NCBI RefSeq assembly: GCF_900117415.1
Contig: NZ_FPEI01000006.1
Location: 992,001 to 1,056,000, forward strand
Source of the DNA: Hyphomicrobium sp. CS1BSMeth3
GTDB taxonomy: Bacteria > Pseudomonadota > Alphaproteobacteria > Rhizobiales > Hyphomicrobiaceae
DNA: 64,000 bases
Reading direction: 5' to 3'
Part shown: one piece after another, positions 1 through 64,000 of the stretch
How the letters are laid out: the number at the start of each line of letters is the position of its first letter
How positions within the stretch are numbered: the first letter of the stretch is position 1
Notes under the pieces: generated by a model
What the model saw: the letters and a program-made list of their open reading frames with translations, nothing else
Databases searched by the model: none
Told to the model about the DNA's origin: nothing
Position numbers and translations under genes: made by a program

Positions 1-1
1 C

Positions 2-439
2 TGGGGCACGTCGCTCATTCCGGGCCAACCCATCACCTGGGATGACGTCTACAACGCTACCGCCATGACCTACCCAAACGTCTATCGCCTCCCGTTCCGC
101 GGCGAGATGATCAAGGCGATCCTGGAGGACGTGGCCGACAATCTCTTCAATCCCGATCCCTACTACCAGCAGGGCGGCGACATGGTCCGCGTCGGCGGCA
201 TGAGCTTCACGATCGACGTCGATGCACCCATGGGGCAGCGCATCTCCGACATGCGGCTTTTGAGGACCGGCGAGCCGATCGAAGCAGGTTTCGTCTACAC
301 GGTCGCCGGCTGGGCCTCGATCAACGAGGGCACCGAAGGCCCGCCGATCTGGGATCTTTTTGCGAGCCATCTGCGCAAACGCCAGGTGATCGCCGACGTG
401 CCGAGCGCGCCGGTCCGCATTGTGCGCCGCGCCATGTGA
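2..439 (+). CDS. soxB: Thiosulfohydrolase SoxB, C-terminal part (5' end outside window)
   Basis: C-terminal 145 residues of SoxB, the periplasmic dimanganese thiosulfohydrolase that releases sulfate from the SoxY-bound intermediate during thiosulfate oxidation. The frame is open from base 2, so the start and the metallophosphatase domain lie outside the window. The remaining part is the 5'-nucleotidase-type C-terminal domain. The block EDVADNLFNPDPYYQQGGDM (about residues 42-61 of the visible part) and the following VRVGG are near-invariant in SoxB and separate it from ordinary 5'-nucleotidases. The last residues (WDLFASHLRKR) match the family's normal end, so the gene is complete at its 3' side. 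A CcdA-like gene follows, as in many sox clusters, so a Sox system probably extends upstream. Confidence 0.93.
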   Translation, partial: WGTSLIPGQPITWDDVYNATAMTYPNVYRLPFRGEMIKAILEDVADNLFNPDPYYQQGGDMVRVGGMSFTIDVDAPMGQRISDMRLLRTGEPIEAGFVYTVAGWASINEGTEGPPIWDLFASHLRKRQVIADVPSAPVRIVRRAM

Positions 440-505
440 TCGTGTCGCGCCTGCAGGGATTGACTTGGCGCGATCGATCGTCTTGCTGTCCGCGAAGGGC
501 AACGC

Positions 506-575
506 CTAGGCGTCGGACCTCGAATGCGACCCGTGGCCTGTATCGGGTTCGTAGTCGGATTTGAGGCCGAGACAC
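506..575. repeat. Decayed half copy of the double-hairpin repeat (family 1, copy D)
   Basis: The left arm, from GCGTCGGACCTCG onward, matches the first hairpin of the complete copy at 55617-55781 for more than 20 bases. The right arm (about 553-575, reading GTCGGATTTGAGGCC) still pairs partly but has several mismatches. The second hairpin is absent. It lies in the 164-bp gap between soxB and the ccdA-like gene. Confidence 0.75.
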
Positions 576-603
576 CCTGGATCCATAGAGTTCGGAGCGC
601 GCC

Positions 604-1404
604 GTGCTGGCGGATCTCTACATCTACTTTGGCATTGCCCTCGCCGGGCTCCTGAGCTTCCTCTCGCCCTGCGTGCTGCCGCTCGTGCCGCCCTATCTCA
701 GCTATCTCGGCGGCATGTCCATCGAGGAGCTGACGAGCGAAGAGAAGATCGATCGCCGGTCATGGCGCCGCGTGGTCCTGGCCTCTTTCTGCTTTGTCCT
801 CGGTTTCACGACCGTGTTCGTTGGCCTCGGTGCCGGCGCCTCCATGTTCGGCCAGCTCATTCAGATCTACAAGTACGAGCTGTCCATGGTCGCGGGCGTC
901 GTGATCATCCTCTTTGGCTTGCACTTCCTCGGCATCCTGCACATTCCGCAGCTCCACGCCGACAAGCGCTATCGCCATGACATGCACGGCGCGAGCTACC
1001 TCGGCGCCTACATCATCGGGCTCGCATTCGCCTTTGGCTGGACGCCCTGTATCGGGCCGATCCTCGCGGCCGTGCTGACGCTCGCGGCAAGCGAAGGGAG
1101 CCTCGGCACCGGCGTGCGGATGCTTGCCGTCTACTCGCTCGGCCTCGGCATTCCGTTCGTGCTCGCAGCCGTGGCCATACGACCGTTCCTCGGCTTCATG
1201 CAGCGCTTTCGCCGCCATCTCGGCAAGGTCGAGAAGGTCATGGGCGTGCTGCTGATCCTCACCGGCATTGCCTTTCTCACGGGCTCGATCACGTGGATCG
1301 GCCAATGGCTGATCGATCACGTGCCCTTCCTGGCCGACATCGAGGCCTGGGGCACGCCCGAGACATTGCAGAGAGAAATCCTGAAAAAGGGCGCGGGCCG
1401 CTGA
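604..1404 (+). CDS. CcdA/SoxV-type thiol-disulfide reductant transporter
   Basis: Polytopic inner-membrane protein of 266 residues in the CcdA/DsbD-beta family, which moves electrons from cytoplasmic thioredoxin to periplasmic thiol proteins. Two conserved Cys-Pro-type sites are visible: SPC at residue 23 in the first membrane helix and WTPC at 149 in the fourth; these are the redox pair of the family. Six hydrophobic segments are recognisable. The GTG start is supported by GGAG six bases upstream. Its position directly after soxB suggests the SoxV role, keeping SoxY/SoxW reduced, rather than only cytochrome c maturation. That assignment is from context; by sequence alone it could equally be called CcdA. 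Confidence 0.88.
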
Positions 1405-1431
1405 GCCCAGCGCCGAACGAGGCTTCGTATC

Positions 1432-2253
1432 ATGGTCCCGATTGCGCTCACCATCGCTGGCTCGGACAGCTCCGGCGGCGCCGGCATCCAGGCTGATCTC
1501 AAGACGTTCACAGCGCTCGGCGTCTATGGTGCGAGCGTGCTGACCGCGCTCACGGCGCAGAACACTCAGGGCGTGCAGGGCGTACTGCCCGTCGAGCCGT
1601 CGTTCGTTACCGAGCAGATCCGTTCGGTGATGAGCGATCTCGAGGTCGGCGCGGCCAAGACGGGGATGCTCGCGACCGCGGCAGTGATCAATGCGGTCGT
1701 GACGACGCTCAAGGAGTTTCCCGAGATTCCGCTGGTCGTCGATCCGGTCATGGTGGCGACGAGCGGTGATGTGCTCCTCCAGGCGGACGCGATCGATGCC
1801 GTGCGCCATGTGCTGCTCCCGCGGGCGCGGCTGGTCACACCCAATCTGCCCGAGGCGGCGCGTTTGCTTGATGCCACCCTTGCCGAGACCGAGGCCGCCG
1901 TCGAAGAGCAGGGCCGCGAGATCTGCAGCCGCTTTGGCTGCAAGGCCGTGCTCATGAAGGGTGGCCATGGCACGAGCGTCGATGCGGTCGATCTGCTGAT
2001 CGAAGGTTCCGGCAAGACACTGCGGCTTTCGACACCGCGGATCGACACGCGCCACACGCACGGTACGGGCTGTACGCTCTCAGCCGCAATTGCCGCGCTG
2101 CTGGCAACAGGCGCCGACCTCGAGACGGCCGTGCAACGCGCCAAGGCGTTCATACAGGACGCCATCGAGCACGGTGCGCGCAATCCGATCGGCAAGGGCA
2201 ATGGGCCTGTCGATCACCTCTATGCAATCCGCCGGCACGGGCCGCCGGTGTAG
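1432..2253 (+). CDS. thiD: Hydroxymethylpyrimidine/phosphomethylpyrimidine kinase
   Basis: ThiD phosphorylates HMP and then HMP-P to HMP-PP for thiamine synthesis; it also salvages the pyrimidine. The 273-residue length is typical of the ribokinase fold. The N-terminal [17 protein letters not shown] (about residues 9-25) is the substrate-binding signature, and [15 protein letters not shown] near residue 210 carries the anion hole and catalytic region of the PfkB/ThiD family. It starts 27 bases after the ccdA-like gene and is probably co-transcribed with it. No TPP riboswitch is visible upstream and no other thiamine gene is in the window. Confidence 0.95.
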
Positions 2254-2261
2254 CCAGAAGA

Positions 2262-2744
2262 TCAAAGCGCACGCGCCATGAAGACCGTGCCGATGATCGG
2301 CGTGTCGTAATAGGGCGCGATCCGCGCGAAGCCCAGACGTTCGTAGAGTGCTTGCGCCTCGATCATGTCGGGCAACGTATCTAGCCGTATCTCGCGATAG
2401 CCTTTTCCCTTCGCCGCTTCGATGACCGCCTCGACCAGGACCCGGCCGAGGCCCAGCCCGCGCGCTTCGGGCGAGACGTAGAGGCGCTTCATCTCGCAGC
2501 AGCCGTCGGGCGCGACGGCGCGCAGCGCAACACACCCGATCGGCGCGTCGCCGGCCCCACGCGCGAGCAACAGCTCGCCCTGCGGCGGGGCGTACTTTCC
2601 GGGCATCCCGGCGAGCTCCGCCTCGAAATCCTGGTAGGCGAGATCGATCCCGAGGGAGGCCGCGTAGGCGCGGAAAAGTCCGACCGTCGCCGAGAGATCC
2701 TCGGCATTTCGGACGGGCCGGATCTGGAATTGCGCTTTTGGCAT
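2262..2744 (-). CDS. GNAT-family N-acetyltransferase
   Basis: A 160-residue acyl-CoA-dependent acetyltransferase. Motif A of the GNAT fold is clear: RLYVSPEARGLGLGRVLVEAV, with the pyrophosphate-binding R/Q-x-x-G-x-G/A variant here as ARGLGLGR (about residues 94-101). The terminal ALYERLGF is the usual motif B. The substrate cannot be told from sequence. It converges on thiD with an 8-base gap and is divergent from the lysE-type gene. No obvious Shine-Dalgarno sequence precedes the ATG, so the start is the least certain part. Confidence 0.85.
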   Translation of the reverse strand: MPKAQFQIRPVRNAEDLSATVGLFRAYAASLGIDLAYQDFEAELAGMPGKYAPPQGELLLARGAGDAPIGCVALRAVAPDGCCEMKRLYVSPEARGLGLGRVLVEAVIEAAKGKGYREIRLDTLPDMIEAQALYERLGFARIAPYYDTPIIGTVFMARAL

Positions 2745-2852
2745 GGTGGTTTGGCGCCCGAATGTTCAGCAGCCCGTGACAGCCGCCGCCGCCGTCTATA
2801 TAGCAGGGCGTCGGCCGCACTGGCGCGGCCTTGCGCCTGGGTCTGTACAGAC

Positions 2853-3470
2853 ATGAGCATGGGCATTCTCGCGGCGTTTGTCGTCGCCTGCATCTTCCTG
2901 GCGATCACGCCGGGCCCGAACATGAGTCTCATCATCGCCAATACGACCGCGCATGGCCTCAAGGGTGGCCTCTGGACGCTTGCCGGCTCGACGACCGGGT
3001 TCTCCACGCTCGTGGCTATTGCCGCGCTGGGCATGAACTCGGTCATGGTTCTCATGTCCGATTGGTTCGACGTGATCCGTTGGCTGGGTGCGGCCTATCT
3101 CATCTATCTCGGAGCGCGGCAGGTCTACGGGTCGCTCTCGACATCGCCCATTCAGGCCGTGCGCACGCGGCACGGCGGCTCTCTTTATTTGAACGGCTTA
3201 GTCGTCAGCCTCTCGAATCCGAAGGTGCTGCTCTTCCTCGGCGCCTTCCTCCCGCAGTTTCTCGATCCGGCGCAGGCGCCAGGACCGCAGCTCGTAGTGC
3301 TCGCTGCGATCTTCGTTCTCACGCTTGCCACCGTCGACATCACGTACACCTTTCTGGTGGCGAAGGTGCGCACTGCGTTCGCGGATCGCCACACGCGCAC
3401 GCTCAACGGCGTGTCCGGCGGCCTGCTGCTTGCCGGCGGCGCGCTACTCGCCACGCTGCGTCGGCCGTGA
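2853..3470 (+). CDS. LysE/RhtB-family amino-acid exporter
   Basis: Inner-membrane exporter of 205 residues. The signature ITPGPNM near residues 18-24 and the later SLSNPKVLLFLGAFLPQF are diagnostic of the LysE/RhtB family, which exports lysine, homoserine, threonine or related compounds. Six hydrophobic helices are visible. The frame is open further upstream, but only the ATG at 2853 leads straight into the first membrane helix at the family's usual position. Substrate unknown. It is transcribed away from the GNAT gene; the 108-bp gap should hold both promoters. Confidence 0.88.
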   Translation: MSMGILAAFVVACIFLAITPGPNMSLIIANTTAHGLKGGLWTLAGSTTGFSTLVAIAALGMNSVMVLMSDWFDVIRWLGAAYLIYLGARQVYGSLSTSPIQAVRTRHGGSLYLNGLVVSLSNPKVLLFLGAFLPQFLDPAQAPGPQLVVLAAIFVLTLATVDITYTFLVAKVRTAFADRHTRTLNGVSGGLLLAGGALLATLRRP

Positions 3471-3499
3471 CGTAGATCATTCTGAAACCCGAGGATCGC

Positions 3500-4000
3500 A
3501 TGCCCCGCATCGGTTTCTATTCAGGCTCCTTTGATCCCGTCACGCTCGGCCACGTCGATGTCATGCGCCGCGCGCTGGCGCTGGTCGACAAGCTCGTGAT
3601 CGGCATCGGCGTTCATCCCGGCAAGACGCCGCTCTTCTCGGTCGCCGAGCGCACGGCCATGCTCAAGGCCGAGACACGTGCGGCGGCCAAGGAATTCGGC
3701 GCGACGATCGAGGTCGTCACGTTCGACGGCCTTGTGGTCAATGCCGCGCACGAGGCCGGCGCGCGCGCGATCTTCCGCGGCCTGCGCGATGCGACGGACT
3801 TCGACTACGAGATGCAAATGGCGGGCATGAACGGCGAAATGGCGCCGGATATCGACACGGTCTTCCTGCCGGCGAGCCCGGGCGTGCGCCACATCACGGC
3901 CACGCTCGTGCGCCAGATCGCACTCATGGGCGGCGACGTCAAACCCTTCGTCTCGCGTGATGTCGCCCGCGCCTTGAAGGCCAAGGCCGCAGGCAAATGA
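3500..4000 (+). CDS. coaD: Phosphopantetheine adenylyltransferase
   Basis: CoaD transfers AMP from ATP to 4'-phosphopantetheine, the penultimate step of CoA synthesis. The 166-residue protein opens with the nucleotidyltransferase signature [10 protein letters not shown] (residues 9-18), whose TxGH contacts ATP, and has [20 protein letters not shown] around residue 92, which is characteristic of bacterial CoaD. GAGG lies eight bases before the ATG. The stop codon is followed at once by the exported cyclophilin, with which it probably forms an operon. Confidence 0.96.
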
Positions 4001-4059
4001 GCGGCATCCCACCCGCCATACGCACCAATCGAACCTGCTCATCAAGGAGTGTCATTGTC

Positions 4060-4605
4060 GTGAGAACGCTATTTGCGAGCCTCATCGTCGCTCTCGTCGC
4101 GGCCCTGAGCCCGGCCTACGCGCAAGCTCCCAAGCTCGATCCGCAAAATACGCTGGTCATTGAGCTCAAGGACGGCCCCGTGGTGATCCGCCTGCGACCG
4201 GATCTCGCACCGAAGCACGTCGAGCGCGTCAAAACACTTGCGCGCCAGGGCTTCTACAACAATATCAAGTTCCATCGGGTCATTCCGGGCTTCATGGCCC
4301 AGACGGGCGATCCGACCGGCACCGGCATGGGTGGCTCCAAGCTCGGCAACCTGCCGGCGGAGTTCAACCAGGAAATCTACAAGCGCGGCAGTGTCGGCGC
4401 TGCGCGCACGAACGACCCGAACACGGCGAACAGCCAGTTCTTCATCTGCTTCGGCTCGAAGTGCCAGGGGCTCACGGGCCAGTATACGCTTTGGGGTGAG
4501 GTCGTCGAAGGCATGGAGAACGTCGACAAGATCGCCAAGGGCGAGCCGCCAGCCAAGCCGGACGTGATGCAGAAGGTCTACATCCTCGGCGACGTGAAGC
4601 GCTGA
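4060..4605 (+). CDS. Exported cyclophilin-type peptidyl-prolyl isomerase
   Basis: A 181-residue periplasmic cyclophilin (proline cis-trans isomerase). An N-terminal signal peptide ends near residue 21 (AYAQA). The cyclophilin core follows, with FHRVIPGFMAQTGDPTGTG (active-site Arg and Gln region) and NTANSQFFICF. I chose the GTG at 4060 because AAGGAG lies ten bases upstream and the signal sequence begins there; an in-frame ATG at 3997 overlapping the coaD stop would add 21 residues without a signal character. Its immediate downstream neighbour is a cytosolic paralogue that shares most core motifs, which points to a local duplication. Confidence 0.92.
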   Translation: MRTLFASLIVALVAALSPAYAQAPKLDPQNTLVIELKDGPVVIRLRPDLAPKHVERVKTLARQGFYNNIKFHRVIPGFMAQTGDPTGTGMGGSKLGNLPAEFNQEIYKRGSVGAARTNDPNTANSQFFICFGSKCQGLTGQYTLWGEVVEGMENVDKIAKGEPPAKPDVMQKVYILGDVKR

Positions 4606-4654
4606 GCGCGCGCCGCCTCCCGCAACTCGAAACGGAACGCAAAAGGAGCCAGCT

Positions 4655-5128
4655 ATGGCCATCAAAGATCCCGAGAACACCATCATCATGGACACGACCA
4701 AAGGTCAGGTCGTCATCCAGCTCCGCCCGGATCTCGCGCCGAAGCACGTCGAGCGCATCAAGACGCTCGCGCGCGAGGGCTTCTATGACGGCATCGTCTT
4801 CCATCGCGTGATCGATGGCTTCATGGCGCAGGTCGGCTGCCCGCACGGGACCGGGACCGGCGGCTCGAAGCACCCGAACCTGAAGGCCGAGTTCAATGCC
4901 GAGCCGCACGTGCGCGGCATCTGCTCGATGGCGCGGGCGCAGAACCCGGACAGCGCCAACAGCCAGTTCTTCATCGTGTTCGACGACGCGACGTTCCTCG
5001 ACCGCCAGTACACGGTCTGGGGTCAGGTCATCGAGGGCATGGACAACGTCGACAAGATTAAGCGCGGCGAGCCCGTCCAGAACCCGGACAAGATCACGTC
5101 CATGAAGGTTGCGGCCGACGTGAAGTAA
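4655..5128 (+). CDS. ppiB: Cytosolic cyclophilin-type peptidyl-prolyl isomerase
   Basis: PpiB-like cytoplasmic isomerase, 157 residues, without signal peptide. The core motif FHRVIDGFMAQVGCPHGTG and the NSANSQFF-type block (SANSQFFIVF) place it in bacterial cyclophilins. AAGGAG stands six bases before the ATG. It follows the exported paralogue after 49 bp and shares LRPDLAPKHVERIKTLAREG almost residue for residue with it. Together they would supply one isomerase to each compartment. Confidence 0.94.
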   Translation: MAIKDPENTIIMDTTKGQVVIQLRPDLAPKHVERIKTLAREGFYDGIVFHRVIDGFMAQVGCPHGTGTGGSKHPNLKAEFNAEPHVRGICSMARAQNPDSANSQFFIVFDDATFLDRQYTVWGQVIEGMDNVDKIKRGEPVQNPDKITSMKVAADVK

Positions 5129-5206
5129 GCACGGACCAGCTCCTGCTGCCCAAGTCTTGAGTGCGGCGATCGGCTATGGTCATCTCTCCGGGGTAGGTTC
5201 CTGGGG

Positions 5207-6268
5207 ATGGCCATGATCGATCGCCGCATTTTTCTTCGGCTGACGGGTGGGGTTGCGGCGGGGGCTGCGGGGCTGGCTGCCTCGTCGCATACCGAAGCCG
5301 GCGTTGTTGCTGCGCCTCCGGGCCCGCCGTCTTTCGTGCACGTCGGCGAGGGCGTGGTCTCTTCACTCGCCGATCCAATGCGGCTGTTGGGCGACCGTCT
5401 CGCGCTGGCGAGCGGCGGCCGCCTCCATCTCGAAGCGCTGAGCGGGGCGAACGGCTCGCCATTCGCGCCGAACAGCTCGGTCGTGCTGGCGAGCGAGGAG
5501 GAATTCGCTGAAAGCGAGCCGACATCGCTGCTGCTTGCCGGTTATCCGATGGGGCCCGGCGCGCGCGAGCTCGACGTCACGACTTGGCTGAGAGGCGCAG
5601 GCGGGCAAGGCCTCTGGGATATGGCTGCGGCGCGCCGTGGCTGGAAGCCCGTAATGGTGAGCATGACGGGCGGCGCAGAAGCGCACCTATGGTCGCGCGT
5701 GCATCTCGATGGGCCACGTGATCTCGAGGGACTGCGGATCGCCGCATCGCGCATTTTGGACGCGCCGTTAGAGGCCTTGGATGCCGTGCCGGTCCGCGCG
5801 GATGATATGTTGGCGGCTTTCGAGGCAGGCGCGATCGACGTTTTCGAGACGGACGATCCGGCAGTCACACTCGCGGCCTCAGAGCAGTTCCGCGATCGTG
5901 CTCACTGGTACGCCGGCACCCTTGCCGGAACGAGCCGTGTGATCTCGCTCCGCATCCCACTCGCGCAATGGCAGAGCCTCTCTCCTGCCGATCAGGCCCT
6001 CATCGAAGCCGTCGCGCAGGAAACGGCAACGACGCTTCAGGCCGTCCGGCGTGCACATGGGCGGATGCTCACCAATCAGATCGCGGAAGCGCGCCAGCAG
6101 CGGCCGGCATCAATCCCTGCGCAAATCCGCGATGCCCTCGCCCGCGAGGCGCAGCAGTTCTTGCCGCAGTCCGTGCGAGACGAGCCGCTATTTGCGAGTA
6201 TGCTCGCGACCATGAGGGCGCTCGTCGCAGCGCCCATGGACAACGGCGGCGAGCGGCCCCTGGCCTGA
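5207..6268 (+). CDS. Tat-exported TRAP-type (DctP-like) solute-binding protein, orphan
   Basis: A 353-residue protein with a twin-arginine type signal (DRRIFLRLTGG, residues 5-15) followed by a hydrophobic stretch and an Ala-rich cleavage region near residue 32. The body resembles the DctP/TakP family of TRAP transporter binding proteins: a GLRI motif after a Trp-rich segment, then an EAGAIDVFETDDP segment where the family has its membrane-protein docking loop. The relationship looks distant. No DctQ or DctM membrane subunits are nearby, so it either serves a transporter elsewhere or has another role. The ligand cannot be inferred. Confidence 0.65.
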   Translation: MAMIDRRIFLRLTGGVAAGAAGLAASSHTEAGVVAAPPGPPSFVHVGEGVVSSLADPMRLLGDRLALASGGRLHLEALSGANGSPFAPNSSVVLASEEEFAESEPTSLLLAGYPMGPGARELDVTTWLRGAGGQGLWDMAAARRGWKPVMVSMTGGAEAHLWSRVHLDGPRDLEGLRIAASRILDAPLEALDAVPVRADDMLAAFEAGAIDVFETDDPAVTLAASEQFRDRAHWYAGTLAGTSRVISLRIPLAQWQSLSPADQALIEAVAQETATTLQAVRRAHGRMLTNQIAEARQQRPASIPAQIRDALAREAQQFLPQSVRDEPLFASMLATMRALVAAPMDNGGERPLA

Positions 6269-6307
6269 CCTCGAACCGCGCCGCGCGAACCTGCTTAAGG
6301 AGCTCCC

Positions 6308-7198
6308 ATGTTCTTCGACGGCTTCACGCTGACCAACGTGCGCGTCCGCGATGGCGTCATGCGATTGCGCCATGGTGGGAGCGGCCCGCCGCTGCTCCTG
6401 CTTCACGGCAATCCGCAGACGCACGCTATGTGGCACAAGGTGGCACCTGTGCTCGCACGCCGCTTCACGGTTGTCTGCCCGGATCTCCGCGGCTATGGCG
6501 GCTCGCACAAGCCGCCCGCCACGCCGGACCACGCGCCCTATGCCAAGCGCGAGATGGCGCGCGATATGGTGGAGCTCATGGCCGAACTCGGCTTCGAGCG
6601 CTTTCAGGTCGTCGCGCATGATCGCGGCGCGCGCGTTGCGCATCGCCTCGCGCTCGACCATCCGCAGGCCGTCCAGCGCCTCGCGCTCCTCGACATCATC
6701 CCGACCATCGAGCACTTCGAGCGCGCCGATATGGCTTTCGGCCTCGGCTACTACCATTGGTTCTGGTTCGCCCAGCCGCACCCCTTTCCCGAGACATTGA
6801 TCAGCAAGGCGCCCGACGACTGGTTCTTCGCGCACACGGCCCGCGAGCCCAAGGGCCGCGATTTCTTCGCCCCTGAGGCGCTCGCCGACTACCTCGAGCA
6901 CGCGCGCAATCCCGAGATGATCCGCGGCATGTGCGAGGACTACCGCGCCGCTGCCACGATCGATCTCGTTCACGATCGGGCGAGCCGCGAGGCCGGAGCC
7001 AAGATCGCCTGCCCGCTGCTCGTCCTCTGGGGTGCCAAGGGCAAGATCGGCGCTTGGTACGATGCCGTTGCCATCTGGGGGCAGTATGCTTCAGGCACGG
7101 TCACAGGCCATGCCCTTCCGAGCGGGCACTACCTGGCCGAGGAGGCCCCGGAAGCGGTCCTTTCGGCCCTGGATGGCTTCCTCGAGCCAGGAAATTGA
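6308..7198 (+). CDS. Alpha/beta hydrolase, fluoroacetate/haloacetate dehalogenase type
   Basis: A 296-residue alpha/beta hydrolase with the full residue set of fluoroacetate dehalogenases. The nucleophile motif HDRGAR holds Asp105, with Arg106 and Arg109 placed to bind the carboxylate. Asp129 and His274 (SGHYLAEE) complete the triad. His150, Trp151 and Tyr212 correspond to the halide-binding pocket of the Rhodopseudomonas palustris enzyme. An oxyanion motif HGNPQT is at residue 33. The predicted reaction is hydrolysis of a 2-haloacetate to glycolate in the cytoplasm. AAGGAG precedes the ATG. It is probably a single-gene unit; no fluoride exporter is adjacent. The family also contains enzymes with other substrates, so activity is inferred. 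Confidence 0.85.
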   Translation: MFFDGFTLTNVRVRDGVMRLRHGGSGPPLLLLHGNPQTHAMWHKVAPVLARRFTVVCPDLRGYGGSHKPPATPDHAPYAKREMARDMVELMAELGFERFQVVAHDRGARVAHRLALDHPQAVQRLALLDIIPTIEHFERADMAFGLGYYHWFWFAQPHPFPETLISKAPDDWFFAHTAREPKGRDFFAPEALADYLEHARNPEMIRGMCEDYRAAATIDLVHDRASREAGAKIACPLLVLWGAKGKIGAWYDAVAIWGQYASGTVTGHALPSGHYLAEEAPEAVLSALDGFLEPGN

Positions 7199-7415
7199 AG
7201 CCTTTAGCTTCACCACGTCACGAATTTGCCGCACGAGTGCCGTGGGATTGCCCGGTGCACGCATCATTGTTGGTTAATCGGGTTGGGTTAACGCTTTGAT
7301 CCGTGGTGCCGGCATGGGGCACATGCCGGCCTTGAAGTGAAGGTGCGATCCCGGGGGATCGGCTGCCGCGCCAGCGGAGGGCCGAAAGGAGGGATGCACA
7401 TTCGGGGGAAGGTTC

Positions 7416-8897
7416 TTGCGCGGTACGCTTTCACGGCTTCTGACCGGCATTGCGCTCTGCTCGGCCGCCGCTGCCATCGGCGCGAGCACGGTCGACGCGA
7501 ACCGCAGCGCCGAGCGCACGATCTCGCTCTACAACATTCACACCAAGGAAACCGTCACCGTCACCTACAAGCGTGACGGCAAGTTCGTGCCGGCCGCCAT
7601 GGAGCGGGTCAACTGGGTCCTGCGCGACTGGCGCAAGAACGAGCCGACGACCATGGATCCCGAGCTCGTCGATCTGCTCTGGGAAATACACACCGAGCTC
7701 GGCTCGAAGGCGCCCATCCATGTGATCTCGGGCTTCCGCTCGCGCGGCACGAACAGCATGCTCAAGAAGACGCGCGGTGGGCAGGCAGAGAACAGCCAGC
7801 ACATCAACGGCAAGGCCGCCGACGTCCATTTCCCGGATGTGCCGATCCAGCGCCTGCGCTACTCGGCGCTCGTGCGCGAGCGCGGCGGCGTCGGCTACTA
7901 TCCGCTTTCGGCAATTCCCTTCGTGCATGTGGATACGGCGCGTGTGCGTGCATGGCCACGCGTGCCGCGCCAGGAGCTGGCGCTCCTTTTCCCGAGCGGG
8001 CGCACGCAGCACATGCCGGCAGATGGTGGCCCACTGACCGCCGAGGATGGGCGAGCCGCCCGCACCCGTCTGGCGAGCGCTGGCGGCGAGATGGGGGCTT
8101 TCCTCAATCTGCGTCGTGGCGGTGGTGCGCCATCGGCCATCGCGGAAGCGCGCCCCGCTGCTCCAATGCAGCAGGTGAGCCTCGCGAGCCCCGAGAGCGT
8201 CCGTCCGCCCGCAAGTTCAGCGTGGCAGCAGTCGGCCCCGCCGCGAGCGCCGACGCCGCCCCCAGTGCGCGCGCTGGCTGAGCCGCCCGCCCACGTGGCC
8301 GCGGGACCGAGCACGCGGGATCGCGCGCAGCTCCACAATCTGGCACGTCATGCGAGCATGATGCCCGAGCCGCGTCTGCTGGCCGCGCCTAAGCCCGCTG
8401 CACGCCCGGCGTCGATTGCGAGCCTCGCTGCCGAGGCCCTCGGCGAGCAGCGCCATGCCTCCGCCCCAGGCCATCAGGTTGCGGCACTCGATGCAGCCGG
8501 CTGGACGACGCCGCTCGATGCGATGCCGAAGCCGCGCGGCCGCTTCGGCTGGGGTGAGACGGGCCATGAGCTTCGCTGGGTCGCGCCGACAGAGTTCGAC
8601 GACGAGCACCCCGACGAGTTGAGCTACCGGCCCTTCCCGATCGCGCCGCTTCTGACCGATCGCGCCGACGAGCCCCTGCTGGCCGAGTTCATGCTGCCGG
8701 ATGTCGGCCGGTCACTGGAGATGATCGACCAGCCGGTCTCGCGTCTGCCTCTCCACTTCCGCCCGACGGCACATGTTGCGGCCCTCATGTGGTCGCAGCA
8801 GTTCACCGGCAGCGCTGTCGGCCTCGACCGTCTGAGCCGGCCGGCCGAGCAAGGCACCAGCGTGCGGCCACGCCCTGTGCAGACGAGCGCCCGCTGA
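7416..8897 (+). CDS. DUF882 / YcbK-like (peptidase M15 superfamily) cell-wall protein with long C-terminal tail
   Basis: A 493-residue exported protein. A signal peptide covers roughly residues 1-28. A DUF882 domain follows (about 30-200), related to zinc peptidases of the M15 family that act on peptidoglycan cross-links. The zinc and catalytic residues are visible as SQHINGKAADVHF (His, Asp) and FVHVDTARVRAW (His). The normal family length is about 180-200 residues, so the remaining 290 residues, rich in Ala, Pro, Arg and Ser and of low complexity, are an unusual extension. The start is TTG at 7416, supported by the purine-rich GGGGGAAGG a few bases upstream. The gene stands alone between the dehalogenase and lemA. 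Confidence 0.82.
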   Translation: MRGTLSRLLTGIALCSAAAAIGASTVDANRSAERTISLYNIHTKETVTVTYKRDGKFVPAAMERVNWVLRDWRKNEPTTMDPELVDLLWEIHTELGSKAPIHVISGFRSRGTNSMLKKTRGGQAENSQHINGKAADVHFPDVPIQRLRYSALVRERGGVGYYPLSAIPFVHVDTARVRAWPRVPRQELALLFPSGRTQHMPADGGPLTAEDGRAARTRLASAGGEMGAFLNLRRGGGAPSAIAEARPAAPMQQVSLASPESVRPPASSAWQQSAPPRAPTPPPVRALAEPPAHVAAGPSTRDRAQLHNLARHASMMPEPRLLAAPKPAARPASIASLAAEALGEQRHASAPGHQVAALDAAGWTTPLDAMPKPRGRFGWGETGHELRWVAPTEFDDEHPDELSYRPFPIAPLLTDRADEPLLAEFMLPDVGRSLEMIDQPVSRLPLHFRPTAHVAALMWSQQFTGSAVGLDRLSRPAEQGTSVRPRPVQTSAR

Positions 8898-8934
8898 CGT
8901 GCTCAACTGTCGTTAAACAGGTGTACGGAACCTC

Positions 8935-8963
8935 TCTACACCCGTGGTGTTCTTGGCTATAGT
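8935..8963 (+). promoter_or_regulatory. Possible sigma-70 promoter of lemA
   Basis: TCTACA (8935-8940) and TATAGT (8958-8963) are separated by 17 bp, and GGGAGG plus the lemA ATG follow. The -10 box is good and the -35 box moderate (4 of 6). Confidence 0.4.
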
Positions 8964-8990
8964 CCGACGCCCACGTAAAGGGAGGCCCTC

Positions 8991-9557
8991 ATGAGTACGA
9001 CTGCCTGGGTACTGCTCGGCATTGTCGCAGCCGTCGTGCTGGCGGCGATCGCGACCTACAATGGCCTCGTCGGGTTGCGCCAGCGCGTGCGCCAGGCCTT
9101 CGCCGACGTCGATGTGCAACTCAAGCAGCGTCACGACCTCGTGCCGAACCTCGTCGAGACCGTGAAGGGCTATGCGAGCCACGAGCGCGAGACGCTGGAA
9201 AACGTCATCAAGGCGCGCAATGCGGCGGTCGCTGCCAGCGGACCGGCAGCCCAGGCGCAAGCCGAGAACATGCTGAGCGGGATGCTCCGCCAGCTCTTCG
9301 CGCTCGCCGAGGCCTATCCCGACCTCAAGGCCAATGCCAACTTCCAGCAGCTCCAGACCGAGCTTGGCGATATCGAGAACAAGATTGCGGCCGCCCGCCG
9401 CTTCTTCAACAATGTCGTCGCCGAGTACAATACCAAGCGCGAGAGTTTTCCGGCCGTGCTGTTCGCCAACATGCTCGGCTTCATGCGCGAGGACTTCTTC
9501 AATCTCGACGAGGGCGAGCGCGCGGCGACGCGGGACGCACCGAAAGTGCAGTTCTAG
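8991..9557 (+). CDS. lemA: LemA family protein
   Basis: A 188-residue protein with one N-terminal membrane helix (about residues 5-25) and a helical periplasmic domain. The LemA signatures are visible: the AFADVDVQLKQRHDLVPNLV-type block around residues 37-56 and the ARRFFNNVVAEYNTKRESFP block around residue 138. Its biochemical role is not known. It is followed 31 bp downstream by an M48 protease, a pairing repeated in many bacteria, and the two genes are probably one operon. GGGAGG precedes the ATG. Confidence 0.94.
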   Translation: MSTTAWVLLGIVAAVVLAAIATYNGLVGLRQRVRQAFADVDVQLKQRHDLVPNLVETVKGYASHERETLENVIKARNAAVAASGPAAQAQAENMLSGMLRQLFALAEAYPDLKANANFQQLQTELGDIENKIAAARRFFNNVVAEYNTKRESFPAVLFANMLGFMREDFFNLDEGERAATRDAPKVQF

Positions 9558-9587
9558 GCGCCGGCTCTGCGCGGGTAGGATCGAGTG

Positions 9588-10649
9588 ATGGGCGCCTACG
9601 GCCTCTACACGCACATCCGCGCGAACCGCATCCGGTCCGTGATCCTGCTCTGCGGCTTCATCGTCCTCCTGCAGGCCTTGCAGTTCTCGATCCTGCTGAT
9701 CGTGAATGCCTTCAACGGCGGCGACCTCGAGTACATCTTCCGGGCCGCCGCCAGCCAGTTCTGGTCGACGTGGCCGCTCGCCACGCTGATCGCTCTTGTC
9801 TGGTTCGTAATCGCCTTCTTCGGCTATCGCGTCATGATCCGCTCGGCGACTGGCGCGCGGGGCGTCACGCGCAAAGAGGAACCCGAGCTCTACAACATGC
9901 TCGAGAACCTCTGCATCTCGCGCGGCATCACCATGCCGCGGCTCGAGATCATGGAGACGCCGGCGCTCAATGCCTACGCCGCGGGCCTGCGCGACGGTGA
10001 CTACACGATTGCCGTGACACGGGGGCTCATCGAGCGCCTCGAGCCCGCCGAGATCGAGGCTGTGCTCGCGCACGAGCTCACGCACATCCGCAATCGCGAT
10101 ACGCAGCTCATGGTGATCGCGGTCATCTTCGCGGGCATCTTCGGCTTCATCGGCGACCTGCTCATCCGGCGCTGGGATTTTCCCTACGGCTGGTCGCCGA
10201 CGCCGCGCCCGATGCCCGATCGCGACGATCGCAGCCCCTGGCAGGGAATGCCGACGAGCACGGGAGGCGACGACAGGGACCGCGGTCGCGGCGGGGGTGG
10301 CGGCGGTGGAGGCGCTGCCATCATCGCAATTCTGATCGCCGTCGCGATCATCCTCATTTCCTGGGGTATCTCGACGCTCATACGCTTTGCGCTCTCCCGT
10401 TCGCGCGAGTATCTGGCCGATGCCGGATCGGTCGAGCTTACGAAGAACCCCGACGCGATGATCTCGGCCCTCCGCAAGATCGAGCGCAACGCCTCCTTCG
10501 ACGTGCCCTCGCGCATGGAGGCCTTCTTCATCGAGAACCCGCTGCAGAGCCGGATCACCGGTCTGCTCGCGACGCACCCCTCGGTCAACGAGCGCATCGA
10601 GGCTCTCGTGCGCTACGCCGCAGGGCGCGATCTGGTCGCCGGCCCATGA
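9588..10649 (+). CDS. M48-family membrane zinc metalloprotease (HtpX-like)
   Basis: A 353-residue integral membrane protease. Two hydrophobic segments lie near residues 17-40 and 63-80. The zinc motif HELTH is at residues 162-166 inside VLAHELTHIRNRD, and the third ligand is the Glu in SREYLADAGSVE. A Gly-rich linker (about residue 235-243) precedes another membrane segment. The family degrades misfolded membrane proteins. A GTG at 9585 is also in frame, but AGGA is better spaced for the ATG at 9588. The partner gene upstream is lemA. Confidence 0.9.
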   Translation: MGAYGLYTHIRANRIRSVILLCGFIVLLQALQFSILLIVNAFNGGDLEYIFRAAASQFWSTWPLATLIALVWFVIAFFGYRVMIRSATGARGVTRKEEPELYNMLENLCISRGITMPRLEIMETPALNAYAAGLRDGDYTIAVTRGLIERLEPAEIEAVLAHELTHIRNRDTQLMVIAVIFAGIFGFIGDLLIRRWDFPYGWSPTPRPMPDRDDRSPWQGMPTSTGGDDRDRGRGGGGGGGGAAIIAILIAVAIILISWGISTLIRFALSRSREYLADAGSVELTKNPDAMISALRKIERNASFDVPSRMEAFFIENPLQSRITGLLATHPSVNERIEALVRYAAGRDLVAGP

Positions 10650-10719
10650 ACAGTGGCGTGACAGCTTGGCGCTGTTGATGCTGTAATCCCGGCAACGAAC
10701 AGCAGTGGGAGGGCGCCAC

Positions 10720-11808
10720 ATGTCCCGCATCACGTCCGTCGAGCCGATCGTGCTCAAGATCCCGTTCTCGGATGGCAGCTCCGGCGTCGGGCTCATGCCG
10801 ACCAAATGGACGAGCCTCGAGATCGTGCTCGTGAAGGTCGTCACGGACGACGGTCTCGTCGGCTGGGGCGAGGCCTTCGGCTATTTCTGCGCGAACGCCG
10901 TCGCCGCAGCCGTTCGCGACATGGTGGCGCCCGTCGTCGTCGGGCAGGAGGCCGACGATCCAGCCGCGCTCAACCTCGCCCTGCAACGCCGTCTGCATCT
11001 GCACGGCCGCTATGGCATCACGATCTTTGCCATCTCGGGGCTCGACATCGCGCTCTGGGATCTGGCGGGCAAGCGCGCCGGCGTGTCCGTCGCTCGGCTT
11101 ATCGGCGGCCGCAAACGTGAGAGCGTTCCCGCCTATGCGAGCTTGATGCGTTACGGCGATGCGGCGCTCGTCGAGACGTTCTCGCAGAAAGCAGCCGGCG
11201 AGGGCTACACCGATATCAAGCTGCACGAGATCACGCGCGAGACGATCGGCGCGGGCCGCAGGGGTGCCGGACCGAAGGTGCGCCTCACGACCGATATCAA
11301 TTGCAACTGGAGTCTCGCCGAGACGATCGCGATCATGCCCTTCCTTCAGGAGATCGATCTTTTCTGGCTCGAGGAGCCGATCTTCCCGCCCGAGGACTGG
11401 GAAGCGTTGAAGTCGCTCGGGCGTTTCGGCATTGCCATCTCGGCCGGCGAGAATGCATGCACGGCCGTGGAGTTCTCGCGCCTCGTGGATGCCGTCACCT
11501 ATCCGCAGCCGAGCGTGACGAAAGTCGGCGGCATCAGCGAGACAATCAAGATCTGCGACATCGCTGCACGCGCCGGCAAGACCGTGATGCCCCACTCGCC
11601 CTACTTCGGGCCGGGATACTGGGCGACCCTACAACTCGCTGCGGCGCGCTCGGAGATTGGTCTTTTCGAGTACCTCTATGTCAGCGCGGAAGCCGTGATC
11701 GACGAAAGCATGCCGCGCCCGCGGAACAGCCGGCTCGCCATCCCCGACTTGCCGGGGATTGGCTGCACGCCTGATCCGAAGATCATCGAGCGCTATCGCG
11801 TGGGCTGA
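10720..11808 (+). CDS. Mandelate racemase / muconate lactonizing (enolase superfamily) enzyme, atypical active site
   Basis: A 362-residue enolase-superfamily enzyme with an N-terminal capping domain and a C-terminal barrel. The three metal ligands are recognisable: Asp in TTDIN, Glu in WLEEPI and Glu in SAGEN. The strand that normally carries Lys-x-Lys reads IKLHE, so the second base is replaced by His. The usual QPD aspartate, which pairs with the catalytic histidine in mandelate racemase, is a serine here (YPQPSVTKVGG). A histidine is present in MPHSPYFGPG. Such enzymes abstract the alpha proton of a carboxylate, but substrate and reaction (racemase or sugar-acid dehydratase) cannot be named. 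GGGAGGG precedes the ATG at 10720. No catabolic genes are adjacent. Confidence 0.85.
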   Translation: MSRITSVEPIVLKIPFSDGSSGVGLMPTKWTSLEIVLVKVVTDDGLVGWGEAFGYFCANAVAAAVRDMVAPVVVGQEADDPAALNLALQRRLHLHGRYGITIFAISGLDIALWDLAGKRAGVSVARLIGGRKRESVPAYASLMRYGDAALVETFSQKAAGEGYTDIKLHEITRETIGAGRRGAGPKVRLTTDINCNWSLAETIAIMPFLQEIDLFWLEEPIFPPEDWEALKSLGRFGIAISAGENACTAVEFSRLVDAVTYPQPSVTKVGGISETIKICDIAARAGKTVMPHSPYFGPGYWATLQLAAARSEIGLFEYLYVSAEAVIDESMPRPRNSRLAIPDLPGIGCTPDPKIIERYRVG

Positions 11809-11921
11809 CCCGTCGCGCGGATGGGAAAGGGAATCTTCGTGAGGTTGTGCTGCAGGCGCAACTGCAGCCCGATCGTGCAGGCGGAAGTGCCACGCAGCTG
11901 AATAAAACCTACTACGGTTCA

Positions 11922-12767
11922 ATGAAGGCGTTGGCAGTTTGGCGGCCGACATACATTCCGGCCCCGAATCAACTATTTATCGGTGCGTTAAGAACTGACC
12001 ACCGGTACCTCGGAATGCACTGCCGCAGGCAAGATCTGGATCCGCGCCTCTACTGGCTCGTCGAGCATCTCGACGCGGCCCTTGCGGCTGGTGAGCAGCT
12101 CATGTCGCTGTCGCTCGAGATGACCGAGCCGACGCCTCAGATGGGCCCGCGCCGGCTGCGCACGCGTGTGGCGCGGTTCATCCGCTTCGTCACACAGGTG
12201 CGGGGCCTCGAGGCATCGCTTATTGCGCACATCCTGCAGGCGCGCCGCCGCGTGGCGGAGCTTCCGCGCGGGCGGGCGCCACTGCGGCTCCTTCTCGATC
12301 CATTCACCAGCGGAACAACCGTTCTCCTGGATGCTGTTGCCGAATACGGTGATCCTGCCGGCTTCGCCTTCAATACAGGTGCCGATCGGCTTGCCTATCT
12401 GCGCGCGCGCGGTCTCATTGCCGGGGACAGCGGCGCTCTCATGCCGGTGACCACCTTCGAGATCGGCGAGAGCTTTCTCGTGGCGGGCCGTATCGAGCTT
12501 GGGCCACTGCTGGATCTCGTCGAGGCCTTCCTGCACGCGCTGAATACCGAGTTCGGCCTCTGGAATGATGCGTCTGAGGAGATTGCGGCAGACAACGACA
12601 TGGAGGCAGAGGATACGGCCTCGCTCGGCGATCAGATCGCCAGTGTGCGCGCGCTCCTCGTCGGCAACAGGCCGGCCTCGGCGTCATCGTTGGAGTCCGC
12701 GCCAAAGCCGGGCTCTCTTGCTGCCGCGCTCGCCGAGATCCGCGCGAGCCGCACGCCAGCGGAATAA
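11922..12767 (+). CDS. Hypothetical protein with disordered acidic C-terminus
   Basis: I do not recognise this protein. From the ATG at 11922 it would have 281 residues. Its first part (about 1-60) contains RPTYIP and FIGALRTDHRYLG; the middle (70-210) is mainly helical with Arg/Leu-rich segments; the last 60 residues are Ala/Ser/Glu-rich and probably disordered. No signal peptide or membrane helix is seen. The start is uncertain: no Shine-Dalgarno sequence precedes 11922, a GTG at 11847 would add 25 residues, and an ATG at 12015 would remove 31. Codon usage resembles the neighbours. It ends just before a family 2 repeat. Confidence 0.6.
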   Translation: MKALAVWRPTYIPAPNQLFIGALRTDHRYLGMHCRRQDLDPRLYWLVEHLDAALAAGEQLMSLSLEMTEPTPQMGPRRLRTRVARFIRFVTQVRGLEASLIAHILQARRRVAELPRGRAPLRLLLDPFTSGTTVLLDAVAEYGDPAGFAFNTGADRLAYLRARGLIAGDSGALMPVTTFEIGESFLVAGRIELGPLLDLVEAFLHALNTEFGLWNDASEEIAADNDMEAEDTASLGDQIASVRALLVGNRPASASSLESAPKPGSLAAALAEIRASRTPAE

Positions 12768-12770
12768 AGT

Positions 12771-12880
12771 TTCAAAAGACGGGGGCTCGGGGGTGTTCCG
12801 TCGTGTCGGAGACACGCGCCTTCGGCACGATGCGGGTGCAGGGCCTGCGGCCCTGCTCGCGCCAAAGGCGCGATCAGGCA
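12771..12880 (-). repeat. Family 2 repeat, R1 module only (inverted)
   Basis: Begins three bases after the stop of the hypothetical gene. It reads AAAAGACGGGGGCTCGGGGG on the plus strand, then small hairpins (CGCGCCTTCGGC, GCAGGGCCTGCGGCCCTG, GCGCCAAAGGCGC). This is the reverse complement of the R1 module of the other copies. Confidence 0.8.
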
Positions 12881-12897
12881 CGCGCTGCAAATGAAAA

Positions 12898-12927
12898 CTC
12901 CCCCTCCCGGGGCAGTGGGAGGGGGAG
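12898..12927 (-). terminator. Intrinsic terminator of hsp20
   Basis: Perfect 11-bp stem CTCCCCCTCCC / GGGAGGGGGAG with an 8-base loop. Read on the minus strand it is followed by TTTTCATTT. It lies 44 bases after the hsp20 stop codon. Confidence 0.75.
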
Positions 12928-12970
12928 CACGTCACTCACGCTTACATATTACCTGACACGAGGCCTGACT

Positions 12971-13417
12971 TTAGACGTGGGCCTCGATCTGCTTCGTGGC
13001 GCCATTGCCGATCTGTACAGACCGCGGCTTCAGCCGCTCCGGCACGTTGCGCACGAGGTCGACATGGAGCAGGCCGTCCTGAAGGTCGGCGCCCGTCACC
13101 TCGACATGATCGGCGAGCTGGAACCGGCGCTCGAAAGCGCGGGTCGCGATGCCGCGATGGAGGAACTGACGCTCTTTGTCGTCGGCCTTCTTCTCACCCT
13201 TCACAGTGAGGGACTGCTCTTTCACCTGGATGTCGATCTCGTCCTTGGTGAAGCCGGCGACGGCCATGGTGATTCGATAGGCGTTATCGGCCTTACGCTC
13301 GATATTGTACGGGGGGTAGGTGCTCGCCTCGCCCTCGACGCCGCCATCCAGAAGCTGGAACAGGCGGTCAAAACCAACGGTCGAACGGTAGAGGGGGGCA
13401 AAATCGAAGGGTCGCAT
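12971..13417 (-). CDS. Small heat-shock protein, Hsp20/IbpA type
   Basis: A 148-residue alpha-crystallin-type chaperone that holds unfolding proteins. The N-terminus MRPFDFAPLYRSTVGFDRLF is typical of alphaproteobacterial IbpA-class proteins. The crystallin domain contains YRITMAVAGFTKDEIDI and the A/GLxDGLLHVDL signature near residue 115, followed by PERLKPRSVQI. The ATG at 13417 is chosen because GGAGGA stands just upstream and the frame above it lacks family similarity. Control is visible in the DNA: an RpoH-type promoter at 13514-13541 and a ROSE-like leader. The gene is isolated from gatB by a double-hairpin repeat. Confidence 0.95.
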   Translation of the reverse strand: MRPFDFAPLYRSTVGFDRLFQLLDGGVEGEASTYPPYNIERKADNAYRITMAVAGFTKDEIDIQVKEQSLTVKGEKKADDKERQFLHRGIATRAFERRFQLADHVEVTGADLQDGLLHVDLVRNVPERLKPRSVQIGNGATKQIEAHV

Positions 13418-13507
13418 AGGGTTAGTCCTCCATAGGAAGCGACTGTCCGGCGCGCCTGCCCAACAGGGCCAGGCACTGCTTCGTGCACCCGCGCTGCGGC
13501 GTGCACA
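13418..13507 (-). promoter_or_regulatory. ROSE-type RNA thermometer in the hsp20 leader
   Basis: The last hairpin before the ATG is formed by GUCGCUUCCUAUGGAGGAC (+ strand 13425-13443). UCGCU fits the ROSE motif UYGCU and lies opposite AGGA of the Shine-Dalgarno sequence, with the unpaired G expected in ROSE helices. Upstream in the leader are a strong stem with GCCTG...CAGGC arms and a GTGCAC...GTGCAC stem, giving the multi-hairpin layout of ROSE elements, which are known in front of rhizobial small heat-shock genes. Confidence 0.82.
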
Positions 13508-13513
13508 CCCAGG

Positions 13514-13541
13514 ATTTAGGGTGCGTGCGGGGGCTTTCAAG
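13514..13541 (-). promoter_or_regulatory. RpoH (sigma-32) promoter of hsp20
   Basis: On the minus strand CTTG (13541-13538) and CCTAAAT (13520-13514) are 17 bases apart. This fits the alphaproteobacterial heat-shock consensus CTTG-N17/18-CYTATNT at all but one position. The -35 box sits inside an inverted repeat GGGGGC-N7-GCCCCC (13530-13548). Confidence 0.78.
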
Positions 13542-13575
13542 GCCCCCGAAGTGTCTGGAAATGTACGAGAGGCCG

Positions 13576-13745
13576 CTAGTGTCCCGATTCCGAAGTTCGC
13601 CCTACCTCGATGCTGGGGGCCAGCGCGAACTTCGGAATCAAAAGGGACACTAGAATCATAATGTTTCTAGTGTGATTCAGATCGAGAAATTCGCTTGGTA
13701 CAGTGCGGCGAGATGTGGCGAATTTCTCGATCTGAATCACACTAG
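13576..13745. repeat. Double-hairpin repeat (family 1, copy A)
   Basis: Hairpin 1 (13576-13653) has a 10-bp outer stem CTAGTGTCCC/GGGACACTAG and a 15-bp inner stem GATTCCGAAGTTCGC, with AAAA unpaired on the right side only. A 13-base linker AATCATAATGTTT follows. Hairpin 2 (13667-13745) has perfect 28-bp arms starting CTAGTGTGATTCAGATCG. It ends one base before the gatB stop codon. Confidence 0.95.
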
Positions 13746-13746
13746 C

Positions 13747-15231
13747 TCAGATGCCGAGCTTGGCCTTCAGGATATCGTTCACGGCCTGCGGATTGGCCTT
13801 CCCGCCGGACTGCTTCATGACCTGGCCGACGAACCAGCCGAGCATGGAGGGTTTGGCTTTGACCTGCTCGACCTTGTCGGGATTGGCGGCGATGATCGCG
13901 TCGACCGCCGCTTCAATGGCGCCCGTGTCCGTGACCTGACGCATACCGCGCTTTTCGACGATCTCGGCCGGGTCACCGCCTTCGGTCCAGAGGATCTCGA
14001 AGAGGTCCTTCGCGATCTTGCCCGAGATCGTGCCGTCCTGGACGAGGCGCACGAGCCCGCCGAGCTGAGCCGCCGCGATCGGCGAGGTCGCGATCTCCTT
14101 GCCTTCCTTGTTCAGGCGGCCGAACAGCTCGTTGATCACCCAATTGGCGGCGAGCTTGCCGTCCGTTCCCTTGGCAACAGCCTCGAAGAAATCGGCACTC
14201 TCGCGCTCGGCGACGAGCACGCTCGCATCGTACGCCGAGAGCCCGTAGACCTTCATGAAGCGCGCACGCTTCTCGTCCGGCAGCTCGGGAAGATCCTTGG
14301 CGAGTCCGTCCACCCAGCTCTGCTGGAGCTCCAGCGGCAGCAGGTCGGGATCGGGGAAGTAGCGGTAGTCGTGCGCCTCTTCCTTCGAGCGCATGGAACG
14401 CGTCTCGCCCTTCGCGGCATCGAAGAGGCGCGTCTCCTGGTCGATCTTGCCGCCATCCTCGAGAATGCCGATCTGACGGCGCGCTTCGGCTTCGACGGAC
14501 TGACCAATGAAGCGGATCGAGTTGACGTTCTTGATCTCGCAGCGCGTACCGAGCGGCTCGCCCGGCCGCCGCACGGAGACGTTCACGTCCGCGCGCAGAT
14601 TGCCCTTTTCCATGTCGCCGTCGCACGTGCCGAGATAGCGCAGAATCGTACGCAGCTTCGTCACGTAAGCCTGCGCCTCCTTCGACGAACGCAGATCCGG
14701 CCGCGACACGATCTCCATGAGCGCGACGCCGGAGCGGTTGAGATCGACGTAGGAATAGTCAGGGTGCTGGTCGTGGATGGACTTGCCCGCGTCCTGCTCC
14801 AGATGCAGGCGCTCGATGCCGACAGTCTTGCTCTCGCCATCGACGTCGATCTCGACTTCGCCCTCGCCGACGATCGGGCTCTTGTACTGGCTGATCTGAT
14901 AGCCCTGCGGCAGGTCGGGATAGAAGTAGTTCTTGCGGTCGAACACGCTGTCGAGATTGATCTTCGCCTTGAGCCCGAGGCCCGTGCGCACAGCCTGCGC
15001 GATGCATTCCTCGTTGATCACCGGCAGCATACCGGGCATCGCCGCATCGACGAGGCTCACATGATCGTTCGGCTCGCCACCGAAAGCCGTCGAGGCGCCC
15101 GAAAACAGCTTGGCCTTGCTCGCCACCTGGGCGTGGACCTCCATGCCCACGATCACCTCCCAGTCACCCGTCGCGCCCGCGATCAGGTTGGAGGCCTTGC
15201 CCTTGGCTTTCTCTTTGACCGTGTCCTGCAT
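13747..15231 (-). CDS. gatB: Aspartyl/glutamyl-tRNA(Asn/Gln) amidotransferase subunit B
   Basis: GatB is the kinase/transamidase subunit of GatCAB, which converts Glu-tRNA(Gln) or Asp-tRNA(Asn) to the amide form. The 494-residue protein begins with a short extension and then [13 protein letters not shown], the family N-terminus. Metal/phosphate motifs ([30 protein letters not shown]) and the C-terminal YqeY-like tail are present. The start at 15231 is set by the family alignment; upstream in-frame sequence is repeat DNA. gatA and gatC are not in the window. Confidence 0.97.
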
Positions 15232-15299
15232 AGTCGTCGTCCGTCGGCTAAATCTAGGCCCCTGCATGGCAGGTGCGGGCGGCAGATGCAAGGTCTGGC

Positions 15300-15557
15300 G
15301 GCGTCCCGGCTCGCGCCTGCGGCGCGTGTGGGGCCGCATGCCTCTGGCATGCCTTCGGCATGACCCCACGCCCCAATCGGGGGACACCCCCAAACCCCCG
15401 TCTTTTATGGACTTGGAGCGAGCCGAAAGCTCAACACAATCCCCTCTCCCCGCGTGCGGGGAGAGGGCTAGGGTGAGGGGCGGCGGCATACACCAACGTC
15501 CCACAAGCTCCCGCCCCTCATCCCGACCTTCTCCCCGCATGCGGGGAGAAGGGGAAG
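15300..15557 (+). repeat. Family 2 repeat, R1 plus R2
   Basis: Fills the 327-bp gap between gatB and prfC. R1 (about 15300-15426) carries short hairpins (GGCATGCCTTCGGCATG) and then GGGACACCCCCAAACCCCCG and TCTTTTATGGACTTGGAGCG. R2 (15440-15557) has two dyads, CCCTCTCCCCGCGTGCGGGG and TTCTCCCCGCATGCGGGGAG, around TGAGGGGCGG...CCGCCCCTCA. It ends one base before the prfC stop. Confidence 0.85.
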
Positions 15558-15558
15558 G

Positions 15559-17190
15559 CTAAACCGTCGTCACCTTCAGATCCGAGAATTTGACCTCAGG
15601 CGAGCGCTCCTCGATCCAGTTCAGCGTGAACGACGATTGCGCCATGAACACCGGGTCCTCGTCGAGATCACGCGCAATCTGCAACTTGTTGCGCTCGATG
15701 AACTTGTCCAGATCCGTCCGATTCTCCGCCGAGATCCAGCGGACCGTATCGCACGGTGCCGGATCGAAGCCGACCGGGAGGCCGTACTCGTTCGCGAGGC
15801 GGTCCGAGAGCACGTCGAGCTGCAGCGCGCCGATGACGCCCACAATGGGCTGCGAGCCATCCACCGGCAGGAAGAGCTGAACCACGCCTTCCTCGGCCAT
15901 CTCCTGCAAGGCTTCGCGCAGCTTCTTCGCGCGGATCGCATCCTCGAGCCGGATGCGGCGCAGGATTTCCGGCGCGAAGCTCGGAATGCCGAGGAACTTC
16001 AGGTCCTCGCCTTCCGTCAGCGCATCGCCGATGCGCAGCGTGCCGCGGTTCGGAATGCCGACCACGTCGCCTGCGTAAGCCTCTTCAGCGATCGAACGAT
16101 CCTGCGCAAAGAAGAACTGCGGCGAGGTGATCGCCATGGTCTTGCCCGTGCGCACGATCTTCACGCGCATGTTGCGCGAGAGCTTGCCCGAGCACACGCG
16201 CATGAACGCAATGCGATCGCGGTGGTTCGGATCCATGTTCGCCTGGATCTTGAACACCACGCCGGTCATGGTGGGCTCGGTGGCTTCGACCGTGCGCGTC
16301 GAGGCTTTCTGCGCGCGCGGCGGCGGCGCATACGCGACAAGCGCGTCGAGCAAATTGCGCACGCCGAAATTCTTGAGCGCACTGCCGAAGTAGACGGGCG
16401 TCAGCGTGCCGAGCTGGAAAGCTTCGAGATCGAATTGCCCGCAGGCGCCCTCGACCAGATCCATCTCCTCGCGCCAGCGCGCGGCCGTATCGCTGTCGAC
16501 GAGCGTGTCGATGATGGGATCGGCAGGACCGGACGTCTCGATGCCATCGGGATCTTCATCGAGCCGCGTGATGCGCTTGCTGAGAAGATCGTAGGTGCCG
16601 CGGAAATCACGCCCGCGTCCGATCGGCCAGACCATCGGCGCTGTGTCGAGCGCCAGCGTCTTCTCGATCTCGTCGAGCAGCTCGAGCGGCTCCTGGCTCT
16701 CGCGGTCCATCTTGTTGATGAACGTGATGATCGGGATATCGCGCAGGCGGCAGATCTCGAACAGCTTGCGCGTGCGCGCCTCGATGCCGCGTGCGGCGTC
16801 GATCACCATGATCGCGGCATCGACCGCGGTCAGCGTGCGGTACGTATGATCCGAGAAGTCTTCGTGGCCCGGCGTATCGAGCAGGTTGAAGACCGTGTCG
16901 CGGTATTCGAACGTCATGACCGAGGTCACGACCGAGATGCCGCGCGCGCGCTCGATGGCCATCCAGTCCGAGCGCGTGCGCCGGCGGTCGCCTTTCGCGC
17001 GTACCTGACCGGCGAGCTGGATCGCGCCGCCGAACAGCAGCAGCTTTTCGGTGAGCGTGGTCTTACCGGCGTCAGGGTGCGAGATGATCGCGAACGTGCG
17101 CCGCCGCGCGACTTCGCGCGCAATCTCGTCGCCCGGGCGGGCGCGGGTCTCCTGCGGCGCCGCGACCGCGGTCGGGCTTTCGTCGTTCAC
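15559..17190 (-). CDS. prfC: Peptide chain release factor 3
   Basis: RF3 is the translational GTPase that recycles RF1/RF2 from the ribosome after peptide release. The 543 residues include the P-loop SHPDAGKTTLTEKLL (about 37-51), switch 2 DTPGHEDFSDHTYRTL (around 110) and the NKMDRE guanine motif (around 160). Domain 2 and the RF3 C-terminal domain follow. GAGGAGG precedes the ATG. The gene is flanked by family 2 repeats on both sides and seems to be a single-gene unit. Confidence 0.97.
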   Translation of the reverse strand: MNDESPTAVAAPQETRARPGDEIAREVARRRTFAIISHPDAGKTTLTEKLLLFGGAIQLAGQVRAKGDRRRTRSDWMAIERARGISVVTSVMTFEYRDTVFNLLDTPGHEDFSDHTYRTLTAVDAAIMVIDAARGIEARTRKLFEICRLRDIPIITFINKMDRESQEPLELLDEIEKTLALDTAPMVWPIGRGRDFRGTYDLLSKRITRLDEDPDGIETSGPADPIIDTLVDSDTAARWREEMDLVEGACGQFDLEAFQLGTLTPVYFGSALKNFGVRNLLDALVAYAPPPRAQKASTRTVEATEPTMTGVVFKIQANMDPNHRDRIAFMRVCSGKLSRNMRVKIVRTGKTMAITSPQFFFAQDRSIAEEAYAGDVVGIPNRGTLRIGDALTEGEDLKFLGIPSFAPEILRRIRLEDAIRAKKLREALQEMAEEGVVQLFLPVDGSQPIVGVIGALQLDVLSDRLANEYGLPVGFDPAPCDTVRWISAENRTDLDKFIERNKLQIARDLDEDPVFMAQSSFTLNWIEERSPEVKFSDLKVTTV

Positions 17191-17379
17191 TGAATTCGGC
17201 CTCCTCGTGGGAATCGTGCGTGCCTATACCACTATATGGGGGCCGGGGTCGATTTTCTGAGTGCCACGGGCTGCTGGGAAGAGGTGCTGTCGCGCTCCGA
17301 TGTCGTGCGTCGCGCCAGACGCGCGCCAAGAAAGTCCCCCGCGGTGGCGATACGGATAGCGCTGCGTGTAGCACCATTC

Positions 17380-17611
17380 TTCTCCCTCTCCCCATGGTCT
17401 TGAATGGGGAGAGGGTCGGGGTGAGGGGCGGCGGCAAACGTCGAGGTTTGAACAAGCTCCCGCCCCTCATCCTAACCTTCTCCCCGTATAGGACGGGGAG
17501 AAGGGACCTGTCGTGCCAGCGGCTCGCTCCAAGTCCATAAATGACGGGGGTTCGGGGGTGTTCCCCCGATTGGGGTGTGGGGCGAAAGCCCCGCTCGCGC
17601 GAAACGCGCGA
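17380..17611 (-). repeat. Family 2 repeat, R2 then inverted R1
   Basis: Most of the 421-bp gap between prfC and the MFS gene. R2 (17380-17506) has the dyads CTCTCCCC...GGGGAGAG and CTTCTCCCCGTATAGGACGG with its partner arm. R1 (about 17515-17611) is read on the minus strand and ends at the MFS stop codon. The remaining part next to prfC (17191-17379) holds only weak promoter-like boxes for prfC. Confidence 0.82.
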
Positions 17612-19138
17612 TCAGTCCGTCCGGTCGCGCGGCACGTCGCGCATGAGGAACGCGACCGGCACCGACAGCGCCGCCGTAATGGCGAACAGATAGAATGCAT
17701 TGATATAGCCGATCATGGCGGCCTGTCGCTGCAACTCGCCGGCGAGCGCGAGCAGCCCGCCCTGGCTCTCAAAATTCCAGAGCCCCACGGAGCCGGGATA
17801 CGCGAGCACCCTGTTGAAGGGCGATATGTGCTCGGTGAAAGTCGAGTAGCTGGCGGCGGTCGATCGCACGAGCAGGACGATCGAGAGCGAGATGAAGAGG
17901 CTCGATCCGAAGTTGCGCACGAGATGGAAGACGGACATGCCGTCGGTGATCCGGCCCTTGTCGAGTGTGGCGAAGGCGAGCACCGACATCGGTGTGAAAG
18001 CGAGACCGAAGCCGAAGCCCTGCAGCGCGTTCGTCCAGAAGACGTCGAAGTCCGTGAGATTGATGTCGAGATTGGCCATGCCCCAGCCGGCAATGGCCTG
18101 GCAGGCGAGACCGGCTGCGAGCGTCGTGCGCGGATAGAGGCGCGTCATCGGCACGATAATGAGGAACGAGGCCCAGTTCCCGAGGCCGCGCGCGGCGAGC
18201 AGAAGGCCGATCGCGCTGTCGGGATAGCCGCGCAGGTCGTGCAGCAATCCAGGGAAGAGCGCGATGGCCGTGAAGCTCAGCGCGCCCATGACGAAGGCGA
18301 CGATGAGGCCCAGCGCGAAGTTGCGGTCGAGCAGGAGCGTCGGATCGAGAAAGGGCTTCTTGGCGCTGAACGTATGGACGATGAAGATCCAGAATGCGCC
18401 GACGGCGATCAGCAGCTCGATCCAGATCTCGGTCGACTCGAACCAGTCGAGGCGGTTGCCGCGGTCCATGATGAGCTGAGCCGAGGCAATGGCGACCGAC
18501 AGCGCGATGAAGCCCGTCCAGTCGAAGTGACGGTCGGTGCGGGACGTGTGCTCGGAGAGGGCGAACCAGGCGCAGACCGTGGCGAGAATGCCCGGCGGCA
18601 CGATCATGAGGAACGATGCGCGCCAGCCATAAAGCTCGCTGATGAAACTGCCGATGAGCGGGCCGGACACGGGCCCGATGACCCCGCCGATGCCCCAGAT
18701 CATCATCATCAGCGCGTGCTGGCTTCGGGGAAACGTCGCGAGGATGATCGCCTGCCCCATGGGCATGATTGGCGCGCCGAACAGACCCTGCCCGACACGG
18801 AACAGAACCAGCGCCTCGAGATTTGCCGCGAACGCGCAGAGCAGCGTCGAGATCGTGAAGCCGAGCGCCGATCCGAACATGACCGTGCGCCAGCCGAGCC
18901 GGTTCGCGAGCCAGCCGACGAGCGGCGTGCCGATGGCTGTCGCGATGAGATTGAAGGTGATGACCCAGGCAATCTGGTCCTGGGTCGCGGACATCGCGCC
19001 TTTGATCTGCGGCAGGACCACGTTCGCGAGCGTGATCGTCATGCCGAAGAGCAGCGTGCAAAGCTGCACCATCAACAGGATGAGCCATTGCCGCGCTGTG
19101 ACGCTTCCGAGGCCGGACGATGCGGTCTGCGTGGTCAT
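17612..19138 (-). CDS. DHA2-family MFS drug efflux pump (EmrB-like), no adjacent EmrA
   Basis: A 508-residue major facilitator with about 14 membrane segments, as in EmrB/QacA proteins. The motif GWLANRLGWRTVMFGSALGF (near residue 75) is the loop 2-3 MFS signature, and GVIGPVSGPLIGSFISELYG (near 150) is the antiporter motif C of drug exporters. In EmrB systems a periplasmic adaptor (EmrA) and TolC complete the pump. No adaptor is adjacent here; a candidate adaptor lies at 49891-50985 and a TolC-type channel at 22038-23528. Substrate unknown. Only a weak Shine-Dalgarno sequence (GAAG) precedes the start. Confidence 0.88.
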   Translation of the reverse strand: MTTQTASSGLGSVTARQWLILLMVQLCTLLFGMTITLANVVLPQIKGAMSATQDQIAWVITFNLIATAIGTPLVGWLANRLGWRTVMFGSALGFTISTLLCAFAANLEALVLFRVGQGLFGAPIMPMGQAIILATFPRSQHALMMMIWGIGGVIGPVSGPLIGSFISELYGWRASFLMIVPPGILATVCAWFALSEHTSRTDRHFDWTGFIALSVAIASAQLIMDRGNRLDWFESTEIWIELLIAVGAFWIFIVHTFSAKKPFLDPTLLLDRNFALGLIVAFVMGALSFTAIALFPGLLHDLRGYPDSAIGLLLAARGLGNWASFLIIVPMTRLYPRTTLAAGLACQAIAGWGMANLDINLTDFDVFWTNALQGFGFGLAFTPMSVLAFATLDKGRITDGMSVFHLVRNFGSSLFISLSIVLLVRSTAASYSTFTEHISPFNRVLAYPGSVGLWNFESQGGLLALAGELQRQAAMIGYINAFYLFAITAALSVPVAFLMRDVPRDRTD

Positions 19139-19330
19139 GTCTTCAATGGCTGGAGAGAAGTCCGCGCGGCGGCGGCAACGCGCGCCGTGACGGCATAAGA
19201 TCAGCTAACTGCGCGACTGTCATCCGCGGCACTTCGCATCTGCGCTCTGGATCAGGGGAACAGGATCTTCGCACCAGCGTTCTATGCCTGTCAGTATATT
19301 GTCGTGGGAGATCAGGCTGGAGCCGTCGTC

Positions 19331-19834
19331 ATGGCCATCGAGAGGCTGCACTTCGCATCGGATGGGTTAATTCCGAACAATCCTGTTCTGCCGCTTGCCT
19401 GCTATGTGCAGGCGCTCGATGTCGCTGGGCCATCGCCCGAGCAGAAAATTATCGAACATCTCGCGGCCAATGGCTGGGTGGATGCATGGATCAACGGCAT
19501 TTATCCCTTCCAGCACTATCACGCGACGGCGCACGAGGTGCTCGGCATCGCCAAAGGGCGGGCGCTCGTGCAGTTCGGCGGCCCGAATGGGCCTGTGATC
19601 GAGGTCGTTGCCGGAGATGTCGTGCTCATCCCGGCCGGAGTGGGCCACTGCCGGCTCGATATGAGCGGAGGCCTGTCGGTGGTGGGGGCCTATCCGGAAG
19701 GCCAGACGGCCGACCTCAGGCGCGAGAACGCCCGTGATTTCAGTGATGCCGCTGAATGCATTGCCAGGGTCGGGCTGCCGCGGCTCGATCCGGTGACGGG
19801 GGCGCCATTTACCGTGGTGCCGCCACCGGGCTGA
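19331..19834 (+). CDS. Cupin-fold protein (YjlB-like)
   Basis: A 167-residue single-domain cupin. The first cupin motif is HYHATAHEVLGIAKGRALVQFGG (around residues 60-82), giving two His and a Glu as likely metal ligands; the second motif is GDVVLIPAGVGHCRL (around 95-109) with the last His. It resembles the YjlB family, whose substrate is not known. GGAG is eight bases before the ATG at 19331; an in-frame GTG at 19304 is less likely. It is divergent from the MFS gene. Confidence 0.75.
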   Translation: MAIERLHFASDGLIPNNPVLPLACYVQALDVAGPSPEQKIIEHLAANGWVDAWINGIYPFQHYHATAHEVLGIAKGRALVQFGGPNGPVIEVVAGDVVLIPAGVGHCRLDMSGGLSVVGAYPEGQTADLRRENARDFSDAAECIARVGLPRLDPVTGAPFTVVPPPG

Positions 19835-19937
19835 GCTGACGGCGCCGCGGGTTTAGAGTTTTCATCCTCCAGGCACTCGACTATGTATCTGCCCCGGCGG
19901 TGGGCCACCTCGCCCGCCCATGCTGGAGTGCGCCGAT

Positions 19938-21044
19938 ATGACTGCCAAAGCGCCCGTGCCGAAGCCGGGCATTCTCGACATTCAGGCCTATGTGCCGGGC
20001 GAGAGCACGGTCCCGGGCGGCCTGAAACCGATCAAGCTCTCCTCCAACGAGACGCCACTGGGGGCGAGTCCGAAGGCTGTGGCGGCCTACAAGGCGCTCG
20101 CCGATGAGCTGGCGCTCTATCCCGACGGTGCCGCGACGGCGCTGCGCGGTGCCATTGGCCGGACATACGGCCTCGATCCGGCGCGCATTGTCTGCGGCTG
20201 CGGGTCCGATGAACTCCTGCACCTCCTCACGCACGCCTACGCAGGCCCGGGCGACGAGGTGCTGTTCACCGTCCACGGCTTCCTCGTCTACAAGATCGCG
20301 ACGCTCGCCAATGGCGCAACGCCGGTCATCGCACCCGAGAAGGACTTCCGCACGGACGTCGACGCGCTGCTTGCGCGTGTGACGCCGCGCACGAGGATCG
20401 TTTTCCTGGCCAACCCGAACAATCCGACGGGGACGTATATCCCTATCGACGAGGTGCGCCGCCTGCACGCCGGTTTGCGCCCGGACACGCTGCTTGTGCT
20501 GGATGCGGCCTACGCCGAGTACGTCCGGCGCAACGACTACGAGGCGGGCATCGAGCTCGTCGCGACGACGCAGAACGTCGTGATGACGCGTACATTCTCC
20601 AAGATCTACGGCCTCGCAGGCCTGCGGCTCGGCTGGGCCTACTGCCCGGCGGCGATCGCCGATGTGCTCAATCGCATTCGCGGTCCGTTCAATGTCACGT
20701 CCGCGGCCATCGCTGCCGGCGTCGCCGCGATCGAGGATACGGCCCATATCGAGCGGTCGGTTGCGCACAACGACAAATGGCTGCCCTGGGTGAGCGACGA
20801 GATCGGCAAGCTCGGCCTCAAGGTCACGCCGAGCGTCGGCAACTTCATTCTCATCCACTGCGATGCCGAGGGGGCACGCAGCGCACAAGCCGCCGACGAG
20901 TTCCTCAAGAGCCGCGGCATCATCATGCGCCGCGTCGGTGGCTATGCGCTGCCGCACGCGCTGCGCATGACCATCGGCACGGAAGAGGACAACCGCGCAG
21001 TTGTCGCCGCGCTCGCGGAGTTCGTGAAAGGCAGCGCGCGATGA
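19938..21044 (+). CDS. hisC: Histidinol-phosphate / aromatic aminotransferase
   Basis: A PLP-dependent class I/II aminotransferase of 368 residues, converting imidazole acetol phosphate to histidinol phosphate and, in alphaproteobacteria, often also transaminating prephenate or phenylpyruvate. The PLP lysine is Lys222 in [24 protein letters not shown] (35-42) and ANPNNPTG (158-165) are family signatures. I prefer the ATG at 19938 (GGAG nine bases upstream) to the ATG at 19920. The stop overlaps the start of tyrC (ATGA), so translational coupling points to tyrosine/phenylalanine synthesis as at least one function. Confidence 0.92.
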
Positions 21045-21988
21045 GCCAGCTTTTCGATACGGTGGCGCTGATCGGCATCGGCCTGATCGGCTCGTCGATC
21101 AGCCACGCCACGCGGCGCGCTGGGCTCGCACGCCGCATTGTCGGTGCCGCCAAGACGGAGGCAACGCGGGCGACGGCATTGCGGCTCGGGCTCGTCGACG
21201 AGGTGTTCGCAAATCCCGCCGATGCCGTGAAAGAGGCCGATCTCGTGATCCTGTGCGTGCCCGTGCGCGCGTGCGGGCCGGTCGCCGCCGAGATCTCGAA
21301 AAGTTTGAAGCCCGGCGCGATTCTGACCGATGTCGGCTCCGTCAAAGGCTCCGTCGTCGCAGATGTGGGGCCGCATGTGCCTGCGGGCGTGCATTTCGTG
21401 CCCGGTCATCCGATTGCCGGCACCGAGCACTCCGGCCCCGAGGCGGGATTTGCAGAGCTCTTCGACGGCCGCTGGTGCGTCCTGACGCCGCCACCGGGCG
21501 CGGACAACGCCGCCGTCGATCGCCTCAGGTCATACTGGAAGGGGCTCGGCAGCAATGTCGAGATCATGGCGCCCGATCACCATGACATGGTGCTGGCGAT
21601 CACGAGCCATGTGCCGCATCTCATCGCCTTCAACATCGTCAACACGGCTGCTCACCTCGAGCGGGTGACCGAGAGCGAGGTCATCAAGTTCTCGGCTGGC
21701 GGCTTCCGCGACTTCACGCGTATCGCTGCGTCCGATCCGACGATGTGGCGGGACGTGTTCCTCACGAACCGGACGGCGATGATCGAAATGCTCGGCCGCT
21801 TTACGGAGGATCTCCTCCACCTGCAGCGCGCCATGCGCTTCGGTGACGGCGAGACCCTGTTCCGCATGATCACTGAGGCGCGCCACATACGCCGCGGCAT
21901 CATCGAGGCGGGGCAGGACACAGCGGCACCTGACTTCGGCCGCCATCAAGGCGGAAGCGCTGCCCCGGCTACCGGTCAAAAGAGCTGA
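21041..21988 (+). CDS. tyrC: Prephenate / arogenate (cyclohexadienyl) dehydrogenase
   Basis: A 315-residue NAD(P)-dependent TyrA-family enzyme that oxidatively decarboxylates prephenate or arogenate in tyrosine synthesis. The nucleotide motif is GIGLIGSS (about residues 12-19). [15 protein letters not shown] near residue 128 is the prephenate dehydrogenase signature, with the catalytic His. [20 protein letters not shown] is conserved near the C-terminus. It lacks chorismate mutase and ACT domains, as usual for alphaproteobacterial TyrC. It overlaps hisC by four bases. Confidence 0.93.
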
Positions 21989-22037
21989 TCGGGTTCAGGT
22001 CGATAAATCTCAGGACTGCAACGGCGGCACTCCGCTC

Positions 22038-23528
22038 CTACTTGGAGGAGGAGTGCTTCTTACCGTGCTTGTCCCAAAGATCCTGCTTCTCGTTGCGGCC
22101 GTCCTGATGGGTGATGCTGATGCCCCACCACTTACGACGAACCTCCTGGTAGTAGACGTCCGTGTCGTAGACGAGCTTGGTCAGGCCCATGTACTCCGAG
22201 CTCAGGCGGCCCACGGACTGCAGCACCAGATAGGACGTGACGACAAGATTGCGCCGCGTCGTCTCGAGCTGAACCTGAGAGGTCAGATATTCCTGCTCGG
22301 CGTTGAGCACGTCGAGGATGGTGCGCTGGCCCACCTTCTGCTCTTCGCGGACACCCGTCAGAGCGATGCGCGAGGCATTGACGGCAGCCTCATCGGATTC
22401 GAGCTGAGCGCGCGCTGCTGTGAGCTGTGCCCATGCGGACAGTACGCCCTGCCGTGCAACCGTGCGCGCCTGCTCGATATCCTGCAGACGGCCGATGTGG
22501 AGCTGCTTTGCCTGCCGGACGCGCGCCTGGATGGTGCCGCCATCGTAAAGGGGAACGTTGACCCGGCCGACAACCGATGCGCCCTGGCGCTCATCCAGCG
22601 TAGGTGCCGGATCCCAGCGCTGGGAGTAGCCTGCATCGAGGCGCACTTCCGGCAAGAGCTCGCCGTAGATCCGATCGACAGCGAAGCGGGCCGCCTGCTC
22701 GAGGTAGAGCGCGTTGACGACAAGCGGGCTCTCGCGGGTCGCGATCCCGATGGCCTCGTCCTGGGTCTTCGGAATGCCGCTGTACGGGCCGGGCGGCGCC
22801 ACGAGGCGGCTCGCCGGATGGCCGATCACGCGCTCGAAGGTGGCGCGGGAAATCTTCAGGTTCGAGCGCGCGGTGTCGAGCGCCGAAATGGCCGAGGCCC
22901 GGCGCGCCTCTGACTGAGCGACGTCCGTGCGGGTGACTTCGCCGACCGCAAAGCGATCACGGGTGGCCTGCAGTTCGCGAGAGAGAACGTTGACGTTGTT
23001 CTCACGCAGGCGAACGATCTCCTGGTCGCGGATGACGTCCATAAAGGCGGTCGCGGCGTCGAGCAGCACACCCTGCTCGGTGGTGCGGAGCGATTCGCGC
23101 CCGGCCCGGACGTTGGCCTCGGCTTCATTCACCGCGTTGACCGTACGGAAGCCGCGGAAGATCGGCTGCGTGAGATTGACGGCGTAACCCTTCGAGGTGT
23201 CGCCACCATCGCCCGTGGCCGGCGGGCGCGTGCGCTGCCACGAATGCGTGACGTCGGCGCTGCCTGTGACGACTGGCCGATAGCCGGAGTTCGCGATCGA
23301 GACGTCCTCGTCGGTCGCTCTGAGACGAGCGCGGGCGCCATCGAGGGATGGATTGTATTTGTAGGCAGCCGCGAGGGCTTGCTGCAGCGTTTCCGCGCTG
23401 GCCTCCGATGCCGCCATGAGGCTGCCCGAGGCGAACAAGCCCGCCACAAACACCGTTCTCAGCACATTGCTGGCGGTATCGCGCGATGCCGTTTGAGTAT
23501 CACCGGTAAATGCCATTCGCCCTGCCAC
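22038..23528 (-). CDS. tolC: TolC-family outer-membrane channel protein
   Basis: A 496-residue outer-membrane efflux/secretion channel with two OEP repeats. A signal peptide ends near residue 45 (ASEASAETLQQAL); the mature N-terminus begins in the usual TolC manner (LQQALAAAYKYNPSLDGARA). The second repeat starts around DEAIGIATRESPLVV. It would be the outer-membrane exit for tripartite pumps or type I secretion; within this window the EmrB-like pump (17612) and the EmrA-like adaptor (49891) are possible partners. Transcribed alone, towards tyrC. Alternative in-frame Met codons make the start uncertain by a few residues. Confidence 0.92.
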   Translation of the reverse strand: MAGRMAFTGDTQTASRDTASNVLRTVFVAGLFASGSLMAASEASAETLQQALAAAYKYNPSLDGARARLRATDEDVSIANSGYRPVVTGSADVTHSWQRTRPPATGDGGDTSKGYAVNLTQPIFRGFRTVNAVNEAEANVRAGRESLRTTEQGVLLDAATAFMDVIRDQEIVRLRENNVNVLSRELQATRDRFAVGEVTRTDVAQSEARRASAISALDTARSNLKISRATFERVIGHPASRLVAPPGPYSGIPKTQDEAIGIATRESPLVVNALYLEQAARFAVDRIYGELLPEVRLDAGYSQRWDPAPTLDERQGASVVGRVNVPLYDGGTIQARVRQAKQLHIGRLQDIEQARTVARQGVLSAWAQLTAARAQLESDEAAVNASRIALTGVREEQKVGQRTILDVLNAEQEYLTSQVQLETTRRNLVVTSYLVLQSVGRLSSEYMGLTKLVYDTDVYYQEVRRKWWGISITHQDGRNEKQDLWDKHGKKHSSSK

Positions 23529-23849
23529 TCGAAATCATGAGCTGCCGTAGATTTCCGCATTAACGCGACTACCCACACACCACTCACGACTCGTCCGAAG
23601 CTACTCATACTCGGCCGCGCTTCGCACGGAGGCCGACTCACCCCTCTGCGAGGTCATTAGTGCTCCCCGGGTAGCTAAAGGGAAGGGAAAATTTACAGTT
23701 TGCGAGGAAGAGGCGGGAAACCGTGTCCGGGAGACTACACTGCGGCGCACCCAGGCAACGGCATTTACTATATTTTTGACAACTCGCGCTGCGGATATCG
23801 TCAGGCGCCTGATTTATTACTCCGGATCATCCTCTCCGGGCACGCAAGA
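23529..23849. other. Intergenic region between tolC and rplY promoter
   Basis: About 320 bp between the divergent tolC and rplY genes. It is less GC-rich than its surroundings in places (for example AAATTTACAG near 23690 and TATATTTTTGACAAC near 23769). It should contain the tolC promoter on the minus strand, but I could not choose one. I see no gene or repeat in it. Confidence 0.5.
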
Positions 23850-23878
23850 TTGCGCTCGATTGGCGGTGCGGTTATAAG
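23850..23878 (+). promoter_or_regulatory. Probable sigma-70 promoter of the rplY-pth-ychF unit
   Basis: TTGCGC (23850-23855) and TATAAG (23873-23878) are separated by exactly 17 bp. The implied transcript would have a leader of about 105 bases before the rplY ATG. Confidence 0.55.
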
Positions 23879-23942
23879 CGGCGCATCTCATCGTTCTGAG
23901 AACCTGCGCGGCACCCTTGGAGGCCGGCAGGCAGAGGCAGAC

Positions 23943-23977
23943 GCCCCGGTCAGCCATGGTCGGGGCTGGTTTTGTTT
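23943..23977 (+). promoter_or_regulatory. Leader hairpin with T-rich tract before rplY
   Basis: GCCCCG (23943-23948) pairs with CGGGGC (23961-23966) and is followed by TGGTTTTGTTT. The hairpin looks like a terminator or attenuator and ends just before the rplY Shine-Dalgarno sequence GGAG (23978-23981). Confidence 0.5.
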
Positions 23978-23990
23978 GGAGACAGCGAAA

Positions 23991-24677
23991 ATGGCCCAGG
24001 CCAATGTGATCAAGGCTTCGGGGCGCGCGGCGAGCGGCAAGGGGGCCGCACGAGCCGTCAGGCGCACCGGCAACGTTCCGGCCGTCGTCTATGGTGGCGA
24101 CGAAGGGAGCACGGACACTATCCAGATCGACGCCAACGATCTGTTTATTCTCATCAAACGCGGACGCTTTCTTTCGACGGTGTTCGACATCCAGGTCGAC
24201 GGCCGGACGCTCAGGGCGATCCCCCGCGACGTCCAGCTCGATCCCGTGAAGGACTTCCCCCTCCACGTGGACTTCCAGCGGATCGGCTCGGACAACCGGG
24301 TGCGCGTCGGCGTGCCGGTGCGCTTCATCAATGAGGCGCTCTCGCCCGGTCTCAAGCGGGGCGGCGTCCTGAATATCGTGCGCCACGAGGTCGAGGTGTG
24401 GTGCCCGGCCGACAAGATTCCGAGCCACTTCGAGATCGACCTGACCGGTCTCGCGATCGGGCGCTCCATCCACATTTCGGCGGTCGCGCTGCCGGAAGGC
24501 GTCAAGCCGACGATCACCGATCGCGATTTCACCGTCGCGACGATCGCCGGCACGGGCGGCAAGGATGAGGAGGAGACGCCGGCTGCTGGTGCGGCTGCAC
24601 CTGCTGCAGAAGCCGGCAAGGCTGCTGCTGCAGCTCCGGCCGCCGCCGCCAAGGAGGCCCCGAAGGGCAAGAAGTGA
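23991..24677 (+). CDS. rplY: 50S ribosomal protein L25 / general stress protein Ctc
   Basis: A 228-residue long-form L25 (TL5/Ctc), which binds 5S rRNA. The N-terminal L25 domain covers about residues 1-95 (GRAASGKGAARAVRRTGNVPAVVYGG; FPLHVDFQRI), followed by the C-terminal beta domain of the Ctc form (to about 190) and a low-complexity Ala/Lys tail. The ATG at 23991 has GGAG nine bases upstream and fits the family start; the frame is open further up but contains leader sequence. It heads a likely operon with pth and ychF, an arrangement common in Rhizobiales. Confidence 0.95.
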   Translation: MAQANVIKASGRAASGKGAARAVRRTGNVPAVVYGGDEGSTDTIQIDANDLFILIKRGRFLSTVFDIQVDGRTLRAIPRDVQLDPVKDFPLHVDFQRIGSDNRVRVGVPVRFINEALSPGLKRGGVLNIVRHEVEVWCPADKIPSHFEIDLTGLAIGRSIHISAVALPEGVKPTITDRDFTVATIAGTGGKDEEETPAAGAAAPAAEAGKAAAAAPAAAAKEAPKGKK

Positions 24678-24712
24678 TCCCGTCCCCGGGCGGCAATTCG
24701 CGCGAGTGAGCC

Positions 24713-25450
24713 ATGAAGCTCTTCGTCGGTCTCGGGAATCCCGGGGCGAAATACGCCCGGCATCGCCACAACGTCGGCTTCATGGCCGTCGAGCGGGTCG
24801 CCGAGCGCCATGGCTTCGGGCCGTGGCGCCGGCGCTTCCAGGGCTATGCGGCCGACGGCGAGCTCGATGGCACCAAGGTCCTCCTGCTCAAGCCGGAGAC
24901 CTACATGAACGAGAGCGGCCGGGCCGTCGGCGAGGCGGCACGGTTTCTCAAGCTCGGGACCAGCGACATCGTGGTCTTCCACGACGAGCTGGACCTTCTG
25001 CCGGGCAAGCTCAAGGTGAAAACCGGCGGGGGCAACGCGGGGCACAATGGGTTGCGCTCCATCACAGCGCATCTCGACAATGAATATGCGCGGGTTCGCA
25101 TCGGCATTGGTCATCCCGGTGCGAAAGAACTCGTCCAGGCTTGGGTGCTGCACGATTTCAGCCGCGCCGATCAGGACTGGCTCGAGCCGATGCTCGATGC
25201 GATTGCCGACGCGGCGCCGCGGCTTGCCGCAAATGACGCGGCGCGATTTCTGACGGACGTCGCGCGGGCGCTGTCGAACGACGATGACGAGGCTGAGAAG
25301 TCGAAGCGGCGAAAGACTGCGGAGGACACCGTGCCTCGTGAACCGCGCCCGCGCGGATCTCACCCGGCAGGGGAGCGCGCTTCCAAGCGTGCCACCGCAC
25401 TCGCCGAGAACCTGAAGAACTGGCTGGCCAAGCGCCGCCCAAAAGACTGA
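24713..25450 (+). CDS. pth: Peptidyl-tRNA hydrolase
   Basis: Pth cleaves peptidyl-tRNAs released from stalled ribosomes. The catalytic core fills residues 1-190: [21 protein letters not shown] (with the catalytic His), the [10 protein letters not shown] block near 65 and [29 protein letters not shown] near 90-115. The family is usually about 190-200 residues; here 245, with a charged Lys/Arg-rich C-terminal extension from about 190 that is common in alphaproteobacteria. Located 35 bp after rplY. Confidence 0.97.
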
Positions 25451-25465
25451 CTTAAGGACCGATTC

Positions 25466-26563
25466 ATGGGCTTCAAATGCGGCATTGTCGGCTTGCCCAA
25501 TGTGGGCAAGTCCACTCTCTTCAATGCGCTCACACAGACCGCAGCCGCCGAGGCGGCGAACTATCCCTTCTGCACGATCGAGCCCAACGTGGGCGAGGTC
25601 GGCGTGCCGGATCCACGCCTCGACGAGCTTGCGAGCATCGCCAAGTCCGGTGAGACCATCCCGACGCGGTTGACCTTCGTCGATATTGCAGGGCTCGTGA
25701 AGGGCGCTTCGCGCGGCGAGGGGCTCGGCAACAAGTTCCTCGCGCACATCCGCGAGGTCGATGCCGTCGCGTACGTGCTGCGCTGCTTCGAGGATGACGA
25801 CATCACCCACGTCGCCAACCACATCGATCCGCTGGCTGACGCGGAGGTCGTCGAGACCGAGCTCATGCTCGCCGACATGGAGAGCCTCGAGCGTCGGCTC
25901 TCGACGGTCGAAAAGCGCGCCAAGAGCGGCGACAAGGAAGCGGCCGCCCAGGTCGCGCTGATGCAACTCGCATTGGTGCCGCTGCGTGAGGGCAAGCCGG
26001 CGCGCACGGCCGTTGTTCCCGAGGAGGATCGGGCGGCCTTTCGCGCCTTGCAGCTCCTGACGGCCAAGCCGGTCCTCTACGTCTGCAATGTCGACGAGGC
26101 CTCGGCCGCCGCCGGAAATCGTTTCTCGGCGGTCGTTGCCGAGCGCGCCAAGGCCGAAGGCGCGGCAGTGGTCGTGATCTCCGCCAAGATCGAATCCGAG
26201 CTTGCGGGGCTCGCCGACGACGAGCGCCAGGCTTTCCTCGCCGAGATGGGTCTCGAGGAGCCGGGCCTCAATCGCCTCATCCGCGCCGGCTACAACCTTC
26301 TGGATCTCGTGACGTTCTTCACTGTCGGGCCCAAGGAGGCGCGCGCCTGGACCGTCTCGCGCGGCACACGGGCGCCGCAGGCGGCCGGCGTCATTCACAC
26401 GGACTTCGAGAAGGGCTTCATTCGCGCCGAGACGATCGCGTACGCCGACTACGTCGCCAACAAGGGCGAGGCGGGCTGTCGCGACGCCGGCAAGATGCGG
26501 CTCGAAGGGAAGGAGTACGTCGTCCAGGACGGCGACGTCATGCACTTCCGCTTCGCGAATTAA
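25466..26563 (+). CDS. ychF: Redox-regulated P-loop ATPase/GTPase YchF
   Basis: A 365-residue Obg-related P-loop protein, in other bacteria ATP-preferring and linked to translation and oxidative stress. The P-loop is GLPNVGKSTLFNALT (about residues 8-22), with DIAGLVKGASRGEGLGNKFL as switch 2 and the C-terminal TGS domain (ARAWTVSRGTRAPQAAGVIH, then FIRAE). AAGGA precedes the ATG, 15 bp after pth. Last gene of the rplY unit; a bidirectional terminator follows. Confidence 0.96.
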   Translation: MGFKCGIVGLPNVGKSTLFNALTQTAAAEAANYPFCTIEPNVGEVGVPDPRLDELASIAKSGETIPTRLTFVDIAGLVKGASRGEGLGNKFLAHIREVDAVAYVLRCFEDDDITHVANHIDPLADAEVVETELMLADMESLERRLSTVEKRAKSGDKEAAAQVALMQLALVPLREGKPARTAVVPEEDRAAFRALQLLTAKPVLYVCNVDEASAAAGNRFSAVVAERAKAEGAAVVVISAKIESELAGLADDERQAFLAEMGLEEPGLNRLIRAGYNLLDLVTFFTVGPKEARAWTVSRGTRAPQAAGVIHTDFEKGFIRAETIAYADYVANKGEAGCRDAGKMRLEGKEYVVQDGDVMHFRFAN

Positions 26564-26604
26564 TCGGCGCCAAGAGCAGCTCAAAGCGCTCGACCGGCCA
26601 AAGT

Positions 26605-26645
26605 AAAACCCCTCCCCGCGGCCAGCGGAGAGGGGTTCTTCATTT
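26605..26645. terminator. Bidirectional intrinsic terminator between ychF and ialB
   Basis: AACCCCTC (26607-26614) pairs with GAGGGGTT (26630-26637), and CCGC with GCGG inside. It is flanked by AAAA on the left and TTCTTCATTT on the right, as expected for a terminator serving two convergent genes. Confidence 0.8.
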
Positions 26646-26670
26646 CACGAAGTCCAGCGCTGCGCGCCGC

Positions 26671-27507
26671 TTACTTCTTCTGGGCTGGCGGCGCGGCCGG
26701 AGCAGGCCCCTTGCCGTCCTTGGCCGCTTCCGCCTGACGCTTGCGTGCCTCCTCGACGAGCTGCTGCTGGCGCTCGGCAATCTGCGTCATGAGAGCCTTG
26801 CGGGCCTCGGAATACTTCTCGTTGTCGATGGGCTGGCCTTCGAGCGCCTCGGTGAAGCCGGTCAGCGGCACTGGGAATGCCACGACCTGCCCCTGCGCAT
26901 TGATGGCGAGCACCATGAGACCAGCGCCGGACTTGAAGCCGTCGACGAGCTGCTTGGTGGCCTCGATCTCGGCCGTGCAGCCGGCCGGATGGCAGAGCGT
27001 ATAGTTGAACTTGATCGGCTCGAGCTTGCTGTCGTCGAACTTCTCGTTCTTCTGGATCTTGTCCCACAAGTCGGCATTGTAGATCGTGGCGCGCAGGCCG
27101 GGACCGATCGCCATACCGAGCGGCACCATGATCATCAGGTGCTGCTTCTCCTCGCCTTCGACCTGACGAAATGCCGCCGACACTAGGACGAGGCCCGTAT
27201 TGCCATCGAGCCGCTCATGATGCGTGAGGCAGATATTGCGCTGCTCGCGGGTCGGCTTGCCCTCTTTGTCGCGAAGTACGATCGGGGCCTTCTCGCACAG
27301 CTTGACCCACGCGCTCTGCGGCTTCTCGCCGGCCTGCGCTGCGGGCTGTTCCTTCTTCGCAGCAGGCGCTGCTTTCTTCTGATCCTTCTTTGGGGCCGGC
27401 TGCTGCGCCAGCGCTGCGCCCGTCGCCAGAGCGAGCGCGCAGGCGGCCACAGTCATGGCGCGTGCACTATTTGACAGCCACCCGAAAACCCGAGTCTTCT
27501 CGATCAT
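26671..27507 (-). CDS. Invasion-associated locus B (IalB) family protein
   Basis: A 278-residue exported protein of the IalB family, first described in Bartonella but widespread in free-living Rhizobiales, where its function is not known. A signal segment (MTVAACALALATGAALAQQ) lies near residues 17-36, then a Lys/Ala/Pro-rich spacer, then the IalB domain with WVKLCEK, RNICLTHHERL and LCHPAGCTAEIEA; the four Cys are typical. A Lys/Glu/Ala-rich tail closes the protein. The start at 27507 is the best ATG, although the signal could begin at the internal Met. Confidence 0.88.
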   Translation of the reverse strand: MIEKTRVFGWLSNSARAMTVAACALALATGAALAQQPAPKKDQKKAAPAAKKEQPAAQAGEKPQSAWVKLCEKAPIVLRDKEGKPTREQRNICLTHHERLDGNTGLVLVSAAFRQVEGEEKQHLMIMVPLGMAIGPGLRATIYNADLWDKIQKNEKFDDSKLEPIKFNYTLCHPAGCTAEIEATKQLVDGFKSGAGLMVLAINAQGQVVAFPVPLTGFTEALEGQPIDNEKYSEARKALMTQIAERQQQLVEEARKRQAEAAKDGKGPAPAAPPAQKK

Positions 27508-27840
27508 CGTTCTCGAACCCTCGTCTGCAGAGCGGCCACGTAGGCCGGAATCCCCTTGATCGTCGAGCCTCACCCGGGCTGACGACGACGTGCGGCGCAC
27601 CTGTTGGCGTCGCCCATCTCACCCATCGCCTGTTGCCCGGCACTAAGGGCCCGAATACGGCATTCCCGTGACGTGGTCTTGAGCTTGCGTCGTCGTGCAC
27701 AAGCGATGCCGGGTCTACCGTGGCGTTCCGGCAACTGCAGCGTTCAGTTTGGCCCGCCGACGAGGCCGGGCGGCGGCGCCAAGTTCAAGTCGTTCCAAGG
27801 AAAGGCGGCGCGAGACTTGATCCCGCCCCGATCGCCGTGC

Positions 27841-29706
27841 ATGTGTCGCGGCATGGGCTGGAGGGTAGCTGGAAGGCGGATCACGCGGACGCGGGCAACG
27901 CACCTCAGTGTCTGGACTGGGGCGTGTACGCTCCTTCTTGCGCTGCTCGCACTTATCGCGCTCGACGCTGGTCGAGCCTCGGCCGAGCCCCAGCACGGCA
28001 TTGCCATGCACGGTGCGCCGGCGCTGCCGGCGGACTTTTCTTATCTCCCCTATGTCAATCCGGATGCGCCCAAGGGCGGCCGGATCGTGCTCGGTCAGCA
28101 CGGCTCCTTCGACAGTCTGACGCCCTTCATCGTCCGGGGCGTCGCCGCGGCGGGTTTGCGCGACTACGTGTACGAGAGCCTGCTCGGGCGCTCGCTGGAC
28201 GAACCCTTCTCGCTGTACGGCCTCATTGCCAAGTCCATCGAGACGGACCGCGATCGCAGCTACATCGTCTTCAACATCGATCCGCGCGCGCGGTTCTCCG
28301 ACGGCCAGCCGGTAACGCCCGAGGACGTCCTCTTTTCCTGGGAGCAGCTCAAGGACAAAGGCCTGCCTTTCATGCGGGCCCACTACCGCACGGTCTCGAA
28401 AGCGACCATCCAGCCGGGAAATGCGGTCCGCTTCGATTTCGAGGGCCACGGCAATCGTGAAGCACCGCTGCTGCTCGGTCTCATGCCCATCCTGCCGAAG
28501 CACCGCTTCGATGCAGAGACCTTCGAGCAGACATCCCTCGAAGTTCCGATCGGGAGCGGTCCGTACATCGTGGGTTCGGTGGAAGCCGGGCGGTCGATCA
28601 CCTATCGCCGCAACCCCGAATGGTGGGGACGCGATCTGCCGATCAATCGCGGGCGCTTCAACTTCGACGAGGTGCGCTTCGACTACTACCGCGACGCGAC
28701 AGCGCTCTTCGAGGCCTTCAAGAGCGGGCAGATCTCGCTCCGGCCGGAGGAGGATCCAGCGCGCTGGGCCGAAGGCCGCGCGCTTCCCGCCGTAGCCGAG
28801 GGCCGAGTGAAGATCACCGAGTTCGATGTCGGCGTGCCAGCCGGCATGGCCGCATTCGCTTTCAATACGCGGCGCTGGCCCTTCAATGATGCGCGCGTGC
28901 GCCAAGCGTTGATCCAGATGTTCGATTTCGAATGGATCAATAGCAATCTCTATCACGGCGGGTTCACGCGCACCCAAAGCTACTTCGAGCGCTCGGCGCT
29001 CGCCTCGACGGGCCGGCCGGCCGATGCGCGTGAGCGAGCCCTGCTCGCGCCCTTTGCCGGGCTGATCAAGCCTGATGTGCTCGAGGGGACGTGGCGTCTG
29101 CCCGTCAGCGACGGCTCGGGCCATAACCGCGAGAACCTCTCGCGCGGCATTGCACTGCTCAAAGAAGCGGGCTTCTCCCTCCAGAAGGGGCGTATGCAGG
29201 CCGCGGAGGGGCGGCCGCTGAGCTTCGAGATCCTCGCGGCGACGCGCGCGCAGGAGCGCCTCATGCTGAGCTTCACCAATACGCTGAAGCGGATCGGCAT
29301 CGACGTGCGCGTCCGGCAGGTGGACAGCTCCCAGTACCAGGAGCGCCTCAGGACCTTCGATTTCGACATGATCCAGGCGCAGTGGTCGGCCTCGCTCTCG
29401 CCCGGCAACGAGCAGGTCAACCGCTGGGGAAGTGCCGCCGCCGATATCGAGCGCTCGCTCAACTATCCCGGTGTCAAAAACTCGGCCGTCGACGCCATGA
29501 TCGAGGCCCTGCTCAAGGCCGAGGAGCGGGAGGATTTCGAGGCGGCCGTGCGCGCGCTCGATCGCGCCCTCATCTCTGGCGATTACGTCATCCCGCTGTT
29601 TCATGCGCGACGCCAGTGGGTCGGCTATTGGTCGTACCTCGAGCCTGCGCCGCGCCCGACGCTCTTCGGCTTCAACGTCGATACGTGGTGGCACAAGCCG
29701 CAGTAA
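27841..29706 (+). CDS. ABC transporter peptide-binding protein (SBP family 5), orphan
   Basis: A periplasmic extracellular solute-binding protein of family 5, about 621 residues, resembling the YejA-like long oligopeptide binders. Signal sequence: a basic N-terminus then a hydrophobic core (LLLALLALIALDAGRASAEP). The mature part shows GGRIVLGQHGSFDSLTPF and YVYESLLGR, then FSDGQPVTPEDVLFSWE, the family signature. No permease or ATPase genes are adjacent, so the transporter partner must be elsewhere. The start is uncertain: ATG codons at 27841 and 27853 both lead into the signal peptide, neither has a clear Shine-Dalgarno sequence, and the frame stays open up to 27604. Confidence 0.85.
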   Translation: MCRGMGWRVAGRRITRTRATHLSVWTGACTLLLALLALIALDAGRASAEPQHGIAMHGAPALPADFSYLPYVNPDAPKGGRIVLGQHGSFDSLTPFIVRGVAAAGLRDYVYESLLGRSLDEPFSLYGLIAKSIETDRDRSYIVFNIDPRARFSDGQPVTPEDVLFSWEQLKDKGLPFMRAHYRTVSKATIQPGNAVRFDFEGHGNREAPLLLGLMPILPKHRFDAETFEQTSLEVPIGSGPYIVGSVEAGRSITYRRNPEWWGRDLPINRGRFNFDEVRFDYYRDATALFEAFKSGQISLRPEEDPARWAEGRALPAVAEGRVKITEFDVGVPAGMAAFAFNTRRWPFNDARVRQALIQMFDFEWINSNLYHGGFTRTQSYFERSALASTGRPADARERALLAPFAGLIKPDVLEGTWRLPVSDGSGHNRENLSRGIALLKEAGFSLQKGRMQAAEGRPLSFEILAATRAQERLMLSFTNTLKRIGIDVRVRQVDSSQYQERLRTFDFDMIQAQWSASLSPGNEQVNRWGSAAADIERSLNYPGVKNSAVDAMIEALLKAEEREDFEAAVRALDRALISGDYVIPLFHARRQWVGYWSYLEPAPRPTLFGFNVDTWWHKPQ

Positions 29707-29858
29707 TCCCTGCTCCGACTGCCTTCCAGCAAAGCTCTGCCGACGTCCCAAGTTGTGCGCCACGTCGCGCTCCTCGCTGGGCCTTAACGCGCGCGCACAA
29801 TCAGGTATCATCGCCGCAGACCTGAAAGGCGACAGAAACTCATCGCGGAGGAAGCGAC

Positions 29859-30833
29859 ATGATGAAGGCCGTGGTTGTCGGCACGTCCGGCGTCGAGGTG
29901 CGCGAAGTGCCGAAGCCCACGCCGGGACCGACGCAGGTGCTGGTGCGGGTGCAGGCTAGCGGGCTCAATCGCGCGGATTTGATCATGGCCTCGGGCCGAC
30001 CGCATGGTGCGCATGGCGGCGCCGGCGCCATTCTCGGCCTCGAGTTCGCCGGCGAGGTCACGGAGGTCGGCAGCCAGGTGAGCGGCATCAAGGCGGGCGA
30101 CCGCGTCATGTGCTCCGGCAATGCGGGCTACGCCGAATACGCGGTGTCGGACTACGGCCGCGTCACCAAGATCCCCGCGAACAACATGACCTTTACGCAG
30201 GCGGCGACACTGCCTGTGGCGCTGCAGACCATGCACAATGCCGTCGTGACCGCAGGGCGCCTCAAGAAGGGCGAAAGCATCCTGATCCAGGGCGCGAGCT
30301 CGGGCGTCGGGCTCATGGGCATGCAGATTGCCAAGCACATGGGGGCGAGCCTCGTGCTCGGCTCATCGACGAACGCGGGCCGCCGCGCGCGTCTCAAGGA
30401 GTTCGGCGCCGACGTCGCCATCGACACGACAGACCCGACATGGCCTGATACGGTCATCAAGGCGACCGACGGCAAGGGCGTCGACGTCATTGTCGATCAG
30501 ATCTCGGCGCCCGTCGCCAACGGCAATCTCAAGGCGGCCAAGGTGCTCGGCCGCATTGTCAATGTCGGCCGGCTCGGCGGCTTCACCGGCGAGTTCGACT
30601 TCGACCTCCATGCCATGAAGCGCATCGACTATATCGGCGTGACGTTCCGGACCCGCTCCGTCGAGGAAGTGCGCGAGATCAACCGTCTCATGCGCGTCGA
30701 TCTCTGGGATGCGGTCGAGTCCGGGAAGCTCGCGCTCCCGATCGACAAGACCTATCCGCTCGACAAGGCGGCCGAGGCGCTCGCCCACATGAAGGCGAAC
30801 GAGCACTTCGGCAAGATCGTGCTGACGCAATAG
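29859..30833 (+). CDS. Zinc-independent quinone oxidoreductase-like MDR dehydrogenase
   Basis: A 324-residue medium-chain reductase of the NADPH:quinone oxidoreductase class. An N-terminal GroES-like domain contains SGLNRADLIMASGRP (the usual N-R-x-D in place of zinc ligands). The Rossmann fold has GASSGVGLMGMQIAK (near residues 148-162). The structural zinc Cys cluster is missing, as in this subclass. GGAGGAAG precedes the ATG. The natural substrate is unknown. An MBL hydrolase follows 15 bp later, likely co-transcribed. Confidence 0.88.
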   Translation: MMKAVVVGTSGVEVREVPKPTPGPTQVLVRVQASGLNRADLIMASGRPHGAHGGAGAILGLEFAGEVTEVGSQVSGIKAGDRVMCSGNAGYAEYAVSDYGRVTKIPANNMTFTQAATLPVALQTMHNAVVTAGRLKKGESILIQGASSGVGLMGMQIAKHMGASLVLGSSTNAGRRARLKEFGADVAIDTTDPTWPDTVIKATDGKGVDVIVDQISAPVANGNLKAAKVLGRIVNVGRLGGFTGEFDFDLHAMKRIDYIGVTFRTRSVEEVREINRLMRVDLWDAVESGKLALPIDKTYPLDKAAEALAHMKANEHFGKIVLTQ

Positions 30834-30848
30834 GGCGGGCGGAGTGTC

Positions 30849-31604
30849 ATGAAGTTCGGGAGCTACAACCTCGACATTCTCATCACTGGTTACCCCGGAA
30901 AATCCGTCTGTCATGGCAGCCTCGGCTGGAGCACGATCGCGCTTCTGCGCGGCGAGGGCCGTGTCGCGCTCGTCGATGTCGGGTCGTTCAACCAGCGTTC
31001 GCTCATCCAGAAGCAACTCGCCACGCATGGGCTTGGTCCGGCTGACGTGACGGACGTCATTCTGACCCATTCGCATCATGACCACTCGGTGAACTGGGTC
31101 ATGTTTCCGAAGGCGCGCGTGCACATCGGCGCGGGCGAGCTCGAGTGGTCCTTGAAAGAGCCCTTCGGCACTGGGCCGGTGCCTGAACTGTACGTGCGCG
31201 AGCTCGCGGGCTCACCGCAGCTCGTGCGCGTCACACCCGGCAGCGAGGTCCTGCCGAGGATCGTGAGCCACCACGCCCCAGGTCATACGCCGGGACATCT
31301 CATCTTCACGATCGAGGGCGCCGAGCGCGACGTCATCTTCACCGGCGATGCGGCCAAAAACCGTGTCGAGCTGACGACCCTCGAAGCGGACATGACCTAC
31401 GATCCTGCCGTCACGCGCGCCTCGATCGAGCTCATGTGGAAGCTCTGGCAGAAGAAGCCCAACACGCTTCTCGTTCCTGGGCACGACGTCCCGATGGTGC
31501 TGAGGGACGGAAAGCCGACGTACATCGGCAAGCGCGAAGCCGCCATCACGGCGTGGTTCGGCGATACGCTGGAGCAGACGACGCTGATCTCGCTCGTCAC
31601 GTGA
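30849..31604 (+). CDS. Metallo-beta-lactamase fold hydrolase
   Basis: A 251-residue MBL-fold enzyme. The metal motif HSHHDH (residues 74-79) gives the dinuclear site; further ligands are His in HHAPGHTPGH near 145, Asp in FTGDAAKN near 165 and His in VPGHDVPM near 211. Small stand-alone members of this superfamily hydrolyse thioesters, lactones or similar compounds; the substrate is not deducible. It is likely in one unit with the upstream oxidoreductase. A family 2 repeat starts 16 bp after its stop. Confidence 0.86.
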   Translation: MKFGSYNLDILITGYPGKSVCHGSLGWSTIALLRGEGRVALVDVGSFNQRSLIQKQLATHGLGPADVTDVILTHSHHDHSVNWVMFPKARVHIGAGELEWSLKEPFGTGPVPELYVRELAGSPQLVRVTPGSEVLPRIVSHHAPGHTPGHLIFTIEGAERDVIFTGDAAKNRVELTTLEADMTYDPAVTRASIELMWKLWQKKPNTLLVPGHDVPMVLRDGKPTYIGKREAAITAWFGDTLEQTTLISLVT

Positions 31605-31619
31605 TCGGTCGCGTCTTTG

Positions 31620-31741
31620 CTTCTCCTTCTCCCCGTTCTTACGGGGAGAAGGTCGGGATGAGGGGCGGGAGCTTGTGCGACGTTAGCGTATGCCGCCGCC
31701 CCCCCCCCTAACCCTCTCCCCGCAAGCGGGGAGAGGGGACT
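31620..31741 (+). repeat. Family 2 repeat, R2 module only
   Basis: Two dyads, TTCTCCCCGTTCTTACGGGG and CTCTCCCCGCAAGCGGGGAG, flank an inverted GAGGGGCGGG region and a run of nine C (31702-31710). It sits between the convergent MBL and hypothetical genes. Confidence 0.85.
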
Positions 31742-31747
31742 AAAGGC

Positions 31748-32452
31748 TTATTCTTTCGCCGCAGCCGTCGGCCCACCCTGCGTCGAGCGCCAGTCCTTCG
31801 CGTAGAGCGGCAGCGTGCCGTTGTTGAAGGCGCGCGCATCGTAGAAGCGCAGCTCGCGCTCGAAGCTCACCGAAACCGGCCCCGATGACAGCCACTTGTC
31901 GACGACGCCGAGATCATCGGCCACTGCCTGCTCCAGCGTCAGCTTGAATCCGTAGGGGCCCGTCTTCTCAATGATCTGCGCTGGCTTCTGGTCATCGCCG
32001 CGCGTGTAGAAGAGCACGGTTTCCGTTCGGGAGGCGCGGCCCGCGAGCGAGAGCGGCGCAAAGGGCTGGTAGGCCTGGGCGCGCGTCCTCTCCATGGTCC
32101 AGCGGCCGAAGTCCGCTGCATAGAAAAGTTTCGTCTGGCTCGTGCGCGGGTCCGTGACCGCAAGCTCCATGGAGAGGACCGTGCCCGTGCGCGCGCCTTC
32201 GTTGGCGAACGTCACCGGGATCGCGATGACCTCGAAATTCGAGTTGTTGTACGGCGCCGAGAACTGAATGACCGGCGGCACGAAAATGCGCACGTCCGGC
32301 TGTTTCAGCGAGGTCTCCCAGAGGCTGTAGGCGGAGAATGCCAGTGCAACGAGCGCAACCAGCGTCGCGACCTTCCCACCCTCGCGCTTGACCACCGTAC
32401 CGACGGCAACGTCGCCCGCCTCGCTCTGGATGCGCCGTGCCATCAGTGCCAT
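31748..32452 (-). CDS. Hypothetical protein with one N-terminal membrane helix
   Basis: I do not recognise a named family. From the ATG at 32452 the protein has 234 residues. A cytoplasmic start (MALMARRIQSEAGDVAVGTV) is followed by one hydrophobic helix (about residues 27-45, VATLVALVALAFSAYSLW), then a beta-rich extracytoplasmic domain with FVPPVIQFSAPYNNSNFEV and repeated short strands. AGGGGA is six bases upstream of 32452; an in-frame ATG at 32512 is less likely. No partner gene is obvious; it converges on the MBL gene. Confidence 0.7.
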   Translation of the reverse strand: MALMARRIQSEAGDVAVGTVVKREGGKVATLVALVALAFSAYSLWETSLKQPDVRIFVPPVIQFSAPYNNSNFEVIAIPVTFANEGARTGTVLSMELAVTDPRTSQTKLFYAADFGRWTMERTRAQAYQPFAPLSLAGRASRTETVLFYTRGDDQKPAQIIEKTGPYGFKLTLEQAVADDLGVVDKWLSSGPVSVSFERELRFYDARAFNNGTLPLYAKDWRSTQGGPTAAAKE

Positions 32453-32672
32453 GCCTGTCCCCTGCCCCAATATCCCGTGCGCGGAACATGGGACAGCAAA
32501 TTGGGCAGGCATGAGGCGCTGGGCCGGGCATCCGCCGAGCCGCTCTGCCGGCGGTCGCCGTCATGGTTTCGCGTTCGTTACTTGCGGGCGAGCCCCTGGC
32601 CGCAATGACCTTCGCTCGAAATTAACTCGACTTGCTTAAACTGGAAAACCAAGACGATCTCAGCGGGGTGCC

Positions 32673-33614
32673 ATGCTGATCGACTATTTCACCGGCCGCG
32701 CGGTCGCCTGGACAGGAATGATCAGCAAGCCGCACATGATCGCGGTCATCGGCTTTCTCTGCGCGCTGCTCGTCATCGATCTCGCCCTGCGCGGATGGCG
32801 CCTCTCATGGTCGCGACGCGCAGTCATGGGTGTCTTCGCCACGCTGACCATCTTCCACGTCAACTTTCTGCTTGTGCCCCTCATCTGGCTGCTCTCCGAG
32901 AAGATCAAGGCACTCTATGCGCTCGCCGGGATCCCAAGCATCCCGACAGAGTTCTGGGGCCACGCACCGACGTGGTTCATGGTCATTCTCGCCCTCTTCG
33001 CATACGACTTCGCGAACTACTGGAACCATCGACTGCTGCACATGCGCCTGCTCTGGCCGGTGCACGCGATCCACCACTCCGACCCCGATGTGAACGGGCT
33101 CACGGCGTATCGCATTCACCTGTTCGAAGGCTTGGTGATGTGGGTCTCCTTCACGCTCATGCTGACGTGGCTCGGCCTGCCGAGCGACGCGATCGGGATC
33201 AGCGCCGCGTTGCTTGCCCTGCACAACATCTACGTCCACGTGAACGTCGATTGGGATCACGGACCGCTCCGGCTCCTGGTGGCCTCGCCGCGTTTCCATC
33301 GCTGGCATCACGCGGACGTGCCGGAGGCTTACGGCAAGAACCTCGCCAATTTCTGCCCGCTCTTTGACGTCATGTTCGGCACCTACTACAACCCCGGCAA
33401 ATGCGAGGAGCGCGTGGGGGCGACCGGCGTTCCCGAGAACGACGTCGTGAAGCTTCTGCTCTATCCGCTCAAGGAGTGGGCGCGCATGCTGCTCGGCGGC
33501 CTATCCAGCCTTTCTCGGCGCTTTGCTGCCGAGGCACAGAGTCAGACCTCGGAAGGCCATCTCGAGGATGCGCCGGCGTCCGCCTCGCATTTCAATCCCT
33601 CGCGAAGCGCCTGA
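32673..33614 (+). CDS. Fatty acid hydroxylase / sterol desaturase family protein
   Basis: A 313-residue integral membrane di-iron oxygenase. Three histidine boxes are present: NHRLLH (His119, His123), HAIHH (His131, 134, 135) and HRWHH near residue 217, giving the eight-His pattern of the fatty acid hydroxylase superfamily. Four or more membrane helices surround them. Bacterial members hydroxylate or desaturate lipids such as carotenoids, ornithine lipids or hopanoids; the lipid here is unknown. The C-terminal 40 residues are Ser/Ala-rich. A strong hairpin follows the stop codon. Confidence 0.88.
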   Translation: MLIDYFTGRAVAWTGMISKPHMIAVIGFLCALLVIDLALRGWRLSWSRRAVMGVFATLTIFHVNFLLVPLIWLLSEKIKALYALAGIPSIPTEFWGHAPTWFMVILALFAYDFANYWNHRLLHMRLLWPVHAIHHSDPDVNGLTAYRIHLFEGLVMWVSFTLMLTWLGLPSDAIGISAALLALHNIYVHVNVDWDHGPLRLLVASPRFHRWHHADVPEAYGKNLANFCPLFDVMFGTYYNPGKCEERVGATGVPENDVVKLLLYPLKEWARMLLGGLSSLSRRFAAEAQSQTSEGHLEDAPASASHFNPSRSA

Positions 33615-33634
33615 GTTCGTAGGCGTGGCATCCT

Positions 33635-33662
33635 TTGGCTGAGGCTCGCATGCCTCAGCCAA
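33635..33662. terminator. Strong hairpin between convergent genes
   Basis: Perfect 11-bp inverted repeat TTGGCTGAGGC / GCCTCAGCCAA with a 6-base loop. It is 20 bases after the hydroxylase stop and 20 bases after the stop of the opposing 72-codon gene. No long T-tract follows on either side. Confidence 0.55.
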
Positions 33663-33681
33663 TACGCGGCGTGAGCGCACG

Positions 33682-33900
33682 TCACCAGCGGGGGATGCGA
33701 ATGGGGCCGTTGATTCCGATAATGAATGTACCCGGGCCGTCGGCGTCGCGCCCGACGACGACATCGCCACAGGTGGGCTGGCGGAATACAATTGGGCCTC
33801 TCAAGACATCCAAGGCACTCGCAAGACCAGCACCGCTGGCGGCACAGATCTCGTCGGCGCGGAGCGGACGAATTTCAGCGCGATTGTCACTGTCGGTCAT
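33682..33900 (-). CDS. Small peptide with a double-glycine-like leader (72 residues)
   Basis: A small ORF with a good Shine-Dalgarno sequence (GGAG eight bases before the ATG). Residues 13-24 read LRADEICAASGA. This resembles the leader motif of double-glycine-processed peptides (L-x-x-D/E-E-L/I-x-x-V/A-S-G-G/A), so cleavage would be expected after residue 24. The remaining 48 residues contain five or more Gly, one Cys (44) and an Ile/Gly/Pro-rich end (FIIGINGPIRIPRW). I do not recognise a named family. No peptidase-containing ABC transporter or modification enzyme is nearby. Two CCATGG sites 5 bp apart lie just upstream. It could be a bacteriocin-like or signalling peptide, or a small protein whose leader resemblance is accidental. 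Confidence 0.6.
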   Translation of the reverse strand: MTDSDNRAEIRPLRADEICAASGAGLASALDVLRGPIVFRQPTCGDVVVGRDADGPGTFIIGINGPIRIPRW

Positions 33901-34163
33901 TTCCGTTCTCCCGGATCAGAAGCAGGCCACCATGGTCTACCCATGGCACTCTCCTATCGCGACTACGACCGTGCGCGCTGTTTCGTGCGGAACATGATGC
34001 AGCACTTTCTGCCGAGGTCGACCGGGCGAAGCGTTTTCAGGTCTGAATCTGAGGGTCGCGACGGCGGCCTCTCCATGCGCTAGATTGGCCGAGGCGCGTC
34101 GCGCGCGATCGCGTCGCGCCTCGGCGCCCACTCGGCCACGTCGACAAGAAGCAGGAAGCAACA
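33901..34163. other. Intergenic region upstream of the DHCW cupin gene
   Basis: Spacer between the divergent 72-codon gene and the cupin gene. It holds two CCATGG sites (33930-33946) and a 10-bp inverted repeat CCGAGGCGCG (34089-34098) / CGCGCCTCGG (34115-34124) about 40 bases before the cupin start, which could be a leader hairpin. I see no gene here. Confidence 0.5.
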
Positions 34164-34496
34164 ATGGAACTGCCCACTCTTCCCTTCACCATTACGGATT
34201 GGAGCGCGGTTCCCGCGGAAGATCACGCCGGAGAAACGGGCAAAGCCATCTGGCGCACGTTCATGATGGGTAATGTGCGCGTCCGCCAAGTGGAATACAC
34301 GCCCGGCTATCTCGCCGATCACTGGTGCGACCGCGGGCACATCCTCTACGTGCTCGAAGGTGAGCTCGAGACTGAGCTGCGCGACGGCCGCCGCTTCGTT
34401 CTTCGCCCCGGCATGAGCTACCAGGTGTCGAACTTCGGCGATGCGGCGCATCGCTCCTACACGAAGACCGGCGCGAAGCTGTTTATTGTGGACTAG
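34164..34496 (+). CDS. DHCW-motif cupin fold protein
   Basis: A 110-residue single-domain cupin. The characteristic block DHWCDRGHILYVLEGELETEL (from about residue 53) gives the family its name, followed by a Gly-rich turn and RPGMSYQVSNFGDAAHRS with the last His. These small proteins are found in many Proteobacteria and have no established reaction. AGGAAG is well placed before the ATG. It stands alone. Confidence 0.82.
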   Translation: MELPTLPFTITDWSAVPAEDHAGETGKAIWRTFMMGNVRVRQVEYTPGYLADHWCDRGHILYVLEGELETELRDGRRFVLRPGMSYQVSNFGDAAHRSYTKTGAKLFIVD

Positions 34497-34601
34497 GCGT
34501 GTGAGCGCGCTTCTGCGACTGATCTGGCCGACGGGTTTCCGGGGACGCCGTCGCGTATTCCGCGCCTACGCTTCATCGAGGACAGCGGGCTTTGCGCGAG
34601 C

Positions 34602-35027
34602 CTAGCGAATGCGTCCCGTGATGCACCCGGAGGCCGGCTCGAACGCCCATCGCGTATTCGGAGAGCTGGACGAGAGGCGCGCCACGCGGTGGGCATCGTG
34701 GAATTTGGCGCAGATCGAATAATCTTCTTCGCTCTTCCGCGTGTATTTGTAGGGTTCACCGGTCTCATCGTCGAGGAACGCCGGCGGCTGCAGGTTGCGC
34801 GCCCCACAATAGGATCGCAGGCTTTCCGTGGTCAGCGCGACGGGGAGAACTGTAGTCTTGTCGGATGTGCAGAGCAGCGTTCCGGCGAGCATTGCGAGTT
34901 CCTGATAACGGCGATCGTCGAATGTCCGGCGCCGCGCCTCAGAGGGGCTGCCGACGACGTAGGCTCCAGCGATCACAGCAAGCAATGTCGCACCGACGGC
35001 CGCAATCATGAAAGCTCTAGTGCTCAT
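34602..35027 (-). CDS. Hypothetical exported or membrane-anchored protein
   Basis: A 141-residue protein with an N-terminal hydrophobic segment (residues 6-27, MIAAVGATLLAVIAGAYVVG) that could be an anchor or uncleaved signal. The rest is soluble and contains three Cys (CTSD, SYCGARN, SICAKFH) and a final GCITGRIR. I do not recognise the family. Its first codons overlap the end of the upstream DUF5671 gene by 11 bases, so the two are almost surely one transcript. Confidence 0.7.
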   Translation of the reverse strand: MSTRAFMIAAVGATLLAVIAGAYVVGSPSEARRRTFDDRRYQELAMLAGTLLCTSDKTTVLPVALTTESLRSYCGARNLQPPAFLDDETGEPYKYTRKSEEDYSICAKFHDAHRVARLSSSSPNTRWAFEPASGCITGRIR

Positions 35028-35658
35028 CTCTAAAATCCTCGAGGCCGCGCAGATAGAAGACGAAGATGCCCGCCGAGACCAACGCGACGGTTGCGGCCTT
35101 CAGGATGAAACGAAGAGTAATCTCCCCCTTCAGGAAACTGTAGATGACGTAAACGGCGACGCCGAGAAAGCTGAGCGCCGACACGAACAACGCGAGATAG
35201 GTCAGCCAATTCCTGACGAGCGACCTCTGGTGGCCGGCGTCCTGCGCGATCTTTCGATCGGTGTAGAGTGTCATTGCGACGAACGCGGGCACCGAAACAA
35301 CGAGCGACGCTATTCCCCAGCGGATCTGGTCAGCCGATTGCCGCTCCACGTATGCGTAGTCGACCGGATCGGGGAGCACGAGATTGAGGATCGAGAAGAT
35401 CAGCCAAATGAGCTGCCAGGCCGAAATGCCGAGGGCCGTGAATAGGAGCAGATAGACGAATGCGTCGCGCGCCGTCAGACGGAGGCGTGGTCGTGGGACT
35501 GGTGGGATGAACGGCACATCGGAATAGGCAGCGAGGGCTGAGTCGGCCTCTTTCGATGACCAGCCGCTGGCTTGCAGCACAGACTGGATCTCAGCTCGCG
35601 ATTTTCCTGCAAGCAGTGCCTCGCGGACGAATTGAACCAGAGGATCTTTGGCGTCCAT
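35017..35658 (-). CDS. DUF5671-type membrane protein
   Basis: A 213-residue protein. The first 50 residues form a small UBA-like helical unit (VQFVREALLAGKSRAEIQSV, then ASGW) followed by a Pro-rich linker. Then come four membrane helices (about 65-90, 110-130, 145-170, 180-200), with QIRWGIASLVVSVPAFVAM typical of DUF5671 proteins. The role of this family is not known. First gene of a two-gene unit with the Cys-containing protein downstream. Confidence 0.75.
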   Translation of the reverse strand: MDAKDPLVQFVREALLAGKSRAEIQSVLQASGWSSKEADSALAAYSDVPFIPPVPRPRLRLTARDAFVYLLLFTALGISAWQLIWLIFSILNLVLPDPVDYAYVERQSADQIRWGIASLVVSVPAFVAMTLYTDRKIAQDAGHQRSLVRNWLTYLALFVSALSFLGVAVYVIYSFLKGEITLRFILKAATVALVSAGIFVFYLRGLEDFRDEH

Positions 35659-35736
35659 TTGGCCTCCGCTTGCTGTGATTGGATCTGTGGCGCGTTCCGT
35701 CAGAGCCGCGAGCCTAGCGTCCGATCCGACGTTTCA

Positions 35737-37395
35737 TTACCTCTCAAACCGCTTGAACTTGATGCGGTGGGGCTCGACGGCGGCATCGCCGAGGCGGCGC
35801 TTCTTGTCCTCCTCGTAGTCCGCGAAGTTCCCCTCGAACCACTCGACGTGGCTGTCGCCCTCGAAGGCGAGGATGTGCGTCGCGATACGATCGAGGAAGA
35901 AGCGATCGTGCGAGATGATCACGGCGCAGCCGGCGAAGTCTTCGAGTGCGGCTTCGAGCGCCGAGAGCGTCTCGGTATCGAGGTCGTTCGTCGGCTCGTC
36001 GAGCAGCAGCAGGTTGCCGCCTTCCTTGAGCAGCTTCGCAAGGTGCACGCGATTACGCTCACCGCCCGAGAGCAGGCCGACCTTCTTCTGCTGATCCGCA
36101 CCCTTGAAGTTGAACCAGCCGCAGTAGGCACGTGAGTTCACTTCACGCTTGCCGCCGAGGCTGATCTGGTCGAGGCCGCCGGAGATCTCCTCCCAGACGG
36201 TCTTCTTGTCGTCGAGGTGCGCGCGCGACTGATCGACGTAGGAGATCTTGACCGTGTCGCCGACCTTGATGCTGCCCTTGTCCGGCTTCTCCTGATCGAC
36301 GAGCATTTTGAAGAGTGTGGTCTTACCAGCGCCGTTCGGGCCAATCACGCCGACGATGCCGCCCGGCGGCAGCTTGAAGGAGAGGTTGTCGATCAGCAGG
36401 CGATCGCCGAAGCCCTTGCCGAGCCCATCGGCCTCGACGACCATGTCGCCAAGGCGCGGGCCTTGCGCGATCGAGATGGTGGCGCGGCCGACATCCTCGC
36501 GCCCGGCCTCTTCGGCAAGCTTGTCATAAGCCTGGATGCGCGCCTTGGACTTGGCCTGACGCGCCTTGGGCGAGGCCTGGATCCACTCCAGCTCGCGCTT
36601 GAGCGCGCGCTGGCGGCCTTCCTCCTGCCCCTTCTCGACCTCGAGGCGCTTCGCCTTCTGCTCGAGCCAGCTCGAGTAGTTGCCCTTGTACGGCACGCCC
36701 TGACCGCGATCGAGCTCGAGCGTCCACTCCGTGATGTTGTCGAGGAAGTAGCGGTCGTGCGTGACGAGGATCACGCAGCCGGCATACTCCTTGAGAAAGC
36801 GCTCGAGCCACGCGACGCTTTCGGCATCGAGATGGTTCGTCGGCTCGTCGAGCAGCAGGATGTCCGGCTTCGACAGCAGCAGGCGCGTGAGCGCGACGCG
36901 GCGCTTCTCACCGCCCGAGAGCTTCGTGACATCGGCATCACCGGGCGGGCAGCGCAGCGCATCCAGCGCCTGCTCGACCTGGGCGTCGAGGTCCCAGAGG
37001 TTCTGCGCGTCGATCTGATCCTGGAGCGCCGTCATCTCGTCGGCGGTTTCCTCGGAGTAGTTCGCCGCGATCTCGTTGAAGCGATCAAGGATCGCCTTCT
37101 TCTCGGCGACGCCCTCCATGGCATTGCCGAGCACGTCCTTCTCGGCATCGAGCTCCGGCTCCTGGGGGAGATAGCCGACGCTGATGCCCTCGGCGGCCCA
37201 GGCCTCGCCGGTGAAATCCTCGAGCTGGCCGGCCATGATCTTGAGCAGCGTGGACTTGCCCGCGCCGTTGAGGCCGACGACGCCGATCTTGGCGCCCGGG
37301 TAGAACGAGAGGTTGATGTCCTTCAGCACCTGCTTGCCACCCGGATAGGTCTTCGAGAGGCGGTGCATGTGATAGACGAATTGCGGGTTGGCCAT
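35737..37395 (-). CDS. ettA: Energy-dependent translational throttle protein EttA (ABC-F ATPase)
   Basis: A 552-residue ABC-F protein that binds the ribosomal E site and gates the first peptide bond according to ATP/ADP ratio. Two ATP-binding cassettes are seen: Walker [10 protein letters not shown] near 40 and GPNGAGKTT near 355; signatures LSGGEKRR and LSGGERNR; Walker B motifs [14 protein letters not shown] and [14 protein letters not shown]. There is no membrane domain. The linker between cassettes and the arm in domain 1 ([11 protein letters not shown]-like [14 protein letters not shown]) fit EttA rather than Uup or YheS. The upstream gap carries a family 2 repeat. Confidence 0.96.
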
Positions 37396-37444
37396 CGGCG
37401 GCGGATCCTCGTCGCGGAGAATTTGGGGATTGGGCGCCTTTTAG

Positions 37445-37692
37445 CCGATGCGGCTTCGGCCCGCAAATCGCGCCTTTGGCGCGAACGAGGCTGCCGCCTC
37501 GCGCTCCGCCCGGGGGACACCCCCGAACCCCCGTCTTTTTGAGATTTGGAGCGAGCCGCGAGCGCCTCTCATCCCCTCTCCCCGTCCTTACGGGGAGAGG
37601 GTTAGGGTGAGGGGCGGCGGCAACCGCTAACGCCGCGCAAGTTCCCGCCCCTCATCCCGACCTTCTCCCCGTGAAGAACGGGGAGAAGGGGA
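37445..37692 (+). repeat. Family 2 repeat, R1 plus R2
   Basis: Occupies most of the 321-bp gap between ettA and the amidase gene. R1 (to about 37560) has CGCGCCTTTGGCGCG and GGGGGACACCCCCGAACCCC, then CCGTCTTTTTGAGATTTGGA. R2 (37570-37692) carries CTCTCCCCGTCCTTACGGGG and CTTCTCCCCGTGAAGAACGG with their second arms. Confidence 0.85.
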
Positions 37693-37716
37693 AGTACGCC
37701 GCACTGCAGGCGCCAG

Positions 37717-38466
37717 CTATACCGCAGCCAGCAAGGCTTCGAGTGTCGCAAGCGTCGAGCGGTCGACGCGGCCGTCAGGGCGCTCAGGACGGAAATGGAG
37801 CTGGAAGGAGCGCACGACGGTGGCGCCCTTGGCATCGAGCGTCTCGGAGGGCGCAATGCCGTAGCCGTATTGCGCGAGAAGTGCCGTGGTCTGCCCGATG
37901 AGGGGGGCGCAGTCCCCAGCGCCGAAGCCGAACTCGGACACATCGACGGGTGTCGGCGCAACCCAATGCCCGACGCTGGCGGCATGGAGCCTGGCCCAGT
38001 CGAACTTCTCGCCGGGGTCGATCTTGCGTCCGGGCGACACATCCGAGTGCGCGAGCACGCGCGTCGCAGGAATGCCGTTCCGCGCGACGATGTCCTGTGA
38101 GAGGGCAATGACGGCCGCCATCTGCGTCTCGCCGAATTCGGGATAGCCGAGATCGTGGCCTGGGTTCTGGATCTCGATGCCGATCGACGCCGAGTTGATG
38201 TCCGTCTCGCCGGCCCATGAGCCGACGCCTGCGTGCCACGCACGCTGACTTTCCGCCACCATCTGCGTGATGCATCCCGCTTCGTCGATCACGTAGTGGC
38301 ACGACACGCGCGACACGGGTTCTGCGAGCCAGGCAATGGCGCGCGCCGCGCTCATCATCCCTGTGTAGTGCAGGACGAGCATGTCGGCGCGGGGCTTGCC
38401 ACGGCGCGGCTCGAAGTTCGGCGATGGATGCAGCGCCTGGACCAGCGGCGAGCAAGCGCGGTCCAT
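37717..38466 (-). CDS. N-acetylmuramoyl-L-alanine amidase (AmpD/AmiD-like) with peptidoglycan-binding domain
   Basis: A 249-residue zinc amidase of the Amidase_2 family that cuts the bond between muramic acid and the stem peptide. MLVLHYTGM (near residue 32) gives the first zinc His, HSDVSPGRKIDPGEKFDW (near 138-155) the second His, the catalytic Lys and the Asp. The last 70 residues (GQTTALLAQYGYGI... VRSFQLHFRP) look like a PG_binding_1 domain. There is no obvious signal peptide, so a cytoplasmic recycling role (AmpD) is likely. Its start overlaps the stop of the J-domain gene (TGATG), implying translational coupling. Confidence 0.9.
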   Translation of the reverse strand: MDRACSPLVQALHPSPNFEPRRGKPRADMLVLHYTGMMSAARAIAWLAEPVSRVSCHYVIDEAGCITQMVAESQRAWHAGVGSWAGETDINSASIGIEIQNPGHDLGYPEFGETQMAAVIALSQDIVARNGIPATRVLAHSDVSPGRKIDPGEKFDWARLHAASVGHWVAPTPVDVSEFGFGAGDCAPLIGQTTALLAQYGYGIAPSETLDAKGATVVRSFQLHFRPERPDGRVDRSTLATLEALLAAV

Positions 38467-39161
38467 CAGAAGCCGCGCTCCTTGCGCAGTGTGTCGAAGG
38501 CGGCGTTGATCGCGGCGAGCTTGCGGTTCGCGGCGGCGACGAGCTCTGTGCCCTCGCCGAGGCCCGACAGGCGGTCCGGGTGGTACTGCACCGCGAGCTT
38601 GCGGTGACGTGACTTGACCTCGCTGTCGCTTGCCGAGGGTGAGAGCCCGAGGATCTCGTACGGGTTGCCTGCATCGCGCACGAAGAGCGCTCGGACATAG
38701 CGAAAGTCACTCGGCGAAATGTCAAAGATCTCCGCAACCGAGCGCAGATAGCTCTCCTCGCGCTCGTGCAGTACGCCGTCGGCCGCGGCCACCACGAAAA
38801 GACCTTCAAGCACCTGCAGGAGCATGGCGCGGTCCCCGGCGAGCAACTCGGCGATCTGGCGCGCATAGGCGTCGTAGCCGGCGACATCCTGCTTGGCGAG
38901 GTCGAACACCTGCCGGACGTGGCCCGTTTCTTCAGCCGGGACATGCATGAGGCGGGAAAAGGCCTCGACCTCGTCACATGTCACGACACCATCGGACTTG
39001 GCCATCTTGGCCGAGAGCGCGATGAGGCCGATCGTGAACGCGATATTATGACGAGGATCGGCGCGCCGGCCCCCGCGCGTGAGACTGCGCAGATAGGAAA
39101 TAACCGAGCCGGCTTTCGCCAGCCCTGCCGCCACATTCGGAAATCGCTGCCAGATGGTCAT
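38466..39161 (-). CDS. TerB/J-domain co-chaperone (DjlA-like)
   Basis: A 231-residue protein with a TerB-type helical domain (about 45-160: IALSAKMAKSDGVVTCDEVE, and a second VVAAADGVLHEREESYLRSV) and a C-terminal J domain (about 165-231) with the DnaK-stimulating HPD at 194-196. This is the DjlA architecture, but without the N-terminal membrane helix of the E. coli protein. It would recruit DnaK to an unknown client. Translationally coupled to the downstream amidase, a linkage seen in other Rhizobiales. The ATG at 39161 fits the family start; in-frame sequence above it does not. Confidence 0.88.
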   Translation of the reverse strand: MTIWQRFPNVAAGLAKAGSVISYLRSLTRGGRRADPRHNIAFTIGLIALSAKMAKSDGVVTCDEVEAFSRLMHVPAEETGHVRQVFDLAKQDVAGYDAYARQIAELLAGDRAMLLQVLEGLFVVAAADGVLHEREESYLRSVAEIFDISPSDFRYVRALFVRDAGNPYEILGLSPSASDSEVKSRHRKLAVQYHPDRLSGLGEGTELVAAANRKLAAINAAFDTLRKERGF

Positions 39162-39249
39162 GGGGCGCGCATGATAGTGGGAGTTCCGGGCACAAAGAAG
39201 CGGCGGTTTGCCTCTATGACGACTTGCCAAGCGGAATGTGATGACGCGT

Positions 39250-39330
39250 GATTTAGGTGTCGCGCTTGCAGCGCCCCATCCGGGACACCCTCAATACCCA
39301 AGGACGGGCCCCCGCCCTTTATGACTTCAA
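39250..39330 (+). repeat. Family 2 repeat, degenerate R1 module
   Basis: Reads GCGCTTGCAGCGC, CGGGACACCCTCAATACCC and CCCGCCCTTTATGACTTCAA. The last part runs into the stop codon of the Xaa-Pro aminopeptidase. It is less conserved than other copies. Confidence 0.6.
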
Positions 39331-41153
39331 GAAAGCGCGATCGGCGCCGTCGCCTGTGCGAGCCACGTGCGGTCCGCGTCATTGAGATGGGGGCCGACCA
39401 CGGCCGCGACATGCGCATGATAGGCATTGATCCAGGCAAGCTCGCCCGCGCTGAGGAGGGCTGGATCGATGAGGCGGCGATCGATCGGCACGAGCGTCAG
39501 TGTCTCGAAGCCGAGCATCTCGCGTTCACCGCCGGGAAGGGCGGCAGGCGGATAGATGAGCAGCAGGTTCTCTATGCGGATGCCGTACGCGCCGGTCTTG
39601 TAGTAGCCGGGCTCGTTCGAAAGGATCATGCCCGGCTCGAGCACGACGTGCCCGCGCTTCGAGATCGACTGCGGCCCCTCGTGCACCGAGAGATAGCTGC
39701 CGACACCATGGCCCGTGCCGTGGTCGAAGTCGAAGCCCGCTTGCCACAGCGCGTGCCGCGCCAGCACGTCGATATGAGCGCCGGTCGTGCCCGCAGGAAA
39801 GCGCAGCTCCGAGATCGCAATGTGCCCCTTGAGCACGCGCGTGAAGCGATCGCGCATCTCCGCTGTGGGCGCGCCGATCACGACGGTGCGTGTGATGTCG
39901 GTTGTGCCGTCGATATACTGGCCGCCGGAGTCCACCAGGAAGAGCTCGCCTGAGCGAAGTTGGCGGTTCGTCGCCTCTGTCACGCGATAGTGCACGATCG
40001 CGCCATTGGGCCCCGAGCCGGAGATCGTATCGAAACTGATTTCCTTCAGCGCCTGCGTTTCCGCCCGCATAGCTTCGAGCGTGCGCACGGCCGTGATCTC
40101 GTCGACGCCGCCCTTCGGCGCCTCGCGATCAATCCAGGCGAGGAAACGCGTGACCGCAATGCCGTCGCGCTCATGCGCGATGCGCATACCGCGGATCTCG
40201 GCCTCGTTCTTGCGCGCCTTGGGCAGGATGCACGGGTCCGACGCATCGCTGATACGGCCCCGCGCGCCGCCGAGCCGCTGCCATATCCACATATTGGCGG
40301 TGGTCGTATCGAGGCGCACCCGCTTCTTTTCATGACGGAGCGACGTCAGCCGATCAGCAAGCGCTTCGGGCGCGCGAACGTGCGTGACGGCGCTCAGGTG
40401 CTTCCTGACCTCCGGGCCGATCTTGGCCTTGTCGATGAACAGCTCAGGCTTGCCGGTGACCGGCACGACGGCAAAGGCCAGCGGCGTCGGATTGTGCTTC
40501 ACATCCGATCCGCGGATATTGAAGAGCCAGGCGATCGAGTCCGGCAGCGTCAGGACGACGGCGTCCTCGCTCGCCCCCTTGAGCAGCCTCTGCAGTGCCT
40601 TGATCTTGTCGGCGGCGCTAACGCCCGCCCATTCGAGAGGCTGGATCGAGAGCGCCCCTTGGGGAGGCGCGGGCCGCTCGGCACCCCAGACAAGGTTCAC
40701 AGGATTGCGCGCCAGCGGCTTGAGCACGAGGCCGGCCTTGGCGAGGCCTTCCTCAAAACGGGCTATGGCGGCCCGCGTGTGCAGCCAGGGGTCGAAGCCG
40801 ATCCGGGCCCCTTTCGGCAGGTTCTCCGCCAGCCATTGGCGCGGCTCGGTCTCGGGGATCTGCACGATGTCGAAGATGGACGTGTCCACCTGATCGGCGG
40901 CCTGGAGGGTATAGCGCCCATCGACGAAGAGCGCGGCCTTCTTGGCGGCAATGACCGCGAGACCGGCCGATCCCGTAAAGCCCGTCAGCCATGCGAGACG
41001 CTCGGCCGAGGGAGGCACGTACTCGCCCATGTGCTCGTCGGAACGCGGGACGAGCACGGCATCGACGCCCAGCGCCGCGAGCCGCGCACGGAGCCGCGCC
41101 ACCCGGTCTGCCCCCAATGCCGGGTCCGCGGACGAGGAAAAGTCCTGGAACAT
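39327..41153 (-). CDS. pepP: Xaa-Pro aminopeptidase (M24B, long form)
   Basis: A 608-residue metallopeptidase that removes N-terminal residues before proline. Two creatinase-like N-terminal domains (residues 1-310) precede the pita-bread catalytic domain. The metal ligands are seen in LVDSGGQYIDGTTDITRTV (two Asp), DHGTGHGVGSYLSVHEGPQ (His), SNEPGYY (Glu) and GIRIENLLL (Glu). The length matches the long eukaryote-like form (about 600 residues) common in alphaproteobacteria. The ATG at 41153 is preferred (AAGGTGA upstream) over the one at 41189. The upstream region is shared with the divergent DUF1127-like gene. Confidence 0.93.
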   Translation of the reverse strand: MFQDFSSSADPALGADRVARLRARLAALGVDAVLVPRSDEHMGEYVPPSAERLAWLTGFTGSAGLAVIAAKKAALFVDGRYTLQAADQVDTSIFDIVQIPETEPRQWLAENLPKGARIGFDPWLHTRAAIARFEEGLAKAGLVLKPLARNPVNLVWGAERPAPPQGALSIQPLEWAGVSAADKIKALQRLLKGASEDAVVLTLPDSIAWLFNIRGSDVKHNPTPLAFAVVPVTGKPELFIDKAKIGPEVRKHLSAVTHVRAPEALADRLTSLRHEKKRVRLDTTTANMWIWQRLGGARGRISDASDPCILPKARKNEAEIRGMRIAHERDGIAVTRFLAWIDREAPKGGVDEITAVRTLEAMRAETQALKEISFDTISGSGPNGAIVHYRVTEATNRQLRSGELFLVDSGGQYIDGTTDITRTVVIGAPTAEMRDRFTRVLKGHIAISELRFPAGTTGAHIDVLARHALWQAGFDFDHGTGHGVGSYLSVHEGPQSISKRGHVVLEPGMILSNEPGYYKTGAYGIRIENLLLIYPPAALPGGEREMLGFETLTLVPIDRRLIDPALLSAGELAWINAYHAHVAAVVGPHLNDADRTWLAQATAPIALS

Positions 41154-41428
41154 GATCACCTTAGTAGACGGCGACTGATCGCCGTGCAATGCGCCTCTTT
41201 ATTGTGCGTCGCATCAATTGTGTTAGAAATATAACTCATTGTAAGCGCTATTTTAAATCCATGCGTATTCCGCATAGCTGAGCCTGGATGCGGAGACTAC
41301 CGCATATGCGAAGGACTCATTACATTCAGCATATCGCAGTGCACAACGGGCCCACCAGAGGCCCAAGGCCCTGCAAACAAAACAAAATTCGTGCGTACGC
41401 GCAAAACTAAACAGAGATGAGAGCAATC
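41154..41428. other. AT-richer divergent regulatory region with repeated ATGCG/CGCAT palindromes
   Basis: 275-bp gap between pepP and the DUF1127-like gene. It contains three palindromes made of the same half-site: ATGCG-N5-CGCAT (41261-41275), ATGCGG-N6-CCGCAT (41288-41305) and the perfect CGCATATGCG (41301-41310). The base composition is visibly lower in GC than in the flanking genes. One segment (41261-41280) recurs upstream of the small gene at 45135. Confidence 0.7.
41261..41280 (+). promoter_or_regulatory. Shared 20-bp motif upstream of DUF1127-like gene, copy 1
   Basis: ATGCGTATTCCGCATAGCTG. 16 of 20 bases are identical to 45007-45026 in front of another small gene. It includes the palindrome ATGCG-N5-CGCAT, so a dimeric regulator is likely. 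Confidence 0.6.
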
Positions 41429-41680
41429 ATGGCCACGACAACCACGCCGGTCGGCTTCGCCGCCGAAGACATCTCCACCGAAACCACTGCCGCGAAGCCC
41501 GGTTTCTTCGCCCGCTTCTTCCAGAGGCTCATCGAAGCTCGGATCGCGCGCGCCGAAGCAGAGGTCAAGCCGTACCTCGCACGCCTCAGCGACGACCGCC
41601 TCAAGGACCTCGGCTTCACGGGCGGGGACATCGAGAAGCTTCGCGAGAAGCACTACGTCCAGGCCGTGTACTGGAGCTGA
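41429..41680 (+). CDS. Small DUF1127-like protein
   Basis: An 83-residue protein. Residues 1-25 are a variable polar leader; then comes the KPGFFARFFQRLIEARIARA helix and the C-terminal block LARLSDDRLKDLGFTGGDIE, which resembles the L-x-x-L-S-D-x-x-L-x-D-I/L-G pattern of DUF1127. DUF1127 proteins in rhizobia and Rhodobacter affect phosphate, metal or RNA-related regulation, but no general function is known. The ATG at 41429 is preferred to 41417 because GAGAG is spaced for it. Another DUF1127-like gene follows 117 bp downstream, and a third relative (KKPSLFARF) lies at 45135. Confidence 0.8.
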   Translation: MATTTTPVGFAAEDISTETTAAKPGFFARFFQRLIEARIARAEAEVKPYLARLSDDRLKDLGFTGGDIEKLREKHYVQAVYWS

Positions 41681-41797
41681 GCCCACGTCAGGGCGGCATC
41701 TAGCGTAACGAACTCAGCGGCCGGCACCTCATGCTGCCGGCCGCCTGTCATTTCCGGCTCGATCCGAGATCGCCGGGCATTTCCACAGAGAACGATC

Positions 41798-42025
41798 ATG
41801 AAAACCCCAGGACACAATGCCGCGTTCGCACCGTCGGACGCGCATACGACGACTGCCCGCTCGAACCCTCTGGCTGTCCTGCGCCGCTTTTTCGGAGGCG
41901 AGCGCGTCAGCGTACTCCGCGAGCTCGATGATTTCCTGCTGCGCGATATCGGCGCTTCGGGCGAGGATATCTGGCGTGTCCATCGCCTGCGCAATGGCGA
42001 GCGTCCGACGCTTCTCGTCGGCTAG
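41798..42025 (+). CDS. Small DUF1127 family protein
   Basis: A 75-residue protein whose second half (SVLRELDDFLLRDIGASGEDIWR, about residues 38-60) is a good DUF1127 match with the conserved L-D-D-x-x-L-x-D-I-G. The first half (FAPSDAHTTTARSNPLAVLRRFF) is Ser/Thr-rich then basic. It lies between the 41429 gene and the GMC oxidoreductase, all in the same direction. Function unknown. Confidence 0.8.
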   Translation: MKTPGHNAAFAPSDAHTTTARSNPLAVLRRFFGGERVSVLRELDDFLLRDIGASGEDIWRVHRLRNGERPTLLVG

Positions 42026-42148
42026 GCCCATGCGCGCGCCGTAGACGCGACCGCGACGCCCAGGCGCGTCAACGGGCAGCTTTTCCGCCACCCATCACCG
42101 CTGCATACTCCGCCCCGTCAAGAACGCATGGACCGGGAGGAAGCGGCG

Positions 42149-43753
42149 ATGGCCGAAGATGAAGCCGACTATGTCATCGTCGGTGCTGGCTCGGCGGGGT
42201 GCGTGCTCGCCAATCGCCTAAGTGCAGATGGCTCCCGCGTCGTGCTTCTCGAGGCCGGTCCGCGCGACTGGCATCCGATGATCCACATTCCGGCCGGCGT
42301 TCTGAATCTCCTCTACAACCCGCGCGTCAACTGGATGTACAAGAGCGAGCCGGAGCCCGCGACGGGCAACCGGTCCATCCACTGGCCGCGCGGCCGCGTG
42401 CTCGGTGGCTCGAGCTCGATCAATGGCATGCTGTTCGTGCGCGGCAACACGGCCGACTACGACGGCTGGGCGCAGGCGGGCTGCCGCGGCTGGTCCTATG
42501 AGGACGTGCTCCCTTACTTCAAGAGCATCGAACGCTACGCACCGGGCGACAGCGCCCATCGTGGCAAGAGCGGTCCGCTGCTCATCGAGGACTACCGCAC
42601 GATCCTGCCGCTGACGCATCTCTTCGTGAAGGCCGCGCAGGAGGCGGGCTTTCCTTTCACGCCCGACTTGAGCGGCGCGCAGATGGAAGGCGTAGGCTAC
42701 TCGCAGATGTCGCGCAACGGCCGCTTTCGGGGCTCGACGGCGCAGACCTTTCTCGCCGAGGCGCGCGGCCGCCCGAGCCTCAAGATCGAGACGAACGCGC
42801 AAGCGACAGGGCTCATCCTGGACGGGCGCCGCTGTGTCGGTGTTACATTCCGGCAGGGAAACACCGACCGCACCGTGCGTGCGCGTCGCGAGGTGATCGT
42901 CTCCGGCGGTACGATCAATTCGCCGCATCTGCTGCAGGTCTCCGGGATCGGACCTGCCGCGCATCTCAAGTCGATCGGCGTCGACGTGCGCCACGATCTT
43001 CCCGGTGTCGGCGCCAATCTCTCGGACCACTATGCCGTACGCGCATCCGCGCGCGTCCGCGACACCGTTTCCATCAATAAGCTCGCACGCGGCATTCCGC
43101 TTGCGCGGGAGGTTCTGCGCTGGGTGACGACGGGACGCGGCGCGCTCACGTTCGGCGTATCGAGCGCGCAGGTTTTCTGCCGGAGCCGCGAAGGCCTCGC
43201 GAGCCCCGACATACAACTCCTTTTCTCGCCGGCGAGCTACGACGAGCAGAAGTTCGGAACGCTCGAGAAGAAGCCAGGGATGACCATTGCCGTCTCGGTC
43301 GCGCGGCCGGAAAGCCGCGGCACGATCATGGCAACCTCGCCCGATCCGCTCGCGCGCCCCGCCATCCGGCCGAACTATCTCGCCGTCGAGAACGATCTCG
43401 CCGTGTCTGTCGCGGGTCTCAAGCACGCGCGGAGGATTTTTGCCGCGCCGTCTTTCGCGCCATACGTGGAAAGCGAGACCGTGCCCGGCAAGGGCACCGT
43501 CACCGATGCCGATCTGGCCGCCTTCGCGCGCAAGGTCGGCGGCACGCTCTATCACCCCGTCGGCACCTGCCGCATGGGCGAGGATCCGCAAGCCGTGGTT
43601 GACTCGCGCCTGCGTGTGCGTGGGCTCTCGGGCTTGCGCGTGATCGATGCCTCGATCATGCCGATCGTGACGACCGGCAACACGAACGCGCCGACGATCA
43701 TGATTGCCGAGAAGGGCGCCGCCATGATCCGCGAGGATGCGCGCGCGGCGTGA
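42149..43753 (+). CDS. GMC-family FAD oxidoreductase (alcohol/choline dehydrogenase-like)
   Basis: A 534-residue flavoenzyme oxidising an alcohol. The FAD motif [14 protein letters not shown] starts at residue 12; [18 protein letters not shown] (near 85-102) is GMC signature 1; [20 protein letters not shown] (near 258) is signature 2. The catalytic His is in [11 protein letters not shown] and the second His/Asn position is TTGNTNAPT. The substrate (choline, aliphatic alcohol, polyethylene glycol and others are known in the family) is unknown. Start at 42149 chosen for GGGAGGAAG upstream; an ATG at 42128 would add seven residues. Confidence 0.92.
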
Positions 43754-43756
43754 GAC

Positions 43757-43985
43757 TTCGCGTCTTCGACGCGAGCGAGGCTAGCCTCGCGCTCCACCGG
43801 GGGACACCCCCGGAGCCCCCGTCTTTTATGGATTTGGAGCGAGCCGCAGGCACGACAGATCCCTTCTCCCCGTTCTTCACGGGGAGAAGGTTAGGATGAG
43901 GGGCAGGAATTTGCGCGACGTCGACGTATGCCGCTGCCCCTCACCTCGCCCCTCTCCCCATTCAAGACAATGGGAAGAGGGAGAA
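43757..43985 (+). repeat. Family 2 repeat, R1 plus R2
   Basis: Fills most of the 349-bp gap between the convergent GMC and SDR genes. R1 (43757-43850) has CGTCTTCGACG, GGGGGACACCCCCGGAGCCC and TCTTTTATGGATTTGGAGCG. R2 (43860-43985) has TTCTCCCCGTTCTTCACGGG and a weaker second dyad CTCTCCCCATTCAAGACAAT. Confidence 0.85.
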
Positions 43986-44102
43986 GCGTGGGCGCGTCAT
44001 ACACCGCGCTGTCGCTCTGGCCGCCGCGGGCATAGCACCACGGTAAGGTTGCGAAGCACCCCTTCCCAGCAGCCCGCGGCACTAAGCAAAAGCGCGAGTA
44101 CC

Positions 44103-44858
44103 TCAACCCCGCCCTTCGAACGGCATGGCCGTCGCTTTGATGGTCATCGTGAACACGTTCGTGTCGAGCGGCAGGCTCGCCATGTAGCGGATCGCCGAGC
44201 CGCAATGGTCCACATCCATGACCGGCTCCGGCATGATGTCGCCGCGGGGCTGCGGCACGCCAGCCTTCATGCGCCCGCCCATGGCTGTGTCGGCATTACC
44301 GATATCGAGCTGGCCGCAAGCGATGTTGAAGGGCCGCCCGTCGAGGGCGATGCACTTAGTGAGGCCCGTGATGGCGTGCTTCGTCGAGGTATAGGCGACC
44401 GACATCGGCCGCGGCGTATGTGCCGAGATCGAGCCGTTGTTGACGATACGCCCGCCCTGGGGCGACTGCGCCTTGAACTGGCGAATGGCTTCCTGTGCGC
44501 ACATGAAGCAGGCCGTGAGATTGAGATCGACCACGCTCTGCCAGTCCTCGAGCTTGATGTCCTCCATCGGTCCGGCAGGCAGGCCCTTGCCGGCATTGTT
44601 GAAGAGGAAATCGAGCCGCCCGAAGGTCTTCACGGTCTCGGCGAACACGCGCTTCACCTCGGCCTGCTTGGTCACGTCCGCAGGGATGGCGAGGATGCGC
44701 CGGCCGCCGGCCTTGGCCAGCGCCACGGTCCCTTCCAGCTCAGCCTTGCGGCGGCCAACCACGGCCACGTCCCAGCCGTCTGCTTGGAGATGAAGCGCGG
44801 CCGCACGGCCGATGCCGGTGCCGCCGCCGGTGATGATCGCGACCTTGTTCGTTGCCAT
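44103..44858 (-). CDS. Short-chain dehydrogenase/reductase
   Basis: A 251-residue classical SDR. Cofactor motif TGGGTGIG (near residue 11), NNAG (near 87), catalytic Ser in NGSISAHTP and Tyr/Lys in YTSTK (near 155). GRRKAE after the second strand suggests NADP preference. Substrate unknown. GGAGAGG precedes the ATG at 44858; the open frame above is not supported. It converges on the GMC gene across a family 2 repeat. Confidence 0.92.
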   Translation of the reverse strand: MATNKVAIITGGGTGIGRAAALHLQADGWDVAVVGRRKAELEGTVALAKAGGRRILAIPADVTKQAEVKRVFAETVKTFGRLDFLFNNAGKGLPAGPMEDIKLEDWQSVVDLNLTACFMCAQEAIRQFKAQSPQGGRIVNNGSISAHTPRPMSVAYTSTKHAITGLTKCIALDGRPFNIACGQLDIGNADTAMGGRMKAGVPQPRGDIMPEPVMDVDHCGSAIRYMASLPLDTNVFTMTIKATAMPFEGRG

Positions 44859-45006
44859 GCCGGCGTTCCTCTCCTGATTGTTTTGAGGGCCCCGAGGGGC
44901 GTTCAGTGGCGCACATCCGATCATGAAAGCGCAGGCGCGATCAAGGGCGCTCGGGGCGGCTTTCGGCGCGGTTGAGGCAGGCCTGCGACGGGCTCATGAA
45001 TTCGCC

Positions 45007-45026
45007 ATGCGCATTATGCATAGCGG
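45007..45026 (+). promoter_or_regulatory. Shared 20-bp motif upstream of small gene, copy 2
   Basis: ATGCGCATTATGCATAGCGG. 16 of 20 bases are identical to 41261-41280. The first eight bases are themselves palindromic (ATGCGCAT). Confidence 0.6.
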
Positions 45027-45028
45027 TT

Positions 45029-45061
45029 TTGCGACGCACCATGATTGTTGCGACGCACCAT
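45029..45061 (+). repeat. Tandem 14-bp direct repeat, possible operator
   Basis: TTGCGACGCACCAT occurs at 45029-45042 and again at 45048-45061, perfect, with a start-to-start distance of 19 bp (about two helical turns). It lies between the shared motif and the small gene at 45135. Confidence 0.65.
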
Positions 45062-45134
45062 CTGCGGTATATGGCATACCAGAGCATACGCACCGGCAAC
45101 AGGCGCGATGCCGAGATGAGCAAAGGAACAGATC

Positions 45135-45335
45135 ATGAGCACCAAGGCCTATGATTCCGCCCTTGATTTCACGCCGAGCGAGGCAAAGAAGCCGAGCCTC
45201 TTCGCGCGCTTCAAGGAGTACATGTCGGCCCTCGATGCCGGCCTCGCTGCCTGGCGTGAGTACGAGCGTCTGCGCATGAGCGGTGTCGAGCACAGCGTGG
45301 CCGCCGCGAAGGCCTTCGAGAAGCACTACGAGTAA
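45135..45335 (+). CDS. Small conserved-type protein related to the DUF1127-like group
   Basis: A 66-residue acidic/basic helical protein: MSTKAYDSALDFTPSEAKKP, then SLFARFKEYMSALDAGLAAW and REYERLRMSG. The KKPSLFARF segment parallels KPGFFARF in the protein at 41429, and both genes share an upstream 20-bp motif, so they may belong to one regulon. No signal peptide or membrane segment. No known function. An AAAGGAACAG Shine-Dalgarno region precedes the ATG. It lies between the SDR promoter and tilS. Confidence 0.75.
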   Translation: MSTKAYDSALDFTPSEAKKPSLFARFKEYMSALDAGLAAWREYERLRMSGVEHSVAAAKAFEKHYE

Positions 45336-45356
45336 TCCCTGGACGGGCGGCAGCGC

Positions 45357-46712
45357 CTAGTCCGAGCGGACGAAGTCGATAGTGATGCGCGGTGAGCGGG
45401 GCACAGTCAGCCCCGCAACCGCGAGAATTGCCTCTCCCTGGATGCAGGCCGCCAAAGTCGCCGCCGCCCCTGGTGGTAGGCGTAATTTCCCCAGCTCTGG
45501 ATGCTCGTTTTTCAGAGCCCGCCATCGCGCTGGGCCGAGCGCCCGGACGTCGATCGTCCCCCCCACATCCTGAGCCGCGCTGATCCTGAAGCGGCCGTCC
45601 CAGACGCCCGTCGAGCCCGGCTCGAGCCTGAGACGCGGCAGCTCAGCCCGCCCTGCCTCCCGCCATACACGCAGCTCGCCGGCCGGCCGCCAATCGAGCC
45701 GGCAGCCGCCGAGTGTTGCCGCGCGCGCCGGCCAAATGCGCTCGGATGTCGCCCGCACGCGTGCGGCGAGCGCTTCGATCTCCGAAAGCCGCGGCGCCGG
45801 CGCATGGCCGCCAAAGGCTGAGATGAGGCGCGCCAGCAGCCGGATGGCCATCTCATCAGGTGTATTCTTCAGAACGTCCATGGCAATCGAGCCGAACTGC
45901 CCGTCGTGCCAATCTATGGCGCGGTCGCCGGCTTCGGCCGCTAGATGCTGTGCGGCCTCACGCGCCCGCGAGAGACGCGATGCGCTGCGCGCGATCGCGG
46001 CGCTCGTCACGCCGAGTTCCGCGAGGCTCGCGAGCGCCTTGCGGATACGAACGCGCTCGAAGTCGTCGCGCGCATTGCTCGGGTCCTCGCGCCATGAGAG
46101 GCCCGCTTCTCTGAGCGTCGCGACGAGCCGCGACTTCGGCAGATCTAGAAGGGGGCGATGGAGATGCAGTGCCGTGCCTGCCGGTGCCGACGACGGCAGG
46201 GTCTCATCGGCACGCATGGCGCTGAGCCCGTCGATGCCGCTCCCGCGCGCAAGCCGCATGAGAAAGGTCTCGGCCTGGTCCTCCATGTGGTGAGCCGTCA
46301 GGAGCGGGCGGACCGCCGCGCCATAGGGAAGCGCCTCCTCGCTGAGGGCTTCGTGCATAAGGTGGTAGCGGGCGGCGCGAGCTGCAGCCTGAATGCCGTG
46401 CGTTGGTTTCTCGCCCGTCCATCTGAGCAGCCAGCCGCGCAGACCTGCGGCTACGGCCTGAGCTACAACCCACGCTGCGTCCTCGGCTGAGCCGGCCCGC
46501 AGGCCGTGGTCGACCGTCAGCACGATGAGGCGCGGACGATTGACGTGCTGAGCGGGCACCAACGGCGGCACGAGTTCGAGCGCCCGCGCAGCCACGTGCA
46601 TGAGCGCCATGCTGTCTGCGCCGCCGGACACGGCAAGCGCGATCGGCGCCCCGAGCAACGGCTCGAAGCGCGCACGAATTTCATCGTCGGTGATGGGTGC
46701 GTCCGGATCCAT
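45357..46712 (-). CDS. tilS: tRNA(Ile)-lysidine synthase
   Basis: TilS modifies C34 of the CAU anticodon of tRNA-Ile to lysidine so that it reads AUA. The 451 residues start with the PP-loop SGGADS (29-34), the ATP pyrophosphatase motif; VDHGLRAGSAEDA and AHHMEDQAETFLMRL are conserved family blocks. The C-terminal tRNA-binding region is present but diverged and Arg/Ala-rich. The gene is read alone or with coxG upstream, 57 bp away. Confidence 0.94.
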   Translation of the reverse strand: MDPDAPITDDEIRARFEPLLGAPIALAVSGGADSMALMHVAARALELVPPLVPAQHVNRPRLIVLTVDHGLRAGSAEDAAWVVAQAVAAGLRGWLLRWTGEKPTHGIQAAARAARYHLMHEALSEEALPYGAAVRPLLTAHHMEDQAETFLMRLARGSGIDGLSAMRADETLPSSAPAGTALHLHRPLLDLPKSRLVATLREAGLSWREDPSNARDDFERVRIRKALASLAELGVTSAAIARSASRLSRAREAAQHLAAEAGDRAIDWHDGQFGSIAMDVLKNTPDEMAIRLLARLISAFGGHAPAPRLSEIEALAARVRATSERIWPARAATLGGCRLDWRPAGELRVWREAGRAELPRLRLEPGSTGVWDGRFRISAAQDVGGTIDVRALGPARWRALKNEHPELGKLRLPPGAAATLAACIQGEAILAVAGLTVPRSPRITIDFVRSD

Positions 46713-46769
46713 GTCTCACTCCGCACCGTGCGGTGCGCGGAATAGGCAAAGGCCCGGCGCGATTGGAAC

Positions 46770-47279
46770 TCAGCCGCGTCGCAGCCACTTCGTCCAGCGG
46801 CTCTTCTTCTCCTCGGGCGCCGCGGTTTCGTTGCTCTCGCCGTTCAGCTCTTTGACGAAATTGCCGAAGAACTCGCCGGCGAGCTTGTTGGACGTCGCCT
46901 GTATGAGGCGACCGCCGAGCGTCGCGAGCTTCCCCCCGACTTCCGCCTTGGCGTTATAGGAGAGCTTGGTCGTGTGCTCATCGATCTCGGTGAGCTCGAC
47001 GCGGGCACGACCCTTGGCAAAGCCGGCCGCACCGCCCTGTCCCTGGCCGACGATGTCGTAGGAGGAGGGCGGATCGAGGTTCTCGAGCGTCACATTGCCG
47101 TTGAAGGTCGCCGAGATGGGACCGATCTTCAGCGACACCTTCGCGGCAAGATCGGTGGGCGAACGCTGCTCGAGCTCCTTGCAGCCCGGAATGGTGCGCT
47201 TCAACACCTCGGGATCGTTGAGCGCGTGCCAGACCACCTCGCGGGGCGCATTGATCGTGTACTCGCCGGTGATGTCCAT
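46770..47279 (-). CDS. CoxG-like SRPBCC protein (carbon monoxide dehydrogenase subunit G family)
   Basis: A 169-residue START/SRPBCC protein. The core MDITGEYTINAPREVVWHAL (1-20), IPGCKEL (near 30) and GGKLATLGGRLIQ (near 115) match the CoxG family, which helps membrane anchoring or maturation of molybdenum CO dehydrogenase in Oligotropha. The last 30 residues are charged with a basic end (RWTKWLRRG), consistent with membrane contact. No coxMSL genes are in the window, so it may serve another enzyme of the xanthine oxidase family or act alone. Confidence 0.85.
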   Translation of the reverse strand: MDITGEYTINAPREVVWHALNDPEVLKRTIPGCKELEQRSPTDLAAKVSLKIGPISATFNGNVTLENLDPPSSYDIVGQGQGGAAGFAKGRARVELTEIDEHTTKLSYNAKAEVGGKLATLGGRLIQATSNKLAGEFFGNFVKELNGESNETAAPEEKKSRWTKWLRRG

Positions 47280-47303
47280 GGCTTGCGTGCCCTTCTTCTC
47301 TTC

Positions 47304-47960
47304 TTATGAGACATTGTCGCTATCCGCGCCGATATCGGCGAGCCGCCGCGCGCGCCATCTGGTGCCGTTGCGCTCGAAAAGCAGCGGCGTGGCATTAGCG
47401 AGGTGATGGGTCTCGAGGTCAATGCCGAGTGTCGGGCCGAGCACATACAGGATACCGCCGTGCGCGACCAGCGTCGAATGCTTGGTGTCGGCAAGGCTAA
47501 GGGCGCGCTCGATGCCCTGACGCGCGCGGCGAACGAAGAAGTCGAGTGCCTCGCCATTGGGCGGCGCATCGCGCCAGTCGTGATCGGCCGAGGACTTGCC
47601 GACGAGATCGCCGAACCAGCGCTCGCGGAGGCCTTCCTCGGGCTCGGGCGTGAGACTGTGGGGGCGCCCGAGGATCTCCGCCGTCACCCAGGCGCGCGGC
47701 ATCGTGCTCGAGACAATGCGCTCGATGCGCTCGCCCTTCAGCGCCTCCGATGCAGCTTCCGCCTGGGCAAGTCCGCGCGCATTCAGAGGCTGATCGGCCT
47801 TCTGGAAAATGCGCGCGTGATTGCCGTCTGTCTCGCCATGCCGCACGAAGAGAAAGCGCGTGCACCGCGGCGTCAGCGGCTCTTCGCGCGCCATGCGGAA
47901 GAGCTCGTCGAGGCCACGATGCAGGTAGCCGGGCGTGGTGAGAGAGCCGGATGCCGCCAT
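47304..47960 (-). CDS. Histidine phosphatase superfamily (phosphoglycerate mutase-like) protein
   Basis: A 218-residue branch 1 histidine phosphatase. The RHG motif is in RFLFVRHGETDGN (phosphohistidine); TMPRAWVTAEIL carries the second Arg, and LVAHGGIL near residue 175 the last His. The substrate is not predictable from the sequence. An AGGTGA is near the ATG at 47960, and the upstream in-frame part lacks similarity. It sits between the CoxG-like gene and the thiolase, all on the minus strand with short gaps. Confidence 0.86.
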   Translation of the reverse strand: MAASGSLTTPGYLHRGLDELFRMAREEPLTPRCTRFLFVRHGETDGNHARIFQKADQPLNARGLAQAEAASEALKGERIERIVSSTMPRAWVTAEILGRPHSLTPEPEEGLRERWFGDLVGKSSADHDWRDAPPNGEALDFFVRRARQGIERALSLADTKHSTLVAHGGILYVLGPTLGIDLETHHLANATPLLFERNGTRWRARRLADIGADSDNVS

Positions 47961-47971
47961 CGTCACCTGCC

Positions 47972-49156
47972 TCAGACGATTTCGAAGAGGCCGGCCGCAC
48001 CCTGGCCGCCGCCGATGCACATGGTCACGACGGCATACTTCTCGCCGCGGCGCTTGCCCTCGATGAGGGCGTGTCCCGTCAGCCGTGCGCCGCTCATGCC
48101 ATAGGGATGCCCGATCGACACTGCGCCGCCGTCGACATTGAGCCGCTCCCAGGGAATGCCGAGCTTGTCGCGGCAGTACACGACCTGCACGGCGAACGCC
48201 TCGTTGAGCTCCCAGATGCCGATGTCCTCGACCTTGAGGCCGTGCTTCTTGAGGAGCTTCGGCACCGCGAATACGGGGCCGATGCCCATCTCGTCGGGCT
48301 CGCAGCCGACGACCTCGAAGCCGCGGTAAATGCCGAGCGGCTTCAGGCCGCGCTTCTGGGCTTCCTTGTCGCTCATGATGACGGTCGCGGAAGCGCCGTC
48401 CGAGAGCTGGCTCGCGTTGCCGGCGGTGATGAAGTTGCCTTCGCCCATGACGGGCTTCAGCTTGGCGAGGCCTTCCATGTTCGTGTCGGGGCGGTTGCCC
48501 TCGTCACGCGTCAGCGTGACCATCTCCTTGCCGACGGCCTTGCCCTCCTTGTCGTACAGGATCTTCTCGGCCGGCAGGGGCACGATCTCGTCATTGAACT
48601 TGCCGGCCTGCTGGGCGGCAGCCGTGCGCCGCTGGCTTTCGAGCGCGTACTCGTCCTGCGTCTCACGGCTGATGCCGTAGCGCTTCGCGACGTTGTCGGC
48701 CGTCTGGATCATCGACCAGTAGAGCTCGGGCTTGTGCTCGACGATCCATTCATCGCGGGTGCGGAACTTGTTGGCATTCTCGTTCTGCACGAGGCTGATC
48801 GAGTCGAGCCCGCCGGCAACGTAGATCCCGCCATCGTCGGAGCGCACGCGCTGGGAGGCCATGGCAATGGTCTGCAGGCCGGACGAGCAGAAGCGATTGA
48901 CGGTGGCGCCTGCCGTCGTGACCGGAAGGCCGGCCCGGATCGCGATCTGGCGGGCGATATTGCCGCCGGTTGCGCCCTCGGGCAGCGCCGAGCCCATGAG
49001 AACGTCGTCGATCTCCTCCGGCGCCACACCGGCACGCTTCACGGCCTCCGCGACGACGTGGCCGCCGAGGCTCGCGCCATGGAGGTTGTTGAAAGCGCCG
49101 CGGTAGGCGCGCCCGATCGGCGTGCGGGCGGTCGAAACGATGACGGCGTCGGCCAT
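47972..49156 (-). CDS. Acetyl-CoA C-acyltransferase (thiolase)
   Basis: A 394-residue type II thiolase. The nucleophile Cys90 is in [21 protein letters not shown] (near 330), [16 protein letters not shown] with the catalytic His (near 350) and the second Cys in [10 protein letters not shown] (about 380) complete the site. It could condense two acetyl-CoA or cleave 3-ketoacyl-CoA. AGGAGA precedes the ATG at 49156. No beta-oxidation or PHB genes are adjacent in the window. Confidence 0.95.
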
Positions 49157-49310
49157 TGGCGTCTCCTCTAGGTGTGGTTTGGCCCGAGTGTAAACCATCC
49201 CTTGGGCTTTTGGCAGCTCGCGAAGCCTCGCGCCGGGCCTCGAATTGGAGGTCGGCACCCCGCTCGGGCAGCGAGCAAGCCTTGCATTGCTCATATGCCG
49301 CTTCGTTGCC

Positions 49311-49338
49311 TTGACGATTGTGACCCGGGTGATAATAA
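49311..49338 (+). promoter_or_regulatory. Probable sigma-70 promoter of marR-emrA
   Basis: TTGACG (49311-49316) and TAATAA (49333-49338) are 16 bp apart. The stretch to 49360 is unusually AT-rich for this genome and would suit a MarR-type autoregulatory site (AATAACCGCAATTACTATT). Confidence 0.6.
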
Positions 49339-49372
49339 CCGCAATTACTATTTGCCTGGGGAGGCGACGCCA

Positions 49373-49894
49373 GTGGCCGATAGGGACCACCTGCAATTCG
49401 GCTGGCTAACTGCGGATACGGCGCGTTTGCTCCGTACGGTGTTCGCGCGGCGTGTGCGCGACCTCGGCCTGACGCGCGCCCAGTGGCTGGCGCTCACCCG
49501 CATCAACCGGCGCCCTGGCGTGAGCCAGTCCGAGCTTGCCGATATGATGGAAATCGAGAAGGCGCCCGCCGGCCGCATCGTCGACCGGCTCGAGGAAAAG
49601 GGCTGGGTCGAGCGTCGCGCCGAGCCCAGTGACCGGCGGGTTAACAGGATCTATCTCACCGAGCTCGGAACCCGGGTTCACGCGGCGATCGCGCCGCTCG
49701 CAGATGCAACCGTGCGCGATGCATTGGCGGGCCTGACGCCGCCTGAGCAGGAGCGCCTCGTTGCCCTCATGAGCAAGGTGAAGACGCAACTTACGAAGCT
49801 CGCGGCCTCCGACCCGCGAGCGGATTTTTCAGAGATTGATGGTATCGAAGACGCCGACGACGACGGGGTCGGGGCGTCAGCACGAGCGGGATGA
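49373..49894 (+). CDS. MarR-family transcriptional regulator
   Basis: A 173-residue winged-helix regulator. The DNA-binding domain is visible in [20 protein letters not shown] (recognition helices about 40-65), [20 protein letters not shown] and the wing [19 protein letters not shown] start with GGGGAGG eight bases upstream; the open frame above lacks similarity. Its stop overlaps the start of the EmrA-like gene (ATGA), so it probably controls that gene. The ligand is unknown; MarR proteins next to drug efflux genes usually respond to aromatic compounds. Confidence 0.92.
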
Positions 49895-50985
49895 CCATGA
49901 CAACCAAGCGCTGGACGCGCCCCATTTTGCTGGTGGTGGTCCCATTTCTCCTGGTTGCCGGCGCTGGCATATGGTGGCTGTGGAGCGGCCGCTACGTCTC
50001 GACCGAGAACGCCTACGTCAAGGCCGACATCGTTCAGGTCTCGTCGGAGGTGCCGGGGCGCATCATCGAGGTGCGTGTGCGCGAGCACCAGCAGGTCAAA
50101 GCCGGCGATGTTCTGCTGACGGTCGATCCCGAGCCGTATGCCATCGCCCTCGCCAAGGCCGAGGCCGAGCTCGATCAGATGCGCTCGCGCGTCGCCGGCT
50201 TCCGGGCCGAGTACGCCGAAGCCCAGATGGAGCTCTCCGAGGCCAAGAGCAGGATCGCCTTCTTCGAGGCCCAGCACGGCCGCCAGAAGCAGCTCAGCGA
50301 CCGCGGCGTCGGCTTTGCCTTCCGTGCCGAGGAGGCCGAGAGCAATCTCACGGTCGCCCATGCCCGCGTGAATGTGATCGAGCAGAAAATCGAGCGCATT
50401 CTGACCCAGCTCGGCGGCCAGGCCGACAAGCCCACCGAGGAACATGCGATGGTTCGCGAGCGCCTCGCGCTCCGCGACCGTGCCCGCCTCGAGCTCGTGC
50501 GCACGCGCATCCAGGCGCCGGTGAGCGGCCGCGTGGTCAATGCCAAGCTGCTGCCCGGCGAGCAGATCCGCGCCGCGACGCCGCTCTTCGCGATCGTCAG
50601 CGATGCCGAGCCCTGGGTCGAGGCCAACTTCAAGGAAACCGAGCTGACGCACGTCAGACCCGGCCAGAAGGCAACCGTGGTGCTGGACATCTACCCGGAC
50701 GTCACATGGAAGGCCCGCGTCGTGAGCATCAGCCCGGCGACAGGTGCCGAGTTCGCGCTGCTGCCGCCGCAGAACGCCTCGGGCAACTGGGTCAAGGTCG
50801 TGCAGCGGCTTCCCGTGCGCGTGCGCATCGAGCCGAACGGGACCGATCTGCCGCTGCGTGCCGGCATGACTGCCACCGTCAGCGTCGATACCGAGCGCGA
50901 GCGCAAGCTGAGCCAGGTGCTCGGCTGGGGTACGGCCTCCGCGACCGACAAGGCCGCGCGCGAGAAGCGCGCCGAGCAGCGTTAG
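49891..50985 (+). CDS. HlyD/EmrA-type membrane fusion protein, no adjacent pump
   Basis: A 364-residue periplasmic adaptor: a single N-terminal membrane anchor (about 9-27), lipoyl half-motif (VSSEVPGRIIEVRVREHQQV, about 48-67), a long coiled coil (about 85-200), the second lipoyl half (RIQAPVSGRVVNAKLLPGEQ) and beta-barrel. It fits the EmrA group that joins an MFS pump of the EmrB type to TolC. The gene that normally follows, emrB, is absent; the next gene is on the other strand. An EmrB-like gene lies about 31 kb upstream. Translationally coupled to marR. Confidence 0.92.
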   Translation: MTMTTKRWTRPILLVVVPFLLVAGAGIWWLWSGRYVSTENAYVKADIVQVSSEVPGRIIEVRVREHQQVKAGDVLLTVDPEPYAIALAKAEAELDQMRSRVAGFRAEYAEAQMELSEAKSRIAFFEAQHGRQKQLSDRGVGFAFRAEEAESNLTVAHARVNVIEQKIERILTQLGGQADKPTEEHAMVRERLALRDRARLELVRTRIQAPVSGRVVNAKLLPGEQIRAATPLFAIVSDAEPWVEANFKETELTHVRPGQKATVVLDIYPDVTWKARVVSISPATGAEFALLPPQNASGNWVKVVQRLPVRVRIEPNGTDLPLRAGMTATVSVDTERERKLSQVLGWGTASATDKAAREKRAEQR

Positions 50986-51020
50986 GCGCGGCGCTACTTC
51001 CCATCACCAAGCGAAGCCGA

Positions 51021-52112
51021 CTACCCTTTGCTGGTGGCTAGCAAGGTCCCCCGACGACTGAGCGCCGCTGCTTCCACCAATGACGTCGATGGCCGCCACG
51101 CGATCACGCCCTCTGTGCGCGCACGCACGTCCGGTGGCGCGAGACATGTCGCAACAGCCTCGTAGCCCGGCGCACCGCAGTACGGCGCAACAAGCCGCGG
51201 CGGACTGTGATTGGCCGGGCAGAGAATGATGCTCTCATCTGCGCCGGCGCTCTCGAGATCGAGGATCAGATCAGAACGAGTGAGCAGGAACAGCGCGCCT
51301 GCATCTGGCGCCCGGCGCCGGAGATAGCTCATCAGCGCCTCTTGCGTCGGACCATCCAGACCCTGCTCCGGCACGTCGACAGTGAGATTGGCGTTGCGCT
51401 CGGCTTCCAGCACCGTGAGCAAGGCGAGCAGCGCATCCGACGGGCTGCCGCCACTATCGATGATGGCAGCGGCAGCTTGCTCGACGTGCGCATTCAATGC
51501 CGGATTGGCATCGCGTAGCGCGCTCGCCGCCGCGCCTTGATCCTCCAATCGATCGAGCCCCACGAAACGTCCATTCGGCATTTCCTCCGCGAGCTTCATG
51601 GCAAGGCGCGTCTTGCCGCTGCCGAGCGGGCCGACAATGAAATTCAAGCGCCCGGCGTCGCGCAGCACGAAGCGCTCCCCACCCCATGGCCATGGCAGAT
51701 CGAATGAGACGCTGAGCTTGGACGCTGGCCGCAGAGAGCGCGCGATTTCCGCTGCTGGAGGCTGGTTGCCACGGGCGAGATCGGCTCGCAGGCGGCGAAC
51801 TTTGTCGACGGCGCTGCTCAATTCACGGACACGCTCAGCGAGCGCAATCTCATGGGTTGCGAGAATGCGCTCCAGGACCTGCGCGTCGCCATTCAGGACG
51901 CGGGATACTTCGCCGAGGCTGAGGCCGAGCGCACGCAGTGCGACGATCTCCGCTGCACGCGCCATCTGCGCAGCGTCGTAGGCGCGCCATCCCGCCGCCG
52001 TGCGGGCGGGCGTGATGAGGCCGCGCTCCTCGTAGAGGCGCAGCGCTTTTGCGGAGATGCCGAGCTGCGCCGCAGCCTCGGAGGCATTCAGGAGTTTGAG
52101 GGTAGCGTTCAC
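51021..52112 (-). CDS. MerR-type DNA-binding domain fused to a P-loop ATPase domain
   Basis: A 363-residue protein with two parts. Residues 8-75 are a MerR winged helix (EAAAQLGISAKALRLYEERG, then LITPARTAAGWRAYD), followed by a dimerisation coiled coil (about 80-115). MerR proteins normally end near 120-150. Here a nucleotide-binding domain follows, with a Walker A motif GPLGSGKT at 161-168 preceded by a beta strand (RLNFIV) and later hydrophobic strands (AAAIIDSGG; GALFLLTRSDLIL) that could be the Walker B region and sensor. No cysteines in MerR metal-site positions are apparent. GTG start with GAGGTGA upstream. It is convergent with emrA. An ATP-responsive regulator is inferred, not shown. 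Confidence 0.82.
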   Translation of the reverse strand: MNATLKLLNASEAAAQLGISAKALRLYEERGLITPARTAAGWRAYDAAQMARAAEIVALRALGLSLGEVSRVLNGDAQVLERILATHEIALAERVRELSSAVDKVRRLRADLARGNQPPAAEIARSLRPASKLSVSFDLPWPWGGERFVLRDAGRLNFIVGPLGSGKTRLAMKLAEEMPNGRFVGLDRLEDQGAAASALRDANPALNAHVEQAAAAIIDSGGSPSDALLALLTVLEAERNANLTVDVPEQGLDGPTQEALMSYLRRRAPDAGALFLLTRSDLILDLESAGADESIILCPANHSPPRLVAPYCGAPGYEAVATCLAPPDVRARTEGVIAWRPSTSLVEAAALSRRGTLLATSKG

Positions 52113-52183
52113 GACTCACCTCGCCGTTGTTGGAACGCCAGTTCTATGAGGGATGCCGCAGGGGCCGGGTCAAGCGCCGACTT

Positions 52184-52434
52184 GATCGCGCCTTTGGCGC
52201 GAACAGGGCTGTCGCCCTATGACCCACATCGTGCCCAAGGCGCGTGTCTTCGACACGACGGACACCCCCACACCCCGTCTTTTATGGATTTGGAGCCCAC
52301 CGCTGGCGCCACCATGTCCCTTCTCCCCGTCCTTCACGGGGAGAAGGTTAGGATGAGGGGCGGCGGCATACGCTAACGCCGCGCAAGTTCCCGCCCCTCA
52401 CCCTAGCCCTCTCCCCGCGCGCGGGGAGAGGGGA
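52184..52434 (+). repeat. Family 2 repeat, R1 plus R2
   Basis: Most of the 353-bp gap between merR and sseA. R1 (52184-52310) shows CGCGCCTTTGGCGCG, CACACCCCGTCTTTTATGGA and TTTGGAGC. R2 (52317-52434) has TTCTCCCCGTCCTTCACGGG and CTCTCCCCGCGCGCGGGGAG around the GAGGGGCGG/CCGCCCCTC inversion. Confidence 0.85.
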
Positions 52435-52465
52435 AAGTCTCCCCGCGTCGCGAAGCGACTGTTCC

Positions 52466-53347
52466 TCACCCCACTTCCATCGGCAGGCTCGGATCGTTCG
52501 CCCATTCCTGCAGGGAGTGGATGTAGACCTCGACATCCTCCTTGCCGAGGGCCGCAAGCGCGAGCGCCGTCAGCGAGGCTGCGATGCCACCGCCGCAGTA
52601 GGCGATCACGCGCTCCCCACCGAGCAGGCCCAGATCTCCAAAGCGCCGGCGCAGTTCAGGCAGCGGCAGGAGGGCATTCGTCTGGGGATCGACGATGCCG
52701 CGCGAGGCGACATTGCAGCTCCCGGGGATGCGGCCGGCGCGCCCGTAGTGCACGCCGCTCTTGCCGGCGTGCTGCTCGGGCGAAAGCGCATTGACGATGC
52801 GCACGTCGGATGCACCGATGGCGCCCGCCACGCGCCCTTTGTCCGCGAAGAAGCCTGGACGTGGACGAGCGGTGAATTTTGCGAGCGGATGCTTAACCGG
52901 CATTGTCTCGAGAGGACGGCCTTCCTTGCGCCACTTGATGAGACCACCATCAAGAACGGTGGCGTTGTCGAAGCCATAGGCCTTGAGCATCCACCACACG
53001 CGGGCAGCCCAGGCATTGTAGCCGGCGTCGTAGAGGACGATTTGGGCACCATCGCCGACGCCGAGCCGGCCGGCGGCGTCCGCAAAGGCGTCCGGGCCCA
53101 GCGCCGAGAAGCGGAACGAGCTCGCAGTGTCGGAGAGATCCCGGGCGAGGTCGATGAACGCAGCCCCGGGAATGTGGCCCCCGCCGTAGTCCGCCTCTCC
53201 GCTCGTCACCTGTTGCCCGGAGTTGTCGGGAAGGGGCGCGAGGTGCATGGTGCAGTCGAAGATTCTCAGGTTCGGATCGGCGAGCCGGTCGGCCAGAGTC
53301 GCCGTGTCGATCAGTGGTCGCGGCAATTTGGCTGATGCTGAGGCCAT
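52466..53347 (-). CDS. sseA: 3-mercaptopyruvate/thiosulfate sulfurtransferase
   Basis: A 293-residue tandem rhodanese. The first, inactive domain (about 12-135) ends with the typical VLDGGLIKW; the second (about 150-290) has the catalytic Cys251 in YCGGGIAAS. Mercaptopyruvate sulfurtransferases usually have CGSGV(T/S)A, so the loop CGGGIA is a slight variant. It would move sulfane sulfur from mercaptopyruvate or thiosulfate to thiol acceptors. GGAG is seven bases before the ATG at 53347. Confidence 0.9.
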   Translation of the reverse strand: MASASAKLPRPLIDTATLADRLADPNLRIFDCTMHLAPLPDNSGQQVTSGEADYGGGHIPGAAFIDLARDLSDTASSFRFSALGPDAFADAAGRLGVGDGAQIVLYDAGYNAWAARVWWMLKAYGFDNATVLDGGLIKWRKEGRPLETMPVKHPLAKFTARPRPGFFADKGRVAGAIGASDVRIVNALSPEQHAGKSGVHYGRAGRIPGSCNVASRGIVDPQTNALLPLPELRRRFGDLGLLGGERVIAYCGGGIAASLTALALAALGKEDVEVYIHSLQEWANDPSLPMEVG

Positions 53348-53475
53348 TCTAAAACTCCGGTCTTTTGAGGATGTTGCGCTGACCACTGTTGAAAGGCGGC
53401 CCGTCGCTCGCCATCCTAGAAGGGGATGGCTGCGCGGCAAAGCGCAGCCGGTCCTCGCGCCTGAGGTAGTGGGCA

Positions 53476-54267
53476 ATGAGCAGCGACAAAAAAGGAGCGC
53501 GTGACAAGGTACGCGGGCCGAACCCGGCAGCCGCCTCGTCCGGCTCGGTGCCGAGTGCGGCGTCCGATCGTCAGACGCCGGCGCCTTCGGGCGCGACGGA
53601 CGTCGAGGCCTTCCTGGCCCGCGTGAAGTCGCTGAGCCCCCAGACGACGGTCGGTCGAGGTCGGCTCGTGTTCGCCATGGATGCCACCATGAGCCGCCAG
53701 GCGACCTGGGACATGGCGCTCGCGCTCCAGGCCGAGATGTTCCATGCCGTCGCCGAGGTGGGTGGGCTCGACGTACAACTCGTGTTCTTCCGCGGGGCCG
53801 GCGAATGCCGCGCCTCGAAGTGGGTCTCGGATCCCGATGCGCTCGCCCGCCTGATGACGACGGTGCAGTGCCGCGGCGGGTACACGCAGATCGGCAAGGT
53901 GCTCTCGCACGCGCGCCAGGAGACGGAGAAGCGGAAGGTCAATGCCCTCGTCTATGTCGGTGACTGCATGGAGGAGGCCGTAGACGACCTTTGCGGCCGG
54001 GCGGGGGAGCTCGCGCTGCACGGCGTGCCGGTCTTCCTGTTCCAGGAGGGGCGGGATGCTGCGGCCGAGATGGCATTCCGGGAGATCGCCCGGCTCACCA
54101 AGGGGGCTTGGTGTGCATTCGACCAGGGCTCGGCCGACCAGCTCCGCGCGCTGTTGAGGGCGGTTGCGGTCTATGCCTCCGGCGGGCGTACCGCGCTCCA
54201 GCAGCTCAGCACGACGCGTGAAGGTGCCGGCGCACGCCTGCTGCTCACCCAGATGAAACGGGACTGA
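53476..54267 (+). CDS. VWA-domain protein paired with a J-domain protein
   Basis: A 263-residue soluble protein. The first 40 residues are low-complexity. A von Willebrand factor A-like fold follows (about 60-250), with the metal-site variant FAMDATMSRQ in place of the canonical DxSxS, VFFRGAGECRASKW and the strand NALVYVGDCMEE. No signal peptide. It is read six bases before a membrane-anchored J-domain gene, so the two likely act together. Function not established; VWA proteins commonly assemble complexes or cooperate with AAA ATPases. Confidence 0.8.
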   Translation: MSSDKKGARDKVRGPNPAAASSGSVPSAASDRQTPAPSGATDVEAFLARVKSLSPQTTVGRGRLVFAMDATMSRQATWDMALALQAEMFHAVAEVGGLDVQLVFFRGAGECRASKWVSDPDALARLMTTVQCRGGYTQIGKVLSHARQETEKRKVNALVYVGDCMEEAVDDLCGRAGELALHGVPVFLFQEGRDAAAEMAFREIARLTKGAWCAFDQGSADQLRALLRAVAVYASGGRTALQQLSTTREGAGARLLLTQMKRD

Positions 54268-54273
54268 GGCGCG

Positions 54274-54981
54274 ATGCAGTACTTCCTGCTTGGCGTGCTC
54301 GTCCTTGTCCTGACCCTCGTGGCGATCCGCTTGTTCAACCAGGCCAACCCGGCGACCATGGCGCGCCACATGCGGATCGCGGGGGCCGTTGCCGCCCTCG
54401 CCGGCGCCCTCTTCTTCATGGTGCGCGGCGCGCTCGTCTATGCTTTCCCGCTCGCAGCGCTCGGATGGTGGCTGCTCGGCGGGCAGGGCATCGGGAATTG
54501 GGGGAACATCGGCTCACCGCGCCGCGCGTCGGGGCAGACCTCGCGCGTCGTGACCGAGCACCTGGAGATGGAGCTCGATCATGCGAGCGGCGCCATGCGC
54601 GGGCGAGTGCTCAAGGGGTTCTTCGCGGGTCGGAACATCGAGGACCTGAGACCTGTCGAGCTCGCGCACCTCTGGCAGGACTGCCGGTACACCGACCCGG
54701 CCTCCGCGCAGCTCGTCGAGGCGTTTCTGGACCGCATTCACCCAACCTGGCGGGAGGATATGGCCCGGGCCGAGCATGAGCGCCCGAAGGGGCCGGACGG
54801 CCGGATGACGGTCGAAGAGGCGCTCGACATCCTGGGACTTGAGCCGGGTGCGGACGAATCGGCCATCCGCCAGGCCCACCGTGAGCTGATGCTCAAGCTC
54901 CATCCCGACCGGGGAGGCTCGACCTATCTTGCGGCCAAAATCAATGAGGCAAAAGACACATTGCTTGGTGGCTCCGCCTGA
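54274..54981 (+). CDS. Membrane-anchored DnaJ-like protein (Tim14/DjlC type)
   Basis: A 235-residue protein with two N-terminal hydrophobic segments (about 2-20 and 35-70), a middle region with [20 protein letters not shown], and a C-terminal J domain with HPD at 210-212 ([20 protein letters not shown]). This topology, helices first and J domain last, resembles mitochondrial Tim14/Pam18 and its alphaproteobacterial relatives. It would bring DnaK to the membrane. GAGG precedes the ATG. Coupled by position with the VWA gene. Confidence 0.9.
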
Positions 54982-55174
54982 GGGCAGTGGCCTAATGTGT
55001 TGATAATGTGTTGCTTTGGTGACGTGTTAACCTGCGCTACGTACTATTGCTTTCAGACCACACTCGCATAGGCAAAAGCCCGGTGCGGTGACTTGACGGT
55101 GGAAACAAACCTTGTTTTCGAGGGGGGGCCACGTCAAATTACGGCTAACGGAATCGCGACTTTTTGGGGAAGTC
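54982..55174. other. Intergenic region upstream of the small exported protein
   Basis: 193 bp with lower GC than the genes. GTGACG (55019-55024) and TACTAT (55042-55047) are 17 bp apart and are a weak promoter candidate. TGTTGATAATGTGTTG near 54998 is another AT-rich block. Confidence 0.4.
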
Positions 55175-55543
55175 ATGCGCACTCGTATTGGATTGCCGGC
55201 CTTGCTGGGCGCGCTAATGCTCGCTGCCCCGTCGGCGTTCGCCTTCGAGGAGACCCGCGCGGGTGGCGCAACGCCGCCGGCTGGGTCGTCTCAGGCCGCC
55301 TCGCCGACAAGCAAAGCTCTCCCGCTCGAGCTGGGCGGGACGGGCACGTCGGTTGCGCCCTCGGCCGGGACCGAGGTTCGTATCCCGGGCCTCGGCAAGC
55401 TCGGCATTCTGCCGAAGCTGGATTTCGGGCTCGAGCTGCTCTACGGCGTCAACGAGCAGACCTTCGACGATCGCCGTCTGCGGCCAGCCGACAAGAGCGA
55501 CGATGGTCTTGGCGTCCGCGGTACGCTGCGCCACCGCTTCTGA
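55175..55543 (+). CDS. Small exported hypothetical protein
   Basis: A 122-residue protein with a clear signal peptide (MRTRIGLPALLGALMLAAPS, cleavage after AFA near residue 24). The mature part has an Ala/Pro/Ser spacer, then GTEVRIPGLGKLGILPKLDF and GLELLYG, and ends in a basic LRHRF. The terminal Phe, preceded by alternating hydrophobic residues, recalls outer-membrane proteins, but the protein seems too short for a barrel. Not recognised. GGGGAAG precedes the ATG; an intrinsic terminator follows. Confidence 0.75.
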   Translation: MRTRIGLPALLGALMLAAPSAFAFEETRAGGATPPAGSSQAASPTSKALPLELGGTGTSVAPSAGTEVRIPGLGKLGILPKLDFGLELLYGVNEQTFDDRRLRPADKSDDGLGVRGTLRHRF

Positions 55544-55586
55544 TGGCGCGCAGGCCTTTGGCCTTGCGGCACAGCCATGGATGGAC

Positions 55587-55613
55587 AAGGGAGCGCTTTG
55601 GCGCTCCTTTTTC
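55587..55613 (+). terminator. Intrinsic terminator of the small exported protein gene
   Basis: GGAGCGC / GCGCTCC (7-bp stem) with a TTTG loop followed by TTTTTCGTT. Confidence 0.88.
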
Positions 55614-55616
55614 GTT

Positions 55617-55781
55617 CTAAAGCGTCGGACCTCGAATGCGACCCACGGTTCGGGTTGGGCTCAAAGTCGCATTCGAGGTCCAAAGACGCTTTAGATTCAA
55701 TGGTTCTAAAGCAACTTTGGACTTGAAATTCGCTCCCTGCCCGGCCTCGAGGTGAGGCGAATTTCATGTCCGTTGCTTTAG
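55617..55781. repeat. Double-hairpin repeat (family 1, copy C)
   Basis: Hairpin 1 (55617-55694): outer stem CTAAAGCGTC/GACGCTTTAG and 16-bp inner stem GGACCTCGAATGCGAC, with AAA unpaired on the right. Linker ATTCAATGGTT (55695-55705). Hairpin 2 (55706-55781): 28-base left arm starting CTAAAGCAACTTTGGACTTG and a 25-base right arm. The layout matches copies A and B but the stem sequences differ. Confidence 0.92.
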
Positions 55782-55791
55782 GGGGCGCGCC

Positions 55792-56529
55792 ATGACGACT
55801 GACCCACACCGCTATGAGCTACCGGAGCCCGGAGGCTGGCGCTGGCTCGCCGCGTCGGTTCATCTTTTCACGGCGCTGGGCATTGTGTGTGCTTTGCTCG
55901 CCGCCCACGCGCTCCTCGACCGCGCCTACGAGACAGCTTTCGCGTGGCTCGGCATTGCCCTCATCATCGACGGCATCGACGGGGCCTTCGCCCGTGCCCT
56001 CGATGTGAAGCGACGGCTGCCGCGCTTCTCCGGCGAGAAGCTCGACCAGGTCGTGGACTACGTCACCTACGTCTTCGTGCCGGCGCTGGCGCTGCAACTT
56101 GGCGGGCATCTGGATGGCCTCTGGGGCGGCATCCTGGCGAGCCTCATCTTGCTCTCGTCGCTCTACCACTTCTGCGACAACGGCAACAAAGCCGACGACC
56201 ATTGCTTCGTCGGCTTTCCCGCCATCTGGAACATCGTCGCGTTCTACATCTTCGCGTTCGCCCTGCCGGGATGGGCGGTGAGCATTCTCGTGCTCGTCTG
56301 CGTGGCACTGACCTTCGTCCCCATGCGCTGGCTCCACCCCATGCGCGTGAAAGCCCTGCGGCCCTTGAATCTCGCCATGAGTGGGGTCTGGGCTTTTGCC
56401 GCTGTCTGGACCGTGGCGACCGGATTTCCCGCGGGACCGGGGGCCATGGCCGCGCTCGGTCTGGTGGCGGTATATGGCGTTGGCCTCTCGGTGCTCTGGC
56501 CATTGCTGGGCGGGGATGAAGCCCCCTGA
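55792..56529 (+). CDS. pcs: Phosphatidylcholine synthase
   Basis: A 245-residue membrane enzyme that condenses CDP-diacylglycerol with choline to form phosphatidylcholine and CMP. The CDP-alcohol phosphotransferase motif appears in the Pcs variant: DGIDGAFAR (60-68), then Gly81, Asp85 and Asp89 (GEKLDQVVDYVTYV). HLFTALG at the N-terminus is characteristic of Pcs. About eight membrane helices. Pcs is typical of host-associated and methylotrophic alphaproteobacteria. No Shine-Dalgarno better than GGGGG is present; a family 1 repeat ends ten bases before the ATG. Confidence 0.95.
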   Translation: MTTDPHRYELPEPGGWRWLAASVHLFTALGIVCALLAAHALLDRAYETAFAWLGIALIIDGIDGAFARALDVKRRLPRFSGEKLDQVVDYVTYVFVPALALQLGGHLDGLWGGILASLILLSSLYHFCDNGNKADDHCFVGFPAIWNIVAFYIFAFALPGWAVSILVLVCVALTFVPMRWLHPMRVKALRPLNLAMSGVWAFAAVWTVATGFPAGPGAMAALGLVAVYGVGLSVLWPLLGGDEAP

Positions 56530-56545
56530 CGGCGGATCTGGCCGG

Positions 56546-56561
56546 GAGTTATCCACAACTC
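56546..56561. promoter_or_regulatory. Single consensus DnaA box inside an inverted repeat
   Basis: GAGTTATCCACAACTC contains TTATCCACA (56549-56557), the strict DnaA consensus, between GAGTT and AACTC half-sites. Only one box is present, so it is not an origin. Confidence 0.35.
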
Positions 56562-56811
56562 GGACAAGCCCCCTGCGCCCAGGCGTCGCAGCCGTAATGA
56601 GGATTTTCAGAGGTCGGCCCGAACCCTGAAATAGTTAATTCTTCAAGCTGTTAACCTATCGCTAAGAACTGTTTCACCCTGCCGCCTTAAAGCAGGCCAT
56701 TCTCTTCCCATGGGAACCGTTGCCTTGAAGCGGCTACGCGGCCGTCAAATTGGGGCCTACAAGGACCTGGAAGTAACCGATCCAGTCAGCGGTAGATTAC
56801 GGGGACGTTGT

Positions 56812-57216
56812 ATGAGTTCGCAGATAGCAATTGCGGGGGTGGCATTAGTCGCTGCCATAGGTGGTGCAGCAGCCGAGGCGTCGGATGTTCGGCCCAATCT
56901 TCATGAGGTCGTCGCGGATCGGACAGTGACGCTGCACACGCCGGGTGGTCCGCTGCCGATCAGCTACTCCGGCAATGGCACAATGATCGGTCGCGCCAAG
57001 GATCTCGAGTTCTATACGGGCTCCGCGTTCGATCGGGGAACCTGGTGGGTGGTTGCCGACCGCGTATGCCATCGCTGGCGGAGCTGGCTCGGCGGCAAGG
57101 AATACTGCGTGACGCTGCGCATGGACGGCGAGAAGGTCCACTGGCGCAGTCAGGACGGCTACTCGGGGACAGCGACGCTCGGCGCCAAGCGCCGTGTGTA
57201 TGAAGCCGGGATGTAA
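56812..57216 (+). CDS. Small exported hypothetical protein (DUF995-like)
   Basis: A 134-residue protein with a signal peptide (AIAGVALVAAIGGAAAEA, cleavage near residue 22). The mature part contains LEFYTGSAFDRGTWWVVADR followed by VCHRWRSWLGGKEYCVTL: a Trp/Cys arrangement that resembles DUF995-type exported proteins of Rhizobiales. The two Cys could form a disulfide. Function unknown. GGGGA precedes the ATG at 56812; an upstream in-frame ATG at 56710 is unlikely because it would bury the signal peptide. Confidence 0.72.
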   Translation: MSSQIAIAGVALVAAIGGAAAEASDVRPNLHEVVADRTVTLHTPGGPLPISYSGNGTMIGRAKDLEFYTGSAFDRGTWWVVADRVCHRWRSWLGGKEYCVTLRMDGEKVHWRSQDGYSGTATLGAKRRVYEAGM

Positions 57217-57222
57217 GAGGCC

Positions 57223-58095
57223 TCAGCCGCCGCGCTCCTTGGTCTTGGCCTCGATCCAGAGATCGTCCATCTCTTCGAGCGTGGCCGCAGCAGGTGTCTT
57301 TCCCTGCTCGGTGAGGCGCTGCTCGATATAGGCAAAGCGCCGGACGAACTTGGCATTGGCCGTCCTGAGCGCCGTCTCGGGGTCGATGCCGAGGTGTCGC
57401 GCGACGTTGGCCATCACGAAGAGCACGTCGCCGAACTCATCGACAATGCGCGGATCGACCGGCCCGTCCGGCGGGCTCGATCCCCGCGGATCGGCCGGTA
57501 CGGCGATCTCTTCGAGCTCGGTGAGCTCCTCCTGCATCTTGGAGAACACCGGCGCCAGCGATGGCCAGTCGAAGCCGACGCGCGCCGCCTTCGCCTGGAG
57601 CTTCACCGCCCGCGTGAGACCGGGAAGCCCTACGGGCACGTCAGCCAGCAGTGATGTCGGCTCCGGCGCTGCCCCATTACCGTCCGCCTGCTTGGCGGCC
57701 CGCTCCTCGGCCTTGATGTTTTCCCACCAGCCCTTGGCAAGCTGGGCCGAGCGCGCCTTCTCGTCACCGAATACGTGCGGATGGCGGCGGATCATCTTCT
57801 CGGTCACCCCGCGCGCCACGTCGTCAAAATCGAACGCGCCTTCCTCCTCGGCCATGCGGGCGTGATAGACGACCTGCAGGAGCAGGTCCCCGAGCTCCTC
57901 CTTCAGATCGGCCCGATTGCCGCGCTCGATGGCATCCGCAACCTCGTAGGCCTCTTCGATCGTATAGGGGGCGATCGTCTCGAAGCTCTGCTCGAGATCC
58001 CATGGGCAGCCGGAGCCCGGAGTCCTGAGCGCGGCCATGACGGCAATGAGGTCGGCAATCGTCTTGCGCGAGCCGGGCTGGTCGGGCGGAGCCAT
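57223..58095 (-). CDS. mazG: Nucleoside triphosphate pyrophosphohydrolase MazG
   Basis: A 290-residue all-alpha NTP pyrophosphatase that hydrolyses non-canonical and canonical NTPs to NMP and pyrophosphate. The first MazG domain has CPWDLEQSFETIAPYTIEEAYEV (about 28-50) and EELGDLLLQVVYHARMAEE with the metal-binding Glu/Asp; the second domain contains EFGDVLFVMANVARHLGIDPE (about 225-245). CAGGAA precedes the ATG. A LOG gene follows upstream on the same strand, 21 bp away, so the two may be co-transcribed. Confidence 0.95.
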   Translation of the reverse strand: MAPPDQPGSRKTIADLIAVMAALRTPGSGCPWDLEQSFETIAPYTIEEAYEVADAIERGNRADLKEELGDLLLQVVYHARMAEEEGAFDFDDVARGVTEKMIRRHPHVFGDEKARSAQLAKGWWENIKAEERAAKQADGNGAAPEPTSLLADVPVGLPGLTRAVKLQAKAARVGFDWPSLAPVFSKMQEELTELEEIAVPADPRGSSPPDGPVDPRIVDEFGDVLFVMANVARHLGIDPETALRTANAKFVRRFAYIEQRLTEQGKTPAAATLEEMDDLWIEAKTKERGG

Positions 58096-58116
58096 CGTCT
58101 GTTCCTGATTGGGGCG

Positions 58117-58773
58117 TCACATGCGTCCGATGACGTCGGCGCGCTCCTTGGGAACGGCCGGCGCGGCGGCGGCAATGGCCGGCAGAATGTCCTCGGCCGT
58201 CTCGACGATGGTGTAGGGCACGTGCAATCCCTCGCGGATGAAAGTCTCCTTGCGCATATGCGCGAGCAGATCACAAAGCGAGTCCCAGTATCCGGCAATG
58301 TTCGCGATGACGATCGGCTTCGTGTGCCGGCCGAGCTGTGCCCAGGTGAGCTGCTCGACAAGCTCTTCGAGCGTGCCGATGCCGCCGGGCAGCGCCACGA
58401 ACGCGTCCGAGCGATCGAACATCAGCCGCTTACGCTGATGCATGTCCTCGGTGACGATCAGCTCGTTGACGTCGCGCAGCATCTTCTCCTTTTCCGAGAG
58501 GAACGAGGGGATGATGCCCGTCACGTGGCCCTTGTGCTTGAGGACGGACTTGGCCACCGCGCCCATCAGGCCGAGGCTTCCGCCGCCATAGACGAGGCCC
58601 ACGCCGGCTTCCGCGAGCCGCTGCCCGAGGATGCGCGCGCCTTCGGCAAAGGCCGGGTTCAGTCCCGTGCCCGAGCCGCAGAAAACACACACGCTGTTGA
58701 TGCCCGAAAGGCCCTTCGGGGGTTGAACCGAGTTCTTCTTGTTGGTGGTCTTATTGGCGTTCTTGTTGGTCAT
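58117..58773 (-). CDS. LOG family protein (cytokinin riboside monophosphate phosphoribohydrolase-like)
   Basis: A 218-residue Rossmann-like protein of the LOG family. The signature PGGIGTLEE is at 129-137 (PGGxGTxxE), and the N-terminal CVFCGSGTG and VYGGGSLGLMG are typical. Family members release free purine bases from N6-modified AMP or act on other nucleotides. A Lys/Asn-rich leader (residues 1-25) precedes the domain. Start at 58773 from AAGGA upstream and loss of similarity above it. Confidence 0.92.
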   Translation of the reverse strand: MTNKNANKTTNKKNSVQPPKGLSGINSVCVFCGSGTGLNPAFAEGARILGQRLAEAGVGLVYGGGSLGLMGAVAKSVLKHKGHVTGIIPSFLSEKEKMLRDVNELIVTEDMHQRKRLMFDRSDAFVALPGGIGTLEELVEQLTWAQLGRHTKPIVIANIAGYWDSLCDLLAHMRKETFIREGLHVPYTIVETAEDILPAIAAAAPAVPKERADVIGRM

Positions 58774-58823
58774 TGTTCTACGAATTCCTTGGGGGTGCCG
58801 ATGGCAGCCACCTGCAACTCTTA

Positions 58824-58846
58824 GCATCACAATATGGTGGTGATGC
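58824..58846. promoter_or_regulatory. Inverted repeat in the divergent LOG-phzF region
   Basis: GCATCAC (58824-58830) and GTGATGC (58840-58846), 9 bp apart, about 50 bases upstream of the LOG start. Possible regulator site. Confidence 0.4.
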
Positions 58847-59036
58847 AGGCAAATTGCCTCAATCACATGAACGTTGGAGGGACCCACAATCCGTCCGCGG
58901 TCTAGTCTCGACGCGCAGCCGGATGGGTGGCGTATGTGGCGACAATCGCGGGAGAATGGTTGGACGGCAGCGCGATTCCATGCATGGTTGCGCGCCAGAA
59001 GCCGCCGCCAGCGAAGCGCGGCACCCGGGACGCACG

Positions 59037-59951
59037 ATGCAGCTCAAATTCTACACTCTGGACGTCTTCACCGAAACGCGCTTTGGCGGCAATCCGCTCG
59101 CCGTTGTCATGAATGCCGATGCGCTACCCACCGGTCTCATGCAGGAAATCGCCCGCGAGCTGAACCTCTCCGAGACCGTATTCGTCCAGAAGGCTCAAAA
59201 CCCCGCGGCCTCCGCCCGCATCCGCATCTTCACCCCGACGGTGGAGCTGCCCTTTGCCGGCCATCCGACCATCGGCACCGGCATTCTCCTTGCTCAGCTC
59301 CGGACGGGCAATCCTGCCGCCGACCAGGATGCGCTCGTGGTGCTCGAGGAGACGATCGGTGCGGTCCGCGTCGGTGTCCGCCTGCGCCCGGGCAAGGCGC
59401 CCTATGCCGAGTTCGACGCGCCCAAGCTGCCGGAGCAAGCGGGCGAGGCGCCGAGCAGCGAACGCCTCGCAGCGGCGCTCGGGCTCACGCCCTCCGAGAT
59501 CGGCTTTGCGAACCACCGCCCGACGCAGTGGTCGGCTGGCGTGCCATTCACCTTCGTGCCCGTCGCCTCCATGGCCGCCATCGGGCGCGCCGAAATCGTC
59601 TCGACGCATTGGGCGACCGCCTTCGGCAGCTCGCGCGCCGGCAAGGTCTATCTCTACACGCGCGACACCGTGCACACGACGTCCTCGTTTCATGCGCGCA
59701 TGTTCGGCCCGGCAGCCGGCGTCGCCGAGGATCCCGCGACGGGATCGGCCGCCGCCGCATTTGCGGGCGCCGTCAACGAGTTCGACCAGCTCCCGGCCGG
59801 CACGCACAAGCGCAATATCGAGCAGGGCTTCGAGATGGGCCGTCCGAGCCTCATCGCCCTTTCGTTCGAGGTTGCGGCGCGCGGCAAGCTCGAAGCCGTG
59901 CGCATCGGCGGTAGTGCCGTGCGCGTCACCGAGGGCCAGATCGAGATCTGA
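59037..59951 (+). CDS. PhzF-family isomerase
   Basis: A 304-residue protein of the PhzF/diaminopimelate-epimerase fold. Glu46 in LNLSETVFV is the catalytic acid of the family; FGGNPLAVV near residue 17 and AEDPATGSAAAAFAG near 235 are the other conserved blocks. Most such proteins are isomerases of unknown substrate; no phenazine genes are present. The frame is open further upstream, but similarity starts at the ATG at 59037. A family 2 R1 repeat follows. Confidence 0.9.
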   Translation: MQLKFYTLDVFTETRFGGNPLAVVMNADALPTGLMQEIARELNLSETVFVQKAQNPAASARIRIFTPTVELPFAGHPTIGTGILLAQLRTGNPAADQDALVVLEETIGAVRVGVRLRPGKAPYAEFDAPKLPEQAGEAPSSERLAAALGLTPSEIGFANHRPTQWSAGVPFTFVPVASMAAIGRAEIVSTHWATAFGSSRAGKVYLYTRDTVHTTSSFHARMFGPAAGVAEDPATGSAAAAFAGAVNEFDQLPAGTHKRNIEQGFEMGRPSLIALSFEVAARGKLEAVRIGGSAVRVTEGQIEI

Positions 59952-59962
59952 TCGGCAAGATC

Positions 59963-60030
59963 AAGTCGCGCCTTCGGCGCGAGTAGGGCCACAGGCCTAC
60001 AACCCGTTCGCCCCCATCTTTTATGACTCT
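59963..60030 (+). repeat. Family 2 repeat, degenerate R1 module
   Basis: CGCGCCTTCGGCGCG, AGGGCCACAGGCCTA and CCATCTTTTATGACTCTGAG. The last part runs into the stop codon of mutA. Confidence 0.65.
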
Positions 60031-61919
60031 GAGATGCCCAACGCCTTGTGCAACGCGCCGAGCGTTTCGAGTGCGTCGGCGCCCGCATAGACGAACGCAT
60101 CCACGCCGGCCGCCTGCAGCGCAGCCTCGAGATCCTTCGGCCGGCCAGCAAGATATACGTGCTGGGCACCGGCCGATTTCAGTGCGCTTGCGACGGCCCC
60201 GCCAATATCGGCATAGGTCGCGTCGGCTCCGCAGATGCAGGCAATGGCGGCACCACTTGTCTTGAACGTAGCGGCAGCCCCCTCTGCGCTCAAGAGCGGC
60301 GCTGATTGGGCGACGGCAATGCCGCCTGCCGCGAGGAAATTCGCGATCCATGTCGCGCGCGCGCCGTGGCTCGCGAGATCGCCGACACAGGCAAGGAAGA
60401 CTTTCGCGGGCGCGCCGGTACGCGCGGCGTGCGCCTCGGCTCTGGCGCGAAGTGCCTCGAAGGGCTCAGCAAGCCGCCGTGCGACAAGCGGCCTGGTGCG
60501 AACGATGCCGCTGTCGGCGGAAGCCGATGCCTCCGGCCACGGCGTGACTTTCACACCGTCGTCGCCCAGCTTCGGGAAGGCCGACACGCCGGTGATTTCC
60601 ATGCGCCCCGTCGCGATCTGCTTCGCGCGCGCCTCTGCAACCTTGGCGATGTCGTCCTGGATGCGGCCACTGGTCAGCGCCGCCGCCATTCCACCCGCAG
60701 CCTCGATCTCCTGGAAGAGCTTCCAGGCCGTCGCGGCGAGGTCTGCCGTCAGGCTTTCGATGGCAAAGCTGCCGCCGGCCGGATCGAGCACGCGCCCGAG
60801 GCCGCTCTCCTCCTGCAGCACGAGATGCGTATTGCGCGCCATGCGCCGCGCGAAGCCGTCGGGCTGTCCGAGCGCCCACGTGAAGGGGAGGACGGCAATC
60901 GCCTGCGCCCCGCCTATGGCCGCCGTCGCGCAGGCGATCGTCGTGCGCAGCATGTTCACCCAGGGATCGTGCTTCGCCATCATGCGCAGCGACGTCTCGG
61001 CGCCGAACGTCATCTGAGCGACGGCACCACCGGCGCCGCAGGCTTCGGCAACTTGCCAGACGAGACGACGCACAGCGCGCAGCTTGGCGAGACCCATGAT
61101 CTGGTCGGCATCGATGGCGAGATTGATCGCGATCTTGGGCAGCGCTTCTGCCGGCGCAATTCCTGCTGCATCGAGCGCGCGCAGGTAGGTAGTGAGCGTG
61201 GCCAGCACGATCGCCAGCTCCTGCGCCTCGCTGGCTCCGGCAGCATGATAGGGATGGCCGTCGGCGACGAGGGCCGTCAGGTGTGGCGCGCCCAGCGCGC
61301 CCTTGGCCAGAGCCGCGGCCTCGGCGAGCGCGGCATCGAGCGGCTGTCCCAGGGATCCGCTCCGCGCCAGGGTGCCGAGCGGATCGGCATTGAGGGCGGC
61401 GAGGCGAGCCTTGTCGGAAATGTTCGCGGCCCGCCACAGCTCCGCCAGGCTTGCCGCCGCTTTCGCAGTTGCCTCGCCCGCATCCAGCGCAATGGGGCAC
61501 ACGTCCAGCATGACGCCCTTGAGCGCGATGCCAAGCGTCCCGGCATCCGGCGCGAGGCCGCACCGTCCCGGCCCTGCGATCTGCAACTTGAGAGAGGTCG
61601 TGCCCCCTTCGAGATCTTCAAGGATCGCCGCGTTGGCCCTCGCCGCGTCCGTCTCGGCATAGATCTGGCGGATATCCCAGGGCGGCGTGATCGTGGCGGC
61701 ACTGGCCCCGCGGAGGTAGGGGGCGGCCCCCGGCTGCTGCCCCGAGAGCCCCTGCGGCGCGTCCGCGCGGCCATAAACCGGCGCTATTCGGAGCCCGTCA
61801 GCGGTCCGGGCAACCAGCCGGCGCTCGAAATCCGCGCCCTTGAGGGCCTTTTCCACCAGCGCCAGCCATTGCGCCCGCTCGGGGACGGAAAACCCTTCCA
61901 TCAGGGACAGTTCGGTCAT
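60021..61919 (-). CDS. mutA: Methylmalonyl-CoA mutase small (beta) subunit
   Basis: A 632-residue MutA. The TIM barrel covers about residues 40-450 (APYLRGASAATITPPWDIRQ; a long Ala-rich helical region with ANISD). The C-terminal B12-like domain (about 500-632) lacks the DxHxxG cobalamin ligand, as expected for the non-catalytic beta subunit. In the active enzyme it pairs with MutB to interconvert succinyl-CoA and methylmalonyl-CoA. In most alphaproteobacteria mutB follows directly; here the next gene is phzF on the other strand, so mutB must lie elsewhere or be absent. Start from the family alignment. Confidence 0.9.
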   Translation of the reverse strand: MTELSLMEGFSVPERAQWLALVEKALKGADFERRLVARTADGLRIAPVYGRADAPQGLSGQQPGAAPYLRGASAATITPPWDIRQIYAETDAARANAAILEDLEGGTTSLKLQIAGPGRCGLAPDAGTLGIALKGVMLDVCPIALDAGEATAKAAASLAELWRAANISDKARLAALNADPLGTLARSGSLGQPLDAALAEAAALAKGALGAPHLTALVADGHPYHAAGASEAQELAIVLATLTTYLRALDAAGIAPAEALPKIAINLAIDADQIMGLAKLRAVRRLVWQVAEACGAGGAVAQMTFGAETSLRMMAKHDPWVNMLRTTIACATAAIGGAQAIAVLPFTWALGQPDGFARRMARNTHLVLQEESGLGRVLDPAGGSFAIESLTADLAATAWKLFQEIEAAGGMAAALTSGRIQDDIAKVAEARAKQIATGRMEITGVSAFPKLGDDGVKVTPWPEASASADSGIVRTRPLVARRLAEPFEALRARAEAHAARTGAPAKVFLACVGDLASHGARATWIANFLAAGGIAVAQSAPLLSAEGAAATFKTSGAAIACICGADATYADIGGAVASALKSAGAQHVYLAGRPKDLEAALQAAGVDAFVYAGADALETLGALHKALGISES

Positions 61920-61953
61920 TGGTCCGCAATCCTGTGTCGTACTCAGCCAATCC

Positions 61954-62118
61954 CTAGCGCCCCGCTTCCGAAGTTCGCCAGGGCTCGCTGCTGGTGGCGA
62001 GCGAACTTCGGAAGCAAAAGGGGCTCTAGAATCATAGGCTTACTAGCGTGATTCAGATCGAGAAATTCGCTCCGTACCCGGCAACGGGCGTTGGCGAATT
62101 TCTCGACCATCACGCTAG
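61954..62118. repeat. Double-hairpin repeat (family 1, copy B)
   Basis: Hairpin 1 (61954-62029): outer stem CTAGCGCCCC/GGGGCTCTAG and perfect 15-bp inner stem GCTTCCGAAGTTCGC, AAAA unpaired on the right. Linker AATCATAGGCTTA. Hairpin 2 (62043-62118): 28-base left arm starting CTAGCGTGATTCAGATCG and a 25-base right arm. It lies in the 335-bp divergent region between mutA and typA; the rest of that region shows no other feature I could name. Confidence 0.93.
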
Positions 62119-62254
62119 CGCGTTTGTTGCGCTGCGTTAATCCCTCGATTGGTCATGCCGCACCCGACCGGCAATGACATCCGGCCCTGGCTGTGGTAGG
62201 CACCCGCAACCCTTTTTTGCGCCGCACCATGCGGCCCCCACCCGGACCGCCTGT

Positions 62255-64000
<1,746 letters not shown>

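Follow-up and report, generated by a model that had tools for sequence, protein, structure and literature searches.

A double-hairpin repeat of Hyphomicrobium that is very probably a non-autonomous element of the IS630/Tc1-mariner type

Introduction

Among published repeats, the CcrM-associated CIR repeats of Caulobacter (Chen and Shapiro, 2003) look closest to the element described here, by description rather than by sequence. In the passages of PMC2229807 that deal with them, CIR repeats are alphaproteobacterial and intergenic, have 5'TA termini, and consist of two long inverted-repeat arms and a linker, with GANTC at the loop of a repeat of about 110 bp; these passages name no mechanism of mobility. 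The present element agrees with them in host class, intergenic position, TA termini and two-armed plan. However, it is 163-172 bp long, with additional forms of 130-133 bp, its GANTC sites lie mainly in stems and linker, and one of its two types (type B) is not enriched in GANTC.

RUP of Streptococcus pneumoniae, a MITE of IS630-Spn1, is likewise non-coding, present in about 100 copies, flanked by TA and bounded by IS630-like ends, and its movement in trans has been inferred. It measures 107 bp, has 9-bp terminal repeats and forms one stem-loop, and no double hairpin with linker-facing bulges figures in its description in the passages concerned (PMC2229807). MITEs derived from IS630 are already known, and the double-hairpin form would be a variant of them; we found no double-hairpin IS630 MITE in the open-licence literature. 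REP sequences and BIMEs share inverted palindrome pairs and high copy number with our element, but according to excerpts of PMC3733652 they are 20-40 bp long, carry a GTAG or CGTC tag and depend on a Y1 transposase, an enzyme for which the present genome gave no match. For ISY100, passages of PMC2170065 report that TA is duplicated on insertion and that ends of 24 bp are probably sufficient.

Here we analyse a repeat of about 165 bp found in a window of 64,000 nucleotides (positions 992001-1056000) within the 6.02-Mb genome of Hyphomicrobium sp. CS1BSMeth3. Sequence comparisons indicate that it is very probably a non-autonomous MITE of the IS630/Tc1-mariner type that is mobilised in trans.

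Results

Architecture of the element in the window

Two hairpins round a short linker make up the element. In hairpin 1 (H1) the outer stem is 10 bp and the inner stem 15-16 bp long, and the right arm contains an AAA or AAAA bulge; hairpin 2 (H2) usually carries a one-sided 3-nt bulge in its left arm, TCA in type A and TTT in type B. Because the H2 bulge is on the left arm and the H1 bulge on the right, both face the linker. Three copies and one decayed solo hairpin lie in the window (Table 1).

An earlier note, written from the letters of this window, had described a blueprint shared by the three copies, and we find that blueprint and the anatomy of hairpin 1 exactly where it placed them. Its account of hairpin 2, with a 28-base left arm, holds for the features and their positions; it missed that a left-arm bulge is the norm, and a perfect 28-bp H2 is confined to copy 1. 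It also overlooked the decayed type-B hairpin at 506-580. Among the 97 unique type-A copies, copy 1 alone has such a perfect H2, because TCA recurs, complemented, in the opposite arm.

Table 1. Double-hairpin copies, solo relic and IS630-like ends within the window.
Feature	Position	Strand	Parts or sequence	Setting	Score or remark
Copy 1, type A	13576-13745	+	H1 13576-13653; linker AATCATAATGTTT 13654-13666; H2 13667-13745	gatB (13747-15231, minus) and hsp20 gene (HSP20 match within 12974-13540, minus; Pfam)	R1 175.5 bits
Copy 2, type B	55617-55781	+	H1 55617-55694; linker ATTCAATGGTT 55695-55705; H2 55706-55781	Upstream of CDP-alcohol phosphatidyltransferase gene (55792-56529, plus; Pfam)	R1 147.8 bits
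Copy 3, type A	61954-62118	+	H1 61954-62029; linker AATCATAGGCTTA 62030-62042; H2 62043-62118	Methylmalonyl-CoA mutase gene (60021-61919, minus) and typA/bipA (from 62255, plus; Pfam)	R1 159.6 bits
Decayed type-B hairpin 1, solo relic	506-580	+		Upstream of DsbD-type gene (604-1404; Pfam)	R1 23.1 bits over 506-610, E 2.7e-4; read by eye
Copy 1, left outer arm (resembles an IS630 left end)	13576-13600	+	CTAG; GTGTCCCGATTCCGAAGTTCGC after TA		19/22 with left end of G006 IS630
Copy 1, right outer arm (resembles the region of an IS630 right end)	13721-13745	-			Bulge filled in this copy by an extra TGA

The motif GAAATTCGC occurs seven times in the window against 0.88 expected, a number reached in none of 100 shuffles. 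For the neighbouring gatB, the nearest named relatives belong to a MAG of the Rhizobiales (88%) and to an uncultured Hyphomicrobium (87%). A different family of dispersed palindromes, CCCCTCTCCCCG...GGGGAGAGGGTTAGGGTGAGGGGCGG with 27-28 nt between the arms, is found at five places in the window (15441-15553, 17397-17494, 37580-37682, 43881-43959 and 52337-52432).

Copy number and types

The core pattern of H2, GAAATTCGC-N15-35-GCGAATTTC, is present at 99 places in the genome, and the same pattern read backwards at none. Of 40 genomes searched, the genome under study included, 12 contain it. The 11 relatives that have it, out of 39, include all four genomes of the same genus (4, 15, 6 and 32 places). 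Genome G006 has 66 places, and in most of the matches listed there the loops are nearly identical, which suggests a recent spread.

From the matches listed in three same-genus genomes we read 112 full copies, 49 in the genome under study, 22 in G002 and 41 in G004. Type A, with CTAGTGTCCC ends, accounts for 98 of these (97 unique, one G004 copy having been read twice) and type B, with CTAAAGCGTC ends, for the other 14. The left-end tetramer is CTAG in 89 copies and CTAA in 14. Individual hairpins measure 76-79 nt, and no transposase gene lies inside the element.

Empty sites and insertion target

In G002 the site of copy 3 is occupied. G003, G004 and G001 have an empty site there, which reads CTAG at the exact place in G004 and G001 and GTAG in G003. 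Copy 1 is absent from the matching place in all of G001-G004, base-exactly in G004, with no length change in G003 and with a looser match in G002 and G001. Copy 2 is missing from the same four genomes, the closest match being that of G003 and the others looser. Only the copy-3 site, common to the genome under study and G002, is filled by the same element with both flanks shared among the 112 copies. A few pairs of copies share a single flank, and in one further region G002 has a copy of type B and G004 a copy of type A (L238, L277).

A nested insertion points to the same target. At locus L035 a type-A element has its inner CTAG split precisely by one of type B, so that CTAG has become C-TA-[AAGCG...CTT]-TA-G. 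We infer a two-base duplication of TA, while formally the junction would also fit an element that carries one TA with it. The empty sites and this nested insertion support mobility of the element. According to the title of Tenzen and Ohtsubo (1991), cited in PMC2170065, IS630 prefers the TA of CTAG as its target. In the window as a whole CTAG is rare, with 31 occurrences against 67 expected from trimers; nine of the 31 fall inside copies of the repeat, the relic included, and the repeats themselves thus provide landing sites.

Geometry across the order and class

We built a covariance model (R1) from 35 copies; the outer stem of H1 and the bulge of H2 are part of it, and the inner stem of H1 is not. 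R1 matches at least 18 of 150 genomes of the order including the genome under study (at least 17 of the 149 others; 17 of the 131 good genomes, own included; 14 of the 90 genera) and at least 20 of 385 genomes of the class, again including its own (at least 19 of the 384 others; 18 of 315 good ones). The genome counts are lower bounds because 19 candidates per genome were scored for the order and seven for the class.

The plan that recurs is an outer stem of about 10 bp, a bulge of 3-4 nt toward the linker, an inner stem of 15-16 bp, a loop of about 22 nt and a linker of about 13 nt. Twenty-four chosen copies from 14 other genomes have outer stems of 8-11 bp, a total length of 163-172 and 3-4-nt bulges in both hairpins without exception; the inner stem is 15-16 bp in 21 (H1) and 22 (H2) of them, and the linker is 12-14 nt in 20. 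Since R1, the model that picked these copies, has the outer stem of H1 and the bulge of H2 built into it, the H1 inner stem is the independent part of this comparison; under the lax mismatch rules of the parse, stem borders may shift by about one base. The arm sequences are strongly different despite the like geometry. The class-level loci share the plan and include short-loop forms of 130-133 bp (L357, L361); 19 of them were viewed, with L345 left out and L360 and L362 appearing decayed. As the geometry recurs while the letters change, the conserved shape itself seems to matter.

Related elements also occur on plasmids. Near-full-length matches to L284 were found in 9 of 12 plasmid records (Roseibium and Labrenzia) and to L288 in 7 of 14 (Martelella, Rhizobium, Ochrobactrum, Agrobacterium, Aminobacter and Sphingobium), and the plasmid copies of Martelella (L368) and Roseibium (L369) were read. 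BLAST against plasmids returned no match for window copy 1 or L347, and eight records for L344, none covering 80% of it. R1 had no match in 80 gatB loci, a search that covered gatB neighbourhoods alone.

Arm pairing, bulges and internal symmetry

When the two loops of a type-A consensus compiled by hand, that of H1 and that of H2, are aligned with each other, the inverted orientation scores 5.5, a value matched by 11 of 5000 shuffles, and the direct orientation -2. This inverted match, together with the related arms, indicates that the element is an inverted dimer of one unit of about 76 nt. Single hairpins (solos) occupy several sites in several genomes (the genome under study, G002, G003 and G004). 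Five of six type-B H2 solos bear the left-terminal 10-mer (CTAAAGCGTC) fused to the H2 body and hence have kept one left and one right terminus.

Pairing in the arms is well preserved. Type-A copies diverge from their consensus by 2.9% in the arms and by 19.3% at unpaired positions, and script-based counting of pairs gave 53 compensated cells for type A (shuffled mean 4.5, maximum 11) and 18 for type B (mean 9.4, maximum 14), counts that are inflated by the relatedness of the copies. In the mixed alignment the inner stem of H1 went unrecognised by RNAalifold, apparently owing to a one-base difference between the two types at that place.

One explanation of this pairing is that arms and geometry are upheld mainly by template switching during replication, without selection on shape. 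Template switching is known to homogenise arms and invert the spacer, as the abstract of PMC8604942 describes, and the 97 unique type-A copies include three with an inverted H1 loop, four lost bulges and one filled bulge (that of copy 1). Three loci of the genome under study, L027, L208 and L215, have the H1 loop inverted relative to the arms and have lost a bulge, in H1 in L027 and L215 and in H2 in L208, which looks like template switching inside the hairpin. Template switching probably acts on these hairpins, but it should also remove their bulges, and these are retained in 95 of 97 (H1) and 94 of 97 (H2) unique type-A copies and in both hairpins of all 24 copies from other genomes, the latter picked by a model that contains the H2 bulge. 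That the bulge is near universal argues that the bulged shape is needed, and we regard template switching as an improbable main cause.

Slightly less probable again is an RNA element with a host function in ending, stabilising or processing transcripts, its structure being kept by selection. The low divergence of the arms and the excess of compensated cells are what such a function predicts; they carry less weight in view of the inflation just mentioned, and conserved arms are equally expected of ends that bind a transposase. A host function also accords poorly with sites that are nearly all unshared among the three same-genus genomes, and no Rfam family matches above its gathering score within the window.

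The sole shared site bears on the same question, since three base pairs are changed there on both sides. Between copy 3 and its counterpart in G002 (L159), the arms differ at 12 of 100 positions, the loops at 18 of 45 and the flanks at 31 of 286. Two rare paired states co-occur only in these two copies among the 98 of type A, so that shared ancestry is favoured; given the divergence of the loops relative to the flanks, independent insertion or conversion may have occurred, and over its whole length copy 3 is nearest to L243 (84%), not to L159. The same comparison of loops with flanks led us to reject the paired changes as proof of selection after insertion.

Type-A copies contain 2.7 sites for CcrM methylation (GANTC) each; shuffled copies have 0.64, and the flanks have 0.19 in every 165 bp. 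Type B has 0.57 against 0.68 when shuffled. Control of mobility by methylation is possible for type A.

Element ends and candidate transposases

The ends of the element resemble those of IS630 elements in other genomes. An IS630 element in G006 (L051), whose transposase has DDE_3 and HTH domains, ends in TA-GTGTCCTGATTCCGAAG and TA-GTGTCCTGATCGATAAAT. Its left end agrees with the type-A left arm at 19 of 22 positions and its right end with the consensus type-A right arm at 17 of 22, whereas 2000 shuffles, scored like these matches as the best of 14 arms, reach at most 15. The IS630 ends of Bradyrhizobium CB82 agree with the type-A left and right arms at 18 and 16 of 22 positions. A second type of element, whose left arm was read in G167, G103, G064 and Roseibium, agrees in that arm with an IS630 end of G157 (L294) at 20 of 22 positions (shuffles at most 14) and with one of Rhizobium jaguaris (L367) at 21 of 22, a figure given without shuffles. 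Right arms fit IS630 ends less well than left arms do, and the right end of the G157 element, with 13 of 22 at best, stays inside the shuffle range. The IS630 end with the best fit to the left arm is the one downstream of the transposase gene in G006, G157, Roseomonas marmotae, Bradyrhizobium CB82 and R. jaguaris; L365 (Komagataeibacter) was left out of the end-match counts. We found no insertion sequence with type-B ends.

The elements L051, L294 and L367 thus have in common with our repeat CTAG sites and either both ends (type A) or the left end (second type). They differ in being about 1.16-1.17 kb long and carrying a transposase gene, and in L051 the arms turned up as simple ends alone, with no inverted inner copies. 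At L051 (1330-2504 and onward), two IS630 copies lie head to tail and share one CTAG junction. Another IS630 element, that of G160, was rejected as the mover of the MITEs in G160, because its ends match the arms at 12 of 22 positions at most across ten near-identical copies; all nine copies with anchored ends sit in CTAG. At L319, one of these copies lies in a CTAG adjoining GGAATCGGACCA, which resembles an end of the double-hairpin element of G160.

Searches of the genome under study detected no IS630-type transposase (DDE_3), no DDE_Tnp_1 (PF01609) and no relative of the L051 transposase. Relatives of this last protein were found in 5 of 18 genomes and in none of the other 13, which include the genome under study, and a search for DDE_3 (PF13358) returned nothing in 8 of 11 other genomes with the hairpin core. 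As no IS630 transposase was detected in the genome, the copies there are probably stranded and are probably remnants of past activity.

The earlier note had taken the repeat for a mobile or REP-like element that a transposase might move in trans. Empty sites for all three copies and the nested insertion support mobility, and a transposase in trans gains indirect backing from the match of the ends to IS630 elements of other genomes. The checks it had proposed gave the 99 core places, well beyond the loci of the window, the empty sites for each of the three copies, and R1 matches in further genomes of the order and class; neither of the outcomes that the note had named as refuting its reading was observed.

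The REP-like reading is not supported. A RAYT, a Y1 tyrosine transposase, would copy palindrome pairs as single-stranded hairpins, and paired inverted palindromes in many copies, intergenic in all three window instances, are what one would expect from it. Yet Y1_Tnp (PF01797) had no match in the genome under study, in a search that was positive in 5 of 14 control genomes; CTAG is divided on insertion and two of its bases appear twice; the ends fit those of DDE-type IS630 elements; and the hairpins, at 76-79 nt with CTAG or CTAA ends, are unlike the short GTAG-tagged REPs of PMC3733652 as excerpted there, so that a REP or BIME is very unlikely. A MITE of another DDE family that inserts at CTAG-like sites, such as the IS5 type, some of whose elements have similar targets, is just as improbable, because no DDE_Tnp_1 was detected in the genome, in none of 23 loci from relatives (L055-L077) do the arms form the ends (L065 has a lone near-match of 11 bases) and IS630 ends fit on both sides.

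Discussion

We therefore return to the IS630-type MITE as the best explanation of this repeat. Dispersal, empty sites, the CTAG target, ends that match IS630 elements and a recurring geometry are observed directly, and a mechanism can be proposed from them. The outer 22-25 bp on each side would serve as an IS630 left end and an IS630 right end, and a transposase working in trans would excise the repeat and insert it at the TA of CTAG, with duplication of TA. The body would consist of two units of about 76 nt placed head to head round a linker of about 13 nt, each repeating its own end in inverted orientation with an insertion of 3-4 nt, the bulge, on the linker side. Under this model only the outer ends would stand in the cutting register; the inner copies would bind but out of register, and the dimer would accordingly move as a whole.

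The role of the bulge in setting the register is a tentative part of this model, somewhat nearer to doubtful than to probable. Against it, solo hairpins with one bulged, out-of-register end occupy several sites, and the type-B H2 solos that have kept both kinds of terminus suggest that such solos have moved, contrary to a strict need for two ends in register.

A wider reading, which is possible and slightly less secure than the register idea, is that the class harbours a clan of IS630-driven MITEs in which geometry and not letters is conserved. Each member would offer four transposase-binding sites, the outer two in register and the inner two 3-4 nt off, and arms would be exchanged when a lineage switches to another IS630 transposase; the CIR repeats of Caulobacter and Brucella would be short-loop members. 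If this were true, methylation-linked repeats of the CIR type would gain their missing transposase.

Many bacterial repeats have no identified mover, and for the commonest type here both ends can be assigned to IS630 ends. One two-hairpin geometry with varied arms across a bacterial class makes the shape of a transposition substrate, with its four sites and its bulge, open to test. An IS630-type MITE would account for where the intergenic hairpins of Hyphomicrobiales came from, and it suggests a candidate mechanism for CIR repeats as well.
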